Positions 1 to 64,000 of a stretch of 64,000 bases of DNA are shown here, piece after piece. The notes beneath the pieces are model-generated. The model saw only the letters and a program-made list of their open reading frames with translations, had not been told where the DNA came from and did not search any database. The stretch spans positions 1 to 64,000 of the forward strand of contig NZ_FUIC01000016.1 of NCBI RefSeq assembly GCF_900163695.1, written 5' to 3'. The stretch comes from Gulosibacter sp. 10. Lineage in GTDB: Bacteria > Actinomycetota > Actinomycetes > Actinomycetales > Microbacteriaceae. Numbering within the stretch: position 1 is the first letter of the stretch; the number at the start of each line of letters is the position of its first letter. The position numbers and the translations under genes are program-made.

Positions 1-2828
1 CCTCGTCGCGTGCCATCCCGAATCCGGGCCGCCGATCCGGCGAGCACCCGCAGCACGCGCGCCGCCGCGCCGCGGGAGGAGACCTGGAGCTTGCGGAGCA
101 CGTTCGAGACGTGGAAGCGCACGGTGGCCTGGGAGACGACGAGGGCCTCGGCGATCTGCCGGTTCGACTCGCCGTCGATGAGCCGGTTCGCGATCTCGAG
201 TTCGCGGGCGGTGAGCGCGGCGAGCAGGCGCTCCCGCTCGGAGCGGTCGCGGTTGCGGAGGGCGGCGAGGGCGCTGCGCACCCGCGGCAGGTAGCGCTCG
301 GCGCCGCACTTGCGCAGGATGGTCATGGCGGTGCCGAGGCGGCTGCGCGCCTCGTCCTCGCGTCCGCGCGCGGCGAGGAATTCGCCGTAGTCGGCGAGCA
401 TCTGCGCGCGCGGCAGCGGGTATGGGGAGTCGCCGGCGGCGGCCTCCTCGTAGCGCCGTTCGGCTTCGGCGTCGTCGCCGCGGGCCGCCGCCAGCAGGGC
501 GCGCAGCCAGGCGAGCGAGCCCCAGCACTCCTGCCAGCGCGCGCCGCGCCACTTCTCGAGCCGGTCGAGCAGCGCCTCCGCCTCGTCGAGGCGGCCGAGG
601 CGGATGAGGGCCTGCGCCCGGTAGGTGAGGAAGCCGTGCTGCGTGCTCGTGATGCGCTCGAGGTAGGGGTCCTCGGAGGCCGCGATCACGCCCTCCGGGT
701 CGTCGTCGGCGCGGGCGGCCTCGCAGGCGGCGATCACCGCGAGGTCCGGGGCGTAGCTCTCCCACTCGATCTCGTGGCGCCGCCGGGCCTGGGCGACGAG
801 CGGAGCCGGATCCTCCCGGCCGGTGCCGGCCGCCACGAACGCCCGCAGCGCGGTGGCGAGCGGCCGGGTTTCGACGTCGAGCACGTCGTAGGAGACCTCC
901 TCCATGAGCGAGAGCAGCGCGCCGGCCTCCTCGTACTCGCCGAGCATGACGAGGCAATGGGCGTAGACGAGGCGCACGGTGCCGGCGCCCCAGGGGTGGT
1001 GGCCCGCATCCACGATCCGCACGGCCTGGCCGGACATCTGCGCGGCCGCCTCGAAGCGGCCGAATGCGGCGAGCGCGCCGGCGATGGCGATGAGCACGTC
1101 GGCCTTGATCCCGCCGTCGGGCAGGGCCTGGGCCCGGCCGATCAGCTCGCGCACCGCGCGCTCGGCGGCGGCCATGTCGAACTGGCGGTGGGTGTGCACC
1201 ATCGCATAGCAGTCGAGCAGCACGAGGTGCTCGCGCGGGGCTACGAGCCAGGCGAGGCGCCGGTCGCGCAGCTCGGCGGGGTCCTCCGGCGCCTGCTCGA
1301 AGAAGTGGCGGGCCTGGGGGATGAGCCGCACCACGGCGGAGGGGTCGCTGCTGCGCATGGTCATGATCACGGCCATGAAGGCCAACGAGGCCTGCAGCGT
1401 GCGCTCGTCGGGATCCTCGCCCGGCGTGGCGAGCAGGCGGGCGACGCGCTCGTGGGGGAAGGGGATGTCGACGCGGTGCGCCGAGATGAGGATGAGGATG
1501 TACTCGCGCAGGGCGCCCTCGGGCAGCTGCTCGTACTCGCCGAACAGGTCGACGAGGTGGAACACGGTCTTGGCGCGCAGGTGCACGACCGCGAGCTCGA
1601 TGAGCAGCTCCTCGCGGCTCTCGCGGTCGGCCGCCATCGCGAGCGCGCCGCGCAGCACCTCGTCGGCGTTCGCGGAGGCGCCCTGCTCGATCGCGCTCTC
1701 GACGTAGTCGATGACCCGCTCGCGCAGCTCGGGCCGCCACGCGTCGGCGCCGGCGAGCGCGTGCTTGACGGCGGGGAAGCCGGTCAGCGTCTCGGCGAGC
1801 GCGCCCGAGATGCGCCGGGAGCGCTCGGTGCCGATGGCCCTCCGCACGGCGTGGGCCATGAGCGCGTGATGCGGCACGACGAGCGAGCCGAAGCCGGATT
1901 CGCGCAGCACCTGCCGCTCGAACGCCTCGTCCAGCCGCACGGGCTCGTCGAGGCGCGCGGCGGCGGCCTCGAGGGTCGTGCGCGAGATCTCCGAGCCGGC
2001 GACGCAGACGATCTCCACGGTGGCGCGGGCCTCGGGGCCGAGCTCCTCGTACTCCACGAGCAGCGGGTTGTCGAGTGGGCGGGCGCCGCGGATGGGGATG
2101 TCCCAGGTGAGGTGCAGCTTCGCGATCTCCTCGGGCGTGAGCTGCGAGAGGATGGTGTCGACGTGCAGGAAGGAGCCTCCGGTGACGTTGCGGAGCGCCT
2201 CGGCGTTGCGCTTCGCGATGCCGACGCCGAACCGTTCGACGGCCAGTGCGCGGATCTCGGACTCCCGCAGCGGGTGGATGTGGATGGCTTCGCCGTCGGG
2301 GTTGCCGGAGAGCTCGTTGAGGAACTCGCCGAAGGAGCCGCGCTCGTGCGGCGTCCTCGTGCCGAAGGCGAGCATGACCCTGCGTCGCGTGAGCCGGGGG
2401 ACGAGGTAGCGCAGCACGCGGGCCGAGGCGTCGTCGATCCACTGGGCGTCGTCGACGACGATGAGCCGCCCGTCCTCGGGCTCGTCCTCGAGGATGCGGT
2501 GCAGGCACTCCCGGGCGATGGGGATGGGGTGCTGGGCGGGCTCGGCCTCGAAGGTCCAGCCGGAGGCCAGGTCGCCGGCGAAGAGCCGCTCCATGAAACT
2601 GTAGGGCTCGCCCCGCTCGAAGCGGTCGGCGTGCGCGTAGACGACCGACCAGCCGTGCTGGGTCTCCATGAGCCCCGCGAGCTCGCGCAGCAGGGTGGAC
2701 TTGCCCATGCCCGGGAGGCCGTCGACGAGCAGCAGCAGCCCCGACTGCTCGACGGCGCGCTTGGCCGCACGACCGAGGGCACTTCGTCGTGCGCGAATGG
2801 GATCTGCGGGCCACGCGCCGGGGGACAC
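1..2828 (-). CDS. LuxR-family transcriptional regulator with N-terminal ATPase domain (LAL/MalT-like), partial
   Basis: About 942 residues are visible from a GTG start at 2828; the C-terminus runs off the left edge. Near the N-terminus is a Walker A motif GLPGMGKST (residues 37-45), followed by a Walker B segment LIVVDDAQW (Asp126-Asp127), so the protein carries a STAND/AAA-type ATPase module. A long helical middle region, alanine- and glutamate-rich as in TPR-like sensor domains, leads to a C-terminal LuxR helix-turn-helix (about residues 872-935; LTARELEIANRL and SNRQIAEALVVS). This order matches large ATP-dependent LuxR regulators of actinobacteria. The target is unknown. The divergent side is empty, since the next gene (MFS) is on the same strand and could be read before it. 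The start is chosen because it gives the shortest reading that keeps the full Walker A region. Confidence 0.85.
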   Translation of the reverse strand, partial: MSPGAWPADPIRARRSALGRAAKRAVEQSGLLLLVDGLPGMGKSTLLRELAGLMETQHGWSVVYAHADRFERGEPYSFMERLFAGDLASGWTFEAEPAQHPIPIARECLHRILEDEPEDGRLIVVDDAQWIDDASARVLRYLVPRLTRRRVMLAFGTRTPHERGSFGEFLNELSGNPDGEAIHIHPLRESEIRALAVERFGVGIAKRNAEALRNVTGGSFLHVDTILSQLTPEEIAKLHLTWDIPIRGARPLDNPLLVEYEELGPEARATVEIVCVAGSEISRTTLEAAAARLDEPVRLDEAFERQVLRESGFGSLVVPHHALMAHAVRRAIGTERSRRISGALAETLTGFPAVKHALAGADAWRPELRERVIDYVESAIEQGASANADEVLRGALAMAADRESREELLIELAVVHLRAKTVFHLVDLFGEYEQLPEGALREYILILISAHRVDIPFPHERVARLLATPGEDPDERTLQASLAFMAVIMTMRSSDPSAVVRLIPQARHFFEQAPEDPAELRDRRLAWLVAPREHLVLLDCYAMVHTHRQFDMAAAERAVRELIGRAQALPDGGIKADVLIAIAGALAAFGRFEAAAQMSGQAVRIVDAGHHPWGAGTVRLVYAHCLVMLGEYEEAGALLSLMEEVSYDVLDVETRPLATALRAFVAAGTGREDPAPLVAQARRRHEIEWESYAPDLAVIAACEAARADDDPEGVIAASEDPYLERITSTQHGFLTYRAQALIRLGRLDEAEALLDRLEKWRGARWQECWGSLAWLRALLAAARGDDAEAERRYEEAAAGDSPYPLPRAQMLADYGEFLAARGREDEARSRLGTAMTILRKCGAERYLPRVRSALAALRNRDRSERERLLAALTARELEIANRLIDGESNRQIAEALVVSQATVRFHVSNVLRKLQVSSRGAAARVLRVLAGSAARIRDGTRR

Positions 2829-2945
2829 GTTTCCGACACTAGCAGCGCGGCTCCCGCACGGGAATGCGGAGAACGGCGGATGGCCCCGGAATCGGAAACC
2901 GGGTGCCGAAAATTCGGGGCGGGGCCCGGGACGGGGCCCGGTGGG

Positions 2946-4436
2946 CTATTCCCGATCGCGCGGGTCCGCGCCGTCCTGCTCCTCATCCGGCCGTTCCCGG
3001 TCCTGCTGCTCCGGGTCTCGCTGCACCTGGTCTCGCCGACCCTGATCGCGCGGACCAGGGGCGCGCTGATCAGGGTCGCGCTGCTCCCTATCGCGCCGCT
3101 CCGGGCCGCGCTGTTCCCGGCCGGGCTGTTCCCCGCCGCGCTGTTCCGGATCGCGCTGCTTTTCGTCGCGTCGTTCCTCGTCGCGCTGTTCCTCGTCGCG
3201 CTGTTCCGGGCTGCGCCGCTCCCGGCCGCGCTGTTCCGGGCCGGCGATGGTCCGGTCCCTGCCCGCCACGAGTCCGACGAGCCCGAGCAGGACGAGCCCG
3301 ATCGCGAAGGACCAGATCGTGGCGGTCCAGCCGCCGGTGAGGTCGTGCAGCCAGCCGGCGATCACGGGGCCGGTGGCCGCCACCAGGTAGCCCACCGACT
3401 GCGCCATGCCGGACAGCCGCGCGGCGTCGCGGCTGGAGGCGGTGCGCTCGCCGACGAGGGCGATGGCGATCGCGAAGTAGGCGGAGGTCACGAGTCCGAG
3501 CATGGGGGTCCACAACCAGATGAGCGAGGGCGCGTAGAGCGTGCCGAGCACCGGCACGAGGCCGTAGAGGGCGGTGCCCGCCACGACGACGCGGCTGTCG
3601 CGGCTGCGCTGCATCAGCACGGCCACGAGCATCGCGCCGGGGATGCCGAGGAGCTGGTTGACGGAGAGGTGGAAGCCCGCCTCGGCCTCGCTGAAGCCGG
3701 CGTCGGCGGTGATCGAGGGGATCCAGTTGACGAAGGCGTAGAACACGAAGGACTGCAGCGCCATGTAGCCGGTGACCGCCCACGCGAGCGGAGAGCGCCA
3801 GAGCGGCGTCGGCCGCGTGGTCGGCCTGGGCGGGCGCCCGTCGACGAGGAGCGTGCCGGTATCCGTCGTCGTGCGCCTGCCGCGGCCGATGCGCAGCAGC
3901 TGCAGCACGATCGCGAGCAGCACGACGGGCAGGGAGGAGGCGAGGGCGATGCGCCAGTCGCCGTGCAGCGCCTGCGTCAGGGGAGTGGCGAGCGCGATGC
4001 CGGTGGCGGCCGCCGCGGCCATCGCCGCCGAGTAGAGCCCCGACACGAACGAGGTCTGCCAGGGGAAGTCCCGCTTGACGATCGCCGGGGCCAGCACGTT
4101 GAGAACGCCGATGCCCAGGCCCACGCCGGCGGTGCCCGCCCACATCGCCCACGCGGCCGGGATGAGCCGGGTGGCGATGCCCACCGCGAGGGTCAGCAGC
4201 GCGAGCACGGAGAGGCGGTCGAAGCCGATGCGCCGGGCGGGCTTCGCGACGAAGGCCGAGACGAGGCCGAAGGTCACCAGCGGCAGGGCGGCGAGCATCC
4301 CGAGCTCGGCGGCGCTGAGGCCGTAGTCCGCGCCGATGCGCTGCGCGACCGGGCCGAAGGAGACCACCGCGGCCCGCAGGCACATCGCGATGACGAGGAC
4401 GTTGACGAGCTTGATGCCGCCGATGCGCCGACCCAC
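2946..4436 (-). CDS. MFS transporter, CynX/NimT-like, with a repetitive charged C-terminal tail
   Basis: 496 residues. Residues 1 to about 395 hold about 12 hydrophobic segments and resemble the CynX/NimT branch of the major facilitator superfamily (cyanate or nitroimidazole-type exporters), so it is an inner-membrane transporter. The early run GPVAQRIGADYGLSAAELG fits that branch. From about residue 400 the protein becomes a hydrophilic tail made almost only of Arg, Gln, Glu, Asp and Pro, in degenerate units such as REQRDPEQRDEE. The tail is encoded by imperfect GC-rich tandem repeats at 2950-3240 and is not part of the usual family length (about 390-420). It would face the cytoplasm. Substrate cannot be told from sequence. 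Gene lies 117 bp upstream of the LuxR regulator on the same strand. Confidence 0.8.
   Translation of the reverse strand: MGRRIGGIKLVNVLVIAMCLRAAVVSFGPVAQRIGADYGLSAAELGMLAALPLVTFGLVSAFVAKPARRIGFDRLSVLALLTLAVGIATRLIPAAWAMWAGTAGVGLGIGVLNVLAPAIVKRDFPWQTSFVSGLYSAAMAAAAATGIALATPLTQALHGDWRIALASSLPVVLLAIVLQLLRIGRGRRTTTDTGTLLVDGRPPRPTTRPTPLWRSPLAWAVTGYMALQSFVFYAFVNWIPSITADAGFSEAEAGFHLSVNQLLGIPGAMLVAVLMQRSRDSRVVVAGTALYGLVPVLGTLYAPSLIWLWTPMLGLVTSAYFAIAIALVGERTASSRDAARLSGMAQSVGYLVAATGPVIAGWLHDLTGGWTATIWSFAIGLVLLGLVGLVAGRDRTIAGPEQRGRERRSPEQRDEEQRDEERRDEKQRDPEQRGGEQPGREQRGPERRDREQRDPDQRAPGPRDQGRRDQVQRDPEQQDRERPDEEQDGADPRDRE
2950..3240. repeat. Degenerate GC-rich tandem repeats coding the MFS tail
   Basis: Imperfect direct repeats built around the core CGCGCTGTTCC and variants (about 15-21 bp spacing) fill this stretch. 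On the minus strand they encode the Arg/Gln/Glu/Asp tail of the MFS transporter. Unit length is close to a multiple of three, so the reading frame is kept. Confidence 0.7.
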
Positions 4437-4655
4437 TCCATTCCCTCCCGAACGTCCGCAGGGGCCGACCGGCCCCGTACCGAACCCTACCCGGGGCCGG
4501 CGCGCACGGCGGCCGGGCGGTGCCGCTCGACCCGGTCGAGGACCGCGCTCGAGGAGGCGGTGCCGCGGCGGCCGCGCGGGATACCGCCGTGGCGGTCCGG
4601 GGTGCGGCCGTGGTGCGGAGCTGCCACGCGGCCGTGCGGGACGCCGTCGGGGTGG

Positions 4656-5027
4656 TCAGGCGACGCGCTCGAGGGTGCCGATCTCGGCGCCCTCGCGGTC
4701 GTAGACGCGCAGCAGATCGCCGTCGACCTCGGCGGTGTAGGCCTCGCCGAGCCACGTGTCCACGTCGGGGCAGGCCATGAGCGTGCCGACGAGCGGCCCG
4801 ATGTTCAGCGTGCCGTCGGCATCCTGACTCCAGGGGCCGCCGAGGCCGTTGCAGCCGTCGCTGCCCGAGACCTCCTCCTCCGAGAACTCGAGGTGCGGCT
4901 GCCCCGGCGCAGTGCTGCCCCATTCGCCGATGGGGGAGGGTGAACCCGCGTCGGCGCAGGCGGCGAGCAGCAGGGACGCCGCGCCTGCGGCGAGCAGGGC
5001 GGAGAGCGGTCGGCGGACGCGGCGCAT
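4656..5027 (-). CDS. META-domain lipoprotein (HslJ-like)
   Basis: 123 residues. The N-terminus is a lipoprotein signal: RR-rich start, hydrophobic core, and lipobox LLAAC with the lipid-bearing Cys at residue 24, so the mature protein should be anchored to the outside of the cell membrane. The rest is one META domain: GSDGCNGLGGPW, then GTLMACPDVDTWLGEA, then VDGDLLRVYDREG. In other META proteins the two Cys often pair. HslJ is linked to heat shock and novobiocin resistance in E. coli, but the role here is unknown. The start follows a plausible ribosome site (CGAAGGAG) a few bases upstream on the minus strand. It is separated from the MFS gene by about 220 bp in which nothing else was recognised. 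Confidence 0.8.
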   Translation of the reverse strand: MRRVRRPLSALLAAGAASLLLAACADAGSPSPIGEWGSTAPGQPHLEFSEEEVSGSDGCNGLGGPWSQDADGTLNIGPLVGTLMACPDVDTWLGEAYTAEVDGDLLRVYDREGAEIGTLERVA

Positions 5028-5138
5028 GGCGACTCCTTCGGCGGTCGGGTTCGGCGGATCGGGTCCGGTCGGGACGGTGGCCGTATCGGTGACCGGCAGG
5101 CTACTGCGGGCGCCTGCGAGCGGGGTCGGTGCGCGAGG

Positions 5139-5219
5139 ATCTGCACTAGGACGCCACTGGCGACGCCATGGGTGCCGTTTCCGCCCTCAACGGCTCGAAA
5201 CGGCCCTCCTAGTGCAGAT
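5139..5219 (-). repeat. 80-bp palindromic intergenic element, family A copy 1
   Basis: Outer inverted arms ATCTGCACTAGG / CCTAGTGCAGAT enclose about 57 bp. Compared with the copy at 31796 it lies in the opposite orientation: both carry the distinctive GGCGTCCTAGTGCAGAT arm on one side and a GCCCTCC-type arm on the other, so they form an asymmetric subtype. Confidence 0.85.
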
Positions 5220-5365
5220 GGGAGGCGGTGAACGACGGAGCAGCGGCTGCGCTCGGCGATGAGGCGATGCCGGGATGGACCGGCGGCACCGCCTGCATGA
5301 CGGAGAGGCGGCGCTCCTGAACTGCTGCGACCGTCATCCTCGAGCCGGATATCCGATGCTGCGAA

Positions 5366-5395
5366 TTGTCTTGGAGCAGCGCGAGCACCGATACT
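5366..5395 (+). promoter_or_regulatory. Candidate SigA-type promoter for the first tandem lipoprotein
   Basis: TTGTCT (5366-5371), an 18-bp spacer, then GATACT (5390-5395). It would give an untranslated leader of about 110 bases before the start at 5513. Confidence 0.4.
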
Positions 5396-5512
5396 AGGTG
5401 GACGGTAGGGAACACTCCGAACCGGTGGTCGCTCGGTTTCGCGGCTGCGGATCGAGAACGCGCTCGACCCGGCGCATCCCTAGGTGTCCGAAACGAACGA
5501 ATGGAATGACGT

Positions 5513-6187
5513 ATGAACAAGAAGAAGCTGTGGGCACTGCTCGGTATCGGCGCGCTCGGGCTCTCGCTCGCCGCCTGCTCGTCCGATGAGGGTGAGGACG
5601 CCGAGGAGGCCCCCGTCGCCGAGGAGACCGAGGCGGAGCAGGAGGCTCCGGAGACGGAGGAGGAGACTCCCGCCGAGGACGACGCCGTGGAGGATGAGGG
5701 CGGTTCCGCCCCGGCCGGCGACGTGACCGCTCCCGGCACCGAGCTCGCATTCGGCGAGACGGCCGTCGTGGAGTTCTACTACGCGGGCGAGAGCGGCCTC
5801 GTCGAGATCACCCCCGTGGGCATCACCAAGGGCGACCCTGCCGACATGGCGGACTTCGACGACCCGCAGATGGAGGGCATCACCCCCTACTACATCGAGG
5901 TCGAGTTCGCCCCGGCGGACGACGCCGCGGTCGCGATGGGCTCGCTCAACGTCAACGGCGCGCTCGACGCCCTCTACGAGGACGGCGAGACCGCGAACCT
6001 GGTCACCGTCATCGGCTCGTGGGACAAGTGCAAGAGCGAGTCCGGCTCCTCGGACGCCGCGGTCGGCGACACCACGACCACCTGCGTGCCCGGCTTCTCG
6101 AACAACGACAGCCAGGCGGTGACCGGCCTGCAGTTCGACAGCCGCGAAACCGACTACGAGGAAAACCCGGTCGTCTGGACCGAATAG
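5513..6187 (+). CDS. Lipoprotein, first of a tandem paralogous pair
   Basis: 224 residues. A lipoprotein signal ends in the lipobox SLAAC with Cys22, so the protein should be tethered outside the membrane. Residues 23-75 are a very acidic Glu/Asp/Ala/Pro linker. The C-terminal domain begins near PGTELAFGET and ends in NPVVWTE; it holds two cysteines in the contexts WDKCKS and TTTTCVPGF that may pair. The neighbouring gene at 6263 has the same layout and matching landmarks (PGTELSFGET, LVEITP, ITKG, NGE, WSKC, TTC, VTGL, PVVWTDK), so the two arose by tandem duplication. The domain recalls the beta-sandwich secreted proteins of the DUF4352 type, but I do not recognise the function. A hairpin terminator follows at 6199-6234. 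Confidence 0.8.
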   Translation: MNKKKLWALLGIGALGLSLAACSSDEGEDAEEAPVAEETEAEQEAPETEEETPAEDDAVEDEGGSAPAGDVTAPGTELAFGETAVVEFYYAGESGLVEITPVGITKGDPADMADFDDPQMEGITPYYIEVEFAPADDAAVAMGSLNVNGALDALYEDGETANLVTVIGSWDKCKSESGSSDAAVGDTTTTCVPGFSNNDSQAVTGLQFDSRETDYEENPVVWTE

Positions 6188-6198
6188 GCATCGTGATG

Positions 6199-6234
6199 CA
6201 TGGGACCCCGCTGCGCGTGCCGCGGGGTCCCATG
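6199..6234 (+). terminator. Hairpin terminator between the two lipoproteins
   Basis: Perfect 13-bp arms (6199-6211 and 6222-6234) around a 10-base loop, followed by a short T/C run. Confidence 0.6.
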
Positions 6235-6262
6235 TTTCCCGGCACCGTGAATGGAATGAGTC

Positions 6263-6979
6263 ATGACTAAGAAGCTGCTGGCACTGCTCGGCGTAGGCGC
6301 CCTCACGATCACCCTCGCCGCGTGCTCATCGGCCGAGCCCGAGACGAGGCTCGAGCGCGGCGAGAAGCAGGAGATGCCGTACGCCGAGCCCGGCCTGCCG
6401 GAGGACCCGGCGACCTCGGAGCCTGCCGAGCCCGCACCCGAGCCCTCCGATCCGGCTCCGTCGGGCACCTCGGATCCGGGCGGGCAGTCCGCGCCTTCCG
6501 GCGAGCTGACGCCGCCGGGAACGGAGCTCTCCTTCGGCGAGACGGCGACGATCGACTTCACGGTGGGCACCCAGGGCCAGGGCCTGGTCGAGATCACGCC
6601 GCTGAGCATCACCAAGGGCTCGCCCCAGGACACGGAGGAGCTCGGCGACGTCGACGAGGACGCCAAGGGCAACACTCCGTACTTCATCGAGGTGGAGATC
6701 ACCGGCGTCGACGAGGCGTCCACCTCGCTCGAGTACTACAACGTGGACAGCAACCTCGAGGGTCTCTTCGACAACGGCGAGCGCGCCGATCGCGTCTACA
6801 CGAGCTCGTGGTCGAAGTGCCCGATCGAGTACTTCCCCTCGGGCTTCGGGCCGGGCGTGACCTTCACCACGTGCATCCCGGTCTACTCGGCGGGCGACGA
6901 GCACGAGGTGACCGGCCTGCACTACACCCGCTGGGACACCGACTACGACAGCAAGCCCGTGGTCTGGACCGACAAGTAG
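6263..6979 (+). CDS. Lipoprotein, second of a tandem paralogous pair
   Basis: 238 residues, with lipobox TLAAC and Cys21. After the lipidation site comes a Pro/Glu/Ser-rich linker (to about residue 85), then the same domain as in the gene at 5513: GTELSFGETATIDF, LVEITPLSITKGS, and the two cysteines in WSKCPI and FTTCIPVY. It probably sits on the outer face of the membrane next to its paralogue. The two linkers have diverged fully while the domains keep their landmarks, as expected after an old duplication. It has its own terminator (7002-7031), and a terminator also lies between the two genes, so they may be expressed separately. Function not recognised. Confidence 0.8.
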   Translation: MTKKLLALLGVGALTITLAACSSAEPETRLERGEKQEMPYAEPGLPEDPATSEPAEPAPEPSDPAPSGTSDPGGQSAPSGELTPPGTELSFGETATIDFTVGTQGQGLVEITPLSITKGSPQDTEELGDVDEDAKGNTPYFIEVEITGVDEASTSLEYYNVDSNLEGLFDNGERADRVYTSSWSKCPIEYFPSGFGPGVTFTTCIPVYSAGDEHEVTGLHYTRWDTDYDSKPVVWTDK

Positions 6980-7001
6980 GACGAGGGTCCGGCGAACGGG
7001 A

Positions 7002-7031
7002 CGGCCCCGCAGCGCTTCCGCTGCGGGGCCG
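7002..7031 (+). terminator. Rho-independent-type terminator after the second lipoprotein
   Basis: Perfect 13-bp arms (7002-7014 and 7019-7031) with a CTTC tetraloop, 22 bases past the stop codon. Confidence 0.7.
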
Positions 7032-7330
7032 ATCCGGTTTCCGCGAGCCGCGACAGCGAGCCGCGAGTTACAGAGCCGCGAGCTGCGGAGACGCGAGCTG
7101 CAAGTTACGGAACCGCGCGTCGAGCGCCGCGTGCCGCGCACTGCGAGCCGCGAGCCGCGCATCGGCGGGCGCCGCGAGCCGCGTACCGTGCGTCGGGCAC
7201 CGCGCGCCAGGAACCTGGGCGGGCGGCCCGGGCGCGGACCGCTCGGTGGCGCTTCCGCCCTCCCGACGGCCCTCGCGAAAGGGTCCTCGCTAAAGGGACT
7301 CCAGGCTGCGAGGCGCGAGCGGCGCCCGCC
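7032..7330. repeat. Gene-free stretch with degenerate GAGCCGCGAG-type repeats
   Basis: About 300 bp between convergent genes. From 7041 to about 7180 it is built from decayed direct repeats of GAGCCGCGAGC and relatives. No convincing gene or element was seen in the rest. Confidence 0.5.
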
Positions 7331-8038
7331 TTAGTGATCGAGCTTGATCTGCTTCCGCAGCCACGTGAAGAACCCGGTGCGGGGCTTCTTCCTCGCGGAG
7401 TCGGGCTGCGGCTCCTCGTCCTTGGGCTTCTGCTCCGCGGCCAGCCGGGCGGCGCGCTTCCGCTCGCGCTCGAGCTTGGGCAGGTCGACGGCGATGACGT
7501 CGTGGATGCGGCCCGAGCGCTCCTCCGGGTCCTCGACGTCGGTGGGCACCGGCGCGAACTCGGAGTCGAGGTTGTACTGGATGTTCCGCGCGATCTCGGT
7601 CCAGGCGGCCTCGTGCGCCGCGCTCACGAGCTCCCGCAGCGCATCCTCGTCCTCGGCGCGCTTGCGGAGCTCCCGCGCGACGAGCTCGGACTGGGCCTTG
7701 CGCTTCTTGAGGTTGTCGACGTCGTTCTTGCGGTAGTCGTGCATGTCCATCGGACGCGCGCGGCGCTTGCCGGCGCGCTGGATGATGCGCTCGAGCCGCT
7801 CGCACTCCGACTCGGCCTCGGAGACGAGCTGCAGGAGCGAGTCGCGGGCCACATCGATGTAGTGGTCGGCGGCGAACCCGGTGCCGTCGTCCGAGAGGGT
7901 CTCGACGAGGATGCGGTTCTTGAGCGAGAGCTGCGTCGCGGCGGCGGCGATGTACACGCCCTCGGCCACGATCTCCTCCGGGGTCGGCTGACTCGGCTCT
8001 CGACCGTTCGAGCCGGCAGCCACAGTGGAATCAGCCAT
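7331..8038 (-). CDS. Hypothetical coiled-coil protein
   Basis: 235 residues from the ATG at 8038, which has a strong ribosome site (GGAGGGGA) just upstream; a longer frame exists but lacks such a site. The protein is rich in Glu, Arg, Lys and Ala. Residues from about 55 to 145 look helical and probably form a coiled coil (SEAESECERLERIIQRAGKR and the following KKRKAQSELVARELRKRAED). The C-terminus is a basic segment ending in RTGFFTWLRKQIKLDH, which could be an amphipathic membrane-binding helix. No family is recognised. It is transcribed alone, toward a gene-poor repeat region. Confidence 0.65.
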   Translation of the reverse strand: MADSTVAAGSNGREPSQPTPEEIVAEGVYIAAAATQLSLKNRILVETLSDDGTGFAADHYIDVARDSLLQLVSEAESECERLERIIQRAGKRRARPMDMHDYRKNDVDNLKKRKAQSELVARELRKRAEDEDALRELVSAAHEAAWTEIARNIQYNLDSEFAPVPTDVEDPEERSGRIHDVIAVDLPKLERERKRAARLAAEQKPKDEEPQPDSARKKPRTGFFTWLRKQIKLDH

Positions 8039-8241
8039 AATCCCCTCCAATCTCTGTCCGACTAAGAATCTAGTCGGCTCACGGCCCGGATGGAATTCGG
8101 AATCGCGAGAGAAGCGCATTCTCGTGCGGCGGACGGCGGGTTCGGCCCCCTCGCCCGCCCCTTCCCGACGGCCGGCCCCGGACCGCGGGGCCGGAAGCCG
8201 TCGGGACGGGCCGTGTCGGTGGCTTGTGGTTGGGTAGTGCC

Positions 8242-13785
<5,544 letters not shown>

Positions 13786-13805
13786 GCCTTGGGAAGGCAA
13801 CGATC

Positions 13806-13856
13806 GTCGGTGCTGTCGGTGCTGTCGGTGCTGTCGGTGCTGTCGGTGCTGTCGGT
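13806..13856. repeat. 9-bp tandem repeat between lhr and nei2
   Basis: Five full copies plus six bases of GTCGGTGCT, followed by a degenerate GTCCGTG-rich stretch to about 13950. It fills the 237-bp gap between the two genes. Confidence 0.9.
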
Positions 13857-14022
13857 TTCGTTCATGCCGTCGGCTCTGTCCGTGTCCGTGCCGGTGTCCG
13901 TAGCGTCCGTGGCATCGGCGTCATCCGAGCCGTTCCGGTGCCGTGCAGCGTGGAGCCGATGCTTCGCGCCGTCCCGCAGGCGTCGAGGCTCGGCGCCCTC
14001 CGGTACGGGGAGGCGACCCCGC

Positions 14023-14910
14023 ATGCCTGAGGGGGATACCGCCTACCGGGCGGCGTTCAACCTGGACCGGTCGCTCGCGGGGCGCATCGTCGACCGCTTC
14101 GAGCTGCGCGTTCCCGACTACGCCACCGCCTCGCTCGTGGGCGAGCGCATCCACCGCGTCGACTCGCGCGGCAAGCACATGCTCATGCGCATCGGCGACT
14201 GCACCGTGCACTCGCACTTCGGCATGGACGGCTCCTGGCGGCTCGTCCCGCCCCGCCCGTACGAGGCGCACCGCGGCATCCCGGCGGACACCCCGCGAGG
14301 CGCGGCGGCGCGGGCGAGGCTGGGACGGCCGCGTCTCCGCTCCGTGCGCCGCGGCCCGACCGTGGCGTGGCCGGCCGACCACCGCATCCGCGCGATCATC
14401 GGTACCGCCGCCGTCATCGCGCTCGGCATCGACCTTGCGCGACTCGAGCTCTGGCCCACCGCCGAGGAGGAGGAACGGCTCGGCTGGCTGGGCCCCGACC
14501 TGCTCGACGACGACGTCGACCTCGACGAGGCGGTGCGGCGGGTGGCCGCCGATCCGGGCCGGCCCATCACCGCGGCGCTGCTCGACCAGCGCAACGTGGC
14601 CGGGCTCGGCAACGAGTACGTCACCGAGATGTGCTTCCTGCGCGGAGTGCTGCCGAGCAGGACGGTCGGCGAATGCGGCGACATGGGCGAATGGCTGGAG
14701 TTGGGACACCGCCTCATGCTCGCCAATCGCGACCGGGTCGAGCGGACCTTCACCGGCGATCTGCGGAACACGGGCTACGTGTTCGGCCGGGAGGGGGAGC
14801 CGTGTAGGCGCTGCGGCACGATCATCGTCGCCGGAACGCACGCGTCGGGCAGCGAGCAGCGCGGGGCCGAACTGCGGCAGTCGACCTGGTGCCCGCACTG
14901 CCAGGTCTGA
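14023..14910 (+). CDS. nei: Endonuclease VIII-type DNA glycosylase (Nei2-like)
   Basis: 295 residues from the ATG at 14023. After removal of Met the N-terminus is PEGDT, giving the catalytic proline and glutamate of the Fpg/Nei family, and the MPEGDT form is typical of actinobacterial Nei2. A helix-two-turn-helix region contains ITAALLDQRNVAGLGNEY. A C-terminal zinc finger is formed by CRRC (residues about 262-265) and CPHC near the end. The enzyme excises oxidised bases and cuts the abasic site. It lies downstream of lhr on the same strand, with a 237-bp repeat-filled gap, so it may have its own promoter. All key residues are present. Confidence 0.9.
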   Translation: MPEGDTAYRAAFNLDRSLAGRIVDRFELRVPDYATASLVGERIHRVDSRGKHMLMRIGDCTVHSHFGMDGSWRLVPPRPYEAHRGIPADTPRGAAARARLGRPRLRSVRRGPTVAWPADHRIRAIIGTAAVIALGIDLARLELWPTAEEEERLGWLGPDLLDDDVDLDEAVRRVAADPGRPITAALLDQRNVAGLGNEYVTEMCFLRGVLPSRTVGECGDMGEWLELGHRLMLANRDRVERTFTGDLRNTGYVFGREGEPCRRCGTIIVAGTHASGSEQRGAELRQSTWCPHCQV

Positions 14911-14938
14911 CCCCCAGGCGGGCGCGAGCGGCCGCGGC

Positions 14939-15634
14939 TCAGGCGGTCGGCCAGGTGCGGCCGAGCCAGTCGAGCCAGGAGGCGAAATCCTGCGCCTCGT
15001 CGTGGGTGTAGAGCGTGTACTCGGGGCAGCCCTCGAGCGGGGTCACGCCGCCGTAGGAGTGATCGGGGAGGAACGCCACCACCTGGCCGGTACCGGTGTG
15101 CAGCATCGTGAGATTCGAGTTCGCCTCGGCTGCGATGCCCACGAACGGCTCGGGATCGAAGTCGAACTCCAGTCCCGCGTCCTCCCAGGCCCAGTCGGAG
15201 GCGCGCACGTACTCCGGGAACTGCTTGCCGAGCGAGTACGCCTCCGAGGAGAGGATGGCCCGCTGGTTGAGCCACCAGCCGCCGTCGGCCGGCTGCGGAT
15301 TCGTGCCGAACACCTCGAGGATCCCGCCGAAGACGGCGAGGAGCTCGCGCTGCATCGGATGCACGAGCGCGTCCCCGACATCCTGCGGCATCGCGGTGAA
15401 CCAGCCCCGGAGCGCGTCGCCCTCACCCCAGGTGAGCAGCTCGTAGTCGACGCCGCTCATGCGGACCGGCGTGACCGTCGTCGTCTGCAGCAGCTCGCTG
15501 AAATCGGGGGCGAGCCCGAACGACCCGCGCTGCCACTCGTGCGACTGGCCGAGCGCGACGTCGACATCGGGCTGGAGGGTGCGGCCCTTCTTCGCGAGAA
15601 ACGCATTCCATAGCTCGTTCGGGGTGTCAGCCAT
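14939..15634 (-). CDS. Hypothetical protein, SMI1/KNR4-like character
   Basis: 231 residues from the ATG at 15634; an upstream extension is unlikely because it would be translated from noisy Arg-rich sequence. The protein is acidic and rich in Trp and Phe (ELWNAFLAKKG, GGWWLNQRAIL, FDFDPEPFVGIAAE, FLPDHSYGG). This mix recalls SMI1/KNR4/SUKH-type proteins, some of which are immunity proteins to secreted toxins, but the match is by general look only. No toxin gene is next to it. It converges with nei, 28 bp apart, and its upstream region carries palindromic element A2. Confidence 0.55.
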   Translation of the reverse strand: MADTPNELWNAFLAKKGRTLQPDVDVALGQSHEWQRGSFGLAPDFSELLQTTTVTPVRMSGVDYELLTWGEGDALRGWFTAMPQDVGDALVHPMQRELLAVFGGILEVFGTNPQPADGGWWLNQRAILSSEAYSLGKQFPEYVRASDWAWEDAGLEFDFDPEPFVGIAAEANSNLTMLHTGTGQVVAFLPDHSYGGVTPLEGCPEYTLYTHDEAQDFASWLDWLGRTWPTA

Positions 15635-15764
15635 GGGAGTACAGTATCGCCGCCGCGTGAACCCAAACCATGCAAATCCTGCGAAATGTGCGACTCGCCG
15701 CGCCGGTTCCGGCAGAACCCGCCCGCCCTTTCGCCCGCAGGGCAGGGGGAGTCTGTTCACCTCG

Positions 15765-15844
15765 ATCTGCATTAGGAGGGCAGCGGCGGGCCTATCCTCG
15801 CCTCAGCGCGGGGATACCGCCGACACAGCCCTCCTAGCGCAGAT
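15765..15844 (+). repeat. 80-bp palindromic intergenic element, family A copy 2
   Basis: Outer arms ATCTGCATTAGGAGGGC and GCCCTCCTAGCGCAGAT, with two mismatched positions between them, so this is the most decayed copy. It lies between two divergent genes and ends 35 bp before the start at 15880. Confidence 0.85.
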
Positions 15845-15879
15845 CCGTTGCGACCGGAACCGTTCTAGGCTCGGGCACC

Positions 15880-16242
15880 ATGAACCCCATCGAGCACTGG
15901 ATCGCCGTCCGCAGAGAAGACGGCGAGACCGTCGGCTACCTCGAGCCGCTGAGCGAGGACTACGCGTCGATGCAGCCGCGCACCCTGCTGGGGCACGCGG
16001 TCGGGGAGCCGCTCGAATACGTGCCGGCCGAGGAGCTGCTGCTGGAGCGCGGCATCGGCGAGCTCGCCGAGCGGTGGACGCTGGACGCGGGCACCGCGGA
16101 GGAGATCCGCGACCTGACGGTCACCGAGCTCTCGCCGAACGGGATCGTGCTCGCGAACTACGTCGAGGCGAAGGCCCTCGCGAACGGCGCACGGCACCGG
16201 ATCGACTGGCCCGATCTCCAGGGGCGCCTGCGCCGCGCCTGA
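15880..16242 (+). CDS. Conserved-looking small hypothetical protein
   Basis: 120 residues, starting MNPIEHWIAVRREDGETVGY. It is acidic and soluble with no signal or membrane segment. The central part (RTLLGHAVGEPLEYVPAEEL) and the C-terminal ANGARHRIDWPDLQGRLRRA look like a folded single domain. No family is recognised. Its leader region contains palindromic element A2, which could affect transcription or translation. Confidence 0.6.
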   Translation: MNPIEHWIAVRREDGETVGYLEPLSEDYASMQPRTLLGHAVGEPLEYVPAEELLLERGIGELAERWTLDAGTAEEIRDLTVTELSPNGIVLANYVEAKALANGARHRIDWPDLQGRLRRA

Positions 16243-16314
16243 TCTCCGATCCGCAGCAGCGCAACGATGTTCGCTCTAGGCGAGCTGAATAGTGCGTGAA
16301 AACGGGTGAGCAAA

Positions 16315-16335
16315 CTTGATTCGAGTGGTATCAAG
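16315..16335 (+). promoter_or_regulatory. HAIR-like operator (HspR site) upstream of hsp20
   Basis: CTTGATT, 7 bp, TATCAAG. The known HspR-associated inverted repeat is CTTGAGT-N7-ACTCAAG; spacing is exact and the outer CTTGA/TCAAG parts are conserved. It lies 91 bp before the hsp20 start. Confidence 0.6.
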
Positions 16336-16426
16336 TTAAGTGCGGGTGGTTGAAGCACCCGCACGGCACGCTCCTCCCGAGATGCGTGTCGGTGCCGTTG
16401 TTGCGAATCCAGTGAAGGGAGAACCC

Positions 16427-16867
16427 ATGGCTACGAGAATCGACCCGTTCCGCGAGATCGAGCGTGTCTTCCAGGAGGCGACGCGAACCGCCGGTTCGAC
16501 GGTGTTCCCGATCGACGTGTACCGGCAGGGCGAGCAGTTCGTCGTGAAGGTCGACCTGCCCGGCGTCGACGCCGAGACGATCGACGTGGACGTCGAGGAC
16601 CGCACGCTCACCATCCGCGCCGAGCGCAAGCGTCCCGAGGGCGGCGAGGACTTCGAGTGGCTCACCAGCGAGCGGTCGTTCGGCACGTACGCGCGGCAGC
16701 TCACGCTCGGCCCGACCCTCGCGGTCGACCGCATCGAGGCCGACTACGCCGACGGCGTGCTCACGCTCACGATCCCGGTCGCCGAGGAGGCCAAGCCGCG
16801 CAAGATCCAGGTGACGGCTTCGAAGGCGCCCAGGGTCATCGAGGCCGACGGCGAGCGCGACGACTAG
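16427..16867 (+). CDS. Hsp20/alpha-crystallin family small heat shock protein
   Basis: 146 residues from the ATG at 16427, which has a good ribosome site (GAAGGGAG). The N-terminal part MATRIDPFREIERVFQEA is the short variable arm. The alpha-crystallin domain runs from about residue 28 (VFPIDVYRQGEQFVVKVDLP) to about 130, with the conserved end motif GVLTLTIPVAEEAKPRKI, and is followed by a short tail. These proteins form oligomers that hold unfolding proteins. A HAIR-like operator sits upstream, so HspR repression and heat induction are likely. A strong terminator follows, shared with the convergent M20 peptidase. Confidence 0.92.
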   Translation: MATRIDPFREIERVFQEATRTAGSTVFPIDVYRQGEQFVVKVDLPGVDAETIDVDVEDRTLTIRAERKRPEGGEDFEWLTSERSFGTYARQLTLGPTLAVDRIEADYADGVLTLTIPVAEEAKPRKIQVTASKAPRVIEADGERDD

Positions 16868-16882
16868 CCCGACGCATCGGAA

Positions 16883-16916
16883 CGAGGCGCGGCCCCCTGT
16901 GCGGGGCCGCGCCTCG
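16883..16916. terminator. Bidirectional hairpin terminator
   Basis: Perfect 14-bp arms (16883-16896 and 16903-16916), six-base loop, between convergent hsp20 and the M20 peptidase. Confidence 0.75.
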
Positions 16917-16926
16917 ATCGCGCGGG

Positions 16927-18279
16927 TCAGGGCAGCACGATCTTCGCGAGCGCGCGCGTGGTGAGGTCGATCGACTCGAGGTCGACGCGCTCGTTGTTCG
17001 CGTGCAGCCGGCCGCGGAACTCCGCGAGCGGCAGCCGCGGCGAGTAGAGCCCGAAGCCGTACACGTTCGTGCCCTGCGCGCGGAGGAATCGGCCGTCGCT
17101 GCCGCCGGGGCCGATGACGGCAGCCGGTAGCGCCTCCGGGTACTGCTCGCGGAACACGGTGATGATGCGGCTGTACAGCCCGGTGTCGGTGGGCGAGATG
17201 TTGCCGGGTTCGAAGAGCGAGCCGGTGACGCGGATGCTCTCGCGCCAGGGCGCCAGCGTCCGCTGCAGCCACTCGTCGACCTCGGCGGCGGTCTGGCCGG
17301 GCAGCACGCGGATGTCGAGGTCGATGGTGGCCTCGCCGGGGATGACGTTGAGCTTGTCGCCCGCCCGCACGATGTTCGGCGAGACGGTCATGCGCGTGAG
17401 CGCGTGGCCGAGCGCGGCGAGGTCGTCGAGCCGCGGCAGCGCCGCATCCACGCGTGCCGGGTCGAGCAGCGCCGCGGTGAGATCGGCGTCCACGCCGAGC
17501 GCGTGCACGAAGCTGCGCCAGTAGGGGAGGATGACCGGCGGCGCGGGGTTCCGCAGCAGGTGCAGGACGATCTCGGCGGCGATCTCCGCGGCGCTGCGGG
17601 ACCCCCAGGGCACGGCGCCGTGGCCGGGCACGCCGGTGACGTGGATGCGGCGCGGCGAGCGGCCCTTCTCGCCGATGCCGAGGGTGATGCCGGAGTCGGG
17701 CCGGCTCGGGTCGATGAGCATGCCGCCCTGCTCGGTGAGGGCGTCGTCGGCGCGCAGGAGGTCGGGGCGGTTGCGGGTGATCCAGCCGGTGCCGTAGTCG
17801 CCGCCGGTCTCCTCGTCGGCGACCGCGGCGAACACGAGGTCGCCGCGCAGCCGGCTGCGCTGGGCGATGGCCTGCTTCGTGACCGCCGCCATCGCCGCCG
17901 TGAGCGTGAGCATGTCGACGGCGCCGCGGCCCCAGACCTCGCCGTCGACGATCTCGCCGCTGAACGGGCCGCGCCGCCAGCCGGCGGTCTCCACGGGCAC
18001 GACGTCGAGGTGCCCGATCAGCAGCAGCGAGCGGGCCGAGGGATCGCGGCCGGGCACGCGGACGATCAGCGAGGAGCGGCCTGGGTGCGGGTCGACCACC
18101 TCGGACTGGATGCCCGGCACGTCGAGCGCCTTGCCGAAGAAGGCGTCGAGCGTGCGGACGCTCGCGATCTCGTTGCCCGAGTCGGGCGTGCCGTCGTTCA
18201 CCGCGGCGTTGCGGATGAGCGCCTGCAGCAGCTTGACGGTCTGGTCGGTGAGGCTCAGCTCGGGCTTGGGGTCGGACAT
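16927..18279 (-). CDS. M20-family zinc metallopeptidase (dipeptidase/deacylase)
   Basis: 450 residues, the usual length for M20/M25/M40 enzymes. Metal and catalytic motifs are intact: GHLDVVP with the bridging Asp region further on (WGRGAVDM), the general-base pair in ADEETGG, and the late HANNERV histidine. The dimerisation domain lies between about residues 210 and 330. It hydrolyses peptide or acyl-amino-acid bonds in the cytoplasm; the exact substrate cannot be read from sequence. It follows an HdeD-like membrane gene by only 13 bp, with a GGGAGG ribosome site, so the two are probably cotranscribed. Confidence 0.88.
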   Translation of the reverse strand: MSDPKPELSLTDQTVKLLQALIRNAAVNDGTPDSGNEIASVRTLDAFFGKALDVPGIQSEVVDPHPGRSSLIVRVPGRDPSARSLLLIGHLDVVPVETAGWRRGPFSGEIVDGEVWGRGAVDMLTLTAAMAAVTKQAIAQRSRLRGDLVFAAVADEETGGDYGTGWITRNRPDLLRADDALTEQGGMLIDPSRPDSGITLGIGEKGRSPRRIHVTGVPGHGAVPWGSRSAAEIAAEIVLHLLRNPAPPVILPYWRSFVHALGVDADLTAALLDPARVDAALPRLDDLAALGHALTRMTVSPNIVRAGDKLNVIPGEATIDLDIRVLPGQTAAEVDEWLQRTLAPWRESIRVTGSLFEPGNISPTDTGLYSRIITVFREQYPEALPAAVIGPGGSDGRFLRAQGTNVYGFGLYSPRLPLAEFRGRLHANNERVDLESIDLTTRALAKIVLP

Positions 18280-18292
18280 ACGGGCCTCCCGA

Positions 18293-18859
18293 TCAGCGGT
18301 TCGAGTTCATGCTGAGCGCCCGGACGGTGTTGACCACGCCGAAGAAGAGCAGCGAGATGCCGACGAACAGCCACATCCACAGCGCGAAGAGGAACGGGGA
18401 CATGATCACGCCGATGCCCGCGAGCAGGCTGATGACGGCGTAGACGAACGACCAGCGGCGGCCGGAGGTGCGCTTCGGCAGCCCGGCGGCGTGGATGAAC
18501 GCGGCGATGGCCTCGAAGATCCAGGTGACGCCCAGCGCGACGCCGATGAAGACCGCGAGCAGGCTCGTCGCGAGCCCGAGGTTGAGGAAGGTCACGACGC
18601 TCGCGGCGACGAAGAGGATGCCGAGCAGGATGTGCGCGGCGCGCAGGCCGGTGCCGTGGGTCTTGTTCGTGAATCCGGCGATGAGGTAGACGATGCCGGT
18701 GAGCAGCGCGTAGACGGCGATGATGATGGGGATGACCGCGGCGGTCTGCGCCGGCCAGAGGAGGATGAGCAGGCCGGTGATGGCCGCGAGGACGCCGGCC
18801 GCGACCAGCGGGCCGCGAACGGTCTTGCGAGTGCTGTCCGAGCTGGATGTGCGAGCCAT
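18293..18859 (-). CDS. HdeD/DUF308-family membrane protein
   Basis: 188 residues from the ATG at 18859. Six hydrophobic segments alternate with short loops (for example VAAGVLAAITGLLILLWP and SLLAVFIGVALGVTWIFEAI), as in HdeD/DUF308 proteins, which are integral membrane proteins linked to acid or stress responses in enterobacteria. The basic N-terminus (MARTSSSDSTRKTVRG) should be cytoplasmic. It is the first gene of a likely two-gene unit with the M20 peptidase. The functional tie between them is unknown. Confidence 0.75.
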   Translation of the reverse strand: MARTSSSDSTRKTVRGPLVAAGVLAAITGLLILLWPAQTAAVIPIIIAVYALLTGIVYLIAGFTNKTHGTGLRAAHILLGILFVAASVVTFLNLGLATSLLAVFIGVALGVTWIFEAIAAFIHAAGLPKRTSGRRWSFVYAVISLLAGIGVIMSPFLFALWMWLFVGISLLFFGVVNTVRALSMNSNR

Positions 18860-18921
18860 GAGCCGTCCAATCTTCGGTGGTGGAGCGGGAGTTCCCCCGT
18901 TCCGGCCAGTATAGGGATGGG

Positions 18922-19605
18922 CTAGGCGGCCAGTGCGTCGAGGAAGCGATGATTGATGAACAGCCGATGGCGGCCGGCGCGGGTGCTGGTCAGCGCCCCG
19001 CTGTCCACGAGGCGATTGAGCCAGTTCGTCGCGGTCGGGCGGGACACTCCGCAGCGGTCCATGACGTCCTGAATCCTGCAGTACGGCCGCTCGAACAAGA
19101 GGTCCGGGAGATCGGCATCGGCGGTGGACACGGTGTCGCGCAGTTCTCGGGGCATGGCCCGCTGGAGGTATTGGATCGTGCTGATGAGTTCGAGCGCTTC
19201 GCGGCAGGAGTCCTCGACGCCGGCGAGCATGAAGGCCGGCCATTCTTCCCAGGCGCCATGCTCGGTCACGGCGAGCAGGCGATCGTAGTACTCCTCTTTG
19301 CGACGGATGATGTAGCGGGAGAGATAGAGGACGGGCTCCTCGAGCAGTCCGCGTTCGACGAGCATCAGGATGTTCAGGATCCGGCCTGTTCGGCCGTTGC
19401 CGTCGGCGAACGGATGGATCGCCTCGAACTGGTAGTGAGCCGCGGCCATGATGACGAGGGGGTCGAGTTCGTCTCGGCTATGGACGAATTCCTCCCACTG
19501 GCCGAGCTTGTCGCGGATCGTGGCTGCGCCTTCCGGCGGCGTGTACCGGGGCCTGCCCGTCTTGGAACTGCCGATGTACGTGCCGGGAAGGGACCGGACC
19601 CGCAT
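18922..19605 (-). pseudogene. Fic-family protein, lacking the N-terminal third
   Basis: 227 residues. The AMP-transferase motif is complete: HPFADGNGRTGR (residues 64-75), preceded by AAAHYQFEAI. A C-terminal winged helix follows (RIQDVMDRCGVSRPTATNWLNRL). Full-length members of this Fic plus HTH family (COG3177 type, about 370 residues) have roughly 130-150 more N-terminal residues carrying the Fic_N domain and often the inhibitory helix. Here the frame opens only at RVRSLPGTYIG, a remnant of the segment just before the Fic core; the in-frame sequence further upstream (to about 19680) does not look like Fic_N. It is either a broken gene or a short form freed of its inhibitory helix. A cluster of ACGTGTAAA repeats lies upstream. 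Confidence 0.65.
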
Positions 19606-19655
19606 CTCCCGGCCTTGGATTCGTGTGCAGATCAGCGTATTGCAACGGTATGAGC

Positions 19656-19704
19656 ACGTGTAAAGAAGGCGTCGAAATTTTTACACGTCACCGGGACGTG
19701 TAAA
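19656..19704. promoter_or_regulatory. Operator-like cluster of ACGTGTAAA repeats
   Basis: Perfect 10-bp inverted repeat TTTACACGTC (19680-19689) / GACGTGTAAA (19695-19704) with a 5-bp spacer, plus a third direct copy ACGTGTAAA at 19656-19664. TGCAACG is also found twice, at 19640 and 19711, outside the cluster. It lies just upstream of the Fic gene and in locally AT-richer DNA. Confidence 0.55.
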
Positions 19705-19862
19705 GCGGTTTGCAACGTCCTCCGAGGTCCGGGCGGCGGCTCCTGCCGTCTCCGGGATACGGCCAGCACGTCCCTCGGAAGCGGTCGCAGTGCGCAGGCA
19801 GGCCCTCCAGTCGCGGAATGCGAGCATTCGCCGTCGAGGCGGCCGGCGCGCGGCCACCCGGC

Positions 19863-20762
19863 TCAGCCGATCAGCGGCAGCCCCCGCACGAGCCGGTCGA
19901 GGGCGAGCACGTCGCGGGGGATGAACTCCGCGATCGTGAGGCCGACCACATCGGCCCGCTCCGCGACGTCCTCGACGATCCGGCGCACCTGGGCGCGGGT
20001 GAGCCCGCCCCGGTCGGCGCCGAGCCCCAGCCGCACCTCGTCGCTGTCGACGACATCCACGTCGAGGTGGATCGCGACCCTGCTCGCGCCGGTGCCCGCC
20101 AGCCACTCGAGCAGCGGCGCGGTCGTCTCCCGCAGCGCCTCCGGGCCGAAGGCGGGCAGGCCCCACTCCGCGACGTGCGCGTAGGCGTCCTCCTCCCACG
20201 AGTGGAGGCCGGTGAGCGCGACGCGCTCGGGCGGGATCGTCGCGGGGAGCCGGCCGCCGAACTCCGGGTCGCCGCGGCCGATGAGCGTCGACACGGCCAT
20301 CGCGTGGTAGCCCGAATAGCCGGTGCCGTTCGTGTCCACGTCGGGATGCGCGTCGAGCCAGATCACCGCGAGGTCGTCGCCGTAGCGCTCGGCGAGCGCG
20401 GCGAAGGGAGCGACGCTCACCGAGCACTCGCCGCCGAGGGTGAGGATGCGGTCGACGTCGTGACGGCCCAGGGCCTCCTGCGCGGCGGCGAGCGAGGCGC
20501 TCAGCGCGGAGCGGGACTCGATGCCGTCCACCGCGCCCTCGTCCGGGTCGCCGCCGTCGACGGGCACGACCTCGGTGGGGCCGTCGTGCGGCGGCAGCAG
20601 CGCGTCGAGCATCCGCGAGCCGATCGCGTAGGCGCGGCGGGCGTACTCGAAGGGCAGCTCGGGCAGGAACTCGCCGACGCTGCTGCGGCCGGCGCCCTGC
20701 CATTGCGGCCAGACGAGGCGGAGGGTGCGGGCGTCGTTCAGCGGCGTTGCGGGGGAAGTCAT
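19863..20762 (-). CDS. Arginase/agmatinase-family hydrolase
   Basis: 299 residues from the ATG at 20762, with ribosome site AAAGGAG. Ureohydrolase metal motifs are present: DAHPDVDT (Asp137, His139, Asp141) and LDVDVVD (Asp234, Asp236, Asp239). The first motif, normally GGDHS, is GGECS here (residues 110-114), so the metal-binding His is replaced by Cys113. The family cleaves guanidino or related C-N bonds using two Mn ions; a Cys ligand could change metal choice or activity. The substrate is not known. It is divergent from the tartrate-dehydrogenase-like gene, and an iron box lies between them. Confidence 0.8.
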   Translation of the reverse strand: MTSPATPLNDARTLRLVWPQWQGAGRSSVGEFLPELPFEYARRAYAIGSRMLDALLPPHDGPTEVVPVDGGDPDEGAVDGIESRSALSASLAAAQEALGRHDVDRILTLGGECSVSVAPFAALAERYGDDLAVIWLDAHPDVDTNGTGYSGYHAMAVSTLIGRGDPEFGGRLPATIPPERVALTGLHSWEEDAYAHVAEWGLPAFGPEALRETTAPLLEWLAGTGASRVAIHLDVDVVDSDEVRLGLGADRGGLTRAQVRRIVEDVAERADVVGLTIAEFIPRDVLALDRLVRGLPLIG

Positions 20763-20847
20763 CGTGCTCCTTTGCGTCGTGGTCGCCAGCGTATCGCGCC
20801 TGTTCTTGCAGGGAACCGAGGCTGTCCAGCGCATGAGAGCGGGCGTA

Positions 20848-20866
20848 GCATGTTAGGCGACACTAA
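20848..20866. promoter_or_regulatory. DtxR/IdeR-like iron box upstream of the dehydrogenase
   Basis: Read on the minus strand the 19-mer is TTAGTGTCGCCTAACATGC, 13 of 19 matches to the IdeR/DtxR consensus TTAGGTTAGSCTAACCTAA. It lies 24 bp before the start at 20891 and 85 bp before the divergent arginase-like gene. Confidence 0.5.
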
Positions 20867-20890
20867 GTTTCTCGGGAAAGGCCGCGATCG

Positions 20891-21940
20891 TTGCGCAAGT
20901 ACACCGTTGATGTCATTGCAGGGGATGGAATCGGCGTGGAGGTGATGCCGCCTGCGCTGCGCGCGATCGACGCGCTCGCCGGCCGCCACGGCTTCGAGGT
21001 CGCCTGGCGCGAGCGGGACTGGAGCTCCGAGCGATATCGCAAGGATGGCGCCTTCATGCCGGAGGACGGCATCGAGCAGCTCGCCGACGGCGACGCCGTC
21101 TTCCTCGGCGCGGTCGGCGATGTCGACATCCCCGACCACGTCACGCTGTGGGGCTTGCTCATCCCGTTCCGCCGCGAGTTCCGGCAGTACGTGAACCTGC
21201 GCCCGATGCGCATGCTCCCGGGCATCGCCCCCACGAGCTCGCGCGCCGAGGGGCTCGACGTGGTGATCGTGCGCGAGAACACCGAGGGCGAGTACTCCGA
21301 GGTCGGCGGTCGCGTCCACCGCGGCGAGCCGGACGAGTTCGCGGTGCAGGAGGCCGTGTTCACGCGCAAGGGCATCAGCCGGGTCGCGCGCTTCGCGGCG
21401 CAGCTGGCGCAGCAGCGCAGCGGCCGGATCGTCTCGGCCACCAAGTCGAACGGCATCATCCACTCGATGCCGTTCTGGGACGAGGTCGTCGCCGAGACCG
21501 TCGCCGAGTACGAGGGCGTCGAGGTCGAGCCGGTGCTCATCGACGCGCTCGCGGCGCGCACCGTGCTCAAGCCAACCTCGCTCGACGTGGTGGTGGCGTC
21601 CAACCTCTTCGGTGACATCCTCTCGGACCTCGCCGCCGCCGTCGCCGGGTCGATCGGCATCGCCCCCTCGGCCAACCTCAACCCCGAGCGCGAGTTCCCC
21701 TCGATGTTCGAGCCGGTGCACGGCACCGCGCCGGACATCGTGGGGCAGGGCAAGGCGAACCCCGTCGGCACGCTGTGGGCGGGCGCGATGATGCTCGAGC
21801 ACCTCGGCGAGCGGGAGGCCGCGGCGGAGCTCACGGCCGCATTCGAGGGCGTGCTCGGAGACGGCGTCTCGACGCCGGATCTCGGCGGCTCGGCGAGCAC
21901 CGAGGACTTCGGCGCCGCGGTGCTGGACAAGCTGCGGTAG
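20891..21940 (+). CDS. Tartrate dehydrogenase / isopropylmalate dehydrogenase-family enzyme
   Basis: 349 residues from a TTG start (GGGAAAGG upstream). It is a full-length member of the isocitrate/isopropylmalate dehydrogenase family: nucleotide-site start VIAGDGIGVEVMP, substrate loop FRQYVNLRPMRMLPG, RENTEGEY, metal-binding region SNLFGDILSDLAAAVAGSIG, and HGTAPDI. The segment GDVDIPDHVTLWGLLIPFRR is the pattern of tartrate dehydrogenases (TtuC/YeaU group, which also act on D-malate). It should oxidise a 2-hydroxy acid with NAD and a divalent metal. An iron box just upstream suggests repression by a DtxR-type regulator. A strong terminator follows. Confidence 0.82.
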   Translation: MRKYTVDVIAGDGIGVEVMPPALRAIDALAGRHGFEVAWRERDWSSERYRKDGAFMPEDGIEQLADGDAVFLGAVGDVDIPDHVTLWGLLIPFRREFRQYVNLRPMRMLPGIAPTSSRAEGLDVVIVRENTEGEYSEVGGRVHRGEPDEFAVQEAVFTRKGISRVARFAAQLAQQRSGRIVSATKSNGIIHSMPFWDEVVAETVAEYEGVEVEPVLIDALAARTVLKPTSLDVVVASNLFGDILSDLAAAVAGSIGIAPSANLNPEREFPSMFEPVHGTAPDIVGQGKANPVGTLWAGAMMLEHLGEREAAAELTAAFEGVLGDGVSTPDLGGSASTEDFGAAVLDKLR

Positions 21941-21969
21941 GACGGATTCCGCGCCCGACGCGGGCGATC

Positions 21970-22006
21970 GCGGGGCCGCGGCCGGATCATCCGGCCGCGG
22001 CCCCGC
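21970..22006. terminator. Strong bidirectional terminator hairpin
   Basis: Perfect 17-bp arms (21970-21986 and 21990-22006) with a three-base loop between convergent genes. Confidence 0.75.
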
Positions 22007-22013
22007 GGCATCG

Positions 22014-22229
22014 CTAGGCGATCAGCAGCATGACGCCCGCGACGACCGAGGCCGCCGCGATGGTCAGGGCGATCAGCACGAGCACGAGATGCACGGTGTA
22101 GAAGGTCGTGCGGCGCCCGGACTCGTCGCGGGCGCGCGGGTCGGCGGAGACGCGCTGGAAGAAGCGCGGCCACGAGATGACATTGAACAGGGCGCCCACG
22201 AAGAGCACGATGGCAGCGAAGATCGTCAC
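22014..22229 (-). CDS. Small two-TM membrane protein (SCO4848-like)
   Basis: 71 residues from a GTG start at 22229. Two hydrophobic segments (TIFAAIVLFVGALFNVISW and a longer C-terminal one after TFYTVHLVLVL) flank a charged loop FFQRVSADPRARDESGRR. The pattern of Trp-x-x-Phe, an acidic loop and a VH before the second helix resembles the short SCO4848-type membrane proteins of actinobacteria, whose function is unknown. It is monocistronic and convergent with the dehydrogenase. Confidence 0.6.
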   Translation of the reverse strand: MTIFAAIVLFVGALFNVISWPRFFQRVSADPRARDESGRRTTFYTVHLVLVLIALTIAAASVVAGVMLLIA

Positions 22230-22434
22230 GCTGCGATCGTACGCCGTGCGGACGAGGCGGGCCGCGCCTCGCCGCCTCGGAACCGTGCTCCGCCGCATCG
22301 CCGGGAGCTGTGGACTTCGCCATCGGTGGCGATGAGCGCAGGCGCGATGAGGCCGCGAGACCTGGGATCGAGCGTCCGGGATGGCCCGTCGGGGTGATGC
22401 CCGGCGGCGCAGCGGGGCGGTACAGTCCTGCACC

Positions 22435-23349
22435 ATGACGAGTCGGGAGGGTGAGGGCGGGGAACCTGCCGTCGATCCCCCGGGCGGCGCATCGCGGCGG
22501 CTCAGCGCCGCCGAGCGCCGCATCGATCGCCTCTCGCGCCGGATGCTCGAGCGGGCCGGTGAGCGCGGCATCCGCGCGGGCCTGATCGAGTTCCTCGTCT
22601 TCGGGCTCAAGCAGGCGTGGGCCTGCCTCTTCGGCGCGCTGATGCTCGTGGCGATCATCGCCGCCAGACTCTGGTGGCCGGACGACGCGGTGTTCGCGAG
22701 GAACGACGCGCTCGTGATCGCGGCGGTGGTCATCCAGGCGCTGATGCTGCTCGCCCGGCTCGAGACGGGGCGCGAGCTGTGGGTGATCATGCTGTTCCAC
22801 GTGGTCGGCACCGTGATGGAGCTGTTCAAGACCGGCGTCGGGTCGTGGCTCTACGATCCCGACGGCCTGCTGCGCATCGGGGGAGTGCCGCTGTTCACCG
22901 GGTTCATGTACGCGGCGGTCGGCTCCTACATGGTGCGGGTCTACCGGCTCTTCGACCTGCGGTTCGAGCGCTATCCGCGGCTGTGGGCCACGGCGCTGCT
23001 GGCGCTCGCGGCCTACGCGAACTTCTTCGCGCATCACTACGTCTGGGATGCGCGGTGGCTGCTCCTCGCGCTGGTGGTGCTCGTATACCGGCGCACGTGG
23101 ATGCACTACCGCGTCTTCCGCCGCACGTTCCGGATGCCCGTGCTGCTCGCCTTCGCGCTCGTGGCGCTGTTCATCTGGTTCGCCGAGAACATCGCCACCT
23201 GGGCGGGCGCGTGGGCGTATCCCGATCAGGTGGACGGCTGGGAGCCCGTGTCCTGGATGAAGCTCGTCTCCTGGTTCCTGCTCATGCTGATCAGCGTGGT
23301 GCTGGTCACGGCCGTGTATCCGCCGAAGCCGGCGGCGCCTTCCCGCTAG
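22435..23349 (+). CDS. DUF817-family membrane protein
   Basis: 304 residues from the ATG at 22435. After a polar N-terminal region there are about eight hydrophobic segments. Family landmarks are clear: QAWACLFGALMLVAII, a helix pair with LLARLETGRELWVIMLFHVVG, FKTGVGSWLY, GVPLFTGFMYAAVGSY, NFFAHH, and ENIATWAGAWAYP. The many His, Trp and Asn in membrane segments suggest a cofactor or ion site, but no function is established for DUF817. Transcribed alone; start chosen over an upstream in-frame ATG because the extension is Arg-rich noise. Confidence 0.85.
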   Translation: MTSREGEGGEPAVDPPGGASRRLSAAERRIDRLSRRMLERAGERGIRAGLIEFLVFGLKQAWACLFGALMLVAIIAARLWWPDDAVFARNDALVIAAVVIQALMLLARLETGRELWVIMLFHVVGTVMELFKTGVGSWLYDPDGLLRIGGVPLFTGFMYAAVGSYMVRVYRLFDLRFERYPRLWATALLALAAYANFFAHHYVWDARWLLLALVVLVYRRTWMHYRVFRRTFRMPVLLAFALVALFIWFAENIATWAGAWAYPDQVDGWEPVSWMKLVSWFLLMLISVVLVTAVYPPKPAAPSR

Positions 23350-23408
23350 GGGCGCGGCCGGGGCCCGGACGCCGAGGGCCGGGCGGAGAGAGGATCGGCG
23401 GCGCATCG

Positions 23409-23720
23409 CTACTCCTCTCGTCCGCACACGTGCTGCAGTGCGGCGATGAGTCGGCGCGCGCTCTCGACGCTCACCTCGAGGTATTCGCCGGGTCCGGCGC
23501 CGATGTAGACCCAGGTCTCGGTCGAGCCGTCGGCGCGGCTGAGCCCGATCTCGTACTCCTCGGGGTGCGCCGTGCGCACGAGGTCGGTATCGGTCCGTCT
23601 GCTGACGACGGGGACGGCGACACCGGGCGCCCGATGGACGCGGTCCTCCGGCAGGTCGGACTCCAGGTGATCGCCCGCGCACCATCGAGGGCACGGGTCA
23701 TTCTGCCAGGACGGCTGCAT
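23409..23720 (-). CDS. Small hypothetical protein, DUF6907-like
   Basis: 103 residues. The N-terminal part has CPRWCAGDH followed by acidic residues and HRAPGV, the Cys/His layout of DUF6907-like actinobacterial proteins. The C-terminal half is a small alpha/beta region (TETWVYIGAGPGEYLEVSVE) and ends in ALQHVCGREE. The paired Cys and His could bind zinc. It lies 95 bp downstream of an XRE regulator on the same strand, an arrangement often seen for such proteins. Confidence 0.6.
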   Translation of the reverse strand: MQPSWQNDPCPRWCAGDHLESDLPEDRVHRAPGVAVPVVSRRTDTDLVRTAHPEEYEIGLSRADGSTETWVYIGAGPGEYLEVSVESARRLIAALQHVCGREE

Positions 23721-23815
23721 ACGCTCAGGCCTCCGCTCTCATGAATCGGCCCGCACGGCGTGATCCCATTGGAGCACGAGCCCCCGACATGGACGTCTTC
23801 GGGCGCGACCCGCGC

Positions 23816-24091
23816 CTATCGGCCGATCGCGATGCCCGGCAGCTGCTCCGGGAGCAGCGACTCGGGGGAGGTCTCGAGCACCTCGGCCAGCGCGATCAGC
23901 GTGCGCAGGCGAGGATTGGCGGCGGTGCCGGGGTTCGACTGCCCCTTCTCGAGCTTCCGGTAGGTGAAGACCGAGATCCCGGCGGCCGAGGCGACGCGCT
24001 CCTGGCTGAGCCGCTTCTCGTGCCGGGCGCGCTGCAGATTGACGCCGAACTCCCGGGCATAGTCGTCCCACGACTCGAGGCGGTGCGTCAT
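23816..24091 (-). CDS. XRE-family helix-turn-helix regulator
   Basis: 91 residues, essentially one Cro/C1-type DNA-binding domain: LQRARHEKRLSQERVASAAG (helices 1-2) and ISVFTYRKLEKGQSNPG (recognition region), then LRTLIALAEVLETSPESLL. It has no effector domain. A perfect 14-bp palindrome 35 bp upstream is a likely autoregulatory site. The downstream DUF6907-like gene may be its partner. No toxin is visible beside it. Confidence 0.82.
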   Translation of the reverse strand: MTHRLESWDDYAREFGVNLQRARHEKRLSQERVASAAGISVFTYRKLEKGQSNPGTAANPRLRTLIALAEVLETSPESLLPEQLPGIAIGR

Positions 24092-24126
24092 GAGACCACT
24101 GTGCCGCGCTGATCTCGTTCACATGT

Positions 24127-24140
24127 GCATGTATACATGC
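24127..24140. promoter_or_regulatory. Perfect palindrome GCATGTATACATGC, likely XRE operator
   Basis: 14-bp perfect dyad, 35 bp upstream of the XRE gene and overlapping a TATACAT sequence that could serve as its -10 region on the minus strand. Confidence 0.5.
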
Positions 24141-24267
24141 TTTTCGGTGTAGTGTGAACCGGGTGCATAAATTCCGTACTCCGTGTCAGGCTTCTGGCAC
24201 GGAGGGACGACGATGGAGGAAAATCGAGAAGACGCCGGGGCAGGCCGGCGGGGACAGGACGACGGAT

Positions 24268-24465
24268 ATGTTCACGAGGGGAGATCTCGTTTTCGCGGGT
24301 CACGACATCGACACGCCGGATCATCGGCGGATCGCCGCCGGCACGCCCGGCATCGTGACCACATCGGGGCTGTGGACGGGGCGGATCACGGTCGAGTTCA
24401 CCGTCTCGGACCTGTTCGCCGGCTGCACCATCGAGATCACCGTGAGCGACGCCGACCTGCGGTGA
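24268..24465 (+). CDS. Small SH3-like hypothetical protein
   Basis: 65 residues from the ATG at 24268. The sequence (FTRGDLVFAGHDIDTPDHRR, then GTPGIVTTSGLWTGRITVEF) reads as short beta strands with glycines, like a KOW/SH3-type barrel. No family is recognised. It converges with the PucR-type regulator. A possible hairpin (arms 24470-24478 and 24491-24499) follows. Confidence 0.5.
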   Translation: MFTRGDLVFAGHDIDTPDHRRIAAGTPGIVTTSGLWTGRITVEFTVSDLFAGCTIEITVSDADLR

Positions 24466-24469
24466 CCTC

Positions 24470-24499
24470 CCGGGCCCGTCCGGAGACGATCGGGCCCGG
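24470..24499. terminator. Possible hairpin terminator
   Basis: 9-bp arms CCGGGCCCG / CGGGCCCGG around a 12-base loop between convergent genes; the arms are themselves nearly palindromic, so alternative folds exist. Confidence 0.35.
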
Positions 24500-24588
24500 C
24501 GCCGCCCGCGGCGATGCGCGCCGGGGTAGCGCCTGGTCCGAATTCCTCGACTCCCGGAGCACCGCGGGCCGGCGGACTCCTTCCGGGA

Positions 24589-26196
24589 TCAGCCCCGATG
24601 CGCTCGCAGCCGGAGCGCGAGCTCCAGCGCGAACGCGATGTCGGGCTCGTCGATGTCGGCGTTGAGGAGCGCGGCTATCCGGCCCAGCCGGTCGTAGAGG
24701 GACTGCCGGTTCAGCCGGAGGGACTCGGCCGCGGCGGTCTTCTTCCGGCCGCTGCTCAGGTACTCGGCGAGGGTTCGCACGAGGTCGCTCCCATGCGTCC
24801 GATCGTGCCGCAGCAGCGGGGCGAGCACGTGCTCCGTGTACTTCGCCGCGGATGCGCCGTCGGCCAGCTCGTAGAGGAGCCAGTCGGCGTTCGGCAGGCT
24901 TCCGTCCACGAACCCCGCTCCCGTATGCGGGCCCGCGGTGAGCGCCGATATCGCCGTGGGGCGGAGCCTGCGCCCCAGATCCGCCCAGTTGCCCGTCAGC
25001 GGTCCCTGCGCGATGTTCACCGTGCCCGGAGGCATCTCGTCCGCGGTGGTCTCGCGGATCTGCGCGAGAATCCGCTCGGTGGACTCCGGCGAGGCCGCGG
25101 GCACGATCACGAGCAGCTCGTCGCCCACCTGGCCGGCCATGAGGGGCCGCTCCGAGAGCGGCGAGCGCATGATCCGGCGCGCCAGCGTGCCCCATCCCTC
25201 GGGCACCCGCTTCGCGCCCTGCCACGCGAGCGCCACCGGGAACAGGGGATGGCCGGCCCTGTCGGCGCCGAGGGCGATCGCGCTCTCCTCGGCGGATGAT
25301 CGAGAGAACTGGCCCTTGCCGAGGTTCCCGAGGAACTCTCCCCGCGTCAGCCCGCGGGCCACGGTGTCGTCGTGCCCTCGGGCGAGGCAGAGCGAGATCA
25401 TCAGCGCGGTCCGCTCGACCAGCTCGCGTGCGAGGCGGGCGTCGAGCTGCGCGTCGAACTCGAACGCGCTCAGGTCTCCCCAGACCGCGCCGCTGCGCCG
25501 CACCGACATGGTGATCATGCCGGAAGGGTCGTTCGCGTTCCTGGCGGATTGGAAGGCGTCGAGCACCCGGTCCTGGCGAAAGCCGGCCGCGTTGAACGCC
25601 GTGATCCCCCGCGCGATGTCCTCGAGGATCACCGGGGCGCCCAGCGCCCCCGCGAGGGTGTCGATGAACTCCTGGACGCCCCCGCCGGCAAGGGCCACGG
25701 CGTCGACGGCCTCGAGCAGCGGCGCGGCTCGCCGCCGCACCTCGTGGGTCTGATCGATCAGGGCATGGTGGATGGCCTCGGTGATCTCCGCGAAGCGCAC
25801 TCTGCGGCGGAAGGCGAAGAGCGGCAGTTCGCGCTGCCGCGCTCTGCGCACCAGTTCGCCCGGCAGCTCCTGCGCGTAGGCCCCGCCGAGCTCGATCCCG
25901 AGCGCCGCCGCGCCCTCATCGGCGAGGTCGTCGACGAAGCCCCGGAGGACGCGCTCGTCCTCGCCGAGCGGCGAGCCGGTGGAGAGGATGAACTCGCCCC
26001 CGCGGAGGAGCCCGCGCACGTCGACGTGGTCGAACACGTGGGCCCATCGGACGAGCCGGTCGAGCGCGGATTCCCCGGCCATCAGCTGCGGGTGCGCCCG
26101 GCGCAGCGGCTGGAGGGCGAGGATGTCCGAGAGCGGCATCCCCTTCGGGTGTCCGGCGCCGCCGGACAGCGTGTCGACATCGTCGTCGGTCCTCAT
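24589..26196 (-). CDS. PucR/CdaR-family transcriptional regulator of the hydantoin cluster
   Basis: 535 residues from the ATG at 26196. The N-terminal PucR domain starts near MPLSDILALQPLRRAHPQ and includes the typical VRWAHVFDHVDVRGLLRGGE. A middle GAF/GGDEF-like region follows. The C-terminal HTH_30 domain is LAEYLSSGRKKTAAAESLRL then NRQSLYDRLGRI (about residues 480-520). PucR-type proteins usually activate purine, allantoin or amino-acid degradation genes when their substrate binds. It is divergent from hyuA, so it most likely controls hyuA-hyuB-transporter. The 367-bp divergent gap would hold its sites. Confidence 0.85.
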   Translation of the reverse strand: MRTDDDVDTLSGGAGHPKGMPLSDILALQPLRRAHPQLMAGESALDRLVRWAHVFDHVDVRGLLRGGEFILSTGSPLGEDERVLRGFVDDLADEGAAALGIELGGAYAQELPGELVRRARQRELPLFAFRRRVRFAEITEAIHHALIDQTHEVRRRAAPLLEAVDAVALAGGGVQEFIDTLAGALGAPVILEDIARGITAFNAAGFRQDRVLDAFQSARNANDPSGMITMSVRRSGAVWGDLSAFEFDAQLDARLARELVERTALMISLCLARGHDDTVARGLTRGEFLGNLGKGQFSRSSAEESAIALGADRAGHPLFPVALAWQGAKRVPEGWGTLARRIMRSPLSERPLMAGQVGDELLVIVPAASPESTERILAQIRETTADEMPPGTVNIAQGPLTGNWADLGRRLRPTAISALTAGPHTGAGFVDGSLPNADWLLYELADGASAAKYTEHVLAPLLRHDRTHGSDLVRTLAEYLSSGRKKTAAAESLRLNRQSLYDRLGRIAALLNADIDEPDIAFALELALRLRAHRG

Positions 26197-26563
26197 GCGC
26201 GGCGCGGTCCTTTCACTGTGGAATGCGATCGGCGGGTCCGGCTCCGAGAATCGGGATCCCCTCACCTTCGAGGCGACCGCGGAGACCGGGTGTGCGGCGA
26301 ATTGCCGCGCCAGGATACCGAAGACGCCTTCGTCTCCGCTCGGAGCGCGACGGGAGCGAGGCGCGTGCAAGAGGCCGCGGCGCGCGCTCGGCGCACCGCG
26401 CATCCGCCGCGCGAACGCGTCCTTCGACCCCGACAGAGTGTCGGGTCGAGGGGTCGAATCCCAGTCACGACGTGGGTACGACGCGGTTCGTCGCGTCCGT
26501 ACAGTTCCTCGTAGCCATACATCGATGGCATGCAATGAGGCATCTGCGATTGGAGGACTGCTC
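26197..26563. other. Divergent pucR-hyuA control region
   Basis: 367 bp with no gene. A short dyad GCGGC/GCCGC around GAATT (26293-26307) is a weak operator candidate, and CATACAT at about 26515 could be a -10 region for hyuA. Nothing stronger was seen. Confidence 0.4.
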
Positions 26564-28666
26564 GTGACGACGAATGAGCAATCGGCGAGGAACGCGCCGG
26601 CAGGGGCGACGCTGGGAGTCGATATCGGTGGCACGTTCACCGACGTCGCACTGCTCGACCCCTCGGGGCGGCTGTGGGAGCACAAGATCTCGACCAGCAC
26701 CGGGAGCGAGGCGGATGCGTTCATCCAGGGCTCGCTCGAGCTGCTGGAGCGCGCGGGCGTGGCGCCCGGGGACGTCGGGGAGGTGATCCACGCGTCGACG
26801 ATCGCCACGAACGCGATCCTCGAGCACAAGGGGCCCGAGGTCGGGCTCATCACCACCGAGGGCTTCCGGGACGTCCTGGAGATCGCGCGGATCCGAACCC
26901 CCTCGCTGTACGACCTCGAATGGCAGAAGCCGGCCGCGCTCGTCAAGCGGCGGAACCGTCGCGAGGTGCGCGAGCGCATCGGCGCGGACGGGGGAGTCGT
27001 TGCCGAGCTGGACGAGCAGGGCGTGCTCGAGGTCATCCGGGAGTTCAAGGAGACCGGGATCGACACCATCGCGGTCTGCCTGATCAACTCCCCGATCAAC
27101 GACGCCCACGAGCGCCGGATCGGCGAGCTGCTCGAGACGGAGTTCCCCGAGTGCACGTTCTCGCTCTCGATCGACGTGCTGCGCGAGCTCAAGGAGTACG
27201 AGCGCACGAGCACGACCGTGATCAACGCCTACCTCCGCCCGGTGCTGCGCCGGTACCTCGGCAACATCCGTCAGCGCCTCGACGAGGCCGGGATCCAGGC
27301 GCCGCTGCGGGTCATGCGCTCGGACGGCGGCATGATGTCCGACACCGCCGCGCAGCAGCGGCCCATGACCGGGGTCATCTCGGGCCCCGCGGCGGGCGTG
27401 CTCGCCGCCGAGGTCGTGGCCCAGCGCGCGGAGGTGCGGGACGTGCTCGCGTTCGACATGGGCGGCACCACGGCGAAGGCGGCGCTGGTCGAGGACGGCA
27501 GGCTGCCGCGGACCAACGAGTACGAGGTCCGGGCGGGCATCTCCACGCCGAGCCGATTCATCAAGGCCGGCGGCTACCTGCTCATGGTCCCCGCGGTGGA
27601 CATCGCCGAGGTGGGCAACGGCGCGGGCAGCATCGCCCGCGTCGACGCCGGCGGCGCGCTGCGCGTCGGCCCGGAGAGCGCCGGCGCGGTACCCGGCCCG
27701 GCCTGCTACGGGCGGGGCGGCGAGCAGCCCACCATCACGGACGCCAACGTCGTGCTCGGCAGGCTGAACTCCGGCGCGCTCGTCGGCGGGGCGCTCGAGA
27801 TCGACGCCGATCGCGCCTATCGGGCGATCGAGGAGCGGGTCGCCCGTCCCCTCGGCATCGACGTCATCGAGGCGGCATGGGGCATCCACCACGTCGCGAA
27901 CTCGAACATGATGCGGGCGATCCGCTCCGTCACAGTGGAGCGGGGCCGTGACCCGCGGGCGGTCAGCCTCGTCGCGTTCGGCGGCAGCGGCCCCGTCCAC
28001 GCCGTGGACGTCGCGGCGTCGATGCACATCCCCAAGGTCATCGTGCCCAGGCTCTCCGGACTCCTCAGCGCCGTCGGCCTGCTGTCCTCGAGGATGGAGA
28101 AGAGCGACAGCCGCGCGTTCGTGCGCCTCCTCGACGACACCGCCGAACCCGAGCTCCGCGAGGCGCTCGCCTCGCTGGCCGCCGAGTGCGCCGACGGCCT
28201 CCGCGCCGAGGGACACGAGATCGAAGAGACCGAGCTGCTGCTGGATCTGCGCTTCAGCGGCCAGGAGAACCATCTGAGCATCCCGTTCGGCGACGGCCCG
28301 GACGCCCTCGACCGGGTGGTCGAGGAGTTCGATGCGGAGTACGCGCGGACGTACGGGAGCAGCCTCAACGACGAGCCGATCGAGATCGCGAACCTCCGCG
28401 TGATCGTCCGAGGGCCGGAGCGCGAGCGCCAGCTCAGCGATTTCGCGCTCGCCGATCCTGCCGAATCCGAGGGCACGCGGCGCTCCTACTTCGGCCCCGA
28501 GCTGGGGTTCATGGACACCCCGGTCATCCGCCGCGAGGACCTCGGCGCGACTCCCACCGCCGGCCCGCTGCTCATCGACGAATACGACACCACGGTCGTC
28601 GTGCCGCCCCGCGCGCAGGCGACGATCACCGAACAATCCGACATTCACATCGAGGTGAACTCATGA
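26564..28666 (+). CDS. hyuA: Hydantoinase/oxoprolinase subunit A (HyuA)
   Basis: 700 residues from a GTG start with GGAGG seven bases upstream. The N-terminal Hydant_A_N domain opens with GVDIGGTFTDVALLD, the ASKHA-fold phosphate loop; ASTIATNAILEHKGPEVGLI and FDMGGTTAK are further conserved segments; MRAIRSVTVERGRDPR and FGGSGPVHA belong to the large Hydantoinase_A domain. These enzymes open hydantoin, 5-oxoproline, N-methylhydantoin or related ketone-type substrates using ATP, together with HyuB. The stop overlaps the hyuB start by four bases (ATGA), so translation is coupled. The PucR regulator is divergent and an MHS transporter follows. Confidence 0.92.
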   Translation: MTTNEQSARNAPAGATLGVDIGGTFTDVALLDPSGRLWEHKISTSTGSEADAFIQGSLELLERAGVAPGDVGEVIHASTIATNAILEHKGPEVGLITTEGFRDVLEIARIRTPSLYDLEWQKPAALVKRRNRREVRERIGADGGVVAELDEQGVLEVIREFKETGIDTIAVCLINSPINDAHERRIGELLETEFPECTFSLSIDVLRELKEYERTSTTVINAYLRPVLRRYLGNIRQRLDEAGIQAPLRVMRSDGGMMSDTAAQQRPMTGVISGPAAGVLAAEVVAQRAEVRDVLAFDMGGTTAKAALVEDGRLPRTNEYEVRAGISTPSRFIKAGGYLLMVPAVDIAEVGNGAGSIARVDAGGALRVGPESAGAVPGPACYGRGGEQPTITDANVVLGRLNSGALVGGALEIDADRAYRAIEERVARPLGIDVIEAAWGIHHVANSNMMRAIRSVTVERGRDPRAVSLVAFGGSGPVHAVDVAASMHIPKVIVPRLSGLLSAVGLLSSRMEKSDSRAFVRLLDDTAEPELREALASLAAECADGLRAEGHEIEETELLLDLRFSGQENHLSIPFGDGPDALDRVVEEFDAEYARTYGSSLNDEPIEIANLRVIVRGPERERQLSDFALADPAESEGTRRSYFGPELGFMDTPVIRREDLGATPTAGPLLIDEYDTTVVVPPRAQATITEQSDIHIEVNS

Positions 28667-30393
28667 CCGCACGCGACCCCATCACGCTGGAACTCATCAA
28701 GAACGCACTCTCCTCGCTCGTCGACGAGATGGCCTACACGGTCATCCAGACCGCCCACTCCGAGATCGTCAAGGACGTCATGGACTTTTCCACGGCCTGC
28801 TGCGACGCCCAGGGGAGGATGCTCGCGCAGGGCAAGACGATCGCGATGCACCTCGGCGCCGTGCCCGAGGCGATGGAGGCGGTCCAGGCCGAATTCGCGG
28901 GGGACATCAACCCCGGCGATGTCTTCACCCTCAACGATCCGTACGAGGGCGGCATGCACCTGCAGGACGTCTTCATCATCAAGCCGGTCTTCACGGGGGA
29001 GACCCTCGCCGGCTGGATGGTGGCCGTCGCGCATCAGACCGACATGGGCGGGCGCGTGCCCGGCAGCAACGCGAGCGACTCCACGGAGATCTACCAGGAG
29101 GGCATCCGCATCCCGCCGCTCAAGCTGTACGACCGCGGCGAGCGCAACGACACGATCATCCGCTTCATGCACAAGAACGTGCGCGTGCCGGGCCGCGTCC
29201 TCGGCGACTGGGGGTCGCAGCTCGCGGCCTGCTCGCTCGGCGAGAAGTCGTACCTCGAGCTCGTCGAGAAGTACGGCCTGGAGGTGCTGGACGACTACTT
29301 CAGCGCCCTGCTCGACTACAGCGAGCAGATGATGCGCGCCGAGATCTCGGCCTGGCCCGACGGCAGCTACGAGTTCACCGACTACCTGGACGGCGACGGC
29401 TTCGACGAGACGCCCATCCCCATCAAGGTCACGCTGCACATCGACGGCGATTCGCTGGTGGCCGACTACACGGGCAGCGGCGAGCAGGTGACGGGCGCGA
29501 TCAACTCGACGCTGTCGTTCACCAACTCCTGCACCTATCTCAGCGTGCGCTGCATGATCCGCGAGGACATCCCGAACAACGCGGGGGTGTTCCGACCGAT
29601 CACCATCAAGGCCCCGGAGGGCACCATCGTCAACGTGGTGAGCCCCGGGGCGGTCGCCGCCCGGGCCGCCACGGGGTATCGCATCGTGGACGCGATGTTC
29701 GGCGCGCTCGCGCAGATCGTGCCCGATCGGGTGCCGGCGGCTGGCGAGGGCGGGAACACCGTCGCCTCGCTGAGCGGCCGGCGCGAGGACCGCTCGCCCT
29801 TCATCGTGGTCGACATGCTGTGCGGCGCCTGGGGCGGCCGTCCGAACGCCGACGGCGTGGACGCCGTGACGAACCCCTCGCAGAACATGTCCAACACCCC
29901 CATCGAGGTGCTCGAGGCGCAGCACCCGGTGCGCGTCGAGCGCTACGGCCTGGTGCGGGACACGGCGGGCGCGGGCCGGTTCCGGGGCGGGATGGCGATC
30001 TCGCGCCAGTACCGCATGCTCAACGAGGGCGGCGGGCTGCTGCAGCTCCGCAGCGACCGGTCGCACCACGCGCCGTGGGGCCTCGAAGGGGGCCGGCCGG
30101 GGCACGTGTCGCTGAACTTCCTCCTCGAAGGAGACGAGGAGAAGCCGCTCCCGAACAAGGTGACGATGAGCATCCCCAAGGGCACCGGCGTGCGCCACCA
30201 GATGGCGGGTGCGGGCGGCTTCGGCGACCCGCTCGAGCGCGACCCCGGGGCGGTCCTCGAGGACGTGCTCGACGACCGGATCTCGCGCGAGTTCGCCCGC
30301 CGGGAGTACGGCGTCGTGATCGACGGCGACGCGATCGACGAGCAGGCGACATCGGCGTTGCGCGACGCCGGTGGAGCGGCGAGCGGCGCGTGA
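28663..30393 (+). CDS. hyuB: Hydantoinase/oxoprolinase subunit B (HyuB)
   Basis: 576 residues, full length for the B subunit. It starts TARDPITLELIKNALSSLVD, the typical family opening, and contains DFSTACCDAQGRMLAQG, HLGAVPEAM, FTLNDPYEGGMHLQD, VAHQTDMGGRVPGS, and the C-terminal RYGLVRDTAGAGRFRGG and MAGAGGFGDPLERDP. It forms the active complex with HyuA. The start overlaps the end of hyuA, and its stop overlaps the transporter start by one base (TGATG). The three genes are therefore one operon, probably for uptake and ring-opening of a hydantoin or oxoproline-like compound. Confidence 0.92.
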   Translation: MTARDPITLELIKNALSSLVDEMAYTVIQTAHSEIVKDVMDFSTACCDAQGRMLAQGKTIAMHLGAVPEAMEAVQAEFAGDINPGDVFTLNDPYEGGMHLQDVFIIKPVFTGETLAGWMVAVAHQTDMGGRVPGSNASDSTEIYQEGIRIPPLKLYDRGERNDTIIRFMHKNVRVPGRVLGDWGSQLAACSLGEKSYLELVEKYGLEVLDDYFSALLDYSEQMMRAEISAWPDGSYEFTDYLDGDGFDETPIPIKVTLHIDGDSLVADYTGSGEQVTGAINSTLSFTNSCTYLSVRCMIREDIPNNAGVFRPITIKAPEGTIVNVVSPGAVAARAATGYRIVDAMFGALAQIVPDRVPAAGEGGNTVASLSGRREDRSPFIVVDMLCGAWGGRPNADGVDAVTNPSQNMSNTPIEVLEAQHPVRVERYGLVRDTAGAGRFRGGMAISRQYRMLNEGGGLLQLRSDRSHHAPWGLEGGRPGHVSLNFLLEGDEEKPLPNKVTMSIPKGTGVRHQMAGAGGFGDPLERDPGAVLEDVLDDRISREFARREYGVVIDGDAIDEQATSALRDAGGAASGA

Positions 30394-31742
30394 TGAGCAC
30401 GACGACGGGCTCTGCGCCGAAGACGAGGATCCGAGATCTCGACCCCTCCGCGAAGCGGAAGGTCCGAGCCGCCTGGTACGGGATGTGGCTCGACCTGTAC
30501 GACATCTACCTGCCCATCGTGGCACTCACCCCGGCGATGATGTACTTCGAGCCCGAAGGGCTGTCGGTCGCCGAGCGGCTGCTGATCAACAACTTCGTGT
30601 TCGTGCTCACCCTCATCGGCCGACCGCTCGGGTCCATCATGTTCGGCGTGCTCGCCGACCGGTTCGGGCGCAAGCGGATCACCGAGATCTCCGTGGTGGG
30701 GTTCTCGGCGTGCACGCTGCTGATCGGGGCGCTGCCGGGGTACGCGACCATCGGCATCGCCGCGCTCGTGCTGCTGTTGGCGCTGCGGGCCATCGGCGGG
30801 GTGTTCATGGGCGGGGAGTACACGGGCGCCAACCCGCTCGCGATGGAGGCGACGCCTCGCAGCATGCGCGGCCTCGTCGGCGGCGTCATCCAGTCCGGCT
30901 ACCCGCTGGCGTATGTCAGCGTCTCCGCGTTGGTGGCGGTCCTGCTGCTCGTCCTCCCGAGTGGCGGGCTGGGGGACGCCTACACGACCTGGGGCTGGCG
31001 CATCCCGTTCATCGTCGGCGGCGTGCTGGGCTTCGTGTTCTTCGTGCACCTGCGCCGAGGAGTCGAGGAATCCCAGGTGTGGAAGGAGTCGGTCCGTTCG
31101 AAGACGAAGGAGAAATCGCCGTTGCGGGCGGTCTTCGTCGGGGAGAGCGGCAAGGCGCTCGCGCAGACGCTGCTGCTCATGACCGGGCTGTGGTTCGGCG
31201 TCCAGGCGCTGACCGCGGCGACGCCGACGCTGCTGATGAACGTGCTGGAGATGGACAGCCAGCAGGTCACGGTCGCGCTGCTCATCGCGAACCTGATTCT
31301 CGCGGCGAGCTACGTCCTCCTCGGGCGGCTGGGGCAGCGGGTCGGGCGGAAGCGCTTGCTGCTGTGGGGCGGCGTCGTCGCGCTGGTGGTCGGAACGCCC
31401 TTCTACTACCTCATGGTGCAGAGCGCGACGAGCCTCAACATCGTCCTGGTGACGATCACCGCGACGGTCGCGCTGGTCGCGGTGGTGGGCGTGTTCGGGC
31501 TCGTGCCGACCTACCTCACGGAACGCTTCCCCGCCGAGGTCCGGTCCACCGGCTACGGCATCGGGTACAGCCTCGCGCTGGTCATCCCGAGCGGGTACGG
31601 CTACTACATGAACTGGCTCAGCGGGTTCATGCCGTTCGAGTACACCCCGCTGGTCCTGATCGTGCTGGGCGGCGTGCTCACCGTGATCGGCGCCACGATG
31701 GGGCCCGATACACGCCATGTGCGGATGAACGACGAGGAGTAG
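30393..31742 (+). CDS. MFS transporter, metabolite:H+ symporter (MHS) type
   Basis: 449 residues with about 12 membrane segments. The loop between helices 2 and 3 is GVLADRFGRKRITEIS, the MFS signature, repeated more weakly in the second half (GRLGQRVGRKRLLLWG). Helix 1 begins AAWYGMWLDLYDIYLPIVAL, and GGVFMGGEYTGANPLAMEATP is the MHS-type helix 4-5 region. It is translationally coupled to hyuB, so its job is most likely import of the hydantoin or oxoproline-like substrate. No separate promoter is needed. Confidence 0.88.
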   Translation: MSTTTGSAPKTRIRDLDPSAKRKVRAAWYGMWLDLYDIYLPIVALTPAMMYFEPEGLSVAERLLINNFVFVLTLIGRPLGSIMFGVLADRFGRKRITEISVVGFSACTLLIGALPGYATIGIAALVLLLALRAIGGVFMGGEYTGANPLAMEATPRSMRGLVGGVIQSGYPLAYVSVSALVAVLLLVLPSGGLGDAYTTWGWRIPFIVGGVLGFVFFVHLRRGVEESQVWKESVRSKTKEKSPLRAVFVGESGKALAQTLLLMTGLWFGVQALTAATPTLLMNVLEMDSQQVTVALLIANLILAASYVLLGRLGQRVGRKRLLLWGGVVALVVGTPFYYLMVQSATSLNIVLVTITATVALVAVVGVFGLVPTYLTERFPAEVRSTGYGIGYSLALVIPSGYGYYMNWLSGFMPFEYTPLVLIVLGGVLTVIGATMGPDTRHVRMNDEE

Positions 31743-31795
31743 GGCTCCCCGGGACGGACGGTTTCGAGCGCGGAACCGGCCGTCCCGCGTGCCGC

Positions 31796-31876
31796 ATCTG
31801 CACTAGGAGGGCAGAAATCGACGGTTCGGGGCGGAAAACGGGGGTACGACCCCGTCAGTGGCGTCCTAGTGCAGAT
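31796..31876 (+). repeat. 80-bp palindromic intergenic element, family A copy 3
   Basis: Arms ATCTGCACTAGGAGGGC and GGCGTCCTAGTGCAGAT; the outer 12 bp pair perfectly while the inner part is asymmetric, as in copy 1 but in inverted orientation. It lies between the convergent MHS transporter and the restriction-like gene. Confidence 0.85.
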
Positions 31877-32034
31877 CCGACCCCGAACGGTCGCCCGCGA
31901 GCACGCCGTAGACGACCATGTCGGTGCACTCGCGACTGCGCGTCAATTGCTGTATCCCCGCGGCAGCGAGATTCGCGGAAGCTGTGCTGCGGGCGTCCGA
32001 TCGTGCCGGTTCTCACCGCTGAACGGGCCGGTAC

Positions 32035-33126
32035 CTACCTGTATCGGACGACTGCCTCGCGGATGGCATCCGAATACGAGTAGATGTCGTCGAGCGAATC
32101 GATGGGGTGACGCGTCTCGACCTTCTTCTCGTCCAGCAGCCCGAGGTATTTCTGCTTCGTATTGAAATGCAGCCGAGCGATCGGCTTGCGGTTGTTGTCA
32201 TCGAGGAGGACGGCGAAGTAGGACTTCTGATCCCGATGTGCGATCCGCTGAGGCTTCGCCTCGCTGCAGGCGATGGCCTTCACGATCTGATAGCCCTCGA
32301 GCTCTTCGAGAGTGGTCTCGATCTCCGTGTTGCGGCTGAGGTCCTGTTCGACGACCTCTTCACTCGAAATCTCTTCGGGATCTTCGGCGGGAACCGCGTT
32401 GGGCGCGGCGCTCGCTCCCAACGCGGCTTTGAGTCGATCGTTGACCTGCTCGGTGAGGTACTGCTTGGAGGCCTTGGTCACGAGGCTGGTGAACTGCCCG
32501 CGCACCTTCGCGGTGAACGCGCCCTCGTATACACGAGTCGTGAAGAACTTGATCCAGTCGTCAGAGGGTTCGCGGAACTGGGCGGCGATCTCGCGTTTCA
32601 GCGCTCCGACATATTTGAGCTCTTCCGCCGCGTTGATGATCGACTCGAGATCGAAGCTCTCCTTGCTGAGCTTCTGGATCTCGGGGATGAGTGTTTCATC
32701 GATGTCGAGAAGGTCCAAGACCAGGAAGGGCTTGGAATCCATCTTGTTCGGGGCGTCGAGGTCGGTGTAGAACTGCCATTCGACGCCGTTCGTCAGTACC
32801 GCGAGTCGGGCATTGGTGGTGGTGAAGTAACGGAACAGCTGCGACGCGTGTTCGATCTTCAGCGCGCCGAGCGAGGTCTTGCACTCGATGAGGAGCTGCA
32901 CCTCTCCGTCGCGCATGATGGCATAGTCGACTTTTTCGCCCCGTTTGGTTCCGACGTCCGCGGTGAACTCAGGGACCACTTCCAGAGGATCGAATACGTC
33001 GTAGCCGAGGATGGTGGAGATGAACGGCATCACGAAGGCGTTCTTCGTGGCCTCCTCGGTATCGATCGCCTTCGCCTGGTTCTTGACTTTGACTGCGAGA
33101 GCCTCGAGACGCTCACCGAAATCCAT
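32035..33126 (-). CDS. Stand-alone HsdR_N-like (type I restriction R subunit N-terminal) protein
   Basis: 363 residues from the ATG at 33126, ribosome site AAAGGAG. The first 150 residues match the nuclease domain of type I restriction R subunits: KNAFVMPFISTILGYDVFDP, then a PD-(D/E)xK core with Asp in KVDYAIM and the ECK in LLIECKTSLG, then LTNGVEWQFYTDLD. The rest is helical and ends with a small beta domain (KPIARLHFNTKQKYLGLL). The helicase part and the HsdM and HsdS subunits are absent nearby. The composition is less GC-extreme than the neighbours. It may be a solitary defence or nucleic-acid-processing protein; similar solitary proteins are common but not characterised. Confidence 0.72.
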   Translation of the reverse strand: MDFGERLEALAVKVKNQAKAIDTEEATKNAFVMPFISTILGYDVFDPLEVVPEFTADVGTKRGEKVDYAIMRDGEVQLLIECKTSLGALKIEHASQLFRYFTTTNARLAVLTNGVEWQFYTDLDAPNKMDSKPFLVLDLLDIDETLIPEIQKLSKESFDLESIINAAEELKYVGALKREIAAQFREPSDDWIKFFTTRVYEGAFTAKVRGQFTSLVTKASKQYLTEQVNDRLKAALGASAAPNAVPAEDPEEISSEEVVEQDLSRNTEIETTLEELEGYQIVKAIACSEAKPQRIAHRDQKSYFAVLLDDNNRKPIARLHFNTKQKYLGLLDEKKVETRHPIDSLDDIYSYSDAIREAVVRYR

Positions 33127-33259
33127 TGCCGCTCCTTTGTGACAGTGTTCGCGGCTGGAATTCCGCGTATGAGTCTCACAATAGTGGGTATCCGGCTTTT
33201 CGGGGGTCTTCGAGTGGCGCTGGCCGTAGGCGAGTATCCCGCAGTGTTCGAGCCGGCCA

Positions 33260-33280
33260 TCCCGCGGTAAGACCGCGGGA
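33260..33280 (-). terminator. Hairpin terminator after the 204-residue hypothetical gene
   Basis: 9-bp arms TCCCGCGGT / ACCGCGGGA with a three-base loop, about 12 bases past the stop at 33293. Confidence 0.5.
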
Positions 33281-33292
33281 CGACGGGTGCGC

Positions 33293-33907
33293 TCAGAACT
33301 CCGGGCGGACCTCGGCGATGTCCTCGAGTGCCTTCTGCACTCGTTCGTACAGCTCGAAGCCCCGCTCGCGCCAGGTGTCCGGCATCTCGGGATTCGTCTC
33401 GGCCTGGGCCTGCCAGGCAGCCGACCACTCGTCGAGGTCCTTCTTGAGCCGTCTTCCGAACGGCATCGTCTTGGGGTCGACGGGGTAGTTCTCGGTGAAC
33501 GACTCCCACAACGGGATGGACACGCCCCACTCGGGGAACATGCGGATGGACCGCAGGCCGTTCGGCAGCACCACCGGCTGATCCCGTTGCGCCCGCGCCA
33601 TGAGATAGCGGCTCTGCATGTCACCTCGAAGGCGCCATTCCCGAAGGCTGGTCGGCGCGATCCGGTAATCCATCCCCGAGATCCAGATGAGTCCCGTCCC
33701 GGGGCCGTCGTCCACGACGGCCAACGACCACAGGCGGGAATCCTGCTCTGAGAAGATCCTCGAGTTCTCGAGCGCCTCCTTGATCGTCGTATCACGAAGG
33801 TCCAGCGCCATCGCCGTCGCTTCGGGCCCCTCGTAGACGAACAGCCGAAAATGCGTGTCGTAGCGGTGCCGTGCCGTGGAATCCGGGTCGGCGCATTCCA
33901 TCCTCAT
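33293..33907 (-). CDS. Hypothetical protein
   Basis: 204 residues from the ATG at 33907 (an in-frame ATG two codons later, at 33901, is equally possible). Segments such as RYDTHFRLFVYEGPEATAMA, SRLWSLAVVDDGPGTGLIWI and VVLPNGLRSIRMFPEWGVSI suggest a soluble alpha/beta protein, and the C-terminus is helical (TWRERGFELYERVQKALEDI). No family is recognised. It sits between the HsdR_N-like gene and another hypothetical gene on the same strand, but a terminator separates it from the former. Confidence 0.6.
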   Translation of the reverse strand: MRMECADPDSTARHRYDTHFRLFVYEGPEATAMALDLRDTTIKEALENSRIFSEQDSRLWSLAVVDDGPGTGLIWISGMDYRIAPTSLREWRLRGDMQSRYLMARAQRDQPVVLPNGLRSIRMFPEWGVSIPLWESFTENYPVDPKTMPFGRRLKKDLDEWSAAWQAQAETNPEMPDTWRERGFELYERVQKALEDIAEVRPEF

Positions 33908-33954
33908 GCGTCCACAGTACGCACCGGCCGGAGCCGGAGCACGGCCGCGAGATG

Positions 33955-34524
33955 CTACCGGCCGTCGACGGCGCCGAGCCGGAACCCGTCGCCCGAGCGG
34001 CCGTCGAGCTTCCAGAACTCGCTCTTCGACACGGGGGCGAAGTGGTACATATCCGAATCCAGGTCGATCACGAGCAGGCGCAGGCCCACCTCCTGCAGCT
34101 GCCGGTCGACCTCCGCGAGCAGCGCCGGCGGGGCGTCGCCGCGTTGTTGCACGCTCTCGAGCGCGGTCTGCAGCCGCTCCTCGTCCCAGTGCCGGCGCGT
34201 GAGGTCGAGCCGGCCGCACGCCCGGTCCACCTGGTCGCGGATCTGCCCGGGCTCGTCCTCGCCCGACCAGTCGCACCAGCCGACGGTCGCGCGGAGCGGA
34301 TGGCTGCCGACGCCGATCAGGATGTCGATCTCGCGCGGGCCGTCGTCGGAGAACGAGTCGTCGAGGTCGGGATAGCGATCGCGGAAGTCCTCGGGACCGG
34401 CCTCCGCGAGGTACGCGACGGCTTCGCGGAACTTCCGCTGCGCGGCGGCGGTGAGGATGCTCGAGGCGAGCTCGTCGACTGGCAGAGCGTCGTTCGGGGA
34501 ATGCGCGGGAGAGGATGCTTTCAC
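33955..34524 (-). CDS. Hypothetical protein, possibly DUF6630-like
   Basis: 189 residues from a GTG start at 34524. An Ala-rich helical N-terminus is followed by EIDILIGVGSHPLRATVGWC, DWSGEDEPGQIRDQVDRACG, and a C-terminal part with LRLLVIDLDSDMYHFAPV. This last pattern resembles DUF6630-like proteins, but I hold that only loosely. No signal or membrane segment. It ends 47 bp before the next hypothetical start, so the two could be cotranscribed. Confidence 0.6.
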   Translation of the reverse strand: MKASSPAHSPNDALPVDELASSILTAAAQRKFREAVAYLAEAGPEDFRDRYPDLDDSFSDDGPREIDILIGVGSHPLRATVGWCDWSGEDEPGQIRDQVDRACGRLDLTRRHWDEERLQTALESVQQRGDAPPALLAEVDRQLQEVGLRLLVIDLDSDMYHFAPVSKSEFWKLDGRSGDGFRLGAVDGR

Positions 34525-34896
34525 GAGCCGAGCGTATCGAGCGGGAGGCGGGGAAGCGCGGGATCTCGCTGTGAGTGCGCCGTCTCGATCGGCGGCGGGA
34601 CGGTCGGATGCGGCCTGCGGCAAGGCGAGGACGCGGCATCGACGGCCCGGGGCAGGGTGCGGAGCGAAGCGAAGCTGCAGCAGGGATGCTCGTGAGACGC
34701 CCACGGGGCGGTTCTCGGCCCTGCGGAGGCCGGCCGCGGCTCGCGGTCGATCGTGAGGCCGTTCTGGTATGTCTCGGGGAGCGGCCCGCCCGGCGCCTCC
34801 ATCGCCGCGGCCGTTGCACGGGGTCGCCCGGACGACACGCATCGGCATGCGCTCCACGGCGCCCCGAAAGAACCCGCCTCCGACGAAAGGAACCCC
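34525..34896. other. Gene-free divergent region upstream of mhuD
   Basis: 372 bp of GC-rich sequence between divergent genes. Open frames here are Arg-rich noise. No clear operator or repeat was found; it must hold the mhuD promoter. Confidence 0.4.
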
Positions 34897-35193
34897 ATGT
34901 CCGTAGTGAAGATCAACGCGATCAGCGTCCCCGAAGGCGCCGGCTCCGAGCTCGAGAAGCGGTTCGCCGCCCGGCAGCACGCCGTGGACTCGGCCCCCGG
35001 ATTCGAGGGGTTCCAGATGCTCCGCCCCGTCGTGGGCGAGGACCGCTACTTCATCGTGACGACCTGGGCCAGCGAGGAGGACTTCCAGGCCTGGCAGCGC
35101 GATCGGGGCCCGCACGGCGGCAAGGGCGGGGGCGTCGCGACCGGCGCCCAGCTGCTCGAGTTCGAGATCGTGGACCTCGCCGCGCAGCAGTAG
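34897..35193 (+). CDS. mhuD: MhuD-like haem-degrading monooxygenase
   Basis: 98 residues from the ATG at 34897 (AAAGGAA upstream). The sequence tracks M. tuberculosis MhuD along its length: VVKINAISVPEGAGSELEKR, GFEGFQMLRPVVGEDRYFIV, and VATGAQLLEFEIV. Residues needed for haem cleavage are present: Asn7, Trp66 and a His at 73 in the loop that carries the axial His75 of MhuD. Members of this ABM-fold group bind haem as dimers and release iron. Two iron boxes lie just downstream, which supports a place in iron supply. The box at 35237 is downstream of this gene, so its own regulation is not shown by sequence. Confidence 0.85.
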   Translation: MSVVKINAISVPEGAGSELEKRFAARQHAVDSAPGFEGFQMLRPVVGEDRYFIVTTWASEEDFQAWQRDRGPHGGKGGGVATGAQLLEFEIVDLAAQQ

Positions 35194-35236
35194 CCCGACC
35201 GGCCCTTGCCATCCCCCGCATTCGGCCGCAAGATAG

Positions 35237-35255
35237 TAAGGCTGACCTAACTTAA
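35237..35255 (+). promoter_or_regulatory. DtxR/IdeR-like iron box upstream of the YrdC-like gene
   Basis: TAAGGCTGACCTAACTTAA, 14 of 19 matches to TTAGGTTAGSCTAACCTAA, 22 bp before the start codon at 35278. Confidence 0.6.
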
Positions 35256-35277
35256 TTCTCGAGATCGGAGACGGCGA

Positions 35278-36057
35278 ATGGCCGCAGAACGCGTGCAGTG
35301 GAACGGCGGATTGCAGGAGGAGGCCGACGCGATCCTCGCGAAGGGCGGCGGCATCGTCGTGTGCCCGACGAAGGTCGGATACATCATCCTCGCCGCCGAT
35401 CACGAGGGGCTCGAGCGCAAGTTCCGGGTCAAGGGCCGCGCCCGCAACAAGCCCGGCGTCGTGCTCTGCGGTTCGATGGAGCAGCTGCGCACGCTCGCCC
35501 GGCTCACGCCCGAGATCGAGGAGTTCTACCGGCTGCACTGGGAGCAGGACATCCTCATGGGCTGCATCCTGCCGTGGAGCGAGGAGGGGCGGGCCCTCAT
35601 CCCGGACGACGGCTCCGCCGAGCTCGTCATGGACGGGCGCGGCACGAGCTGCTTCATCATCAAGTTCGGCACGCCCGGCGAGCTGCTCGCGCGCTCGCGC
35701 TGGGATGCGGGGCGGGGGCTGACCTTCGCGAGCTCCGCGAACCCCTCCGGGCAGGGCAACCGCGGCGTCGTCGAGGGGATCGGCGAGGCGATCGCCGCCG
35801 AGGCCGACCTTGTGATCGAGGGCGACGAGTACGTGCGCTCGATCCAGCCGGAGGCCACGTCGGAGACCCGGTACGAGCAGGGCGTGATGGTGTCGTTCGT
35901 GGACGGCAGGGGAGCGCTCGTGCCCGAGCAGGGCGGCAAGCGCTCGGTCGTGCCGGCCCCGACGGTGATCCGCAAGGGGCTCGACATCGACCGCATCATG
36001 ATGAACCTCTCGGCCTGCTTCAACAGCTGGGACTACCGCCACGGCGAGTACTACTAG
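35278..36057 (+). CDS. Sua5/YciO/YrdC-domain protein, non-housekeeping type
   Basis: 259 residues. The YrdC fold is marked by GGGIVVCPTKVGYIILAADH, the KGR segment in FRVKGRARNKPGVVL, and the late FASSANPSGQGN. In the family these features bind ATP and threonine/bicarbonate to make threonylcarbamoyl-AMP. Differences from TsaC/Sua5, such as the long middle region EFYRLHWEQDILMGCILPW and the C-terminal extension ending SWDYRHGEYY, suggest a side branch with another acyl or carbamoyl substrate. An iron box lies in its promoter, and a terminator after it separates it from the PrpD-family gene, which has its own iron box. Confidence 0.72.
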   Translation: MAAERVQWNGGLQEEADAILAKGGGIVVCPTKVGYIILAADHEGLERKFRVKGRARNKPGVVLCGSMEQLRTLARLTPEIEEFYRLHWEQDILMGCILPWSEEGRALIPDDGSAELVMDGRGTSCFIIKFGTPGELLARSRWDAGRGLTFASSANPSGQGNRGVVEGIGEAIAAEADLVIEGDEYVRSIQPEATSETRYEQGVMVSFVDGRGALVPEQGGKRSVVPAPTVIRKGLDIDRIMMNLSACFNSWDYRHGEYY

Positions 36058-36069
36058 GCCTGCGAGACG

Positions 36070-36099
36070 AGCGGCGCGCACCGGACGGTGCGCGCCGCT
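36070..36099 (+). terminator. Rho-independent-type terminator
   Basis: Perfect 13-bp arms (36070-36082 and 36087-36099), GGAC loop, then T-containing tail; 12 bases past the YrdC-like stop. Confidence 0.7.
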
Positions 36100-36174
36100 T
36101 TCGAGTTTCCCGACGCCGTCGGTGGTCACCGACCTCACAGAAAAGTATCTTGACGTCGAGATAAATCGGGTGTG

Positions 36175-36193
36175 AAGTGTTAGGTGAACCTAA
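36175..36193. promoter_or_regulatory. DtxR/IdeR-like iron box upstream of the PrpD-family gene
   Basis: On the minus strand TTAGGTTCACCTAACACTT, 13 of 19 matches to the IdeR/DtxR consensus with an exact TTAGGTT half. It lies 25 bp before the GTG start at 36219. Confidence 0.55.
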
Positions 36194-36218
36194 GTTGTTC
36201 CGACGGATTGGAGATCCC

Positions 36219-37595
36219 GTGACCGAAGTGCAAGACCTCGCCGGATTCGTCGCCGAGGCGAGCTGGGAGACGCTCAGCCCCGAGGCGCTCGAGCAGCTCA
36301 AGATCCGGGTGCTCGACACCCTCGGCGTCGCGATCGGCGCGCTCGACGCCGAGCCGATCGTGGCCATCCGCGGACTGCTCGACGACCTGGGCGGGACCCC
36401 GAGCGCCACGCTGATCGGCGGCGGCCGCACGAGCCCCGAGCGCGCCGCGTTCTACAACAGCGCGCTGAGCCGCTACCTCGACTTCATGGATTCGTACCTC
36501 GCGAAGGGCGAGACCAACCACCCCTCCGACAACCTCGGTGCCGTGCTCGCCGCGGCCGAGAGCGTCGACGCCTCCGGCGCCGAGCTGCTCACGGCCCTCG
36601 CGGTGGCGTACCAGGTGCACACGCGCCTCTCGGACGTCGCGCCGGTGCGCGCCAAGGGCTTCGACCACACGACGCAGGGCGCTTTCGCCGCCGCCGCGGC
36701 CGCCGCGAAGGCGATGCGCCTGCCCGCGGAGCAGATCGCGAACGCCGTCGCGATCGCCGGCACCGCGAACGCGGCGCTGCGCGTCACCCGCACCGGCAAT
36801 CTCAGCCACTGGAAGGGGCTCGCCTACCCCCACGTCTCGAAGGAGGGCGTCTTCGCCGCGCTCCTCGCCTCCCGCGGCATCACTGGCCCCGAGGCGGTCT
36901 TCGAGGGCAACAAGGGGTTCAAGGACTCCATCGCCGGCGACTTCGAGCTCGACTGGTCGGGGGAGGACCTCGAGAGCGTGCTGCGCACGATCATCAAGAA
37001 GCACAACGCCGAGATCCACTCGCAGTCGGCGCTGGACGCCGCGCAGGACATCCGCGAGCAGGCGGGCTTCGACGCCGCCGCCATCGAGCGGGTGTGCCTG
37101 GACACCTTCGACGTCGCCTACTCGATCATCGGCGGCGGCGAGGAGGGGGATAAGCGCAGCATTCGCACGAAGGAGGAGGCGGATCACTCGCTGCCCTGGA
37201 TGGTCGCGGTCGTGCTGCTCGACGGGCGGCTGAACCCCGAGCAGTACGAGCCGGAGCGCATCGTCGCCGAGGACGTGCAGCGCCTGATGGCCAAGGTCGA
37301 GATCGCCCCGAAGGACGAGTTCTCGGCGCGCTTCCCCGACCACATGCCCGCCGATCTCGAGGTGGTGCTGACCGACGGCACCGTGCTGCGCGCGACCCGC
37401 GACACCTACCACGGCTTCCACGACAACCCGCTCGACTGGGGCGCCGCGCGCTCGAAGTTCGACGCGCTCGCTGCGCCCTTCGCCTCCGAGGCGCTGCGCG
37501 ACGAGATCGCCGAGATCGTCCAGGACCTCGAACATCGCGACGTCGCCGACCTCACAGCCGCGCTGGCGCGGGTCTCCGCCGCGCGCGAGCACTGA
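36219..37595 (+). CDS. MmgE/PrpD-family protein
   Basis: 458 residues from a GTG start at 36219 with GGAG eight bases upstream; an earlier in-frame GTG falls inside the iron box and is rejected. The family fold is marked by YNSALSRYLDFMDSYLAKGE, NHPSDNLGAVLAAAES, GFDHTTQGAFAAAAAAAKAM and NAEIHSQSALDAAQDI. Known members are 2-methylcitrate dehydratase, cis-aconitate decarboxylase and iminodisuccinate epimerase, none of which needs an Fe-S cluster. No prpB or prpC lies beside it, so a propionate role is doubtful. It is followed after 29 bp by the phosphosulfolactate-synthase-like gene, so the pair forms an operon under a probable iron-dependent repressor. Confidence 0.85.
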   Translation: MTEVQDLAGFVAEASWETLSPEALEQLKIRVLDTLGVAIGALDAEPIVAIRGLLDDLGGTPSATLIGGGRTSPERAAFYNSALSRYLDFMDSYLAKGETNHPSDNLGAVLAAAESVDASGAELLTALAVAYQVHTRLSDVAPVRAKGFDHTTQGAFAAAAAAAKAMRLPAEQIANAVAIAGTANAALRVTRTGNLSHWKGLAYPHVSKEGVFAALLASRGITGPEAVFEGNKGFKDSIAGDFELDWSGEDLESVLRTIIKKHNAEIHSQSALDAAQDIREQAGFDAAAIERVCLDTFDVAYSIIGGGEEGDKRSIRTKEEADHSLPWMVAVVLLDGRLNPEQYEPERIVAEDVQRLMAKVEIAPKDEFSARFPDHMPADLEVVLTDGTVLRATRDTYHGFHDNPLDWGAARSKFDALAAPFASEALRDEIAEIVQDLEHRDVADLTAALARVSAAREH

Positions 37596-37624
37596 TCCGA
37601 ATCACGAAAGAAAGGGAATCACCC

Positions 37625-38461
37625 ATGACCAACGCAGTCCCGCACGACGTCTCGTTCAACTTCGTCCCCCGCGCCTACCGGCCGCAGAAGCCCCGCACCT
37701 TCGGCATGACCGAGGTGCGCGCCCCCTACTACGACACCTTCGGCACCCGGCACCTGCAGGACGTCTTCGACGTGGCCGGCCAGTGGGTCGACGGCATCAA
37801 GTGGGCCGGCGGCTCGTTCTCGCTCATCCCCGTCGAGCAGGTGCGCAGGTTCAGCGAGATCGCGCACGAGCACGGCGCCTACGTCTCCTCGGGCGGCTGG
37901 ATCGAGACCGTGCTCCGCTACGGCGACGACGCGGTCGACCAGTATCTCAAGGAGGCCAAGGAGGTCGGCTTCGACGTCATCGAGATCTCCACCGGCTTCA
38001 TCATGCTCAACACCTCCGGCCTGCAGCGGCTCGTCGAGAAGGTCGTCAAGGCCGGCCTCAAGGCCAAGCCTGAGCTGGGCATCCAGATCGGCTCCGGCGG
38101 CGACTCGGGCGAGGCCGAGCTCGCGGCCGAGAGCGCCAAGGACATCGGCGACCTCGTCGACCGCGGCCGGAAGGCGCTCGACGCCGGCGCCTCGATCATC
38201 ATGATCGAGTCGGAGGGCATCACCGAGAACGTGGGCGAGTGGAACACCGGCGCGGCCGCATCCATCATCAACGGCCTCGGCCTTGAGAACGTGATGTTCG
38301 AGGCCGCCGACGGCCCCGTCTTCGAGTGGTACATCAAGAACTACGGCAACGAGGTCAACCTCTTCGTCGACCACACCCAGGTGCTGCAGCTCGAGGGGCT
38401 CCGCCAGAACATCTGGGGCAACAAGAGCACGTGGGGCCGGGTGATCAACCCCGCCCCGTAG
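37625..38461 (+). CDS. Phosphosulfolactate synthase-like (ComA-family) TIM-barrel protein
   Basis: 278 residues. Conserved parts include RTFGMTEVRAPYYDTFGTRH, DVAGQWVDGIKWAGGSFSLI, YVSSGGWIETVLRYG, FDVIEISTGFIML, GIQIGSGGDSGEAELAAE and LFVDHTQVLQLEGLR. This is the family of (2R)-phospho-3-sulfolactate synthase, which adds sulfite to phosphoenolpyruvate in coenzyme M synthesis; many bacterial and plant relatives do something else. No other coenzyme M gene is present, so a different reaction on a PEP-like substrate is likely. It is in an operon with the PrpD-family gene. A very long terminator follows. Confidence 0.8.
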   Translation: MTNAVPHDVSFNFVPRAYRPQKPRTFGMTEVRAPYYDTFGTRHLQDVFDVAGQWVDGIKWAGGSFSLIPVEQVRRFSEIAHEHGAYVSSGGWIETVLRYGDDAVDQYLKEAKEVGFDVIEISTGFIMLNTSGLQRLVEKVVKAGLKAKPELGIQIGSGGDSGEAELAAESAKDIGDLVDRGRKALDAGASIIMIESEGITENVGEWNTGAAASIINGLGLENVMFEAADGPVFEWYIKNYGNEVNLFVDHTQVLQLEGLRQNIWGNKSTWGRVINPAP

Positions 38462-38503
38462 CGGCGCGGGTCCGCCCCGGCGGGTCCGTCTCGGGCCGGG
38501 AAT

Positions 38504-38550
38504 GGCCAGGGGCCCGGGCATCGATCCGATCGATGCCCGGGCCCCTGGCC
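38504..38550. terminator. Very long bidirectional terminator hairpin
   Basis: Perfect 22-bp arms (38504-38525 and 38529-38550) with a three-base loop, between convergent genes. Confidence 0.75.
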
Positions 38551-38558
38551 GTTCGCGT

Positions 38559-39173
38559 CTACGCCAGTGCGGCTTCTGCGGGCTTGAGCGCGTCTGCGAG
38601 CTCCGCGAGGCGCCGGCCCTGGAACCGGGCGAGCGCCAGCACGTGCTCGTCGGGTGCGCCGTCGCCGGTGATCGCGCTCACGCCGTAGGGATTGCCGCCT
38701 GCGGCGTGCGAGAGCTGGTAGTCGACGTAGCCGGTCGGCACGATCACCGAGCCCCAGTGGAACAGGGTGTGGTGGAGCGAGAGCAGCGTCGACTCCTGGC
38801 CGCCGTGGCGCTCGGTGGTGGAGGTGAACGCCGACGCGGGCTTGCCGGCGAGCTGTCCCGCGGCCCACGGGCCGCTCGTGGTGTCGATGAACTGCTTGAG
38901 CTGCGAGGCGGGCTGGCCGAAGCGCGTGGGCGCGCCGAGCGCGAAGCCGTCGGCCCAGACGAGGTCCTCGGGCGTCGCGACCTCGATGTGCCGGGTCTCG
39001 GCGAGGTGCGAGGACCAGGCTTCGTTCGCGTCGATGACGCCCTGCGGGGCGAGCTCTCCGGCGCGGCGCAGGCGGACCTCGGCGCCGGCCTCCGCGGCGC
39101 CTTCGACGAAGGCCTCGGCGATGCGGTAGGTCGAGCCGGTGGACGAGTAGTAGATCACGGCGATGCGCGACAT
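38559..39173 (-). CDS. Flavodoxin-type NAD(P)H:quinone oxidoreductase (WrbA-like)
   Basis: 204 residues, the usual WrbA length. FMN-binding landmarks: IAVIYYSSTGSTYRIAEAFV (phosphate loop), ADGFALGAPTRFGQPASQLK, and AFTSTTERHGGQESTLLSLH. Such enzymes reduce quinones by two electrons and avoid semiquinone stress. It lies 60 bp downstream of an SDR-type gene, and the shared promoter has a triple GTAAGTT operator of the kind used by redox-sensing regulators. This supports a role in quinone or electrophile stress. Confidence 0.88.
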   Translation of the reverse strand: MSRIAVIYYSSTGSTYRIAEAFVEGAAEAGAEVRLRRAGELAPQGVIDANEAWSSHLAETRHIEVATPEDLVWADGFALGAPTRFGQPASQLKQFIDTTSGPWAAGQLAGKPASAFTSTTERHGGQESTLLSLHHTLFHWGSVIVPTGYVDYQLSHAAGGNPYGVSAITGDGAPDEHVLALARFQGRRLAELADALKPAEAALA

Positions 39174-39233
39174 GGATCTCCTCAGTGGTGGATGGGGTGG
39201 TCGGTGATGGCTGGTGCGGGCGGGGCCGCAGGG

Positions 39234-39953
39234 TCAGGCGTGGCGGGCGCCGCCGTCGACGTGCACGGTCTCGCCAGACACGTAGGGGGCGGTCAGCAGC
39301 CAGATCGCCGCATCCGCGACGTCCTGCGGGGCGCCGACGCGGCCGGCGAGGCTGCTCTCGGCCGCCTGCTCGTACATCGCGCCGCGCGAGGCGGCGTCGA
39401 GGCCGTCCCACGTGCCGGAGTCGGTGACGCCGGGCGAGATCGCGTTCACGCGCAGTGGCGCGAGTTCCTTGGCGAGGTGGCTCGCGAGGAACGAGACGGC
39501 GCCGTTGCTGACGCCCATGACCGTGAGGCCGGGGGCGGGGTTCCACGCCGCCGAGCCCGAGAACAGGAGGATGGATCCGGTCTCGGGCATCGACGCCGCG
39601 AAGTGCTTGGCGACGAGCATCGGCCCGACCACCTTGGCCTCGAAGGCGCCGGCGATGCCGTCGCGCTCGAGCTCGGCGACGGGCACGTTGTGGTGCGCCG
39701 AGGCGGTGATCACGATGTGGTCGACGGCGCCGAGTTTCTCGGCTGCCGCGCGGATGCCCTCCTCGTCCGTCAGGTCGAGATGCACCGACGTCGCGTCGGG
39801 CAGCTCCGCCGCGAGCCGGGCGGCGCGGTCGTCGTCGCGGGCGCCGATGACGACGCGCGCGCCGCGATCGGCCGCGGCTCGGGCCACGGCCTCGCCGAGG
39901 AATTTCGCGCCGCCGATGACCAGCACGCGCCGGCCGTCCAATGTCTCTGCCAT
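39234..39953 (-). CDS. SDR-family protein with catalytic Tyr and Lys replaced
   Basis: 239 residues with a Rossmann start VLVIGGAKFLGEAVA (instead of the common TGxxxGIG) and HLDLTDEEG, IVITASAHHN, and the C-terminal SGETVHVDGGARHA. At the active site the serine region SILLFSGSAAWN is kept, but the YxxxK pair is replaced: the aligned segment is VMGVSNGA, with Met146 where Tyr and Asn150 where Lys would be. Standard SDR reduction is therefore unlikely; a binding or regulatory role, or different chemistry, is possible. It is cotranscribed with the WrbA-like gene. Confidence 0.8.
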   Translation of the reverse strand: MAETLDGRRVLVIGGAKFLGEAVARAAADRGARVVIGARDDDRAARLAAELPDATSVHLDLTDEEGIRAAAEKLGAVDHIVITASAHHNVPVAELERDGIAGAFEAKVVGPMLVAKHFAASMPETGSILLFSGSAAWNPAPGLTVMGVSNGAVSFLASHLAKELAPLRVNAISPGVTDSGTWDGLDAASRGAMYEQAAESSLAGRVGAPQDVADAAIWLLTAPYVSGETVHVDGGARHA

Positions 39954-40012
39954 TCGGGTGTCCCTTTCTCTGCCGGTGGGCGCCGCGCGTGCTCGTCGAG
40001 CCGGACGCCCAG

Positions 40013-40047
40013 AACTTACTTTTCGTAAGTTACGTTGAGTAACTTAC
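40013..40047. promoter_or_regulatory. Triple GTAAGTT operator between SDR and sugar dehydrogenase genes
   Basis: Perfect inverted repeats overlap: AACTTAC (40013-40019) / GTAAGTT (40025-40031), and GTAAGTTAC (40025-40033) / GTAACTTAC (40039-40047), each with a 5-bp spacer. It lies 60 bp upstream of the SDR start. The half-site recalls ACTTAC/GTAAGT sites of HxlR/DUF24-type redox regulators. Confidence 0.65.
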
Positions 40048-40204
40048 GCGATCGCGGAGGTTCGGCGCAACCGGGATCCGCGGCGGGTTCGCCGCCCTTG
40101 CCCGACGGCGCCGCCGGTGGCAGGGTTGAAGGCAGGATGAAGCGCCGAACGCGGCGTCGGCGGGCGGCGCATCCCGTGCCGGCGCGCGACGAAGGGTGGG
40201 GAGG

Positions 40205-41308
40205 ATGGCTGGGAGAAGAGCGGCTGCGGCGCTCGCGGTCGCGGCGGCGGTGCTGCTCGCATCCTGCGCGCAGGACGCGGCGCCGGGCGGCGAGGGCGCA
40301 TCCGGGTCGTCGGGGCCGATGCCGTCGCAGTCCGCGGAGGTCGGGGCGCCCTCCGGCCTCGGCGAGCCGACCGTGCTCGCGCAGGGACTCGAAGCCCCTT
40401 GGTCGATCGCCTTCCACGGCGAGACCGCGTTGATCGCGGAGCGCGACACGGCGCGCATCCTCGAGCTCGGCGCCGACGGCGGGACGCACGAGGTCGGCGT
40501 CGTCCCCGGCGTGGAGGCCGCCGGCGAGGGCGGCCTGCTGGGCATCGCCGCGCACGAGGGGCATCTCTACGTCTACAGCACCGGGGCGGGCGAGAACCGC
40601 ATCGAGCGCTACGAGCTCGAGGGCGAACCTGGCGCGCTCGCGCTCGGCGCGGGCGAGACGCTCCTCGACGGCATCCCGGCGGCGGCCACGCACAACGGCG
40701 GGCGCATCGACTTCGGCCCCGACGGCATGCTCTACGCCACGACGGGCGATGCGGGCGACCGCCCGGCCGCGCAGGACCTCGACTCGCTCGCGGGCAAGAT
40801 CCTGCGCCTCACACCCGAGGGCGAGGTGCCCGCCGACAATCCCTTCGAGGGCTCCTACGTCTACAGCTACGGGCACCGCAACCCGCAGGGCATCGCCTGG
40901 GCCGAGGACGGCACGATGCTCGCGAGCGAATTCGGCCAGGACGCCTGGGACGAGCTCAACGTCATCGAGCCCGGCGGCAACTACGGCTGGCCGGAGGTGG
41001 AGGGTGCGGCCGGGGACGAGGCCTACGTCGACCCCGTGCAGCAGTGGGCGCCCGCCGACGCGAGCCCGAGCGGCATCGCGATCGCGGCGGGCAGCGTCTA
41101 CATCGGGAACCTCCGCGGCGAGCGGCTGCGCGAGGTGCCGCTCGACGACCTCGGCTCGGCGCGGGAGCATCTCGTGGGCGAGTACGGACGGCTCCGCGAC
41201 GTGACGGTCGCGCCCGACGGCGCGCTGTGGGTGCTCACGAACGAGACCGACGGGCGCGGCGATCCCGCCGCCGAGGACGATCTGCTGCTCGAGATCGCCC
41301 TCCGGTAG
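40205..41308 (+). CDS. PQQ-dependent sugar dehydrogenase-like lipoprotein
   Basis: 367 residues from the ATG at 40205; a GTG three codons earlier is possible. A lipoprotein signal ends in VLLASC with Cys21. The mature part is a six-bladed propeller of the soluble glucose/aldose dehydrogenase family: LEAPWSIAFHGETALIAERD, EGGLLGIAAH, HNGGRIDFGPDGMLYATTGD, GHRNPQGIAW, ASEFGQDAWDELNVI and GGNYGWP. The family oxidises sugars outside the membrane with bound PQQ. No PQQ synthesis genes are in the window. It is divergent from the SDR-WrbA pair. Confidence 0.87.
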   Translation: MAGRRAAAALAVAAAVLLASCAQDAAPGGEGASGSSGPMPSQSAEVGAPSGLGEPTVLAQGLEAPWSIAFHGETALIAERDTARILELGADGGTHEVGVVPGVEAAGEGGLLGIAAHEGHLYVYSTGAGENRIERYELEGEPGALALGAGETLLDGIPAAATHNGGRIDFGPDGMLYATTGDAGDRPAAQDLDSLAGKILRLTPEGEVPADNPFEGSYVYSYGHRNPQGIAWAEDGTMLASEFGQDAWDELNVIEPGGNYGWPEVEGAAGDEAYVDPVQQWAPADASPSGIAIAAGSVYIGNLRGERLREVPLDDLGSAREHLVGEYGRLRDVTVAPDGALWVLTNETDGRGDPAAEDDLLLEIALR

Positions 41309-41433
41309 GCGACGCGGACGGACTGCCGGCGCGGCGATGCGCGCGGGATCGGGTGCGGGCCTGCGTCATGCCGGTTCGGGGCGTTGCCGATGGCTCGCGC
41401 CTCGCTGTATCCGAACGATGTTAGGTTAATCGT

Positions 41434-42024
41434 ATGTTGGATGCAGGGATGCTGCCGCTCGAGCGCGAACGGGTGCGGCTGCGCGCGATGCGCCGGGAGG
41501 ATGCGGGCGCCTACGCGGCCGGCGCGGGGGACCCGGCCGTGCGCGCCTACGCGCACCTGCCGGAGCCGGAGTACACCGAGGCGTCGGCGGCGGCGCTCAT
41601 CGACGGCGCGATCCGCGAGGGCCTGGCGCGGGGCGACCTCGCGGTGCTCGCGATCGCCGATCCGGGCACGGATGCGTTCGCCGGCAGCCTGGTGCTGTTC
41701 GGCGCGGAGGGGGACGCGATCGAGGTCGGCTTCTGGGTGCATCCGGACCACCGCGGGCGGCGGCTCGCGGAAGCCGCGCTGGCGCTCGCGGAGGAGTTCG
41801 CGCGCCGCAGCGGCTTCGCCGAGCTCGCGGCGCGGACCGTGCCGGGGAACGCCGCATCCCGCCGAGTGCTCGAGCGATCGGGTTTCCGGCCGTCGGGCCG
41901 GGGCGCGGACCTCGCGCCCTCGGGCGACGAGGTCGAGCTGCTGCACTACCGCCGCACGCTGACCTCGAGGCCGCCCGGTAGGGGCCGAGGTGCGGTGGCC
42001 GCCCGGCTAAGCGCCCAGGCGTGA
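41434..42024 (+). CDS. GNAT-family N-acetyltransferase (RimJ/RimL-like)
   Basis: 196 residues from the ATG at 41434; an ATG at 41449 with GCAGGG upstream is another possible start. The GNAT fold is shown by LERERVRLRAMRREDAGAYA, the acetyl-CoA region FWVHPDHRGRRLAEAALALA, and AARTVPGNAASRRVLERSGF. It should move an acetyl group from acetyl-CoA to an amine, perhaps a protein N-terminus or an antibiotic. The last 20 residues are Arg/Gly/Ala-rich and probably disordered. Its stop is directly followed by a B-family hairpin. Confidence 0.82.
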   Translation: MLDAGMLPLERERVRLRAMRREDAGAYAAGAGDPAVRAYAHLPEPEYTEASAAALIDGAIREGLARGDLAVLAIADPGTDAFAGSLVLFGAEGDAIEVGFWVHPDHRGRRLAEAALALAEEFARRSGFAELAARTVPGNAASRRVLERSGFRPSGRGADLAPSGDEVELLHYRRTLTSRPPGRGRGAVAARLSAQA

Positions 42025-42083
42025 CAGATGCGTCGCAGTCTGCTGTTATCGGCCCCGCGAAACAGCAGACTGCGACGCATCTG
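42025..42083. repeat. Perfect long hairpin, palindromic family B copy 1
   Basis: Perfect 23-bp arms (42025-42047 and 42061-42083, beginning CAGATGCGTCGCAG) with a 13-bp loop. It starts one base after the GNAT stop codon and lies between convergent genes, so it could also end transcription. Confidence 0.85.
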
Positions 42084-42143
42084 CGCCCGGCGACGCTCAG
42101 CCCCCGGCGGGCGCTCAGCCCGCGCGCCCTGAGCCTGGGACGG

Positions 42144-43445
42144 TCAGTCGATGGTCCCGATGTCGCCTCGCACCGCGATCTCGGTGCCGAAGGGCTTGCT
42201 CATGCGGAGCACGTCGCCCAGGATGCGCGTCGCGTCCTCGCCTGCGGCGAGGCGGGGCATACCGCGCTCGCCGAGGGTGTCGGCGCCGAGCCGCATGTCG
42301 ATGGGATGGAGGCGGATGGCGGTCGGGAGGCGGCCCTCCGCGAACTCGAGCTCGGCGAGCAGGCCGTCGGAGAACCGCGCCTCGCTCGAGAACCCCACGG
42401 GCTGCCCGTCGGCGCCGTACCGGCGGCCCAGGTGCAGCCGGGAGGGGAAGGCGGTGGTCGGATGCCCGTACTTCTCGAGCATCTCGGCGGGCATCAGCGG
42501 GCCGGTCTCGAGGTCGAAGGTCAGCCCGTTGAGCGAGTAGAAGATCGGCGCGCCCCGGTGCACCTCGATGCCGCGGAGCATGTGGGGACCGTGCCCGAAC
42601 ACGGCGCTCGCGCCGGCCTCGACCATCGCGTGCGCGGCCTCGACGAGGAACTCGGCCGGCTGCTCCGAGTACCAGCCCTCGTCCTCGCCCTCGTGCGCGT
42701 GCATGCTGACGAGCACTACGTCCGCGGTCGCGGTGGCGTCCTCGATGGCCGCGCAGATCTCCTCGAGGTCCTGGCGGTGCACGTCGAAGCGCACCCTCGC
42801 CTGCTCCGCCCGGCGCAGGCTCGCGCCGCCGAACGACGTCCGGTCCGGGTCCAGATTCTCGCGGATCTCGATGCGGTCGGTCTCCCGGTGGGTGGCGTCG
42901 ATGCCGAGCGCCCGCTGGATCGCGAGGACCTGCTCGAACTGCTCGTCGGTCAGCTCGTAGCGCGCCGACCATCGCAGCGGGTTCAGCCCGGGCCGGGCCG
43001 CGACCTTGCGGCCGGCGTCCGCGGCGCGGAACCCGTCCGCGCCCGTGGTGGAGGTTGCGACGAGGCCCACGCGGCCGTGGGGCGAATCCGCGTAGGTCGC
43101 CGACCGCGCCTCGGCCAGCGACCTGCCGACGCCCGCCAGCTCGATGCCCTCTGCCGCGAACGCGTCGATCGTGTCGAGGACGCCGAGGTGCCCGTAGTCG
43201 CCGGTGTGGTTGTTCGCGCCGGAGACGAGCTCGATGCCGAGCGAGCGGAGCTCGGCGGCGGCCCAGCGGTGCGTGCCGAGGGTGTACCCCTCCGGATAGG
43301 CCGGGGTGCTCGGCCGGGGGATCGTGAACTCGGCGTTCGCGAACACCAGGTCGGCGCCGTCGAGCAGCTCGAGCACGCGGGGGTCGAACCGCTCCCGGAG
43401 CTTGCGTCCGCCAAAGATCATGTCACCGGCGCCGAGGATGCGCAT
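42144..43445 (-). CDS. CapA-family protein (poly-gamma-glutamate synthesis-like metallophosphatase fold)
   Basis: 433 residues. It opens RILGAGDMIFGGRKLRERF and contains the family landmarks DLVFANAEFTIP, SGANNHTGDYGHLGVLDTID, VSMHAHEGEDEGWYSEQPAE and VFGHGPHMLRGIEVHRGAPI. CapA proteins have a metal-dependent phosphatase-like fold and are tied to poly-gamma-glutamate capsule systems in Bacillus; many actinobacterial members have no capsule context. No signal peptide is seen, so it should be cytoplasmic. It is 33 bp downstream of an amino-acid ABC transporter operon, which suggests a role linked to the imported substrate. Confidence 0.85.
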   Translation of the reverse strand: MRILGAGDMIFGGRKLRERFDPRVLELLDGADLVFANAEFTIPRPSTPAYPEGYTLGTHRWAAAELRSLGIELVSGANNHTGDYGHLGVLDTIDAFAAEGIELAGVGRSLAEARSATYADSPHGRVGLVATSTTGADGFRAADAGRKVAARPGLNPLRWSARYELTDEQFEQVLAIQRALGIDATHRETDRIEIRENLDPDRTSFGGASLRRAEQARVRFDVHRQDLEEICAAIEDATATADVVLVSMHAHEGEDEGWYSEQPAEFLVEAAHAMVEAGASAVFGHGPHMLRGIEVHRGAPIFYSLNGLTFDLETGPLMPAEMLEKYGHPTTAFPSRLHLGRRYGADGQPVGFSSEARFSDGLLAELEFAEGRLPTAIRLHPIDMRLGADTLGERGMPRLAAGEDATRILGDVLRMSKPFGTEIAVRGDIGTID

Positions 43446-43478
43446 GGAACTCCTTTTCGCTGCGTACGGGGAAGGTGG

Positions 43479-44249
43479 TCAGAGCACTCGCGAGAGGAAT
43501 GCCCGGGTCCGGTCGTGCTGCGGGTTCTCCGTCAGCTGGGCGTACGTGCCCTCTTCGATCACGCGGCCGTCGTCCATCACCACGATGCGGTCGGCCGCCT
43601 CGCGGGCGAATCCCAGCTCGTGGGTGACGATCACCATGGTCATGCCGTCCTTCGCGAGCCCGCGCATGACGTCGAGCACCTCGTGCACCATCTCGGGGTC
43701 GAGGGCCGAGGTCGGCTCGTCGAAGAGCATGATCTCGGGCTGCATCGCGAGCGCCCGGGCGATCGCCACGCGCTGCTGCTGGCCGCCCGACAGCTCGCCG
43801 GGGAACGCCGTGGAGCGATCCCCGAGGCCCACCCGCTCGAGCAGCGCGCGGGCGCGCTCGGTGGCCTCGCGCTTGGAGAGGCCGAGCACGCCGATCGGAG
43901 CCTCGACGATGTTCTCGAGCACCGACATGTGCGGGAACAGGTTGAACTGCTGGAAGACCATGCCGATCTTCAGGCGGCTCCGGGCGATGAGGCGCTCGGG
44001 CAGCTCGTAGAGCCGGCTGCCGTTCTGGCGGTAGCCGATGCGGTTCCCCAGCACGGAGATGGCGCCGCCGTCGATCGACTCCAGGTGGTTGATGCAGCGC
44101 AGGAGCGTGCTCTTCCCGGAGCCGGACGGCCCGATGACGCACACGACCTCGCCGGCCCGCACGTCGAGGTCGATGCCCTGGAGCACCGTGGTGCCGCCGT
44201 ACTTCTTCACCACGCCGGTGGCGTGGATGGCGAGTGCGTCACTCATCAT
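43479..44249 (-). CDS. Polar amino acid ABC transporter ATP-binding protein (GlnQ-type)
   Basis: 256 residues from the ATG at 44249, which overlaps the permease stop by four bases. Walker [10 protein letters not shown] (residues 40-48), Q-loop in [19 protein letters not shown], signature [16 protein letters not shown], Walker [15 protein letters not shown] and the switch His in VIVTHELGF are all intact. It energises uptake with the permease and binding protein encoded upstream. The order of the operon on the minus strand is binding protein, permease, ATPase, CapA. Confidence 0.93.
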
Positions 44250-45154
44250 GCGGTCCCTTCGTTGCCCACCCGGATGGGGCGCCGCCGGCGCTGGCTGCGA
44301 TCGCTGCGGTCGTAGTGGCGTTCGATGAAGTGCTGGCCGATCATCAGGATCGTCGTGATGATGAGGTACCAGATGGTGGCGACGAGCAGCAGCGGGATCG
44401 TCTCGAACGTGCGGGAGTACACGGCCTGCACGGAGTAGAGCAGGTCGGGGAAGGCGATCACCGAGACGAGCGAGGTGGCCTTCAGCATGGAGATCACCTG
44501 GTTGCCGGTCGGCGGCAGGATCGTGCGGATGGCCTGGGGGAGGACGATCCGGCGGAAGATCCGCGCCGGCGTCATGCCCAGCGCCTGGGCGGCCTGCACC
44601 TGTCCGGCGGGCACTGAGAGGATGCCGCCGCGGATGATCTCGGCCATGTACGCGCCCTCGTTGACGCCGAGGGCGATGACGCCGACCATGAACGGCGTGA
44701 TCAGGGCGTTGACGTCGATCGGCGCCATCTGCAGCGGCGTGAACGGGATGCCGAACGCGATGGTCGGGTAGAGCGCCGAGATGTTGAAGAGCAGGATGAC
44801 CTGCACGAGCAGGGGAGTGCCGCGGAACACCCAGAGGTACGCGGCGCTCACGCCCCGCAGCACCCAGGAGGAGGACTGCCGCATCAGCGCGGCGATGACG
44901 CCGAGCACGATCGCGATCAGCATCGAGAGGACCGTGAGCAGCACGGTGTTCCAGAGGCCGGCGAGGACCGACCAGGAGGTGAAGTAGTGGACGATCACGT
45001 CCCATTGGAAGCGCTCGTTCGTGGCCATCGAGACGACCATGAGCGCGACCGCGACGAGCACGAGGACGCTGACGATCCGGCGCCCCACATGGCGGCGCGG
45101 GACGATTACGAGGTCGGCGCCCTCCTTCTGCGCGGCGCTGCCCTGAGCGCTCAT
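44246..45154 (-). CDS. Polar amino acid ABC transporter permease
   Basis: 302 residues from the ATG at 45154, whose A is shared with the binding-protein stop. A longer N-terminus than usual ([20 protein letters not shown]) adds one membrane segment. The His/Glu/Gln/Arg permease domain follows: [56 protein letters not shown] and the EAA-loop equivalent [20 protein letters not shown]. It forms the membrane channel. No second permease is present, so it probably acts as a homodimer. Confidence 0.92.
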
Positions 45155-46110
45155 CAACCCTCGCGCTCCGCCTGCGCGGCCTCGAGTAGCGCCGTGTAGT
45201 CGGCCTCGTCGTTGTTGATCACTTCCGGCGTGGGCGCGAGGTCGCCGAGGCCGTACTCGTCGAGCATCGCGGGCCACTCGCCCGATTCGAGCAGGTAGAG
45301 CATCGCCGCGCGGACGGCCTCCTTGAGGCCGTCGTCCTTGGGCGTGAGGACGCCGTTCAGCTCTACCAGCTCGGTGCCGGTGGTCGACAGGGCGAGCGAC
45401 TCGTCCTGGCTCGCGGTGTAGCGTGAGGCGCCCATGGAGAGGAAGACCGCGTCCGAGCGGCCGCTCTTGAGCGCGAGGATCATGTCCGGGATGCCCTGGA
45501 ACGCCTGCACCTCGATAGCGGAGTCTCCGGCTTCCACGCAGGCGTCCGAGGCCTCGTTGACCTGCTCCTCCTGGCTCGAGCCGGTGTCGACGCCGACGGT
45601 GAGGCCGCAGGCATCGGAGAGCTCGATCCCCTGATGCTCGCTCTCGGCGAGAACGACCAGCGAGGACGGCTCTCCGAACATGACGTCGACGTAGTCGACG
45701 ATCTCGCGCCGGTCGGGGGTGTCGGTGGTGATGTTCGTCACGAGGTCGTAGCGGCCGGCCTCCAGGCCGGGGATGAGCTGGGCGAAGTCGACGCCGTTGC
45801 CACGAACCTCCAGGCCGAACACCTCGCCGAGCTTGTTCGCGAGGTCCACGGAGAGGCCCCGGTCCTGGCCGTCTTCGCCGATCTCGCCGTACGGGAGCCC
45901 CGCGGTGTTCTGATAGCCGACGTCGATGTATCCCTGCTCGATGAGCTCGTCGGGTACGAGCTCCCGGATGCTCTCGATCTCGGGGGTCACGTCGAGGCCG
46001 CCTGAGGACTCGGCGGGCGCGCCGCCCGTGGTGGGATCGGCGAAGCACGCCGTGAGCGCCAGGGCGGTGACGGCGAGCGCGCCGGCCGCCATCGTCTTTC
46101 GGTTCCTCAC
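45154..46110 (-). CDS. Substrate-binding lipoprotein of an amino acid ABC transporter
   Basis: 318 residues with lipobox LTAC and Cys22, so it is anchored outside the membrane. The SBP_bac_3 domain starts near [20 protein letters not shown] and includes [46 protein letters not shown] and [12 protein letters not shown]. Two cysteines (in SDACGLTV and SDACVEAG) may form a disulfide. It sets substrate choice for the ABC importer; polar amino acid or opine-like compounds are likely. It is the first gene of the operon. Confidence 0.9.
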
Positions 46111-46252
46111 GTGGCTGCCTCAATTCCTGAAAAGTGTGAGCGGACCAGAGCAGTGTAGTGGCGGACGGCATTTCGACGACGATGTGTTTCGGTTTGTGTC
46201 GCCGGATGTCATCGGCGCCGGGTGATGCCGATGCCGATGGCGCGAGCCGAAA

Positions 46253-46280
46253 GCCGCGGTGGCCTGACGACCACCGCGGC
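46253..46280 (-). terminator. Hairpin terminator after the NCS1 permease
   Basis: 10-bp arms GCCGCGGTGG / CCACCGCGGC with an eight-base loop, about 25 bases past the stop at 46306. Confidence 0.6.
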
Positions 46281-46305
46281 GTGCGCGCGTCCGCCGTGGA
46301 GCCTT

Positions 46306-47796
46306 CTAGTCGGTCAGGTGCTTCTGCGGGAGGTTGACGAGCCCGGTCGAGGCGGGCACGTCCAGCCGGTATCCGCCCAGCCCCATCCGCTGCGTGAACA
46401 GCTTGGTGAGCACGATGTAGACCACGGCGCCGACGATGCAGGAGGGCATCGAGGCCGTGAGGTAGGGGAACCAGGCCGAGGGCTCGTAGGTGATCGGGTG
46501 CAGCAGCAGCGTGTAGACCACGGCGCCGGCGGCGAGGGCGATGAAAGCCACGGGGTTGTAGCCGTGCCAGTAGGTGAACGCGGATTCGCCGATGGGCTTG
46601 TAGAGCTCCCGCACCCTCACCCGCGCCCGACGCAGCAGGAAGTAGTCGGCGATGCCGATGCCGGTGAGGGGCGCGACGAAGATGGCGCCCCAGGAGAGGA
46701 AGCGGTCGTAGTTGTTGTAGAGCGCGTCCGGGAAGAACACGAGGATCGCGGCGGGGCCCAGGATGAATACGCCCATGAGCGGCCACGAGATGCGGCCGAA
46801 GAACTTGCCGCCGCCGCTGCGCAGCGCCACCATCGAGCCGTAGCCCTGCGAGAGGATCGCGGTGATGTTGGCGCCGGCGATCACGACGAGGCAGACGATG
46901 CCGAACGCGGTGCCGGCGAGGGGGATGAACCAGTCGGTGGGCTCGGTGAGGTTGAGGGCGAGCGCGGCGAAGGCGCCGACCACCGCGGCGAACACCGAGG
47001 CGAAGAAGATGCCGATCCAGTTGGGCCAGAACGCGGCCCGCGGGTTGCGGGTGAGCCGGGCGAGGTTGCCCATGTTCGGCCACCAGGCGAATCCGCCGGC
47101 GATGCCGAGCTCGATCGCGAGCATGAAGCTCACGTGCGGGTTCTCCTCGGGGTCGAGGGGCGGGATCGCGGTGAGCTCCTCCCAGCTCAGGTTCGTGAAG
47201 ATCAGCACGGTGAGGACGACGAGCACGATGAGCAGCGCGGGCGCCACGACCTTGCTCACACGTTCCACCGAGATCGGCCCGCGGGTGAGTGCGAGCCAGG
47301 ACGCGAGCACCGTGATGAGCGCGACGATGCTCACCGCCATGCCGGTCTTGCTGAGCTCGAGGCCGAAGGCGCTGTTGAGGATGTTCACGACGCCGTGGCC
47401 GAGCATGATCGAGAGGATTGCGGTCCACGCGGCGGCGAAGATGGTGGACATGCCCACCAGGACGATGCGTGCGCCGTGGGCGCCGAAGATGCTGCGCAGC
47501 ATCACGAACTGCTCGACCCCGTACTTGGCGGAGGCGAGCACGGGGGAGAGTGCGACGAGCAGCACCGCGACGCCGTAGCCGATCACGACGCTGGTGATGG
47601 CCTCGACGGCGCCCACGTAGTAGGCGACCGTGGCGCCCTGGAGGAAGGCCCAGGTGGCGATGGCGAGACCGGCGTTGACCGCGCTGTGGTCCCAGAACCC
47701 CCAGATGCGCTCGCGGGGCAGCAGCGGGAGCTCGTTGAGCGTGGCGTCCTCGGGGACCTTCTCGGCCTTGATGCTGTCGGTGCGGATGCTCTCCAT
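46306..47796 (-). CDS. NCS1-family nucleobase/hydantoin:cation symporter
   Basis: 496 residues with about 12 membrane segments. Family landmarks include ERIWGFWDHSAVNAGLAIAT, FLQGATVAYYVGAVEAI (helix 1 with the substrate-facing Gln-Gly), GGFAWWPNMGNLARLTRNPR and TGIGIADYFLLRRARVRVRE. NCS1 proteins import cytosine, purines, allantoin or benzylhydantoin with Na+ or H+. A hydantoin-type substrate would fit the hyu cluster, but that is about 15 kb away. The gene starts inside the stop of a 54-residue membrane protein gene, so the two are coupled. An amine oxidase is divergent. Confidence 0.87.
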   Translation of the reverse strand: MESIRTDSIKAEKVPEDATLNELPLLPRERIWGFWDHSAVNAGLAIATWAFLQGATVAYYVGAVEAITSVVIGYGVAVLLVALSPVLASAKYGVEQFVMLRSIFGAHGARIVLVGMSTIFAAAWTAILSIMLGHGVVNILNSAFGLELSKTGMAVSIVALITVLASWLALTRGPISVERVSKVVAPALLIVLVVLTVLIFTNLSWEELTAIPPLDPEENPHVSFMLAIELGIAGGFAWWPNMGNLARLTRNPRAAFWPNWIGIFFASVFAAVVGAFAALALNLTEPTDWFIPLAGTAFGIVCLVVIAGANITAILSQGYGSMVALRSGGGKFFGRISWPLMGVFILGPAAILVFFPDALYNNYDRFLSWGAIFVAPLTGIGIADYFLLRRARVRVRELYKPIGESAFTYWHGYNPVAFIALAAGAVVYTLLLHPITYEPSAWFPYLTASMPSCIVGAVVYIVLTKLFTQRMGLGGYRLDVPASTGLVNLPQKHLTD

Positions 47797-47960
47797 CAGG
47801 CGAAGCTCCACACCAGGAGCAGCCCGGACACCACGACGAGCCCGCCGACGGCGAGCAGCAGATCGAGCCACGGGAGATCCCGCTGCATCATGCCACCACC
47901 GCCCGGAGACTCGAGCCGTTCGAGGCGCTGTTCGAGTTCGTCTTCGTACATGGTGTCCAT
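47796..47960 (-). CDS. 54-residue single-TM membrane protein coupled to the NCS1 permease
   Basis: 54 residues from the ATG at 47960. A charged, helical N-terminus (MYEDELEQRLERLESPGGGG) is followed by one hydrophobic segment, WLDLLLAVGGLVVVSGLLLV. Its stop shares a base with the permease start (TGATG), the mark of translational coupling. It could be a small accessory subunit of the permease, like other small transporter partners, but that is inference. Longer versions of the frame upstream are Arg/Ser-rich noise. Confidence 0.65.
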   Translation of the reverse strand: MDTMYEDELEQRLERLESPGGGGMMQRDLPWLDLLLAVGGLVVVSGLLLVWSFA

Positions 47961-47975
47961 GAAGCAGTGAGTTTT

Positions 47976-47990
47976 CCACGATCGTCGTGG
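47976..47990. promoter_or_regulatory. Palindrome CCACGA-TCG-TCGTGG in the divergent promoter
   Basis: Perfect 6-bp arms around TCG, between the 54-residue/NCS1 genes and the amine oxidase. An AT-rich block follows on its right (TATATCAAATTGATGAA). Likely a shared operator. Confidence 0.45.
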
Positions 47991-48060
47991 TATATCAAAT
48001 TGATGAATCGGCGATGCAGCATTTCTGAAGTCGGGCCGGCCCCTGGCTATACTTGCGCGC

Positions 48061-49449
48061 GTGCCTGCCTCAACTCCTTCCTCAGCGCCGATGCCCGAAC
48101 GAACCGCGGTGGCGGTGGTCGGGGCCGGATACGCCGGCCTCTCCGCGGCCCTGAAGCTCCACGACGCGGGGGAGGAGGTGCTCGTGCTCGAGGCGGCGGA
48201 CCGCGTGGGCGGCCGCATCTTCACGGGTGCCCTCGCGGACGGCACGCCGGTGGATCACGGCGGGCAGTGGGCCGGGCCCACGCAGCATCGCCTGCTCGGG
48301 CTCGCCGAGCGCTTCGGCGTCGAGACCTTCCCCACGTACGCCGACGGGGCCAACGTCGAGCTGTGGCACGACGGCGCCGTCCGCCACTTCACGATCGCCG
48401 GGCCCGAGGACGGGCCGGGCATGGACGAGTACATCCGCGCCACGGCGCGCATCGACGCGCTCGCGACCACGGTGGATCTCGAGAACCCGGCCGCGACGCC
48501 GAACGCCGAGGACCTCGACAGCGAGACCGCGCACTCCTACTTCGAGCGCACCGTGCCGGACGAGGACGCCCGGCTGCGCCTCGCGCTCGCGGTGCAGGGC
48601 GTGTGGACGGTCGAGCCGCGGGACATCTCGATGCTGCATCTGCTCTTCTACGTCGCCTCGGCCGGCAGCTTCGAGCAGCTGATGGAGGTGGAGGACTGCG
48701 CGCAGGACAGCCGCTTCGTCGCGGGCGCGCAGGCGCCCGCGCTGCGGATCGCGGAGCTGCTGGGCGAGCGCGTGCGACTGGGCTGCGAGGTGACGCGGAT
48801 CGAGCAGGACGGCGACGCCGTGACGCTCGAGACCTCGCGGGGCGCCGTCGTCGCCGACCGGGTGGTCTTCGCGCTGCCGCCCAGCGCCGCCGCGAAGGTG
48901 CGGTTCTCGCCGCGGCTGCCGGACGCGCGGGTGCGGTGGTGGGCGAAGAGCCCGATGGGGGATGTCGCGAAGATCCACGTGGCGTACCCGACGCCGTTCT
49001 GGCGCGAGCGGGGGCTGTCGGGCGAGGTGTCGGCGTACGGCGATCCCGCGGTGGGCGTGGTCTTCGACAACTCGCCGCAGGATGCGTCGACCGGGGTGCT
49101 GGTGTGCTTCGTCTACGCCGACCGGCTGCGCCGCTGGGCGGCGCTCGACGGGGCCGCCCGCCGTGCGGAGGTGCTCGACCTGCTGAAGCGCGTGTTCGGC
49201 GAGGACGCGGCCGAGCCGGTCGAGTACGTCGAGAAGATATGGAACGAGGATGCGTTCGCGGGCGGCGGCTACGCGGCGAACCCCGTGCCCGGCACGTGGA
49301 TCGAATACGGCGAGCGCGGCTGGCGGGAGCCGGTCGGCCGCATCCACTGGGCGGGCACCGAGACCGCGAGCGTGTGGAACGGCTACATGGATGGCGCGAT
49401 CTCCTCGGGCTACCGCGCTGCCGACGAGGTGCTCGCCGCCCGCGGCTAG
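48061..49449 (+). CDS. Flavin monoamine oxidase-family protein
   Basis: 462 residues from a GTG start. The FAD-binding Rossmann motif is AVVGAGYAGLSAALKL, followed by VLVLEAADRVGGRIFT and HGGQWAGPTQHRLLGLAERF. The C-terminal FAD contact is HWAGTETASVWNGYMDGAIS. The layout is that of flavin amine oxidases (putrescine, tyramine or other amines, giving aldehyde, ammonia and peroxide). No signal peptide, so cytoplasmic. It is divergent from an NCS1 permease, with a palindrome between them, so both may respond to the same nitrogen compound. Confidence 0.88.
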   Translation: MPASTPSSAPMPERTAVAVVGAGYAGLSAALKLHDAGEEVLVLEAADRVGGRIFTGALADGTPVDHGGQWAGPTQHRLLGLAERFGVETFPTYADGANVELWHDGAVRHFTIAGPEDGPGMDEYIRATARIDALATTVDLENPAATPNAEDLDSETAHSYFERTVPDEDARLRLALAVQGVWTVEPRDISMLHLLFYVASAGSFEQLMEVEDCAQDSRFVAGAQAPALRIAELLGERVRLGCEVTRIEQDGDAVTLETSRGAVVADRVVFALPPSAAAKVRFSPRLPDARVRWWAKSPMGDVAKIHVAYPTPFWRERGLSGEVSAYGDPAVGVVFDNSPQDASTGVLVCFVYADRLRRWAALDGAARRAEVLDLLKRVFGEDAAEPVEYVEKIWNEDAFAGGGYAANPVPGTWIEYGERGWREPVGRIHWAGTETASVWNGYMDGAISSGYRAADEVLAARG

Positions 49450-49540
49450 CGGGTCCGTGGTTGGCCGCATTCGGCGGCGGCATTCGCCTGCCGCATTCGT
49501 CGGTGGCATTCGTCGGCAACACGAGGCCGTGTTTTGCGAC

Positions 49541-49579
49541 TGCTGGTGCTGGTGCTGGTGCTGGTGCTGGTGCTGGTGC
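49541..49579. repeat. Hexanucleotide repeat TGCTGG
   Basis: Six perfect copies of TGCTGG followed by a partial one, just 90 bp past the amine oxidase stop. Confidence 0.9.
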
Positions 49580-49587
49580 GGCGATGA

Positions 49588-49839
49588 CTATGCGAGCAGC
49601 AGTGTGAAGAGCGCTTGGAGGAGCGCGATCCCCAGCCCGACAGCGCCGACGACCTTGAGCGCACCGCCCCGGTAATAAAAGGTATCGATCACGGCTCGTG
49701 ATGGATGCCGCGGATCGTAGGAGACCAGCACCGGGGCTTCTCGAGTAGCGGCACTGCCGAAGAGCCCATGGTCGGCGTGCTGCCGCGCGCCGCGCGGTCG
49801 ACTATGCGGCTGCCGCTGATAGGAGAGGAATGTCCTCAA
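49588..49839 (-). pseudogene. C-terminal remnant of a DUF3592-like membrane protein
   Basis: 83 residues can be read from a TTG. Only the part from about residue 36 looks protein-like: VLVSYDPRHPSRAVIDTFYY then one hydrophobic helix GAVGLGIALLQALFTLLLA. The VxYDPxxPxxA pattern followed by a TM segment is the C-terminal end of DUF3592-like proteins, which normally have about 130-150 residues with another TM near the N-terminus. The upstream part is unrelated sequence running into the hairpin at 49834. Probably a gene remnant. Confidence 0.5.
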
Positions 49840-49886
49840 TATCCACGCATGTGAGGCGAAAGCGCTTCACCTCCGTGGATATGAGG
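49834..49886. repeat. Long imperfect hairpin with internal loop
   Basis: Outer arms CCTCAATATCCACG (49834-49847) and CGTGGATATGAGG (49874-49886), a 3-base symmetric internal loop, then inner arms GTGAGGCG (49851-49858) and CGCTTCAC (49863-49870) with an AAAG tetraloop. It could act as DNA or RNA. Confidence 0.6.
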
Positions 49887-49995
49887 GAAACGCAGGTTTC
49901 GGAGCCCCGTAACCCTGCACCAGTCTCACATCCGCAGCACCCTCACATCCGGTTTGTCGGGAACGGTATCCCGGGGTGGGTCTTACTCGTTGCTC

Positions 49996-50034
49996 TCGGA
50001 TTCGGATTCGGATTCGGACTCGGACTCGGACTCG
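49996..50034. repeat. Hexanucleotide repeat TCGGAT/TCGGAC
   Basis: Three copies of TCGGAT followed by three of TCGGAC, then degenerate C/T/G-rich repeats on to about 50240. Confidence 0.85.
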
Positions 50035-50328
50035 TCCTCGGTCCTCGGCCCTTGGCCTCGGCCGCTCGGTTCCTCGGCCTCCGGCCGCTCGGTTCCCCGG
50101 TCCCCGGGTCTCGGCCCTTGGGTCCTGGGCCTTCGGTCGTGGGTTCCGGGTTCCGGGTTCCGGGCGCGGACCCCAGGCCCGGGGGTTCCGCGTCCCGGGG
50201 CACTGATTCCGGACCCAGGGTCCCGGACTTCCGGATTCCGCGTGAGCGTCTGGCGCGAGCGGGCGCGCCTCAGCCTGAGCGTCGCCGACCTGACGGCCGA
50301 GTACGCCCAGTGCGCCGTCGGCGCCCCC

Positions 50329-50387
50329 CAGATGCGTCGAAGTCTGCGGTTATCGCGCCCGCATAACCGCAGACTTCGACGCATCTG
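50329..50387. repeat. Perfect long hairpin, palindromic family B copy 2
   Basis: Perfect 25-bp arms (50329-50353 and 50363-50387, beginning CAGATGCGTCGAAG) with a 9-bp loop. Versus copy 1 the arms differ at two positions, and both are compensated on the other arm. Confidence 0.85.
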
Positions 50388-50484
50388 TCGCCACACACCA
50401 GCAAGCCGGCCGGACGCCGCAAACACGGATGCCGCGGCCCGGAAAACGAGGAACCCCCGCAGCAGCGGGGCTGTGCGGGGGAAG

Positions 50485-50560
50485 TGGTGGCTCCGACCGG
50501 CGTCGATCCGGTGACCTTTCGATTTTCAGTCGAACGCTCTACCAACTGAGCTACAGAGCC
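50485..50560 (-). tRNA. tRNA-Phe (GAA)
   Basis: 76 nt including encoded CCA. Acceptor stem GGCTCTG/CGGAGCC, D-loop AGCTCAGTTGGTAGAGC, anticodon GAA in the loop CTGAAAA, and T-arm GACGCCGGTC-type. Last gene of a three-tRNA cluster. Confidence 0.97.
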
Positions 50561-50622
50561 AGAGAAGGGATAACTCCTCCGAGATGAAACGCCCTCATCT
50601 TTCGACAAGGGCGTCGCACTCG

Positions 50623-50696
50623 CGACCCTGACGGGACTTGAACCCGCGACCTCCGCCGTGACAGGGCGGCGCGCTAACCAACTGCGCTACAGGGCC
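50623..50696 (-). tRNA. tRNA-Asp (GTC)
   Basis: 74 nt without encoded CCA. Acceptor stem GGCCCTG/CAGGGTC (one G-U pair), anticodon GTC in CTGTCAC closed by CCGCC/GGCGG, T-loop GTTCAAGTC, discriminator G. Middle of the cluster. Confidence 0.97.
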
Positions 50697-50762
50697 ATAT
50701 TCGTTTTTCACAGACATCCAACAGTACCAGCTACTCGGCTCTGGTGCCACTCGGCTCCAACG

Positions 50763-50835
50763 TGACCCCAACGGGATTCGAACCCGTGTTGCCGGCGTGA
50801 AAGGCCAGTGTCCTAGGCCACTAGACGATGGGGCC
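50763..50835 (-). tRNA. tRNA-Glu (TTC)
   Basis: 73 nt without encoded CCA. Acceptor stem GGCCCCA/TGGGGTC, anticodon TTC in CTTTCAC, T-loop GTTCGAATC, discriminator A. First of the cluster; a candidate promoter lies upstream at 50869-50898. Confidence 0.97.
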
Positions 50836-50868
50836 GAGTTAGGCCGTCGTGCTGACTGCCAAGAGTAG

Positions 50869-50898
50869 AGCTTAGGAGGAAACCAGAACAGCTTGCAA
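50869..50898 (-). promoter_or_regulatory. Candidate promoter of the tRNA Glu-Asp-Phe cluster
   Basis: On the minus strand TTGCAA (50893-50898), an 18-bp spacer, then TAAGCT (50869-50874), about 34 bases before tRNA-Glu. Confidence 0.35.
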
Positions 50899-51114
50899 CT
50901 CGAGGGGCAAAAAAGTGTGGAAATTTTCTGCCAGTACCCTCCGAACGCCTCCGGTTCCGCGTGGTTCCAACGAACACGCCGTCTGGGAAAGCTGTGAACA
51001 TCGTTGCACAGTCGCAACACAGTGACTAGCGTTGCCGATGTTATTGAAGTGGCTCGCGTGACGCGTGCACATTGACGGAGCTCATGACCCAGAGCGTCCG
51101 GAAGAGAGGATTGG

Positions 51115-52491
51115 ATGACTTCGACCAGCGAGAAGCGGGGTCCCACCAGGCGTTTCGGCTTTCGGGCCGGCGTGGTGGCCTTCGTCACCGCAGCCCTAGT
51201 CACCCAGGGGGCCTTCTTCGCCAGCGCGAAGGATCTCGATGAATACGCCACGTGGGACGACGTCGTCGACGCGCAGGGCGATGTGGATGAGCAGAATCGG
51301 CTCATCGAGGAGATCAACGGGCAGATCTCGCAGCTGAAGACCCAGGTCGCGGAGGCGGAGCAGGTCGCCGAGCAGAAGGGCGAGGCGTACTCCCAGGCCT
51401 CCGAGGCGACCACCGAGCAGACCGGCGTCGTCTACAGCCTGCAGCAGCAGGCGGACGAGGCGGACGAAGCGGCGATCGCGGCCGAGCAGGAAGCCGGCGC
51501 GGTCGCCGCTTCCATGTCGAACCGCGTCAACGTCGACCCCACCATCCAGCTGCTCACCGAGCCGGATTCCGCGGACGGCTTCCTCATGGGCATGTCGACC
51601 CTCTCGAAGGTCGGCACGCACAACGGCGGCGTGTACGAGAACGCGGTCAGCGCCCGGAACAACGCCGAGCAGCTCGGCGAACAGGCTCAGTCCGCGCTCG
51701 ACGAGCTCGAAGTGCTCGAGGCCGCGGCCGAGGCCGCCTACAACGAGGCGGTCGCCGCGCAGCAGGACCTGCAGACCAAGCGCGACGAGGCGATCAACCA
51801 GGGCGCCGAGCTCGAGGCCATGCTGGTGCCCCTCATGGAGCATCGCGACGTGGTCGAGGCCGATTACCAGGAGGGCGAGCGGCTCCGCGAGCTCGAGCGC
51901 CAGCGCATCGAGCGGGAGCGCGCCGAGGCGGCCGCCGCAGCGCAGGCCGCGGCCGAGGCGGCGGCTCGGGAGCAGCAGACCAACTCCGGCGGCGGCGGAG
52001 GCGGCGGCGGTGGCGGCTCCGCCCCCAGCACCAACACCGGCGGCGGTGGTGGAGGCGGTGGCGGCGGTTCGACCGCCAGCGGCTGGCACGCCCCGCTGCC
52101 CGGAGCCTGGGTGACGAGCCCCTTCGGCATGCGACTCCACCCCGTGTACGGCTACTACCGCATGCACAACGGCATCGACCTCGTCAGCGGGGGCGGATGC
52201 TGGGCGCCCATCCACGCCGTGACCTCCGGCACGGTCACCTTCGCCGGCTGGTTCGGCGGCTCAGGTTACATGGTCTCCGTGCAGGCCTCCGACGGCACGA
52301 CGTTCAACAGCGCGCACATGCCCGAGGGCGGCATGAACGTCTACGTCGGCCAGTCCGTCAGCGCCGGCGACGTGATCGGCTACGTGGGCACGACCGGCGC
52401 ATCCACCGGCTGCCACCTCCACTTCGAGGTGGTCCAGGGCGGATACGTCGACCCGCGCGCCTACCTCGCCAACCGGGGCATCTACTACTAG
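51115..52491 (+). CDS. Secreted M23 peptidoglycan endopeptidase with coiled-coil region
   Basis: 458 residues. A signal region (FGFRAGVVAFVTAALVTQGA) is followed by a long coiled coil (about 45-290, with LIEEINGQISQLKTQVAEAE), two pure Gly runs of ten residues flanking SAPSTNT (about 294-325), and a C-terminal LytM/M23 domain. Zinc ligands are in place: His351 and Asp355 (HNGID) and the HLH motif (His434-His436), with SPFGMRLHPVYGYYRMH before them. It should cut cell-wall cross-links during growth or division, in the manner of NlpD/EnvC-like or RipA-partner proteins. It is preceded by a 279-bp region and followed by a strong terminator. Confidence 0.9.
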   Translation: MTSTSEKRGPTRRFGFRAGVVAFVTAALVTQGAFFASAKDLDEYATWDDVVDAQGDVDEQNRLIEEINGQISQLKTQVAEAEQVAEQKGEAYSQASEATTEQTGVVYSLQQQADEADEAAIAAEQEAGAVAASMSNRVNVDPTIQLLTEPDSADGFLMGMSTLSKVGTHNGGVYENAVSARNNAEQLGEQAQSALDELEVLEAAAEAAYNEAVAAQQDLQTKRDEAINQGAELEAMLVPLMEHRDVVEADYQEGERLRELERQRIERERAEAAAAAQAAAEAAAREQQTNSGGGGGGGGGGSAPSTNTGGGGGGGGGGSTASGWHAPLPGAWVTSPFGMRLHPVYGYYRMHNGIDLVSGGGCWAPIHAVTSGTVTFAGWFGGSGYMVSVQASDGTTFNSAHMPEGGMNVYVGQSVSAGDVIGYVGTTGASTGCHLHFEVVQGGYVDPRAYLANRGIYY

Positions 52492-52608
52492 GCCGAGGCA
52501 CGTGCCGCGGCGGGCGGCCGGGGAAGCCCCCGGGCGCCCGGACGAACGGCGCAGGGCCGATCTGGGTGGGGCCGACCTCGGCGGGGACCGACCGAGGCAG
52601 GGCCGAGA

Positions 52609-52650
52609 CGAAGAACCGCGGTGACGCCGAAGCGTCACCGCGGTTCTTCG
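52609..52650. terminator. Strong bidirectional terminator hairpin
   Basis: Perfect 19-bp arms (52609-52627 and 52632-52650) with a CGAA tetraloop between the convergent M23 and ppa genes. Confidence 0.8.
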
Positions 52651-52660
52651 TACGAGACGA

Positions 52661-53149
52661 CTACTCGGCGGGCTGGTAGGCCGCGATCGAGCGCTGGATG
52701 ATCTCATCCGCCTCCGCCGCGGTGCCCCACGCATCCACCTTGACCCACTTGCCGGGCTCGAGGTCCTTGTAGTGCTCGAAGAAGTGCTTGAGCTGCTCCC
52801 GCGTGTTCTCGGGAACGTCCTCGAGCTCCTGGAGGTGCGCGAAGCGCGGGTCCTTGTGCGGCACGCAGAGGATCTTGTCGTCGCCGCCGGCCTCGTCCGA
52901 CATGCGGAGCACGCCCACGGGGCGCACCTTGAGCCCCACGCCGGGGAAGACGGGGTACTCGAGCAGCACAAGCGCGTCGAGCGGGTCGCCGTCGTCGGCG
53001 AGCGTGTGCTCGAAGTAGCCGTAGTCGACGGGGTAGACGAACGGGGTGAACAGCACGCGGTCGAGGTAGACGCGACCGGTCTCGTGGTCGACCTCGTACT
53101 TGTTGTGGCTGCCGCGGGGGATCTCGATGACGACGTCGTAGGCGCCCAT
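52661..53149 (-). CDS. ppa: Inorganic pyrophosphatase
   Basis: 162 residues from the ATG at 53149 with ribosome site GAAGGAG; an in-frame ATG 15 codons upstream is less likely. Family I motifs are complete: [40 protein letters not shown] (the DxDPxD-type metal site region), [11 protein letters not shown] and [15 protein letters not shown]. It hydrolyses pyrophosphate with Mg and drives biosynthetic reactions. The gene is divergent from the small membrane gene that leads into tilS, a common actinobacterial arrangement. Confidence 0.96.
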
Positions 53150-53307
53150 AGACACTGCTCCTTCAGGGATTCGATCGATTGGATGCGTCGCCATAAGGCT
53201 AACGCGCCCGGGGCGGCCCTCCCTGTCTGCGCGGGCGGCGACCGGGCTATCAGCGAGCTGGCGCAGACTGGAGGGGTACGAAGGACGAGCGAACGGGAGG
53301 ATGGGAC

Positions 53308-53562
53308 ATGGCGAAGCGGCGGAAGAAGCGCGGCACGGCGCTCGAGGAGTGGCAGAAGCTGGGCGACGGCACGCAGGCGACCGTCGCGGTGCTCGCCGGC
53401 GTGCAGGTCACGCTGTTCGCGATCGCGCAGCTCGAACTGGTGTCGCGGGCGAGGGAACGGGTGCGCGGGCGCAAGTGGACGTGGTTCCTCGGCAACTTCG
53501 TGAACTTCCTCGGGCCGATTTCGTTCCTGCTGTTCGGCCGCCGACGTAGCCCGAAGGGTTGA
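53308..53562 (+). CDS. Small membrane protein, PLDc_N-like
   Basis: 84 residues from the ATG at 53308. A basic N-terminus ([20 protein letters not shown]) precedes a helix [19 protein letters not shown]; a polar loop [20 protein letters not shown] leads to a second short hydrophobic region [13 protein letters not shown]. The end pattern WxxxxxxxxxGPIxFLLFGR matches the PLDc_N type of small membrane proteins. Function is not known. It precedes tilS by 20 bp and is probably cotranscribed with it. Confidence 0.68.
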
Positions 53563-53582
53563 GGCAAGGATAGGCTTGGTCC

Positions 53583-54599
53583 GTGACTGATCGACCTCGC
53601 CTTACGCCGTCGGTCGCAAACATCCGAAGGTCTGTGCGCAACGCGCTTCGTGGGTTTGCGGTCGAGGGAGACCTCGTACTCGTCGCCCTCTCGGGCGGCC
53701 CTGACTCGTTGGCGCTCGCCGCCGCTCTGGCCTTCGAGGCGCCGCGTGCCGGATTGCGCGCCGGAGCGGTGATCGTCGACCACCAGCTGCAGCCGGGATC
53801 CGCCGAGCAGGCGGAGCGCGCGGCGCGGCAGGCGCGCGACCTCGGGCTCGACCCGGTCGTGATCGAGCGGGTCGGCGTGATCGACGAGGGCGCCGGCCCC
53901 GAGGCATCCGCCCGCGCGGCGCGCTACGCCGCGATCGACCGGGTGAAGGAGCGCGAGGGCGCGAGCTGGATCGTGCTCGGCCACACGCTCGACGATCAGG
54001 CCGAGACCGTGCTGCTCGGCCTCGCCCGGGGCTCGGGCGGCAAGTCGCTGCACGGCATGGCCGTGGTGAACGGCTACCTCGTGCGCCCGCTGCTCGGGCT
54101 CGAGCGCGCCGAGACGCACCAGGCCTGCGAGGATCAGGGGCTCGAGCCCTGGTCCGATCCCATGAACGAGGACGAGTCGTACCGGCGCGTCCGCGTGCGC
54201 AAGACCGTCATGCCGATGCTCGAGGCCGAGCTCGGCCCGGGCATCGCGAACGCGCTGGCCCGCACGGCCACGACGCTGCGCGAGGATGCGGAGACGCTCG
54301 ACGCGCTCGCGCTCGAGTGGGCGCACGAGATCGTCGACACCGACGAGGAGGGGCGCGTCACGCTCGACGTGGGCGGCCTCGTCACGCAGCCCGCGGCGCT
54401 GCGCCAGCGCATCTGCCGCATCGTCGCCGAGCAGGGCTTCGGCGTCTCGCTCTCCCGCGCGCACACCATGGCGGTGTCGGCGCTCGCCACGGAGTGGCGC
54501 GGCCAGGGGCCGATCGACCTGCCGGGGATCCGCGTGGAGCGAGCCGAGGGCCGCATCCTGTTCGGCGCCCCGGGAACGACCGACAGCGATGAGGAGTAA
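53583..54599 (+). CDS. tilS: tRNA(Ile)-lysidine synthetase
   Basis: 338 residues from a GTG start. The ATP-binding PP-loop is SGGPDS (residues 37-42) after VLVALSGGP, with VDHQLQPGSAEQAERAARQA and LGHTLDDQAETVLLGLARGS as further N-type ATPase landmarks. It changes cytidine at the wobble position of one tRNA-Ile to lysidine so that AUA is read as Ile. The C-terminal substrate domain is of the short actinobacterial type. It precedes hpt by five bases, an arrangement seen across many bacteria (tilS-hpt-ftsH). Confidence 0.93.
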   Translation: MTDRPRLTPSVANIRRSVRNALRGFAVEGDLVLVALSGGPDSLALAAALAFEAPRAGLRAGAVIVDHQLQPGSAEQAERAARQARDLGLDPVVIERVGVIDEGAGPEASARAARYAAIDRVKEREGASWIVLGHTLDDQAETVLLGLARGSGGKSLHGMAVVNGYLVRPLLGLERAETHQACEDQGLEPWSDPMNEDESYRRVRVRKTVMPMLEAELGPGIANALARTATTLREDAETLDALALEWAHEIVDTDEEGRVTLDVGGLVTQPAALRQRICRIVAEQGFGVSLSRAHTMAVSALATEWRGQGPIDLPGIRVERAEGRILFGAPGTTDSDEE

Positions 54600-54604
54600 C
54601 CCGG

Positions 54605-55243
54605 ATGCGCGCCAGCGACTGCCCCGATGAAATCCGTCAGATCCTGCTGACGCAGGAAGAGATCCACGAGCGCATCGCCGAGCTCTCGCGCGATATCGAG
54701 CGCGACTACGAGGGGCGCCTGCCGCTGCTCGTCGGCGTGCTCAAGGGCGCGGTCATGGTCGTGAGCGACCTGGCCCGCGAGCTGCGGATAGACGTCGAGA
54801 TGGACTGGATGGCCGTCTCGTCCTACGGCTCGGGCACCGAGTCGAGCGGCGTGGTGCGCATCATGAAGGACCTCGACACCGACCTCTCGGGCCGCGACGT
54901 GCTCATCGTCGAGGACATCATCGACTCGGGGCTCACCCTGACCTGGCTCGCGCAGAACCTCGCGTCGCGCGGCGCCGCATCCATCGAGATCTGCACGCTG
55001 CTGCGCAAGCCCTCGCGGCTCAAGACCGACCTCGCGGTGAAGTACATCGGCTTCGACGTGCCGAACGAGTTCGTGGTCGGCTACGGCCTCGACTACGACG
55101 AGCGCTTCCGCAACCTCCGCGACGTGGTCGTGCTCAAGCCCGAGGTGTTCGGCGCCACCGCGGCCGACGTGAGCGACGTCATCGAGCCCGCGCGCAAGGT
55201 CTTCAAGCCCGGGCTGCCGCAGGCGGGATTCAGCGCCGGATAG
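54605..55243 (+). CDS. hpt: Hypoxanthine-guanine phosphoribosyltransferase
   Basis: 212 residues. The PRPP-binding motif is VLIVEDIIDSGLTL (about 98-112), with LLVGVLKGAVMVVSDLAREL and WMAVSSYGSGTESSGVVRIM upstream and VPNEFVVGYGLDYDERFRNL downstream. It salvages hypoxanthine and guanine to IMP and GMP. The C-terminus is about 25 residues longer than usual (FGATAADVSDVIEPARKVFK onward). It follows tilS by five bases; ftsH is 170 bp further on. Confidence 0.94.
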   Translation: MRASDCPDEIRQILLTQEEIHERIAELSRDIERDYEGRLPLLVGVLKGAVMVVSDLARELRIDVEMDWMAVSSYGSGTESSGVVRIMKDLDTDLSGRDVLIVEDIIDSGLTLTWLAQNLASRGAASIEICTLLRKPSRLKTDLAVKYIGFDVPNEFVVGYGLDYDERFRNLRDVVVLKPEVFGATAADVSDVIEPARKVFKPGLPQAGFSAG

Positions 55244-55413
55244 CGGTCTCGGGCCGCGCGGGGCACGCCCTGAGCGTACAAGCGCCGTTTTTCAGGCGCT
55301 CACCGTTCTCGGGGCCGCCGCCCCCGGTAAGCTTTGCCCATCCGGTCGGGGCCGCGAGCCCGGGCCACTGCGTGCCGCCGACTGAAAGGTAGCGAGCCAG
55401 CTCGCCCTCATCC

Positions 55414-57387
<1,974 letters not shown>

Positions 57388-57390
57388 CCG

Positions 57391-58170
57391 ATGGCGGTCG
57401 ATCGAACCCGCGCCGCGGCCGCCATCCGCGAGTTCCTCGCGGCCTGCGGCCTGGCCGAGGACGATCCGCGCCTGACGCGCACCCCTGCGCGCGTGGCCGC
57501 GGCCGCCGAGGAGCTGTTCGCGGGGGAGGGCGCCGACCCGGTGCCGGCCCTGCGCGAGGGGCGGATCTCCGTGGACGCCTCGGCGGATGCCGCTGCCGGC
57601 GCGGCTGCCGGGGGCGGTGGCTTGTCGGACGGCGCCGCCTCGGCGAGCGCCGCTCCGGATGGCGTCGCGGAGGGCGATGTCGCGGCAGGGGACCCTGGTG
57701 AGGGGGACAGGGGCGGCGCTGAGGACGGCGCCGCTTCGCCGGCCGATGCCGGCGTTCCCGTCTCGGCGGAAGATTCGGCCGGCAACCTCGTGCTGGTGCG
57801 GAACGTGCGCTTCCGGTCGATGTGCGAGCACCACCTCCTGCCCTTCGACGGCTGGGTGCATCTCGCGTACCTGCCGGGCGACTCGATCATCGGCTTCGGC
57901 CGGCTCTACGACCTCGTCGAGACGGTGTCGAGCCGGCTGTCGCTGCAGGAGCGCCTCGGCGAGGACCTCGTCGAGGCGATCATGGAGGGGCTGGACGCGC
58001 TCGGCGCGCTGGCCGTGGTCGAGGCGCGTCAGGGGTGCGTGGCCGATCGCGGGCCGCGCCAGGCCGACTCCGATTCGGTGACCCTCGCGGCGCGGGGCTC
58101 CCTGCTCGACCCGCAGGCGCGCGCCGACGCGCTGCGGCTCATCTCCCTCGGAGGCCAGGACCGCGAGTAG
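57391..58170 (+). CDS. folE: GTP cyclohydrolase I with a low-complexity insertion
   Basis: 259 residues; usual length is about 190-200. Catalytic landmarks are present: zinc ligands Cys145 and His148 region in MCEHHLLPF and the third Cys216 in ARQGCVADRG, plus VHLAYLPGDSIIGFGRLYDL and SRLSLQERLGEDLVEAIME. Between the N-terminal helices and VLVRNVRFRSMC an insertion of about 70 residues (about 58-130) is made only of Ala, Gly, Asp, Ser, Pro and Glu. The segment around the third Cys is divergent: Gln replaces the common His two before it and the usual MRG is ADRG. It should make dihydroneopterin triphosphate for folate. It follows ftsH by three bases; folP should follow, but tcuA and a GntR gene intervene. 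Confidence 0.88.
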   Translation: MAVDRTRAAAAIREFLAACGLAEDDPRLTRTPARVAAAAEELFAGEGADPVPALREGRISVDASADAAAGAAAGGGGLSDGAASASAAPDGVAEGDVAAGDPGEGDRGGAEDGAASPADAGVPVSAEDSAGNLVLVRNVRFRSMCEHHLLPFDGWVHLAYLPGDSIIGFGRLYDLVETVSSRLSLQERLGEDLVEAIMEGLDALGALAVVEARQGCVADRGPRQADSDSVTLAARGSLLDPQARADALRLISLGGQDRE

Positions 58171-58172
58171 CG

Positions 58173-58228
58173 TCCGCTGCTCCGCTGCTCCGCTGCTCCG
58201 CTGCTCCGCTGCTCCGCTGCTCCGCTGC
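58173..58228. repeat. 8-bp tandem repeat TCCGCTGC
   Basis: Seven perfect copies of an octamer, starting three bases after the folE stop codon. Confidence 0.92.
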
Positions 58229-58384
58229 TACGGCGAGCGCGCCGCTGCGGGCGCCCCGCCGCGCCTGGCCGCGCCCGGAACCGCGCGCCCTGGCGGTTAT
58301 ACGTCGCCGTCGAGCCTTCAGATCCTGGGCTGTCGGGTGCTCGACAGCCGCTACTGCCGCTGTCGGCGGTCATCGCCGCCCTTG

Positions 58385-58464
58385 ATCTGCACTAGGAGGG
58401 CTATTTCGGAGCCATCCCCGTCATATGGAGGGGATGGCGTCGTCAGTGCCCTCCTAGTGCAGAT
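58385..58464 (+). repeat. 80-bp palindromic intergenic element, family A copy 4
   Basis: Perfect 17-bp arms ATCTGCACTAGGAGGGC / GCCCTCCTAGTGCAGAT. An inner hairpin CCATCCCC / GGGGATGG lies at about 58412-58437. This is the most symmetric copy. Confidence 0.9.
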
Positions 58465-58499
58465 TCACGTCGCCGCCCCGTGACGGGCGGGGTGTAGGA

Positions 58500-58780
58500 A
58501 GCAGCCCTGGGGGAGAGCGGCTTCGGGGCAGAAAAGCTTCGCAGAACAGCTTCACGGAGCAGCGCACCCGCGGGGGCAGCGCACTCCCCGGGAGCAGAGC
58601 GGCTTCGGGGAGCGGGGCACCCCTTGGGCAGAGCAGCTTCGAGGAGCTGGGCAGCTCCGGAGGTAGAGCCGCTTCGAAAACCCCGACAGTCCTGGGCACG
58701 GAGCAGCTCCGAAAGCAGCACCCCGGGAGCAGGACAAAATCCGGAAAGCGTCCGCGGCCGTCGCAGCCCGCCTCGGCATT
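58500..58780. repeat. Degenerate GC-rich direct repeats
   Basis: Imperfect units of about 18-24 bp containing GCAGAGCGGCTTCGGGGAGC-type sequence, decreasing in similarity toward the right. Confidence 0.55.
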
Positions 58781-59061
58781 GCGCACTGGAATACATCTGT
58801 ATACAGTTGCATTCCGAAGGGGTGATGCGCCTCGTCTGGAGGGGGTGATGCGTCTAGGCAAGCGGATTTCCGCGACGACGCCGCTCACGCCGAGCGCTTT
58901 GCGGAGTCGTGAACGCTCGCCGAAGGGCGGCCGCAACAGGCCCCTCGAGAGCGGCGGGCCAGGACCGCCCGCCCCTCCGCAGTGAACCCCACCCGACCAT
59001 CGCGCCGACCGATCCGACGCGGACGACGACAACCCCGGACTCTACCGGGACGAGGAGAACC

Positions 59062-60573
59062 ATGACTGCACGAGCACACGACCGATTCGACGTCATCGTG
59101 GTCGGAGGTGGGAACGCGGGTTTCTCGGCGGCCCACGCCGCCGCGGAGCGGGGCCGGCGGGTCCTGCTGCTGGAGCGCGGCGAGGAGGACATGGCCGGCG
59201 GCAACAGCTTCTACACGGCCGGCGCCACGCGCATCAACCACGAAGGCCTCGAGAACCTCCAGGAGTTCGTCGAGCCCGACGACCGCCACGCCGCGACCGA
59301 GGTGCCGCCCTACAGCAAGGAGGAGTATCTCGCCGACCTGAAGAAGGTCACCGAGGGACGCACCGACCTCGCCATGGCCGAGGTGCTCGTCGACGAGGCG
59401 CAGGACGCCGTGCGCTGGCTGCACGGCCTCGGCCTGCGGTACCGGCTCATGTACGAGCGGCAGGCGTACGAACGGCCCGATGGCTCCTACCTGTTCTGGG
59501 GCGGGCTACACGTCGGCAACGTCGGCGGAGGCGAGGGGCTCATCGAGGATCACACCCGCGTGGCCGGGGAGCTCGGCACCGAGATCCGCTACGGGGCGCG
59601 GGCTACCGACCTGCTCGTCGAGGAGGGCGCCGTGGTCGGCATCCGCTACGAGGACGGCTCGGGGCAGGAGCACGAGGTGCGCGCCGGCCGCGTCATTCTC
59701 GCCGCGGGCGGCTTCGAGTCCAGCGCCGTGATGCGGCGCGAGCACCTCGGCGACGGCTGGGAGCACGCCAAGGTGCGCGGCACGCCGTACAACGTCGGCG
59801 ACATGCTCAAGGCGGCGCTGGCGATCGGCGCCGCACGCGGCGGCGACTGGCAGACCTGCCACAGCGTGCAGTGGGACGCGAAGTTCCCCGAGAACGAGAG
59901 CAACCGCGAGTTCACCAACCGCCTGACCCGCCAGAGCTACCCGCTCGGCATCATCGTGAACCGCGAGGGCCGCCGATTCCTCGACGAGGGCGCCGACTTC
60001 CGCAACTACACCTACGCGAAGTACGGCAAGGAGATCCTGCGGCAGCCGGGCTCGATCGCATACCAGGTGTTCGATGCGACGCTCCGTCCCAAGCTCCGCG
60101 AGGAGGAGTACGACATGCCCGGCATCGGCGTGATCACGGGCGAGACGCTCGAGGAGCTCGCCGCGCGCATGGATGTGGACGCCGAGGCGTTCCTGGGCAC
60201 CGTCGCGGAGTTCAACGCGGGCATCGCGAAGGAAGCCGAGTTCGACCCCACCGTGCTCGACGGCCGCGAATCCGACGTCGTGCCGCCCAAGAGCAACTGG
60301 GCCTGGGCGATCGAGAAGGGGCCGTTCTACGCGTACCCGGTGACGTGCGGCATCACGTTCACGTTCGGCGGGCTCAAGGGCGACCTCGACGGGCGCGTGC
60401 TCGACGAGCGCGGCGAGCCCATCCCCGGACTGTTCGTGTGCGGCGAGATGCTCGGCGGCCTGTTCAGCAACAACTATCCGGGCGGCTCCGGCCTCGCCGC
60501 GGGGATGGTCTTCGGCCGCCGCGCGGGCGCGGCCGCCGCCGATTCGCCGGAACCGGGGCAGGATGGTGCATAG
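59062..60573 (+). CDS. tcuA: FAD-dependent tricarballylate dehydrogenase-like protein (TcuA)
   Basis: 503 residues from the ATG at 59062 (GAGGAG upstream). The FAD domain starts VIVVGGGNAGFSAAHAAAER and includes MAGGNSFYTAGATRINHEG; RVILAAGGFESSAVMRREHL and the C-terminal FVCGEMLGGLFSNNYPGGSG complete it. It belongs to the fumarate reductase/succinate dehydrogenase flavoprotein family; the pattern fits TcuA, which oxidises tricarballylate to cis-aconitate. TcuB and TcuC are absent, so electron transfer and uptake must come from elsewhere or the substrate differs. A GntR/FCD regulator follows by 32 bp. The pair splits the folate operon. Confidence 0.82.
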   Translation: MTARAHDRFDVIVVGGGNAGFSAAHAAAERGRRVLLLERGEEDMAGGNSFYTAGATRINHEGLENLQEFVEPDDRHAATEVPPYSKEEYLADLKKVTEGRTDLAMAEVLVDEAQDAVRWLHGLGLRYRLMYERQAYERPDGSYLFWGGLHVGNVGGGEGLIEDHTRVAGELGTEIRYGARATDLLVEEGAVVGIRYEDGSGQEHEVRAGRVILAAGGFESSAVMRREHLGDGWEHAKVRGTPYNVGDMLKAALAIGAARGGDWQTCHSVQWDAKFPENESNREFTNRLTRQSYPLGIIVNREGRRFLDEGADFRNYTYAKYGKEILRQPGSIAYQVFDATLRPKLREEEYDMPGIGVITGETLEELAARMDVDAEAFLGTVAEFNAGIAKEAEFDPTVLDGRESDVVPPKSNWAWAIEKGPFYAYPVTCGITFTFGGLKGDLDGRVLDERGEPIPGLFVCGEMLGGLFSNNYPGGSGLAAGMVFGRRAGAAAADSPEPGQDGA

Positions 60574-60605
60574 ATAGGCAGACCGTGAGGGAAGGGAGCG
60601 GGCCA

Positions 60606-61223
60606 GTGGGCGTGTACGACGAGATCCGTGCCGCGATCATCGATGGCAGGTTCCCTTCCCACCAGGTTCTGAGCGAGAGCTTCCTCGCGAACGAGTTCGG
60701 CACGAGCCGCACCCCCGTGCGCGAGGCGCTGTACCGGCTCGAGCACGAGCAGCTCATCGAGCGCGCCTCGCGAGGGGTCCGGGTGCGCGATTCGTCGCCC
60801 GAGGAGATCCTCGACATCTACGAGGTGCGGATCACCCTCGAGGGGGCTGCGGCGAGGGCGGCCGCGCATCGCGCCACCGCGCTCGACCTGGCCCGACTGC
60901 GGTCGGCGCAGGAATCGATGCGGGATGCCGACGCCGGGGCCTCCGAGCGGTTCAACTCGAATCGCCGGTTCCACGAGGCGATCTGGGAGGCGAGTCACAA
61001 TCCCACGCTGATCGACATGCTGCAGCGCCTCGACCTGCACCTCATCCGGTACCCCACCACGACGCTCACATACCGCGATCGGTGGGAGGAAGCGCTGCAG
61101 GAGCACGAGGAGCTGCTCGAGGCGATCGAGCGCCGGGATGCGGAGCGGGCGAGGGAGATCGCCGAGCAGCACATGACGGGCGCCCGCGAGGCACGGTTGC
61201 AGATGTACGCCGACGCCGAATAG
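60606..61223 (+). CDS. GntR-family regulator with FCD ligand domain
   Basis: 205 residues from a GTG start at 60606, which has GGGAG upstream; other GTGs nearby lack it. The N-terminal winged helix is GVYDEIRAAIIDGRFPSHQV, then ESFLANEFGTSRTPVREALY, the GntR signature. The FCD domain (about 75-200) binds small carboxylates through a metal site; helices include ARLRSAQESMRDADAGASER and NRRFHEAIWEASHNPTLIDM. It most likely controls tcuA in response to a tri- or dicarboxylate. Confidence 0.85.
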   Translation: MGVYDEIRAAIIDGRFPSHQVLSESFLANEFGTSRTPVREALYRLEHEQLIERASRGVRVRDSSPEEILDIYEVRITLEGAAARAAAHRATALDLARLRSAQESMRDADAGASERFNSNRRFHEAIWEASHNPTLIDMLQRLDLHLIRYPTTTLTYRDRWEEALQEHEELLEAIERRDAERAREIAEQHMTGAREARLQMYADAE

Positions 61224-61346
61224 CGGGCCCGGTGCCGGTGGCGCGGAGGCCCGCCTGCCGAGGGCGGCTTTCGTCCGCTCTCGCATGGTCCTCCCCGCTG
61301 CGCTCTGCTTTGCCGTGCCCCGCTGCGCCGAGCGCTCGCGGTTTCG

Positions 61347-61426
61347 ATCTGCACTAGGAAGGCAGTTTCGGGCTCATCCCTGCGATTTCGAGGGGATGGT
61401 GCTGCCAGTGCCCTCCTAGTGCAGAA
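61347..61426 (+). repeat. 80-bp palindromic intergenic element, family A copy 5
   Basis: Arms ATCTGCACTAGGAAGGC and GCCCTCCTAGTGCAGA with one inner mismatch, and the inner hairpin CTCATCCC / GGGGATGG. Same orientation as copy 4 at 58385; the two flank tcuA and the GntR gene. Confidence 0.87.
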
Positions 61427-61477
61427 ATCCCTCCGCGCGGCGGGACGACGGCGCCGCCGTGATGGGACAATGGGCGC

Positions 61478-62473
61478 ATGACCTCACCCGTGCCGCTCCC
61501 GACGCCGCGCCCCGAGCTGATGGCCGTGCTCAACGTCACACCGGACTCGTTCTCGGACGGCGGCCTCGTAGAGGCGGCGAGCGCCGCGGACCGCACCGAG
61601 AAGGCCGTCGCCAAGGCGCTCCGGCTCGTCGACGAGGGCGCCACGATCATCGACGTCGGTGGCGAATCGACGCGTCCCGGAGCCCGGCGCGTCCCGCAGC
61701 AGGAGGAGTCCGCGCGGGTGGTGCCCGTGGTGGCGCGTCTCCTCGAGGCGGGCATCCGGGTGTCGGTCGACACGATGTACGCCGAGACCGCGGCCGCCTG
61801 CCTGGACCTGGGCGACGTGTTCATCAACGACGTCTCGGGCGGCCTGGCCGATCCGGCGATGCTCGCGACCGTCGCCGGACGCGGCGGCCGCTTCATCCTG
61901 AGCCATTGGCGCGGCCACTCGGTGGTCATGAACGAGCTGGCCGTCTACGAGGACACTGCGCAGGAGGTGCACGCCGAGCTCGTGCAGATGCGCGACCGCG
62001 CGCTCGCGGCGGGCATCGCCGCCGAGCGCATCGTGCTCGACCCGGGGCTCGGCTTCGCGAAGGACCGCGACGACAACTGGGCGATCCTCAACCGCTTGGA
62101 CGACTTCCTGGCGCTCGGGCATCCGCTGCTCATCGGCGTGAGCCGCAAGCGCTTCATCGGCGCGCTGCTCGAGGAGGGCGCGCCCGTCACCGACCGGGAT
62201 CTGCCGACGGCGGTGATCTCCGCGCTGTGCGCCGTGAGGGGCGTGTGGGGCGTGCGGGTGCACGACGCCCGGGCGACGCGGATCGCGATGGATGTGGTGA
62301 CGGCGTGGTCGGCGGGCGCTGACCACGGGGCGGAGGCCCGCCGTGCGACGCCGTCGGAACCGGCGGCGGAGGACGGCGACGCGCTGATGCTGCCGGAGAG
62401 CGGGCCGACGATCGTCGGCACCGTCGGGGGCGCCGCCCCGGCGGATGACTCGGCTATCGGGAGGGACCAGTGA
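61478..62473 (+). CDS. folP: Dihydropteroate synthase
   Basis: 331 residues from the ATG at 61478. DHPS motifs are complete: LMAVLNVTPDSFSDGG, IDVGGESTRPGARRVPQQEE, SVDTMYAETAAACLDLG, FINDVSGG, VLDPGLGFAKDRDDNW and LLIGVSRKRFIG. It joins p-aminobenzoate to the pterin and is the sulfonamide target. About 50 residues at the C-terminus (after AMDVVTAWSAG) are Ala/Glu/Pro-rich and likely disordered. The stop overlaps the folBK start by four bases. Confidence 0.95.
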   Translation: MTSPVPLPTPRPELMAVLNVTPDSFSDGGLVEAASAADRTEKAVAKALRLVDEGATIIDVGGESTRPGARRVPQQEESARVVPVVARLLEAGIRVSVDTMYAETAAACLDLGDVFINDVSGGLADPAMLATVAGRGGRFILSHWRGHSVVMNELAVYEDTAQEVHAELVQMRDRALAAGIAAERIVLDPGLGFAKDRDDNWAILNRLDDFLALGHPLLIGVSRKRFIGALLEEGAPVTDRDLPTAVISALCAVRGVWGVRVHDARATRIAMDVVTAWSAGADHGAEARRATPSEPAAEDGDALMLPESGPTIVGTVGGAAPADDSAIGRDQ

Positions 62474-63516
62474 GCGAGATTCCGGAAGCGCACGGCGAGG
62501 CGCCGACGACCGGTGCGGCGCAGCCCACGGCGGGGGATGCGGGAAGCGGCGCGGCGCATCCGGCCGAGCAGGCGATCCGGCTGATGCCCACGAGGCCGGG
62601 GCCGGCCGCGCATCCGGCGCTGCCCGCGCCGGAGCTGGACCGCATCGGGATCTCGCGGCTGCACGTGCACGGCCGCCACGGCGTCTTCGCGCACGAGCGC
62701 GCGTCGGGCCAGGACTTCTACATCGACGCCGAGGTGTGGATCGACACCCGCGCGGCCGCGCAGACCGACCACATCGAGGACACGCTGCACTACGGGCACC
62801 TCATGCGGGCGCTGTACGAGGTGGCGATGCTCGAGCCGGTGGATCTGCTCGAGACGCTCGCGGAGCGGCTCGCGGCGGTGACGTTCGCGTTCGCGGGGCC
62901 GCAGGCGGTGCGCATCACGGTGCACAAGCCGCAGGCGCCGGTGAAGCTGCGGTTCGAGGACGTGACGGTGTCGGTGCTGCGCTATCGGCCAGAGGGGGCG
63001 GAGCCGGAGATGCCGCGGCGCCCGCACGCCCGCGCGGTGATCGCGCTCGGCGCGAACCTGGGGGCGCGGGAGACGGCGATCCGCGAGGCGATGGACGAGG
63101 TGGAGCGGCTCGATGGCGTGTGGTCGCGTCGGCGCTCGAGCCTCTACGAGACGCCGGCGCTCACGACGCACGGCATCGACGAGTCGGTGCCCTCGTATCT
63201 CAACGCGGTCATGACGGTGCACACGGATCTCGAGCCGCACGCGCTGCTCGATCGGCTGCAGGCGATCGAGGACGCGCACGGCCGGGTGCGGCAGGAGCGG
63301 TGGGGGAGCCGCACGCTCGATCTCGACCTGATCGAGCACGGCGGGCTGCAGCTCGCGGACGAGCGGCTCGAGCTGCCGCATCCGCGAACCTTCGAGCGCG
63401 CGTTCGTGCTGGCGCCGTGGGCCGAGATCGAGCCGGAGGCGGCGCTCACGGGGCGGGGGCCCATCCGCGAGCTGCTCGCGCAGACCACCGACGAGATCAG
63501 GAAGTATCGGCCGTGA
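62470..63516 (+). CDS. folK: Bifunctional dihydroneopterin aldolase / HPPK (FolB-FolK fusion)
   Basis: 348 residues from a GTG start in GTGA overlap with folP. Residues 1-55 are a low-complexity extension. The FolB domain (about 57-180) begins DRIGISRLHVHGRHGVFAHE and includes DTLHYGHLMRALYEV and VTVHKPQAPVKLRFEDV-like sequence. The FolK domain (about 188-348) has ALGANLGARETAIREAMDEV, ETPALTTHGIDESVPSYLNA, RWGSRTLDLDLIEHG and LPHPRTFERAFVLAPWAEIE. It makes 6-hydroxymethyl-pterin and then pyrophosphorylates it for FolP. The two functions are often separate but adjacent genes; the fusion is known in actinobacteria. Confidence 0.93.
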   Translation: MSEIPEAHGEAPTTGAAQPTAGDAGSGAAHPAEQAIRLMPTRPGPAAHPALPAPELDRIGISRLHVHGRHGVFAHERASGQDFYIDAEVWIDTRAAAQTDHIEDTLHYGHLMRALYEVAMLEPVDLLETLAERLAAVTFAFAGPQAVRITVHKPQAPVKLRFEDVTVSVLRYRPEGAEPEMPRRPHARAVIALGANLGARETAIREAMDEVERLDGVWSRRRSSLYETPALTTHGIDESVPSYLNAVMTVHTDLEPHALLDRLQAIEDAHGRVRQERWGSRTLDLDLIEHGGLQLADERLELPHPRTFERAFVLAPWAEIEPEAALTGRGPIRELLAQTTDEIRKYRP

Positions 63517-64000
63517 CCCGCACCAACCCGTGGCTGCTCGTGCTGTTCGCCCTCGCGGGCGGCGCGGTGACGTGGGCGATCGAGACGTGGCTGACGGCGG
63601 CGGGGGCGCGGCTGTTCGTCCCGGCCCCGCCGTTCGGGATCACGCTGCTCGTGATGGCGGTGGTGGTGCTGGTGGTGGCGTGGCCCGTGCGCCGCTACAC
63701 GCAGGCGCTGCGGCGGGCACTGGATGCGCGCGCCGAGCCGGGCGGGGAGGATGCGGCGAAGAGCGAGGCGGCGGCCCGGGAGGCGGCGCGGCTGCGGGTG
63801 GATCCGTTCTGGGCCACATTCGCGGTGGCGCTCGCGAAGGCGGGCAGCATGGCGGGCAGCCTGTTCGCGGGATGCGGCGCCGCGGTGATCGCCTGGCTGG
63901 CGACCCGCACCGTGGTGGGCGGAGGCGTGGCGGAGCCGGTGTTCGCGGCCGTGGCCTCGGCGGCGCTGGTGGTCGCGGGGCTCGTGGCGGAGTCGTGGTG
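63513..64000 (+). CDS. DUF3180-family membrane protein, partial
   Basis: At least 162 residues from a GTG start overlapping the folBK stop (GTGA); the C-terminus is cut by the right edge. Four hydrophobic segments are visible. Family landmarks: TRTNPWLLVLFALAGGAVTW, WPVRRYTQALRR, and the motif RVDPFWATFAVALAKAGSMA followed by GSLFAGCGAAVIAWLATRTV. DUF3180 proteins lie at the end of folate operons in actinobacteria and their function is unknown. Position and overlap fit that pattern. Confidence 0.85.
   Translation, partial: MTRTNPWLLVLFALAGGAVTWAIETWLTAAGARLFVPAPPFGITLLVMAVVVLVVAWPVRRYTQALRRALDARAEPGGEDAAKSEAAAREAARLRVDPFWATFAVALAKAGSMAGSLFAGCGAAVIAWLATRTVVGGGVAEPVFAAVASAALVVAGLVAESW

What the first reader, a model, noticed from the sequence alone, without database searches (positions are those of the whole stretch)
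37625..38461. Phosphosulfolactate-synthase-like enzyme without any coenzyme M context
A full-length ComA-family protein sits in an operon with a PrpD-family gene. ComB, ComC, ComD and ComE are absent. It may use PEP or a PEP-like acid with a nucleophile other than sulfite.
Basis: partly seen in the sequence, partly recalled or inferred. Interest (0 to 1): 0.6.

Follow-up and report, generated by a model that had tools for sequence, protein, structure and literature searches.

The report
Iron-box PrpD plus ComA-like enzyme pair
A gene labelled as a coenzyme M enzyme belongs instead to a mobile two-gene unit, probably switched on by iron starvation in many actinobacteria, that may let microbes run a central metabolic step without an iron-sulfur enzyme.

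Summary
The gene at 37625-38461 is a real, full-length PF02679 (ComA) protein directly behind a PrpD gene, in a genome without ComB. It belongs to a separate clade: 103 sequences at 43% identity or more, against 27% or less for 29 other ComA proteins. The lysine (recalled as catalytic) and basic residues of true phosphosulfolactate synthases are replaced in nearly all members; the glutamate core is kept.

PrpD lies upstream in 72 of 80 genome loci, in Actinomycetota and Pseudomonadota, and on Salinibacter and haloarchaeal plasmids.

The key new finding is regulatory. A DtxR/IdeR-type iron box precedes prpD in 42 of 62 actinobacterial loci, against 3 of 647 other genes there; seven more distant loci of the phylum lack it. 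The window has such boxes before prpD and before a YrdC-like gene.

My best explanation is an iron-starvation module replacing an iron-sulfur isomerase: PrpD dehydrates citrate, and the ComA-like enzyme adds water, not sulfite, to cis-aconitate. The iron link is strong in many Actinobacteria, weaker in gamma/betaproteobacteria and not found elsewhere. The reaction is inferred. Eight solo ComA-like genomes without this PrpD count against an obligate pair.

The parts
37625..38461 (+). ComA-like (PF02679) enzyme of a separate clade; TIM barrel with altered active site
   Evidence: (TIGR03849 77 bits against cut-off 280)
36219..37595 (+). MmgE/PrpD-family (2-methylcitrate-dehydratase-like) gene; GTG start chosen because many relatives begin MTEV..; a longer reading starts at 36177
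   Evidence: clade-wide invariant residues
36175..36193 (+). DtxR/IdeR-type iron box before prpD (14 of 19 to TWAGGTTAGSCTAACCTWA); 36180-36193 is an exact TTAGGNNNNCCTAA, the only one in the 64 kb
   Evidence: consensus from passages of PMC8464063 and PMC1382209
35293..36057 (+). Sua5/YciO/YrdC-like gene (start 35278 or 35293); a recurrent but minor neighbour of the pair
35237..35255 (+). DtxR/IdeR-type iron box before the YrdC-like gene (15 of 19)
34897..35193 (+). Small ABM-family monooxygenase, possibly an IsdG-like heme-degrading enzyme; genomic neighbour, membership of the module not shown (not found in the 80 related loci)
   Evidence: ABM 57 bits; HmuQ model 33 bits, below its cut-off of 130

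Best explanation
The ComA-like protein is not a phosphosulfolactate synthase. With its PrpD partner it forms a mobile two-gene module that, in many Actinobacteria, carries DtxR/IdeR-type iron boxes and so is probably switched on when iron is scarce. The likely job is to replace a [4Fe-4S] isomerase, most probably aconitase. The PrpD-type enzyme, which needs no iron-sulfur cluster (recalled), dehydrates citrate to cis-aconitate. The ComA-type barrel keeps ComA's chemistry, conjugate addition of a nucleophile to an alpha,beta-unsaturated carboxylate, but has lost its phosphate/sulfite side and adds water, giving isocitrate. Shown: clade, altered residues, linkage to PrpD, correlated divergence, iron boxes in many Actinobacteria. 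Inferred: iron-dependent expression, the substrates, the hydration step, and that the two enzymes act in series.
For: 1) Clade and active site: MJ K137 is Gln in 103 of 103 clade sequences and Lys in 29 of 29 others; R170 is Glu in 102 of 103; N227 is Phe in 102 of 103; R244 is Trp in 102 of 103. Asp56, Lys59, Glu94, Glu120, Glu150, Glu195, Glu226, Glu257 and Arg260 are kept (101-103 of 103); Lys148 is new and present in 103 of 103 (at least five of the 103 are second fetches of the same genome). 2) PrpD lies upstream in 72 of 80 loci. Of 119 loci, 99 gave usable calls of both genes: same strand in 99 of 99, gap -60 to 150 bp in 92 of 99; the two proteins' distances correlate (Mantel r 0.86, 0 of 999 permutations; duplicates not removed). 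3) Iron box at 14 of 19 or better before prpD in 42 of 62 actinobacterial loci (18 of 27 genus labels), against 3 of 647 control genes (Fisher p 1e-48, which treats related genomes as independent). In the first, wider count: 50 of 108 pairs of all phyla against 22 of 1330 other genes. 39 of 56 with the true consensus, 0-3 with 60 permuted ones. Fur-like boxes (12 of 19 or better) in 5 of 9 gamma/betaproteobacterial loci, one of them overlapping the called start, against 14 of 160 other genes of 18 proteobacterial loci. [quoted passage not shown] 5) The clade's PrpD keeps, in 99 of 99, R188, R191, H101, D104 and K199, which align with 2-methylcitrate dehydratase; the two arginines and D104 are not in the aligned cis-aconitate decarboxylase. 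A PrpD mutant with raised citrate activity was made to supply cis-aconitate (PMC9468356 passages). 6) No third gene family is shared by most lineages. Succinate dehydrogenase genes lie nearby in six lineages.
Against: Eight of 80 loci have a solo ComA-like gene, and those eight genomes have no such PrpD elsewhere (0 of 8 at E 1e-40; both positive controls found), so the pair is not obligate. In several haloarchaeal plasmids the two genes are apart: 0.6-7 kb, and in Halorussus vallis about 34 kb on opposite strands. Seven loci from more distant families of the same phylum (L187-L192, L194) have no iron box (best 9-11 of 19) and were not in the 62; with them it is 42 of 69. Nine of the 27 genus labels stay below 14 of 19. 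No iron box was found before prpD in nine alphaproteobacterial or similar loci, nor in the Salinibacter and haloarchaeal loci, nor before the solo genes. Loss of basic residues fits a tricarboxylate less well than a less charged substrate, although R32, K148 and R272 are clade-specific basic residues. No chemistry or expression was tested. I could not test whether genomes with the pair lack aconitase. The role of K137 is recalled, not seen in a paper.
Confidence: 0.4

Rival explanations
1. Iron-starvation replacement of a different aconitase-superfamily isomerase: isopropylmalate isomerase (LeuCD) or the methylaconitate hydration step. The logic is the same (PrpD dehydrates, the ComA-like enzyme hydrates) with another substrate.
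For: Same chemistry and same iron logic. Several new clade residues are aromatic (F65, F125, F247, W264), which could suit an isopropyl group. In Corynebacterium L043 the pair lies between genes that look by eye like serA and leuB.
Against: R188 and R191, which 2-methylcitrate dehydratase also has, are kept in 99 of 99 PrpD and suggest a tricarboxylate. The Corynebacterium position probably only reflects native gene order there (recalled). A leuB-like cluster occurs in only 2 of 58 genus labels.
Confidence: 0.13
2. The pair makes or recycles a small organic-acid metabolite for iron acquisition (for example a carboxylate chelator) or a sulfonate/thiol adduct: PrpD makes an unsaturated acid and the ComA-like enzyme adds sulfite or a thiol.
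For: Iron boxes. ComA's ancestral nucleophile is sulfite. Sulfur genes lie near the pair in some loci: TusA and a sulfur transporter in Brevibacterium L034, DsrE in Salinibacter, a sulfurtransferase in Halorussus halophilus.
Against: No third gene cluster reaches more than 8 of 58 genus labels; the ABC ATPase cluster (6 labels) and MFS cluster (5) were not typed further, so uptake or export is not excluded. The sulfur neighbours were not seen as a shared cluster. The basic residues expected to hold sulfite and phosphate are lost.
Confidence: 0.15
3. Metabolite repair: the two enzymes clear a harmful by-product of the TCA cycle, such as trans-aconitate, 2-methylcitrate or enol-oxaloacetate, which builds up when iron-sulfur enzymes fail.
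For: Stand-alone cassette; succinate dehydrogenase neighbours in six lineages. [quoted passage not shown] Solo ComA-like genes exist.
Against: Does not by itself explain PrpD's retained dehydratase-type residues. A widely conserved tautomerase family (FAHD) is already known. The SDH linkage was noticed after the fact and is only 7 of 120 loci.
Confidence: 0.14
4. A true phosphosulfolactate synthase for sulfolactate or coenzyme M.
For: Family match to PF02679. Closest solved folds are 1qwg, 1u83 and 9cm1. ComB-family genes occur in 9 of 36 genomes that hold the clade.
Against: TIGR03849 score 77 against cut-off 280 (an archaeal model). K137, R170, N227 and R244 replaced clade-wide. No ComB found in this genome or in 27 of 36 others. 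Only a 31% match to the Xanthobacter second-step enzyme. Iron boxes unexplained.
Confidence: 0.04

Closest known systems
Phosphosulfolactate synthase ComA (M. jannaschii 1qwg; B. subtilis 1u83)
   Same: Same Pfam family and fold: Z 25.4 (rmsd 3.0, 237 residues) and Z 23.6 (rmsd 2.2, 219 residues), against 15.5 for the best row of another family. Glu core, D56, K59 and R260 kept.
   Different: 24% identity to the aligned part of M. jannaschii ComA. Gln, Glu, Phe and Trp at K137, R170, N227 and R244; far below the curated ComA cut-off. No CoM genes found; PrpD partner and iron box instead.
Bacterial CoM biosynthesis ComA of Xanthobacter Py2 (L134)
   Same: Homologous (25% identity); also part of a small gene cluster.
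   Different: Keeps the Lys (K153) and Arg (R184) and is followed by argininosuccinate-lyase and fumarate-lyase genes.
2-Methylcitrate dehydratase PrpD (1szq)
   Same: Closest solved relative of the partner; HPSDN, LRxxR and AExHSQ motifs shared.
   Different: Scores 158 bits or less against equivalog cut-offs of 458-950. I saw no prpB/prpC in the gene list of the window near the pair or among the recurrent clusters; this was by eye, not by a family search.
Aconitase / homologous [4Fe-4S] isomerases
   Same: Proposed overall reaction (citrate to isocitrate) only.
   Different: Unrelated proteins, no iron-sulfur cluster expected, two enzymes instead of one. Resemblance of function is inferred.
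DtxR/IdeR regulon members
   Same: Palindromic 19-bp iron box close to the start codon.
   Different: I found no record of this pair as a regulon member: PrpD and phosphosulfolactate have 0 occurrences in PMC8464063; other regulon papers were not checked for it.

Membership tests
Pfam PF02679 (ComA family) | Whole-profile match over the gathering score | tested here: met
   245.6 bits against 25.2
Phosphosulfolactate synthase (TIGR03849 equivalog) | Score over the curated cut-off | tested here: not met
   77.1 against 280; note that this model is archaeal
Phosphosulfolactate synthase | Conserved Lys (MJ K137), Arg (R170, R244) and Asn227 of the other ComA proteins | tested here: not met
   Gln 103/103, Glu 102/103, Trp 102/103, Phe 102/103 in the clade; K 29/29, R 27/29, R 26/29, N 29/29 in others. 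The catalytic role of K137 is recalled.
Phosphosulfolactate synthase | Forms phosphosulfolactate from PEP and sulfite | not testable with these tools
   needs an assay
Coenzyme M / sulfolactate pathway (archaeal type) | ComB in the same genome | tested here: not met
   PF04029 0 of 1; ComD/E not tested; ComC fold family present in three copies
Coenzyme M pathway (bacterial type) | Second-step lyase next to ComA, as in Xanthobacter | tested here: inconclusive
   best match 31% identity elsewhere in the genome, none next to the gene; later steps not searched
MmgE/PrpD family (partner) | N and C domain matches | tested here: met
   255 and 151 bits
2-Methylcitrate dehydratase (partner) | Equivalog score | tested here: not met
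   158, 135 and 120 bits against 950, 575 and 458
DtxR/IdeR-controlled genes | 19-bp palindromic box upstream | tested here: met
   window 14/19, with an exact 14-bp TTAGGNNNNCCTAA; 42 of 62 actinobacterial loci, 42 of 69 with seven distant loci of the phylum
DtxR/IdeR-controlled genes | DtxR binding and iron-dependent expression | not testable with these tools
   needs gel shift or RNA-seq
Aconitase function | Citrate to isocitrate conversion | not testable with these tools
   needs enzyme assay or complementation

The most novel reading that the evidence does not exclude
Two unrelated iron-free enzymes, a PrpD-type dehydratase and a ComA-type hydratase that has swapped sulfite for water, together form a previously unrecognised iron-independent aconitase. 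It travels as a two-gene cassette between bacteria and haloarchaea and, in many actinobacteria, is switched on by iron starvation.
Probability: 0.38. Interest if true: 0.92.

Novelty: new variant of a known kind. Interest (0 to 1): 0.76.

Why it matters
Aconitase is a classic iron-sulfur bottleneck: it fails when iron is short or oxygen radicals are high (recalled). A transferable iron-free bypass would change how iron limitation is modelled in microbes, and would explain a large set of genes now named phosphosulfolactate synthase: 463 of 532 stretches that matched the clade's patterns in one scan encode a relative (the best 80 were kept), and plasmid records carry that name. Even if the exact reaction is wrong, the pair looks like an iron-responsive metabolic module with an active site unlike ComA's, and the annotation should not be carried over to it. 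In the held library 'phosphosulfolactate' together with 'PrpD' gave 0 papers; the listings (31 papers; 15 of 48 listed; 4; 7) showed no title linking the two.

Tried and rejected
A coenzyme M or sulfolactate role was rejected on ComB absence, active-site residues and the TIGR03849 score.

A larger conserved operon was looked for by clustering 1663 gene calls from 120 loci in 58 genus labels (labels from record titles or genome handles; short 1.5-kb loci left out). Apart from ComA (57 labels) and PrpD (51), the top clusters are short-chain dehydrogenases (8), ABC ATPases (6), then with 5 each the YrdC-like gene, 2-hydroxyacid dehydrogenases, MFS transporters, aldehyde dehydrogenases and zinc alcohol dehydrogenases (names by eye); SdhB of one type has 4.

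YrdC-like gene: 16 of 199 family genomes have it, including 5 of the 8 that have the clade's ComA and 11 of the other 191. This is an association, but the genera are related. It is not required: it lies next to the pair in 5 of 80 loci and far away in one. Its upstream region has a box of 14 or better in 2 of 7 copies, the window (15) and L056 (14, 218 bp away).

Succinate dehydrogenase linkage: noticed after the fact. True SDH subunits lie within the fetched stretch in 7 of 120 loci, six lineages: L015, L018, L066, L075, L101, L208/L209. The stretches add up to 1.79 Mb, so roughly half a locus would be expected if each 4 Mb genome had one sdh locus. No empirical control was run. L057, L058 and L204 have a lone SdhA/FrdA-like flavoprotein below the listed equivalog cut-offs (for L057 and L058) and are not counted.

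Iron boxes of other types: Irr-type boxes in nine alphaproteobacterial or similar loci (best 9 of 15; 24 of 160 control genes reach 10) and Fur boxes there (best 11 of 19) are not above chance. Inverted repeats before prpD in haloarchaeal, alphaproteobacterial and distant actinobacterial loci showed no shared motif by eye. Solo ComA-like genes had no convincing box (best DtxR score 12 of 19). The RirA pattern is too short to judge. Dropped from the count: seven distant loci of the same phylum, all without a box (L187-L192, L194: 9-11 of 19); duplicates with identical PrpD ends; loci with under 150 bp upstream.

Enol-oxaloacetate repair was considered because of SDH and kept only as a rival.

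Promoter/terminator scan: nothing above chance. Rfam: 0 matches.

A gammaproteobacterial relative at 39% identity (L166, G666), found after the clade count, has Met at the K137 position, keeps K148 and has no such PrpD in the genome. One actinobacterial genome (G1658) has a ComA-like gene with stops inside; it was left out of later counts.

The fold search shows only that the ComA fold fits far better than other TIM barrels. PEP mutase, pyruvate carboxylase and 2-methylisocitrate lyase barrels follow at Z about 14-15.5, which proves no function.

Full report
Observation. The window (71% G+C, part of one contig of a 3.65 Mb genome) holds at 37625-38461 a complete ComA-family gene (PF02679, 245.6 bits), the only match in the genome. 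A PrpD gene ends 29 bp before it on the same strand. ComB was not found in the genome, nor a close match to the second-step enzyme of the bacterial CoM route. ComC's broad fold family is present in three copies, and ComD/E were not searched.

A separate clade. In an alignment of 132 sequences the identities to the window protein fall into two groups: 103 at 43% or more and 29 at 27% or less. At least five of the 103 are the same genome fetched twice. The second group includes M. jannaschii ComA (residues 26-249) and the Xanthobacter CoM enzyme. One later relative at 39% (L166) lies between. Against the curated archaeal ComA model the window protein scores 77 with a cut-off of 280.

Active site. 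At the position of MJ Lys137, which I recall as the proposed catalytic acid, the clade has Gln in 103 of 103 and the others Lys in 29 of 29. MJ Arg170 becomes Glu (102 of 103; others Arg in 27 of 29), Asn227 becomes Phe (102 of 103; others Asn in 29 of 29), and Arg244 becomes Trp (102 of 103; others Arg in 26 of 29). Kept in 101 to 103 of 103 are Asp56, Lys59, the Gly90-Gly91 pair, Glu94, Glu120, Ser122, Glu150, Glu195, Glu226, Glu257 and Arg260. Lys148, two residues before Glu150 on the same strand of the model, is new and present in 103 of 103. My inference: the metal/carboxylate core is kept and the phosphate and sulfite side is rebuilt. The predicted model (mean pLDDT 74) matches 1qwg at Z 25.4 (rmsd 3.0, 237 residues) and 1u83 at Z 23.6 (rmsd 2.2, 219 residues). 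The best row of another family is PEP mutase at 15.5.

The PrpD partner. PrpD lies upstream in 72 of the 80 loci. The eight misses are L076, L079, L089, L090 and L092-L095. Of 119 loci, 99 gave usable calls of both genes: all 99 are on the same strand and 92 lie within -60 to 150 bp; of the seven exceptions four are haloarchaeal pairs 0.6-3.6 kb apart and three lie at 151-152 bp. Other haloarchaeal plasmids have the genes 3-7 kb apart, and Halorussus vallis about 34 kb apart on opposite strands. The pair is on plasmids in Methylosinus, Methylocystis, Salinibacter and several haloarchaea. ComA-like and PrpD distances correlate (Mantel r 0.86, 0 of 999 permutations reach it; duplicates not removed), and Rhodanobacter proteins are 88-89% (ComA-like) and 75-77% (PrpD) identical to those of an actinobacterium. 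I infer that the pair has moved together between phyla. A distant ComA-family gene in Bradyrhizobium also sits with PrpD and PrpF genes. The PrpD partner is nearest to 2-methylcitrate dehydratase among solved structures (1szq, E 5e-29; cis-aconitate decarboxylase 8e-20). It keeps H101, D104, D149, H150, R188, R191, K199 and E265 in 99 of 99.

Against an obligate pair: the eight genomes with a solo ComA-like gene, the 39% relative's genome (G666) and one genome of the same phylum (G215) have no such PrpD at E 1e-40 (0 of 10; both positive controls found). The ComA-like enzyme can thus serve without this PrpD, or uses another dehydratase there.

Iron control. Reading the DNA before prpD I saw a palindrome like the DtxR/IdeR box. 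I scored the consensus TWAGGTTAGSCTAACCTWA (the published form is TTAGGTTAGSCTAACCTAA; PMC1382209 and PMC8464063, passages read) within 250 bp upstream and 40 bp inside each gene. Over all phyla 50 of 108 prpD genes reach 14 of 19, against 22 of 1330 other genes. In 62 distinct actinobacterial loci, the window included, 42 reach 14, in 18 of 27 genus labels; of 647 other genes in the same loci whose upstream regions do not overlap, 3 do (Fisher p 1e-48, with related genomes counted as independent). At 15 or better it is 29 of 62 against 2 of 647. Seven loci from more distant families of the phylum (L187-L192, L194) were not in that set and have no box (9-11 of 19), so it is 42 of 69 with them. 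With 60 permuted consensus strings at most 3 of 56 loci reach 14, against 39 of 56 with the true one; sites lie 3-206 bp before the start, 34 of 39 under 70 bp. In the window there are two: 35237-35255 (15 of 19) before the YrdC-like gene, and 36175-36193 (14 of 19) before prpD. The latter contains an exact TTAGGNNNNCCTAA, which PMC8464063 suggests as a redefined IdeR target; it occurs once in 64 kb and in none of 100 shuffles. In gamma/betaproteobacteria Fur-like boxes at 12 of 19 or better occur in 5 of 9 loci, one overlapping the called start, against 14 of 160 other genes of 18 proteobacterial loci, a weaker signal. Nothing comparable was found before prpD in nine alphaproteobacterial or similar loci or in the Salinibacter and haloarchaeal loci, nor before the solo genes.

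Neighbours. No third gene is shared by most lineages. The YrdC-like gene recurs next to the pair in five other loci in different orientations and co-occurs in 5 of 8 ComA-positive family genomes against 11 of 191 others. Succinate dehydrogenase subunits lie near the pair in six lineages: 3-4 kb away in Methylosinus and Haladaptatus, adjacent or one gene away in Candidimonas, one proteobacterial MAG and Rhodanobacter, and in a Brachybacterium-type group where sdhC-sdhA-sdhB follow after one small gene call on the other strand. This was noticed after the fact and has no empirical control.

Mechanism. Three facts need one explanation: an apparent iron-starvation switch, a PrpD with intact dehydratase-type residues that resembles an enzyme acting on citrate-like tricarboxylates, and a ComA barrel that has lost the phosphate and sulfite side but kept its carboxylate/metal core. 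Corynebacterium represses aconitase when iron is short (title seen in a reference list). In the methylcitrate cycle PrpD only dehydrates and aconitase rehydrates (recalled), so PrpD alone is half an aconitase. ComA's reaction is a conjugate addition to an unsaturated carboxylate. Replacing sulfite by water and PEP by cis-aconitate gives exactly the missing half. I therefore propose an iron-free two-enzyme aconitase bypass (confidence 0.4). The same logic with isopropylmalate or methylcitrate, a product of sulfite or thiol addition, or a metabolite-repair role remain open. A true phosphosulfolactate synthase is unlikely (0.04).

Relation to the known. It is a member of PF02679 and shares ComA's fold. 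It fails the marks of phosphosulfolactate synthase that I tested (model score, Lys/Arg/Asn positions, ComB). The partner is an MmgE/PrpD member but is below the 2-methylcitrate dehydratase cut-offs. In the literature held here I found no paper that names the two together (0 papers; listings). Absence from this library does not prove absence from print.

Verdict. The finding is real and more interesting than described: a widespread pair, iron-boxed in many actinobacteria, hidden under what is probably a wrong enzyme name. The classification is a new variant of a known kind. If the bypass is proven it would be a new kind of aconitase.

Noticed in passing
window 35278-36057: Sua5/YciO/YrdC-like gene (38.6 bits to PF01300) with its own strong iron box; relatives at about 63% identity on Rhizobium, Scandinavium and Enterobacter plasmids, one near a chorismate mutase and an ABC transporter. 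Function unknown; possible link to iron.
   Followed up: partly
window 34897-35193: ABM-family small monooxygenase with an Asn7, a Trp and a His that resemble the recalled IsdG/MhuD heme-degrading triad; sits just before the iron-boxed YrdC-like gene.
   Followed up: no
L022 9001-9750: Arthrobacter plasmid: a ComA-family gene of another clade (23% identity) in a cluster with a CocE/NonD hydrolase, thioredoxin reductase, thioredoxin and a UGSC family (seleno)protein; keeps the Lys. Perhaps another unassigned ComA function.
   Followed up: no
L023 4337-7765: Bradyrhizobium plasmid: PrpD, PrpF-domain protein and a distant ComA-family gene in a row, near hydantoinase B and a tricarboxylate transporter binding protein.
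   Followed up: no
L104-L109, L111, L113: ComA-family genes of yet another actinobacterial clade have an SdhA-like flavoprotein match (96-115 bits) in the flanking 1.5 kb.
   Followed up: no
L208 9148-15318: In a Brachybacterium-type genome the pair sits between ectoine-degradation-like genes (ectoine hydrolase DoeA model 711 bits, class III aminotransferase, aldehyde dehydrogenase) and sdhC-sdhA-sdhB.
   Followed up: partly
L137 5559-11731: Caballeronia plasmid: a 43% PrpD relative without a ComA-like gene nearby, beside hemerythrin, ferritin-like and manganese catalase genes; suggests an iron or oxidative stress setting for this PrpD branch too.
   Followed up: no
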